The translations under genes were made by a program, and so were the position numbers. A DNA stretch of 14,726 nt from Amoebophrya sp. AT5.2. Lineage: Eukaryota > Sar > Dinophyceae > Syndiniales > Amoebophryaceae. The DNA lies in the NCBI GenBank assembly GCA_005223375.1, contig RXOD01005332.1, forward strand, positions 1-14,726. The letters are read 5' to 3'. The stretch's first letter is position 1; each line of letters starts with the position of its first letter. The notes under the pieces are model-generated. The model saw only the letters and a list, made by a program, of their open reading frames with translations. It was not told the origin of the DNA and ran no database searches. Shown here piece by piece: positions 1-14,726 of the stretch.

Positions 1-1924
1 TCAGTTGCAGTGTGGAGCCAGGACTAGGCCACGAACCGTGACTCGGCACCACATGCAGGTACACCAGCTTCTTATCTGGCTTGGCTGTGTAATAGCCTCC
101 ATCGACGCCGCTTTGCTCTTGTATCTCCTCGCAAGCTCGGGTTTTGTACACGGCCTCCCCATTGATGCTGAGATACGAGCCGATGGACTTCAGCCGATCT
201 TGAAAGGCGTCTATGATGACGCCCTCCGCGGTGGGACCCACATTCAGGAGATAGTTGCCCCCGTAGGCCACGGCGGCGACCAGTCTCCGTATAAGCTCGT
301 GCGCGGTCCAGAACTTATCTACCGGGGTGTCCTTGTTGTAGCCCCAGTTGGTCTTGTCCAGCGTATCTGCACTCTCCCACTTGTGTTTCAGCCGCGATGT
401 ATCCGCCTTCTGTCGATCGCCCCCGGAGTAGTACCCTCCATGTCGATCGGATGTGTCTGGACCCCATCGATCGTTCGTCACTATTTCGTCTTTCAACGGC
501 GACTCGTTGTACAGCCAGGCGAGGAACTCGCGCGAGGTCCAGTATTCGGTCGGATCTCCAAAAAATCCCCCGTCGCTCCAAATCACCGAAGGCTTGTACC
601 GCTCCAGGAGGTCGCGCAGCTCCGGGATCGTCTTCTCTGTCGGGAACTTTTTGGTGCTCCAATTGTTCTGGCGCTCTTGGCCGTAGACCGGATTCCACCA
701 CTCGGGCAAGGAATGGTACACACCGAACTTGAGCTTCTTGGCGCGGGTCGCGTTCGCGAGTTCGCCAACGAGGTCTCGGCCAGGCCCCAGCTCCATAGAA
801 TTCCAGTTTGGCCGGGCTGGGTCCACCCTTTTTGATGGCCACAAGCAAAAACCGTCGTGGTGCTTCGTGGTCAACACCACATACTTGGCGCCGGCCGCCT
901 CAAACAAGCCGGCCCAATCCGCAGGAACGAACTTCTTCGCGGTGAACAACTTAGCGAAATCCTCGTACTTCCTGACGTTTGGGTAATGCTGTGTCTGCCA
1001 GGCCGCAACGTCAGCTTTGCCAGCCTCAACTCCACCCGGACCCTGGCCACCATACCGGTCAATCCCGTACCACTCGGCTTCTCTCCCACCGTCGTGGGCT
1101 GGAACAGAATAGACACCCCAATGGATGAAGATACCGAACTTGGCATCATCGAACCACCCAGGCAGCGGCCGCGAGTCGATGCTATTCCATTCCGGTTTGT
1201 ACTTGCCGTTTTCGAGAATCGGTTGGAGGCTCGTGGTCCCCGAGGGCAAGCAGATGCCCTTGTGAAGTGTACCATGAGGGCCCTTCGTTGTTTGTGGCCT
1301 TCCCCGACCGCATGTGCTGAAATAGCAGGCGCCCTTATACGTGAAACAACCCGTGTTCGGCCACCAATCCTGCTCACAACCCTCGCGAGCCATGGGGTAA
1401 TTTTTTCCATCAATCTTCGGGCCAGCGGCGCACTCGATCCTGGTCATTGGCCTGTGACCTGGTGGACAGGACCCTCCCACATCATTGACAAAAACAGGGA
1501 CGCCTACTGGCGTCGGCTTCGTTTCATCGGCTGCCGCGTCCCGTTCTTTTCCGTCGGCCTCGGCGTGGGGCTGCGCCACGTCGTCTTCCGGCGCAGAATT
1601 TTTGGGGGCCGCTTTCTTCGGCTTTCTTTCATCCTCTGGCCTGTTGGCTGCCAATTCTGCGGCATCTCCTGCGCACGACCCGATGCTTTGACACAACGTC
1701 GAGGGACGAGGGTCCTCCTGGTCCGGCGGCCCGCTTTTGTTCTCCTCCCACAGCTTCCGGGCCTGGTCGGTCGTGCTGTCGTCCTCCTCCTTGGGCCGCG
1801 ATCGCAGCGCTATTGCGCTTCTGTCCTCATCCTCATTGTGCCTCCTCCGTTTCAAGAACGGCACGACCACCGCCAACCCACGAAGGGCGAGCGAGCAGCA
1901 AATCCCAAGCGGAAGGCGGTGCAT
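1..1924 (-). CDS. Alpha-L-fucosidase, GH29 family, membrane-anchored (3' end outside window)
   Basis: The enzyme hydrolyses terminal alpha-L-fucose from glycans; an N-terminal anchor suggests it acts in the secretory or endolysosomal lumen or at the cell surface. The reading frame is open from ATG 1924 to the left edge, 641 codons, with no intron. Residues ~5-22 form a hydrophobic segment followed by KRRR, a likely signal anchor. Residues ~25-150 are charged low complexity. Residues 153-225 hold seven cysteines (153, 165, 183, 193, 200, 205, 225), a module I cannot name. The GH29 domain starts near 245: FGIFIHWG at 263-270, KHHDGF at 354-359, YHSLPEWWNP, then VIWSDGGF with the presumed nucleophile Asp451, NDRWG, HGGYY and GGNYLLNVGPT. 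The pattern is closest to animal-type GH29. The end of the C-terminal beta-sandwich is missing. Start choice: this is the first ATG after an in-frame stop, and no ATG lies between it and the spliced-leader relict upstream. The acid/base residue was not assigned. Confidence 0.94.
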   Translation of the reverse strand, partial: MHRLPLGICCSLALRGLAVVVPFLKRRRHNEDEDRSAIALRSRPKEEDDSTTDQARKLWEENKSGPPDQEDPRPSTLCQSIGSCAGDAAELAANRPEDERKPKKAAPKNSAPEDDVAQPHAEADGKERDAAADETKPTPVGVPVFVNDVGGSCPPGHRPMTRIECAAGPKIDGKNYPMAREGCEQDWWPNTGCFTYKGACYFSTCGRGRPQTTKGPHGTLHKGICLPSGTTSLQPILENGKYKPEWNSIDSRPLPGWFDDAKFGIFIHWGVYSVPAHDGGREAEWYGIDRYGGQGPGGVEAGKADVAAWQTQHYPNVRKYEDFAKLFTAKKFVPADWAGLFEAAGAKYVVLTTKHHDGFCLWPSKRVDPARPNWNSMELGPGRDLVGELANATRAKKLKFGVYHSLPEWWNPVYGQERQNNWSTKKFPTEKTIPELRDLLERYKPSVIWSDGGFFGDPTEYWTSREFLAWLYNESPLKDEIVTNDRWGPDTSDRHGGYYSGGDRQKADTSRLKHKWESADTLDKTNWGYNKDTPVDKFWTAHELIRRLVAAVAYGGNYLLNVGPTAEGVIIDAFQDRLKSIGSYLSINGEAVYKTRACEEIQEQSGVDGGYYTAKPDKKLVYLHVVPSHGSWPSPGSTLQL

Positions 1925-2155
1925 TCTAATTTCGCGACCGGCGGCCGCAAAAATTCCAGCAGGAGCAGCTGTGGAAAATGAAAGTCGAAGTCCTCAAAGC
2001 GGACTTCTACTCAGCTGCAGTAAATACTTCTATTGGTTTCTGTCGGTGGAGGAGCAGGAGGTGGAGGAGTCGAAACAATAGCAAATACTAGGGGGAAGCA
2101 GGGGGAAACGGCAAGTATAGGTATCTTAAGCCAAAAAATCGAACCTCAAAAGTGC
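1925..2155 (-). other. Putative 5' UTR / leader of the fucosidase gene
   Basis: On the minus strand this stretch between the spliced-leader relict and the fucosidase ATG contains no ATG. It carries a pyrimidine-rich run around 2047-2066 and a good acceptor-like TTTTCCACAG near 1966-1975. A present-day trans-splice acceptor could lie there. It also contains a degenerate second leader-like motif, listed separately. UTR status is inferred. Confidence 0.5.
2125..2139 (-). other. Degenerate second spliced-leader-like motif
   Basis: The minus strand reads ATTTTTTGGCTTAAG, which resembles the 3' half of the leader (ATTTTGGCTCAAG) with two extra T and one C-to-T change. It lies 16 bp downstream of the intact relict in the same orientation. 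It could be an older leader from an earlier retroposition round. The low complexity of the T run makes chance possible. Confidence 0.45.
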
Positions 2156-2175
2156 CTTGAGCCAAAATGGCTACG
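2156..2175 (-). other. Genomic relict of the dinoflagellate spliced leader
   Basis: The minus strand reads CGTAGCCATTTTGGCTCAAG, identical to nucleotides 3-22 of the 22-nt leader that dinoflagellates trans-splice onto nuclear mRNAs. The two outermost bases differ (CT where the leader has a variable base then C), as expected from a truncated 5' end or decay. The base after CAAG starts GCAC rather than the GT donor of an SL RNA gene, so a leader copied from mature mRNA fits better than an SL RNA locus. It has the same orientation as the intronless fucosidase, about 230 bp upstream of its ATG. A chance 20-nt match in this window is not credible. Confidence 0.88.
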
Positions 2176-2681
2176 AGAAACAAAGCACAACTTATCAAGG
2201 AAGATGGGGACGGCACGCGTTACGAAGCCAGGCAAAGCATCGGCACTGAACCACAGACACGTCGCGGAACTGCTTCCTTTGCACGCATCCCCCGATTCTG
2301 GGACGGAAAACACAACTACGACGGACACTCGTGGGTAATCGAAATCAAAAGCAAGAGCAATGCATTTGCATTTTCCACGAGTAAGTACAAAGAAGACGGA
2401 CGCCTCGGTTTAGATGGACAGCATCTGCAAAAACGCCTGCTTTCAACAAGGCAAGGCTCCTCTCCTACTTCTATACAGTGCGGAAAATGCGCTTTCGCTC
2501 GCGCGATTCTTGAAAATAGCCGGCCATTCGTCTATCCTGGCCCAGGTATTTGTCTGCAACGATTTCTGTACTGCGCCGGAAAACGCAGCAGGTTGAAAAC
2601 AATCGTCGCTGGTGAAGACTTGCTGTCAGAAGGGTGAAGACGCGGAAAGCTAGCTCTAGTGGTGGTCCTGAGTCGTGCCCT
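2176..2681. other. Intergenic stretch between fucosidase and protease genes
   Basis: This 506-bp interval lies beyond the relict leader and ends at the protease stop codon. It presumably holds the protease 3' UTR and the left edge of the retroposed copy. A plus-strand frame of 156 codons (2167-2637) starts inside the antisense of the leader and shows no family feature. I see no RNA gene or repeat here. Confidence 0.5.
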
Positions 2682-4899
2682 TCAGACCACCGGTTCTTTG
2701 ATCTTGTGTAGTTCGATGGTAACGAGGTCCGCATCCGAGAAGTCGTCCTCCATCCCGGTGTCCAGCTCCATGAAGGACGCCCCCGCCACCGGGGCTGCGT
2801 TCCGCCGCAGGTGTCTGCTGCTCGTGGTGGTGCTTCCCCGCTCCAGGAAACTGCGCGTGTCTAGTGCAGTGGGCGGCTGCGGCGTCTTCTTTCGCGAGAG
2901 GCGGCGCTCCTCCATGGTGAAAGCGCGCGCACTCCGTTGCGTCAGAGCCATGGCCCGGTCGAAGTCGCGCTCGTCGCGGTAGAAGCGCTGCTCCAGGGCG
3001 GCCGTCGAAAAGCCCGGAGACCGCTCGTCCGCATCGGTCGTGTCGAGCCACTGCGATGGGCATTTCGCATTCTCGCAACTCAATGTAGGTTAGTAGTCGT
3101 GCATAATGCCAGACTGGTACTTCATACCCTCGCGCAACGGACCATTTCCTACAAGCGAACGCACACCTTCATCGACCACTTCCTATACCAATGCTGTACC
3201 ATTGTCGGCGGCGCCGGCGTGTCGGCCGGCTGGGTCCGCATCATGCCCGCACTCAGGGGCACCACTTCGACCGGATCGCGGCTTCCTGCTGCTTCCCCTG
3301 CTCTCCACGACTCTCCCGCTCCTACGGCCAAGGCTACCCCCTCCCCGGCGGCCGCGGCCGAAGCCTCTCCGAAGCCGCTGTCCCTGTCTGTCAGGAGCGC
3401 GCTGATTGCGTTCGCGCTGCCCGATCCTTTTGCCACGGCGAAGCCGACCCGCATCCGTTTTTTGTCGAAGGCCGTCACGAACCGGCGCAGAAAGGGGTCC
3501 CCGAAGATGAACAGCGGCCCCTTCGGCGGCGGCACGTCCAGCGTCATGATGCTCATGGTGCAAAACTCCCCCTTGTCGTTGTCCACGTACTCCTCGGGAC
3601 GCAGGTTCAGCACCTTGTCCCCGATCTGGAACCCGATGTTGGGCAGCTGGTCGTAATTCGAGCAGTCGCTTGCGACGTTCACCCGCCGCGACAGTTCCTG
3701 GATCAGCGCCGTCGGGCCCGCGAGCATCGAGGTGCCCGTGTCCACGGCCACCTGGCAGCCCTCGGCCGGGCAGAGCGCGGTCCGCCGGTTGTTCAGAGTG
3801 ATGTCCCCCACGCGGATCTGCCAGTACGACGGATACGTCACCGGAGCCCAAACCATCGGAGACCCACACAGCTCCTTGCGGTAGCCGCCTGAAGATCGAT
3901 TGAAATTTGTCGGATGTGAAAATTTATTTTCGGTACAATAAATACTTACGAAGAAAGATTGCGTTTGATATTGATGCGGCTAAAAGTAAAACATCGAGCT
4001 TTGTTCAAATTTGGGCCTTATATATTCTTTCTAATACCGAACGTGAGTGAGGAGGGGCCGTTGTCAGTGAGCGCGAAGGAGATCATGCCGTTGGGCACCA
4101 CTGAGTGGATGTCCTCCATGATGTTAAACCCGTCGCCCATGCTCAGGTCGCGGAACCCCAGCCCCAGGATCCCGTCGAAGGGCGTGGCCTCGAAGGGCTC
4201 GGCGCTCTGCGACACGGACGCGATGAAGTTCACGGGCGTGCATATCTTCCCCACGCACAGCTGGTCGCGCACGAACCGCCCCTCGATGTCGCCCGTGCCG
4301 AAGGAAATCTGCGCCTCCGTCTGGCCCAGCCCGTTCGTGACGTACTGCGTGGAAGGCCGCTGTTTTTGGCGCTGTTGTTGTTGCTCCAGCAAAGACGGCG
4401 ATCCGGGCAGTTGCGTTTGCTCTTGACCCGGAGCGTTTGCCAGGGCCTGGCCCGCCGGGTCGGTCAACTCGTATTTGCGGTGGCGGTCACAGCCAGGTCC
4501 GTGGCACAGAGAGCTGGGCAGGATCATGTTCCCACTGCCGGTGTCAAAGATGACGTTGAAGTACTGCTGCAGCCCAGGTTGGCTCGGGTCCCCGAGCGCC
4601 ACCTGGCCCCAGTACGCGGTCTTGTGCACGGTTGCCATGCCCATCTTGTAGCGCGCAAACAGCAGCGTCTCTTCCTGCATGGCCATCGCAGACCGACGAC
4701 GCGCGTGGACACCTCCCCTCATCACCGGATCTAAACTCGCGTGGAGACCGCAGAGAGTCGCCGCTGCGCGGACCAGGACACGCGTCGACATCGACATCGT
4801 TCTTCTCCTGCTGCGGATGCCGTTCTCTCCGGCGGTGGAAACGGACAGCACGGTGCGATCTTTCCTCCTGTGATCAGCAACAGAAGCCGACGACGACAT
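2682..4899 (-). CDS. Pepsin-family (A1) aspartic protease with C-terminal extension, about three exons
   Basis: An endopeptidase using two catalytic aspartates, probably secreted or endomembrane. Exon 1 is 4899-4038 and exon 2 starts at 3888. A GT-AG intron (4037-3889) restores LTFGGYRKEL leading to WAPVTYPSYWQI, the expected family sequence. Exon 1 carries AYWGQVALG, the first active site FDTGSGN (Asp119), a Gln-rich insert at ~146-186, flap ISFGTGD (Phe200 where Tyr is usual) and FDGILGLGF. Exon 2 carries VDTGTS (Asp337) and the terminal FGDPFLRRF...RVGFAVA core. An Ala/Gly-rich tail then leads to exon 3, which ends with the stop at 2682. The exon 2-3 junction is unresolved: phase-compatible choices include donor 3188 with exon 3 at 3078, or donor 3166 with exon 3 at 3071, giving roughly 653-657 aa. 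Met35 (4797) precedes a weak signal-like segment and is an alternative start. No prosegment was recognised. Confidence 0.9.
3089..3095 (-). other. Perfect TACTAAC branch-point motif in protease intron 2
   Basis: The minus strand reads TACTAAC just before candidate 3' splice AGs that end at 3079 and 3072. It supports a real intron between protease exon 2 and the C-terminal exon 3, and hence supports assigning the open frame at 3078-2682 to this gene. The nearer AG is only ~10 nt from the branch adenosine, the farther about 17 nt. Confidence 0.55.
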
Positions 4900-5731
4900 C
4901 GTGCTGCGAGTGAGGCCTGTAAAAGCTCGAGGCGCCGTAGGAAGAAATCACATCGGCGTCCTCGAAATCTTTCCTACCGGACCTCAACTCCGGGCTTCGA
5001 AATAGAAAACTTTACTTCATTCTCGAATGCACCTGAAGAAGATGTTCTAGTGATTGCTACACGATCGAAATTCCGCCATGGCCATGGTGCTGCCTTTTGG
5101 TTGCCTTGCGAGGCGCTACTCCTAGGTAGGACTTGGCATGTGGAGGTACTACCAGTACTAGGTATATTTTTATAGTGGCACCTTATACCTGCAAGAAAGC
5201 AGAACGCTCCCCCCTCTCGTTGCATTTTCGTTCTGGCTAGTTCTCTCGTTGCGGTTGCTCCTCTCGTTTTGTCACTGGTTAAAGCAGGCAAACCGCAACG
5301 CACAGTCGAAACAAAACAGGTACTCGGCAGTGAGCTAACTGGTTATGAATCACGACTCGTGTAGTTTTTTTTGCAACTGTGATATCGGAGTCGTCGTGCT
5401 ACCTGTGCACGCACATGAAAACCCGTGGCAAAGGAATTATGTTGCGGTTTCTACCTGGGTTTCGACGCAGCATCACTTGATGCGCTCGTCAGTGTCGTGT
5501 CTCCCGTGCTGATACATTGGATGAAATTGAGAAGGCAGATGCGCGACGAAGTGACCTCTCCCAGCGGCGTGCAGACTGTTGGTCGCCGTTCGGCGGGGAG
5601 TCCGGAGCACTAGCTGCGCAAGCCCACTCCGATCGCGGCTGCTTTTCGCGACACCGTCTGCGTGCTTGGGGGCGTCGCACTCGTCGAAAACCCCGATCTA
5701 CATCGCACTCGTCGAAGATAGGTTCCCGCAT
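4900..5731. other. Intergenic stretch upstream of protease, downstream of Kelch-BTB
   Basis: This 832-bp interval holds the Kelch-BTB 3' UTR and the protease 5' region. An acceptor-like TTTTACAG on the minus strand near 4916-4923 could be a 5' UTR or trans-splice acceptor for the protease. Short frames on both strands (for example minus 4974-5303) show no family feature. Nothing else is supportable. Confidence 0.45.
5214..5268 (+). repeat. Short dispersed repeat CTCTCGTT, three copies
   Basis: CTCTCGTTGC occurs at 5214-5223 and 5243-5252, and a shortened CTCTCGTT at 5261-5268. The copies lie upstream of the protease gene. Function is unknown, and simple-sequence drift is the likeliest explanation. 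Confidence 0.35.
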
Positions 5732-8423
5732 CTACGAGTTTCCGCTCTCGCCGCCCATGTTGATACTCCGTGGTCCCTGCTGCGCCGCCGCGCGCGTTAC
5801 CTCCAGAAGTAACGAGGGCACGGAGGAGAGCTCCTCGAAGGTGGAGGTCTTTGCGACCGCTTCGAAATGCTTCAGAAGGTACGACATACAGTGCTTCTTC
5901 AGATTGTGCGCCATGTGCCGGTCCGCGATTTTCAGCAGGTGGCAGCAATTGTCGATCTCCACGTCGTGAATCAAAATGTTTTCGCACACGTGCTGCAGGG
6001 AGTCGAGGGTGTACCTGGAGGTGTCAGGGAAAGAAGGAAAATGCTTTTCTTTGTGTGGTCGTGCTGTCACTGACCTGATCGAAAGCCATTTTATTTTCGT
6101 TGAGATTTTTCTTGCCATCAGAGCTGAAAACTGACAGCGAAACAGACTGCCGCTACAGAACGGATGAAGGCGCAAAACTTTTGCAACCCTCACCCAGCGG
6201 TGCCTGCATTAGAATCAGTCTGCGTTTTTCTTGCCTCCCAGAACGTACCGCAACCTGCTATGTGTGAGGACTCCTCAGCAGGTTCGGTTTGAAAGCGGAA
6301 AAGGAAGCTCCGCGGCTATGACTCATAACCGCGAATCTCCCCGTTCCCTGGCAGAGGCGAATGGCTTTTAAAACGGCAGATTTCGATCGTGATCAAGAGG
6401 AATTCAAGTTGAGGTTGATCACAAAATTTCAAAATAAACAGGATAATAGCAATACTGATCGGCGAGGCCCAGCACCTCCGTCATGTGATGGACTGGCAAG
6501 TCTTGCGGCACTCGGCCCGTGTAAATCCACTCGAGTAGTGCAAGGAAAGCCACTTCACCCCAGTCTTCTATTATGATCTCCTTCTCGATACCTGAGGGTG
6601 TTTGCGGTCACTAATTCCAATTCCGGCCCGACCACGTCTTAGGAGCGTGCCCGTGGTGGCGCTATCTTCATTCATAATTATTGTTGAACGTCTCAAAAAA
6701 TAACATGGCAAGAATTACTTTCCTTCATTCCCGCCGAGAAGAGTGCCTTGAAGTGCGGGCACTGCGCGACTAGAATGGCGCGGTGGGCGTAAATTTTCCG
6801 CCCCTGCACTGTAAACGTCACGTCGCTAAACTCGGCGTTATTCAGCAGCTGTCGACGTGTTTAGTCGTTTGTTTCTGCTCCTTGCGAGGAGACTCATCTA
6901 TCTTCACTACGGGTACAGACACATCTAAATCTGAATGAAGATGAAATGAATGCTGACAGCGAGGGCGCAGTAGATCAGGACGCGTATGCTTGTACTACAG
7001 TTGTTGCAGGTCGGAAAGTATGCTTGTACTACGTAGAAGTACCCCCTTCAGGTTTTGTATGAGCGTGTGGACGCTTGTTGTCTCGAGGTCGTTTTCCTCC
7101 ATACGGCCGACGTCGAGGACGTGCAAATCCTGCAGCCATCGGTTGCCGTCGAAGCCGCCAAAGATGTAGATGCGCTTACTTCCAATCAGGCTGGCGGAAT
7201 GCCGCTGTCGCCCCGGTGGCGTTTGCGGCGATTCTGACGGCCAGGTGGGCCGCAACCACTTGCGCTCCTGCGCGTCGAGGATGTACCTGTTGGAGAAATA
7301 CAGGCCGGGTCAGTGTTGCCCGCGCTGTCCTCAACAGAAGAAGCAAGGGTCTGTCGTGTGCGAGTGCGTCCTTGTTCGAGTAAACTAAACAAAAACAGTA
7401 AGTACTAAGTACAGTTCGTTTGTCCTCCCCTTGCCGTCGTATCCGCCGAATAGAAGGATCTTGTGTCCGATCAGCGTGGCGGTGTGCCCCCGCAGGCCGG
7501 GGGGCGGTGTCCCGAGAATCTCGGGCTGCGACCACTGCAGCTTGGTGGTATCGAAGATGTGCAGATCGGTGAGATGCTTGTTCCCCGAGTGCCCGCCAAA
7601 CAAGTATAAATGCGCCCCAATCACCTGGCGATCAACATGTTTGGATCTGTGTCGAACAGGTTAGGTGGGTGGCACCAACGCGATCTTTTCCTGCAGGCTA
7701 CAAGTTTGCTGCAGATTCCGAAAAACATAATCGAAGTTGCGAACTTCCCACCAGCATGCATACACAGAAAATGCCATGCGGCCATACCGTCATTGTGTGT
7801 GCGTTTCGTGCTTGCGGCAGCGTGCCGGTGAGGGTTGGGTGCATCCAAGTGAGGGTCTCCAGATCCAGAATGTCCATGTCGTTAAAGCACTTCGCGCCGT
7901 CGTAGCCCCCGAACATGTACAGCTTCCATCCTAACCGCGTCAGTGTGTGGCACGCGCGTGCCGCGGGCGGGTTTCCAGACGTGTTGGCCTGCTTCCACTT
8001 CAGCTTTTCGTACATACCGTCTACGTTGGTGTCCAGAACGTACCTGCAACGCGTACAGCAATTAGACATGTTAGAAGCAGATGAAAAGCTATCTAAGTAT
8101 TCTATTTCCATCGTTCACCATAGCTCAACATAGAATCGCTACATGTCCGCGAGCCACTTGTTTCCGTCGTGGCCGCCGTGGACCATGAGTTTCTGATCCA
8201 CCACCGCGGTGGAGTGGTTGTTCCGTGCGCTGGGTGCGTCTGTGTTCGGGAGGACCTCGGTCCAGATGTTGGCCTGCACAGACAGTATGTTCAGGTCGTT
8301 CAGCGCCTTCTTCCCGTTCCAGCCCCCGAAAACGTACAGCTTCATGTCGATCACGTCGCACGAGTGCGCTGCCCGTGGACCCGGGCACGACTGCGTGCTG
8401 GGGGTCGTCCAAAACGTGTACAT
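5732..8423 (-). CDS. Kelch-propeller / BTB-BACK protein, seven exons, 513 aa
   Basis: Likely a substrate-recognition adaptor: the Kelch propeller would bind the substrate and BTB/BACK would dimerise and bind Cullin-3. Exons: 8423-8143, 8043-7788, 7624-7413, 7286-7043, 6848-6719, 6591-6456, 6014-5732, all joined by GT-AG and closing in frame. Six Kelch blades each show a GG pair (33-34, 83-84, 139-140, 189-190, 239-240, 293-294) and a tryptophan start (5, 54, 110, 160, 210, 260). BTB runs from ~332: LLNNAEFSDVTF, YAHRAILVAQCPHFKALF, LLEWIYTGRVP, GLADQYTLD. BACK-like helices (CHLLKIADRHMAHNLKKHC) follow to ~495. Kelch-before-BTB order is the reverse of animal KLHL proteins and resembles LZTR1-like architecture. 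The start is the first ATG, just before blade 1, so the propeller is complete. The frame is open upstream without ATG to ~8589, so an extra N-terminal exon is possible. Confidence 0.92.
6389..6422. repeat. Inverted repeat (8-bp arms) inside Kelch-BTB intron 6
   Basis: GTGATCAA at 6389-6396 pairs with TTGATCAC at 6415-6422 across an 18-nt loop. It lies in the 441-bp intron 6455-6015, the longest in the window. It could fold in the pre-mRNA. No function is indicated. Confidence 0.4.
6984..7032. repeat. 15-bp direct repeat in Kelch-BTB intron 4
   Basis: GTATGCTTGTACTAC occurs at 6984-6998 and again exactly at 7018-7032, 34 bp apart. Both copies lie within intron 7042-6849, near its donor end. 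A local duplication or an insertion footprint would explain it. Confidence 0.6.
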
Positions 8424-10090
8424 GGCTTCGATGTAGTTTTTCGATGCTCTTCTCGATTGAAGTTGAAGTTGTTGATGCGCCGCCTTTAATGGTTTTGCTG
8501 CAGGTCTGGCTGCTGCTCTGAGAGCTCTTGACTGGAACGCAGTTGATGTGTGTCCTCTGGGGCTCGGCGATCCTTTCCGGTACCACCGTCAATCGGTTCG
8601 GCACTAGTCCCAGGCGCAGAAGATGGATCCCTTCCCTTTGTAAGCTCGTTGCAAATAAATTTGAATTTCTATTTTTTTATACAGGCTGAAGTCCAGCTCC
8701 AGATTTTCTTTTTCGGCGTGCGACTTCCTTCGCACAGGCGACGGACTCGTAGCGATCATAGCACCGGGCGGACGAGAATCCCCGAAGCGCGAGACATCGT
8801 TTGCAGCCCTTTACCAACTCAGTCCTAAATCCCTTTAACACCATAAGAAACAAGGTAGTAGGTGAAAACTAGAGGAAAACCACGAAGTGGAGCATCACCA
8901 GAAAAATCACGTCAGCGTCACAAACGGCAATTCCAAGAGAGAGAGAGAGAGAGCTGGTGCGAGTACATACGGACGAGTACGGCGACAATTTTGGACGATG
9001 CCTCTACCTCGAAGTGTTTCCTCGTCAAGTCGGGAAAAAACCTTCGGCTACAAGTAGCACGAGCGAGGTCCTGGCTCGAACGGTTTTATTTTCCCTCGAC
9101 TTTTTTCGAAAATCGATGCTGATAGCCTGCACCAACATGCGTGGAAAACCGACTCCAATACACGAACTGAACATGCGTGCTTCCTCAGCACTTGCACGGG
9201 GGGCGTCCCTTTACTTACAGCATTACCGCGTTGCTGCCGTTACTAGGGCAGACGCCCAGCGCGACTCCAGTCATCGCGCTCCCCTTCCCTCCATTTTCGC
9301 GCCATCTCGTGGTCGCTACAGATCCAATCCACAAACAGATGGCGAGAAACGTAGCTCAACAGTCACTGTTGTTACAGCACCAAGTCATAACAACTCGGCG
9401 CAGCCAGTTAGCTTCGACGAAACGCAAAATGATGAGTCAGCAATTGTTCGTGAGGCAATTGTCGAAAAATTTGGAACCACAGGACGAGTCCTACGTTTAT
9501 TTTCGGTCGGGTGCAGCTGTAAGTAAGTGTAAAACGCGGAACGCAGCCGCTCTACGTGTTGGGCCCCTCTAACGCCCTTCGACTATCCCGCCCCGGGAAA
9601 ATGGTTCTTCACGTCGTCGCGGATTCCGCGTGCATGAAAGAAGAGCGAGCAGGTGGAGGGCTACGGGCTCACTTCGCTAAATTTCGCATTTTCTTGCGCA
9701 GCTAATTTCGCATCTAAATCTAATCAATCTGGAAGTCTTTCATATAGTCGTCAGTTCTTCAGACTCGGAGTTTGGATTTGGAGTAGTAGTTGCATCTGTA
9801 GATTCACAAAAATATTTTCGTTGGACCTTGCGCGAAGGCGCGACGGACCAAACGTACCGGAAGTAGATGCTGGCTGTTGGTACATTCGAATACAAGTGCA
9901 GGGGACGATTGTTGATACAGATACAAGGAGGGGGGAAGGGCCGCGGTGGCGACATCACTACTTCGTTTTTTACATCATCAACACTGTGGGGTTGAATTTG
10001 CTACAGTTTATCGAACCTCAGACCGGTGAACAACCTGAAATTGGGTGCACTTACTAATTTTTAATCGTTCCCTTAGTCCCAGCCGTCTCG
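8424..10090. other. Intergenic region between Kelch-BTB and kinase genes
   Basis: This 1.67-kb interval should hold the kinase 3' UTR and the Kelch-BTB promoter. A 55-codon minus frame starting at ATG 8844 could be a 5' exon of Kelch-BTB, but I could not join it convincingly. A plus-strand 189-codon frame (8957-9526) ends beside a donor-like GTAAGT at about 9520. It has no recognisable domain and I do not call it a gene. A plus frame at 9653-10057 is equally featureless. Confidence 0.45.
8937..8953 (+). repeat. (GA)n microsatellite
   Basis: An uninterrupted GA dinucleotide run of about eight and a half units lies in the intergenic region upstream of Kelch-BTB. It is likely polymorphic and has no evident role. 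Confidence 0.85.
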
Positions 10091-13000
10091 CTAGATGGGC
10101 GGCGCGAAGAAGTGATCGCTCGTCGCCCACCGGTCCTCGTCGCGACTGGGTCGTCGATGGTTCAGTATTTCCCGCGAGAGCGGCCGCCCCCGAAAACCGT
10201 ACCCGCCCCCGCCAACTGTGAGAGATTCATTGTTTCGTTGCCTCGTTCTTGTTTCCGTTTATGAAAGTTCTACGTCCATCTCCATTTTCCAGCACGTCTA
10301 TTTTCTTGAAGGAGTTAATATATCCGACAGCGCGCTCGACGCGAGTAAGAGGGCGGAGTACCAGCGGGTACAGGTTCAGTAGACTTTGCGAAGTTACATT
10401 TGGCACGAGTCAACGGTTGAAGCTTTATGCTGACGAGCGGGGGGAAAGTTAATTAATAAAATAGATACGTCCATCTCTGCTGGTCCCGTCTCGGCTCGAC
10501 AGCGCGCCGACGAGGTCTCTGGAGGGCGGCAGGCTATACGGGTGGTTGAACACCCCTGCCCAGTGGTCGTCCCACTCGTTCTCCGCCCCGCCCATCGGTG
10601 CGTGGTTTCGTCCCATCTGCCCTCCTCTCCCTGCTCCGCTCGTGTCGATGTGCGGCAGCACGCGCCCGTAGGTGTCCTCCAGCTGCGCGGTGACGTTGTT
10701 GCCGACTCCTAGGTGCTGCACCACCCCGCCGCCCACATCGCCGCGCCGGCCGTGCGAGGACCCCACGAGCTGGGAGCCTACCAAGTCGCCGGAGACGCCG
10801 CGCATCTTGCTGGAGACCGGGCCGTGCCCGTGCAGTCCCCCCGGGCCGTGGTGCCCCGACGAAGACATCTTTTTGCTGGAGGACTTCATGCCGTCCACCC
10901 GGCTCGTTGTGGTGCGCATGATCGCCTCGACGTCCGCATTCAGATTGGGGGCGTCGAGACTGTCCGCGGCCCCGCCCCCTCCTCCGGCGTCGCGGCCCAC
11001 GACCCCTAGGCCGCTCGGGTGCCCGTGCTGCCGCGAGCGGCTGGTGCTGCCCTTCGGCTTCTTCGCCTTCGTTCGGGTGGCGGAAGAGGAGCTCGCGGTT
11101 CCCGCCATCTCTGCGAAACTGCTGCCGCGCGAGCCGGGCCCGGCGTTGGAGGAGCCCGTGGCCTGGCTCGAACCGGTGACGGCGCCACCGCCGCCCGGGC
11201 CGCTCGCGTTACCCACGCCGGCGTTGCTCACGCCCATGCCCCCTAGCACATGCCCTCCCGAGGATCCAGCGGCCATGCCGTTTCCGGGTACGACGCCGTG
11301 CTGGCTCTGGGCCTGACCCGACTGCTGCGCCTGCTGCGACTGGGCCATCGAATGGCCGCCTATTCCGGTCTGAGGACCCATGGAATGCCCGATGCCCCCA
11401 CCGCCACCCATGTTCACGTCAAGCGGATGGCTGCCGCCGGGCGCGACGGCGCTCCCGAACTGGTATGGTTCCGTAGGAAACATGGGCCCGCCGCCCGTCC
11501 CGCCGTCGAAGTCCTCGCCACCGCGCTGGTAATCGTACTGGTAGTTGTCGCCGCCCGCGCCAGAGTAAAAGGCTGTTTTCGTACGTTGCTTGGTTGTTCC
11601 CAGAAGATAGAAGTAGACGCGCATGTAACTTGCAGGATTGAAACAAAGAGAGACCGCGCGACACAAAAGAGATTGGAATTGGTGAATCAAGTTTATAGGC
11701 AGTACGTGCGCTGGCATCGAACTTTTGCGGCGCGGGCGCGCCGTGACTTGTGCCTGGATTGCTGCGCGAGTACGGGGCTTCGAATCCTTCTGGGCGGTAG
11801 TACTCCTTACTCGGCTTGTGGTGCCCACTGGACGCCGACGGGTGCTGCTGCACCTGGTCGTGTCGGACGATATCGTTTACTTAGTTGTCACGGCTCTGAA
11901 ATTCAGAAAAATAGAGCTATGTAATTTTAAATTTGTTTCGAAGCAGTCACAAAACTCAGCTGATACGCTCTGCGGGTAGAATCCGTTGCTGGTGGCCGAC
12001 ATCCCTGGCTCGTTTAGCTGCCTGAACGTCGTGTTTCCGTCGTTGAAATTGTTCAGCTTCTTCTCTCGCCCGCGCTCCCTGCTCTTTCCCCGCTCGGGGC
12101 TGTCCATCTTCGTGGACTTCGGCCGCAACTCGTCGAACCTATAATGAACGGATGTCAGCTTTACTCATTCTTCTGCGCCGAGCGGCACTGCGCGCGATGG
12201 CGCACACGAGATACCCGACATCGAGGAGCGAGTAGTGGAGGCTATTTGCGATGGATGTACGTAAACGTATAGTAAGCCCAGATAAGAAAGTACATTGGAT
12301 GCGCAACGGCTTGCGCGCCGTCGAGGCGGTCTCGCGGTTCCATTTTCAAGACGCACTTCATGAAGTTCATCCATGACCGCTTCGGGATCTTCCCGACGTA
12401 CCTGTACACGAAATCCACCAAAACTTGCCGATCCCCGACGTGTGCATATCATGGTGAAAGAAAAAACTATCTAAGTTAAGTAAAGCAAGGACCTCTTTTC
12501 CAGCGTTTCTGGCTTGCTCATGTCGGGGAACTTGAGTCCCATGAAGCGGGGGTTCCGCATGAACATTTCCATTTGCTCTGGGGTGATGGCGCCTAGCATT
12601 TTCTGAATGATGAACAGCTGATCAATTTCCGTCTCGCCCGGGAACAGGGGTTGCCCGTCGAGGATTTCTCCCATAATACAGCCGATGGCCCACATGTCCA
12701 CGGGCTTCCCGTACCGGGTGGACCCCAACAGCAGCTCGGGAGCGCGGTACCACCTAGGATGATTGATGATTACTATAACCAGCAAAAGCAAAACCTGAAA
12801 GTATAATTTATCGTATAGACTTCTAGCATACATGAAGCACCTTGTCGCGACGTAGTCCGTGAGCTCGGAGGCGTTTTTGCTCATGGTTCGGGCGAAGCCA
12901 AAGTCGCAGAGCTTCAGCGTGCGATCCTCCATGTTCATCAGAAGGTTCTCCGGCTTAATGTCACGGTGGATAACGTCGTGCGCGTGACAGTACTCAATCG

Positions 13001-13587
13001 CCTTTACGAGCTGCCACACCACGACGGTGACCACATCCGGCTCGATTCCGTTGGGAAACATCTCCAGAACCTCGAGCAAATTCTTGTCCACAAACTCGAA
13101 AACGAGGTACCTTTTTTCGTTCGGGGGTGCACAGCGATGGAGGGACTGAGTCAACCCCCTACCCGCTGAGCTTCGATGGTATACAGGGCGTGGTAGCTAC
13201 GTCAATCTTCGACTGCCTGCGCTAGTGCCATCCACTGGACGGATTCGCAGCGAGAATTTGATTTGCTCAACACCTTGTGAAAACAATCACGCAAGCTTCA
13301 TGCACTAGTCGTTTACGCGGTCGTGAAGGTACAACGGATCCCTGATAGAGGTGGCTATACAGTTTTCCCTTTCGTCTGAACGCTTCCTTCAGCTGCACGA
13401 TGTTTTCTTGACGCAGCATGCGGAGCATTTTCACTTCTCGCAAAGTCGTCTTGCGCACGATGTCGTCGTCCTCACTCTCCTTGAACTTCTTGATGGCGAC
13501 CAGCTCGCCAGTTTCCTTGTTCTGGCATTTCAGCACCACTCCGTAGGCGCCCTCACCAACCACGCCGACAACTTCGTACTTATTCAT
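10091..13587 (-). CDS. CDKL: CDKL5-like Ser/Thr protein kinase, eight exons, about 804 aa
   Basis: A CMGC kinase of the cyclin-dependent-kinase-like family, whose members control cilium or flagellum length and microtubule-associated substrates in other eukaryotes. Exons: 13587-13361, 13110-12841, 12753-12493, 12401-12294, 12138-11967, 11853-11706, 11572-10469, 10215-10091, all GT-AG, totalling 2415 nt in frame. Kinase residues: glycine loop GEGAYG at 11-16, Lys33, helix-C Glu51 in [12 protein letters not shown] 124-126, DFG 145-147, activation TDY 160-162, then ATRWYRAPE. The catalytic domain ends near HPMF at 290. The N-terminus [20 protein letters not shown] aligns with human CDKL5 family starts. 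The remaining ~510 residues are Gly/Ser/His/Gln-rich and probably disordered. Last-exon choice: reading through instead of splicing at 10468 gives a 769-aa form ending RIYFIN with a stop at 10449. The spliced form ends DHFFAPPI. The kinase call is firm; the last junction is moderate. Confidence 0.93.
10271..10477. repeat. 12-bp direct repeat straddling the kinase last-intron donor
   Basis: TACGTCCATCTC (plus strand) occurs at 10271-10282 and 10466-10477, 195 bp apart. The second copy covers the end of kinase exon 7 and the GTA of the intron donor; the first lies inside the 253-bp intron 10468-10216. It resembles a target-site duplication bounding an inserted segment. Confidence 0.7.
12754..12840 (-). 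other. 87-bp frame-preserving intron in the kinase activation loop
   Basis: This GT-AG intron separates ATR from WYRAPE of the kinase. It is 29 codons long and has no in-frame stop, so retention would insert a hydrophobic stretch including [10 protein letters not shown] between Arg166 and Trp167. AGGTG is repeated at both junctions. The family alignment has no insert here, which is why I call it an intron. Confidence 0.88.
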
Positions 13588-14160
13588 GGCTTGTCCTTCT
13601 TGGTTCCGTTTCGGATTTTCAAATCGATGTCAAAATGAAGCGGTCCCGCAGCCGGCTCAAAATGCAGAAGCCCGTGGCTGTGCAGAGGACGAACGGGCGG
13701 CCATCGTTTGCATTTCCGAAGGTATCTCACTTTGCCTAAAATGGTGCTCAAGCAACTGGCCTACTTACGAAAAGGTAGGGACAAACAAGAGCTAAAGCAA
13801 AAGTATCTATTCGGTCTCGCAAAAAGAAAGTGGCGCGCTCCTGCGTGCGGAGGTCACAGGAACGTCACGAGTATCGGACGCCACCACGTAAATCCTTTCA
13901 CGCCACCGAAGAAGCACTCGACTTCCACTCGCATCTACAGCTCACTCTTTTTGTGGGGAACTCCGATGCTCAGCCTACTCTCGGTGGTGGAGAACGGCGA
14001 TTCATGACATCATGCTTGTGCCGCTCAGTGCTACCTCAGATCCGCGGGTGTGCGACACGAATTTCTCCTACCGCCCGTGGCGCGTCGATCGTCTTCCCTC
14101 TTTGTCATCGAAGTAGCAATTGTGTCATTTAGAAATCGAGGCTTAGCAGCAGCCTGCAGT
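13588..14160. other. Upstream region of the kinase gene
   Basis: Ordinary base composition and no recognisable gene. It should contain the kinase promoter and 5' UTR. At 13736-13750 the minus strand reads CCATTTTAGGCAAAG, which matches the 3' part of the spliced leader at 11 of 15 positions. That is too weak to call. Confidence 0.4.
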
Positions 14161-14726
14161 CGTGCTATCGAACACACGAAAGGACCACGAACCTAACACG
14201 CAGCACATCAGCGAGAAAGCAAACAGAAACGAGCAAAACGAAATCAGGGTCAAAGACGCTGGAACGGTGCTTGAAGTGGAGAAGGACAGAGCATGCAGGG
14301 CGGAAGCAGAGTAGTCGGGAGAGGGGCCAAAGCTGCAACGAGAACGCTAACGGAGGCAAGAAAACAAGGAAACAGGAAGGCCACAAGAGAGTATCGAAGA
14401 GGCGTCCAACAGCCGCTGACCGCGCGCAGAGGGCAAGTCACAAAATGAAAGCCCCACCGGGATGCACGCCCATGGGAAGCACGGTTGACCTCTGAAAAAT
14501 TTGACAGTGCGAACAACGTGGAGACAAGACCGATAAACGTGCGACACAAGACGCCACCGGGGGGGGGGCAACGGCGACAGCACGGAAGGGAAAGGCAAGA
14601 AGCAGGGAGCAAACAGCACACGACGCGCGGCAGCCACATAGCCACAAAGCAAACAACAGAAGAACACGCAGGACACAAGCCGACAAGGAATGGGAACGGA
14701 ACGACCGTAGGCACCCGGGGTAGCAA
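14161..14726. other. T-depleted (plus strand) compositional block at the right edge
   Basis: By hand count 14161-14700 holds about 38 T in 540 bases (7%), and 14521-14700 only 4 in 180. The change from ordinary sequence is abrupt near 14160. Because all stop codons contain T, and their complements contain A, long frames here arise on both strands without coding meaning. The minus 158-codon frame at 14250-14726 is an example. A run of ten G lies at 14559-14568. The nature of the block is unknown. Confidence 0.75.

Follow-up and report, generated by a model that had tools for sequence, protein, structure and literature searches.

The window, that is, the whole stretch of DNA that was analysed, comprises all 14,726 bases of contig C1536 in an assembly of 50.7 Mb and 2759 contigs. 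It carries on its minus strand an alpha-L-fucosidase gene and, upstream of this gene, a relict of the dinoflagellate spliced leader (DinoSL). Neighbouring genes code for an aspartyl protease, a kelch protein, and a kinase, and the window has no match to Rfam families. The features of the fucosidase locus, all on the minus strand, are as follows.

2175..2228 (-): upstream block of 54 nt with a second copy at G000:C544:22957-23014(-), 88%
2156..2175 (-): DinoSL relict, bases 3-22, exact, found by motif search; reads CGTAGCCATTTTGGCTCAAG
2125..2136 (-): possible older degraded leader relict, 11/12 nt, a score reached by 156/5000 shuffles
1925..2155 (-): putative 5' untranslated leader without ATG, 61% pyrimidine
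1924-1922 (-): ATG, proposed start, 231 nt downstream of the relict
2..1924 (-): uninterrupted coding sequence for alpha-L-fucosidase, truncated at the contig edge 5' of its stop codon
155..1216 (-): GH29 catalytic domain PF01120, found by profile search and aligned to the tissue alpha-L-fucosidase 7pls
572..574 (-): aspartate aligned with that of the IWSDG motif of 7pls

The original prediction held that the fucosidase coding sequence has no intron, and this is borne out as far as the contig goes, the frame running open from 1993 down to base 2 of C1536; the stop codon and the 3' end lie beyond the contig. The PF01120 match in this frame scored 376.6 bits against a cut-off of 25.2 and is nearly full (profile positions 9-345 of 345), and we take the IWSDG aspartate to be the catalytic nucleophile. 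The window fucosidase and 7pls have the catalytic domain and the IWSDG motif in common, but the window fucosidase, unlike 7pls, has an additional N-terminal region, and its C-terminal end is outside the window. Residues 158-257, in the N-terminal region, have two distant copies (39 and 43%) in an open frame of 992 aa on C1952 (L062, L063). Among the matches listed, the closest fucosidases are the EukProt proteins g17521.t1 (75% over 73% of the query) and g17520.t1 (80% over 55%), whose consecutive numbers suggest a tandem fucosidase pair in that relative. Lower among the best 120 matches, identities of 55-58% are shown by unnamed proteins and one further EukProt entry, and about 40-51% by many animal fucosidases. 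As judged from these alignments the window fucosidase is of the eukaryotic type and, since its relatives are, a recent bacterial origin as the cause of the absence of introns is disfavoured.

When the window was searched with 21 nt of the leader there was a single match, with one mismatch and on the same strand as the fucosidase, whereas none of 200 dinucleotide-preserving shuffles of the window (0/200) had a match with up to three mismatches. The exact copy of DinoSL bases 3-22 that had been reported at 2175-2156, in the orientation of the fucosidase, is therefore real. The stretch at 2136-2125 might be a second, older relict from another retroposition cycle, although the resemblance is suggestive only. 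It had also been claimed that no ATG lies between the relict and the start codon, and indeed the sole ATG is that of the start codon itself; however, because 224 of 2000 shuffles of the 5' untranslated leader were also free of ATG, its absence upstream of the start is weak support.

The absence of introns has to be seen against the other genes of this assembly. Lower bounds for the neighbours were obtained from Pfam pieces of one gene that lie in separate open stretches, and these give at least one intron in the aspartyl protease gene, at least three in the kelch gene, provided that its four pieces belong to a single gene, and at least one in the kinase gene. A search for the kinase family gave 130 matches that were merged into 102 genes with a median longest frame of 453.5 aa, the best 115 of 298 candidates having been scored, so that uninterrupted domains were favoured. 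Open frames of at least 641 aa were found in 33 of these 102 kinase genes. Long intronless frames are thus common in the assembly and the argument from introns is weak.

Leader-like sites and SL RNA-like genes in the assembly

The assembly has 18 exact leader 21-mers and 34 exact leader 15-mers, against 0 in each case for the reversed control, and over the whole 50.7 Mb there are 65 leader-like sites with up to three mismatches against 3 for the control. When five CCATGG variants were removed and 60 of the 65 sites were kept, 23 of 82 mismatches fell at leader positions 1 and 2 of 21 (P = 1.6e-6). Such a pile-up at the 5' end is as expected if cDNAs stop short of the cap; the alternative is that there is no selection on these bases. 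An enzyme source is at hand, because the assembly has 28 reverse-transcriptase matches at E <= 1e-8.

Open frames were then compared on the two strands. Within 1500 nt downstream, 15 of 29 leader sites have a sense frame that reaches 300 aa, as against 3 of 29 for antisense frames (paired test, P = 2e-5). These 29 sites, the window's own included, have at least 1100 nt downstream and remain from 34 hand-chosen loci after five were dropped as too short downstream; the SL RNA-like loci L002/L012, L014, L018, and L034 and also L006, which has 53 nt downstream, were left out. Three results of the same kind count against a retrogene reading. Upstream frames of at least 300 aa on the same strand were found at 7 of the 27 sites that have upstream sequence, and compared to the upstream frames the downstream sense frames are not clearly longer (P = 0.057). 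At none of seven relict sites (L081-L087) does the sense frame reach 300 aa, though it is the longer one in 6 of 7, and nine sites that have the last 13 nt only (L072-L080) show no strand bias. A pyrimidine tract before the leaders was considered and set aside as too weak (mean 0.53 vs 0.47, z about 2.2, 37 sites).

Direct repeats are few. An exact abutting direct repeat of at least 13 nt was found at 2 of 44 leader-like sites, compared to 47 of 11,400 random positions, and this too is counted against the retrogene reading; the 44 sites include SL RNA-like ones, and the test, being for exact repeats, does not count the imperfect repeat of L004 described below. On C4 an exact 15-nt direct repeat ends 1 nt before the leader and recurs 474 nt on, which is counted in favour of the retrogene reading, and on C1542 a 13-nt direct repeat extends two bases into the leader. 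Several short repeat families are headed by the leader or by its last 13 nt (L025/L029/L075/L077; L031/L032/L073; L046/L074; L026/L035; L045/L076), and these may be SINE-like. A 13-nt direct repeat of L031 is found again 250 nt after the leader start.

Some of the leader-like sites belong to SL RNA-like genes. On C139 there is one such gene consisting of leader, GT, short body, and T run, and C143 (G000:C143:20200-24650; L067, L068) has a cluster of 12 on both strands, arranged in tail-to-tail pairs, 11 of which are within three mismatches of the SL RNA body. In six C143 genes the last 13 nt of the leader (ATTTTGGCTCAAG) are exact and followed by GT, and the first half varies between genes; two C143 genes have GC after the leader, as in the window, but have the body. 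In the SL RNA-like genes on C186, C380, C1791, and C881 (L014, L018, L069, L070) the CCGTAG start is replaced by CCACCATGG, which puts an ATG within the leader. Amoebophrya A25 and A120 show trans-splicing with a leader truncated to 13 nt in transcripts (PMC7789003), and Perkinsozoa are known to have variant leaders (PMC9399869). The 13-nt leader of Amoebophrya transcripts may derive from variant leaders such as those of C143.

The DNA joint at the leader and other leader-headed genes

When 431 nt around the relict was used as a query against the assembly at E <= 0.01, the sole other place found was C544, which has the second copy of the upstream block. The homology breaks at the leader, where TTTGTTTCTC is followed by GTAGCC in the window and by AAGCGT on C544, and a single base, the C at 2175, is common to the upstream flank and the leader in the window. 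A single joined query made up of the flanks from 18 other leader loci gave non-simple second copies for two, namely, that of C1370 on C1385 (75 nt, 88%) and that of C2703 on C1096 (525 nt at 78%; with longer sequence, 744 nt at 73%); the flank of L023 gave a simple-repeat match in six places. In whole-locus alignments the C1370 and C2703 flank homologies stop at the third and the first of the 21 leader positions, respectively. The downstream sequences of the joint loci and of their copies are unrelated by blastn, the best tblastx match having an E of 0.03. The 5' end of the leader is a visible DNA joint at 3 of 19 loci.

C1385 was considered as a plain empty (pre-insertion) site and rejected, as its right side (1.3 kb) was not found in the 6.6 kb that follow the leader of C1370. 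C2703 ends within the gene, and the right flank of the window lies beyond the contig. C544 and C1385 (L089, L095, L091) have a 60-nt block in common (95%) that starts some 8 nt upstream of the joint on C1385, and their upstream regions look, from the alignments, like mosaics of short shared blocks.

Two other leader-headed genes were analysed. On C256 (L004, G000:C256:15384-16350) a leader, a 5' UTR, an intronless iscU, and 3' sequence lie between 35-nt direct repeats that are 91% identical, and the upstream repeat stops 4 nt short of the leader. The gene, whose NifU_N domain scored 168.1 bits, is the only iscU found in the assembly, and no second or parental copy was detected there; iscU is usually essential. 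Its identity to EukProt g10876.t1 is 100% over 69% of the query, and to the iscU of Amoebophrya A25 and A120 it is 91% and 88%, respectively, over 62% of the query. From these matches the organism is probably a syndinean of the Amoebophrya type. The other gene (L071, G000:C2257:6800-10200) codes for a GH6 glycosidase in one frame of 674 aa and comes after a partial and then a complete leader in a row. It, too, has no second or parental copy in the assembly, and its flanks have no 9-mer in common and hence no direct repeats. That both of these genes are single copy is counted against the retrogene reading.

The intron-containing paralogue of the fucosidase that the original prediction had proposed to look for was not found in the assembly, where the only related sequences besides C1536 are a distant domain on C1952 and, at the start of C2045, the 3' piece of a second fucosidase copy, which is 94% identical over the 138 nt common to both. 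The 3' flank of the C2045 copy has no clear poly(A) tract, the only candidate being a short A-rich stretch (L064, about 481-498) roughly 165 nt past the stop codon, and it has no 9-mer in common with the 5' flank of the window.

Origin of the leader-headed fucosidase gene

Slamovits and Keeling (2008) reportedly described DinoSL-tagged retrogenes, that is, recycled processed cDNAs. Such retrogenes are established in other dinoflagellates (PMC6050394; PMC12014239; PMC8045281), where they have a high survival and are mostly orphans, the paired fraction being 6.4 and 9.8% in two genomes of Symbiodinium (PMC6050394). We conclude that the fucosidase gene is very probably a DinoSL-tagged retrogene, mainly because of the DNA joint at the 5' end of the leader and because of the other leader-headed genes of this genome. 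Like known members (PMC6050394, PMC12014239), the window has a same-strand leader relict before an intact gene and no detectable parent; the relict does not belong to an SL RNA gene, and there is a 5' joint. The absence of an intron-bearing parental copy is counted against this reading, but such a parent is not required since known retrogenes are mostly orphans (PMC6050394) and since the assembly may be partial. The core of the original prediction, a processed copy of a once trans-spliced mRNA with an open catalytic domain, is supported mainly by the joint and the leader-headed genes, whereas its arguments from introns and from the missing ATG carry little weight.

The retrogene would have arisen in the following way. 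The ancestral fucosidase pre-mRNA would have been trans-spliced to the canonical leader, and the leader-bearing mRNA would have been reverse-transcribed into a cDNA that fell short of the first two or three bases. This cDNA would have been inserted into the genome and duplicated later, and the gene would still be under constraint as an enzyme. There is also a small chance that the leader-tagged retrogenes of this lineage are RNA-RNA chimeras. On running past the 5' end of the leader, the reverse transcriptase would switch to a second RNA at its 3' end, possibly to an outron that had been spliced off. The new gene would then come with an outron already in place, completed by the leader TAG in the role of acceptor. 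Where flank copies exist, at three loci, the homology stops within the first three leader positions, and the copies (C544, C1096, C1385) have AG within a few bases. We do not count this AG as evidence because by a rough estimate its chance is about 1/3 for each copy.

Other explanations of the locus were weighed against the retrogene. The fucosidase could be an always-intronless gene still in its place and not a transposed copy, with only its 5' end replaced when it recombined with an SL-bearing cDNA of its own. Long intronless frames being common in the assembly and a parent copy being absent, for iscU and the GH6 gene as well, speak for such a partial cDNA conversion. However, the upstream block is common to a locus with unrelated downstream sequence and ends at the relict, and iscU lies between direct repeats as inserted DNA would, and for these reasons we regard partial conversion as quite unlikely.

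It is less likely still that a fragment of an SL RNA gene or an SL-headed short repeat landed by chance before the fucosidase. Both kinds of sequence exist in this genome (the repeats being, for example, L025/L029/L075/L077), and the relict is followed by GC, not GT, like the leaders of the two C143 genes mentioned above, the sequence running on as GCACTTTTG. An SL RNA gene should have the leader, then GT and a conserved short body with a T run, and the window relict does not: there is no GT, and C1536 has no SL RNA body within three mismatches. The original prediction had named an SL RNA gene fragment as the finding that would overturn it, and no such fragment is seen. Moreover, the 166 nt searched after the relict has no second copy in the assembly at E <= 0.01, and the relict is on the strand of the fucosidase with no ATG up to the start codon. 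Chance resemblance to the leader can be practically dismissed in view of the shuffles (0/200) and the genome control counts of 0, 0, and 3.

If the gene is a retrogene, how its transcript acquires a leader today can be considered from the relict. In transcripts of known retrogenes CCATTTTGGCTCAAG mostly comes right after the new leader (PMC12014239), which in our interpretation means that joining is at the TAG of the relict. Since the window relict keeps TAG, with TTTGTTTCTC before it, the tandem arrangement of SL and relict is expected as in PMC12014239. A fresh leader is probably joined to the fucosidase mRNA at this TAG, before which lies a pyrimidine-rich stretch, and the mRNA would then start with the leader followed by CCATTTTGGCTCAAGGCACTTTTG.

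The kind of gene is already known; what is new is a fucosidase member in a syndinean-like genome, the joint of which is legible at single-base resolution. Unlike the known DinoSL-tagged retrogenes, this one is in a compact genome (65 leader-like sites over 50.7 Mb), and its 5' joint is visible as a break in homology. In a limited search of the open-licence literature we found no report of DinoSL-tagged retrogenes in Syndiniales, and a word search of Haro et al. (PMC12014239) gave neither syndini- nor Amoebophrya. The PmaSL-like genomic sequences of Perkinsus marinus (PMC3101222) are other leader sequences in another lineage. By iscU, the named organisms nearest to the window's genome are Amoebophrya A25 and A120, each of which has a single complete 22-nt DinoSL-like sequence in its genome (PMC7789003), in contrast to the 18 exact 21-mers found here. 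Leader-tagged retrogenes are now added for a syndinean-like genome, next to the single complete leader in A25 and A120 (PMC7789003). In a compact genome with so few leader sites, insertions can be read singly, with their joints, flanking repeats, and genes that, like iscU, are found only as processed copies. How a retrocopy gains a promoter and an acceptor in a trans-splicing organism is thereby made directly testable.
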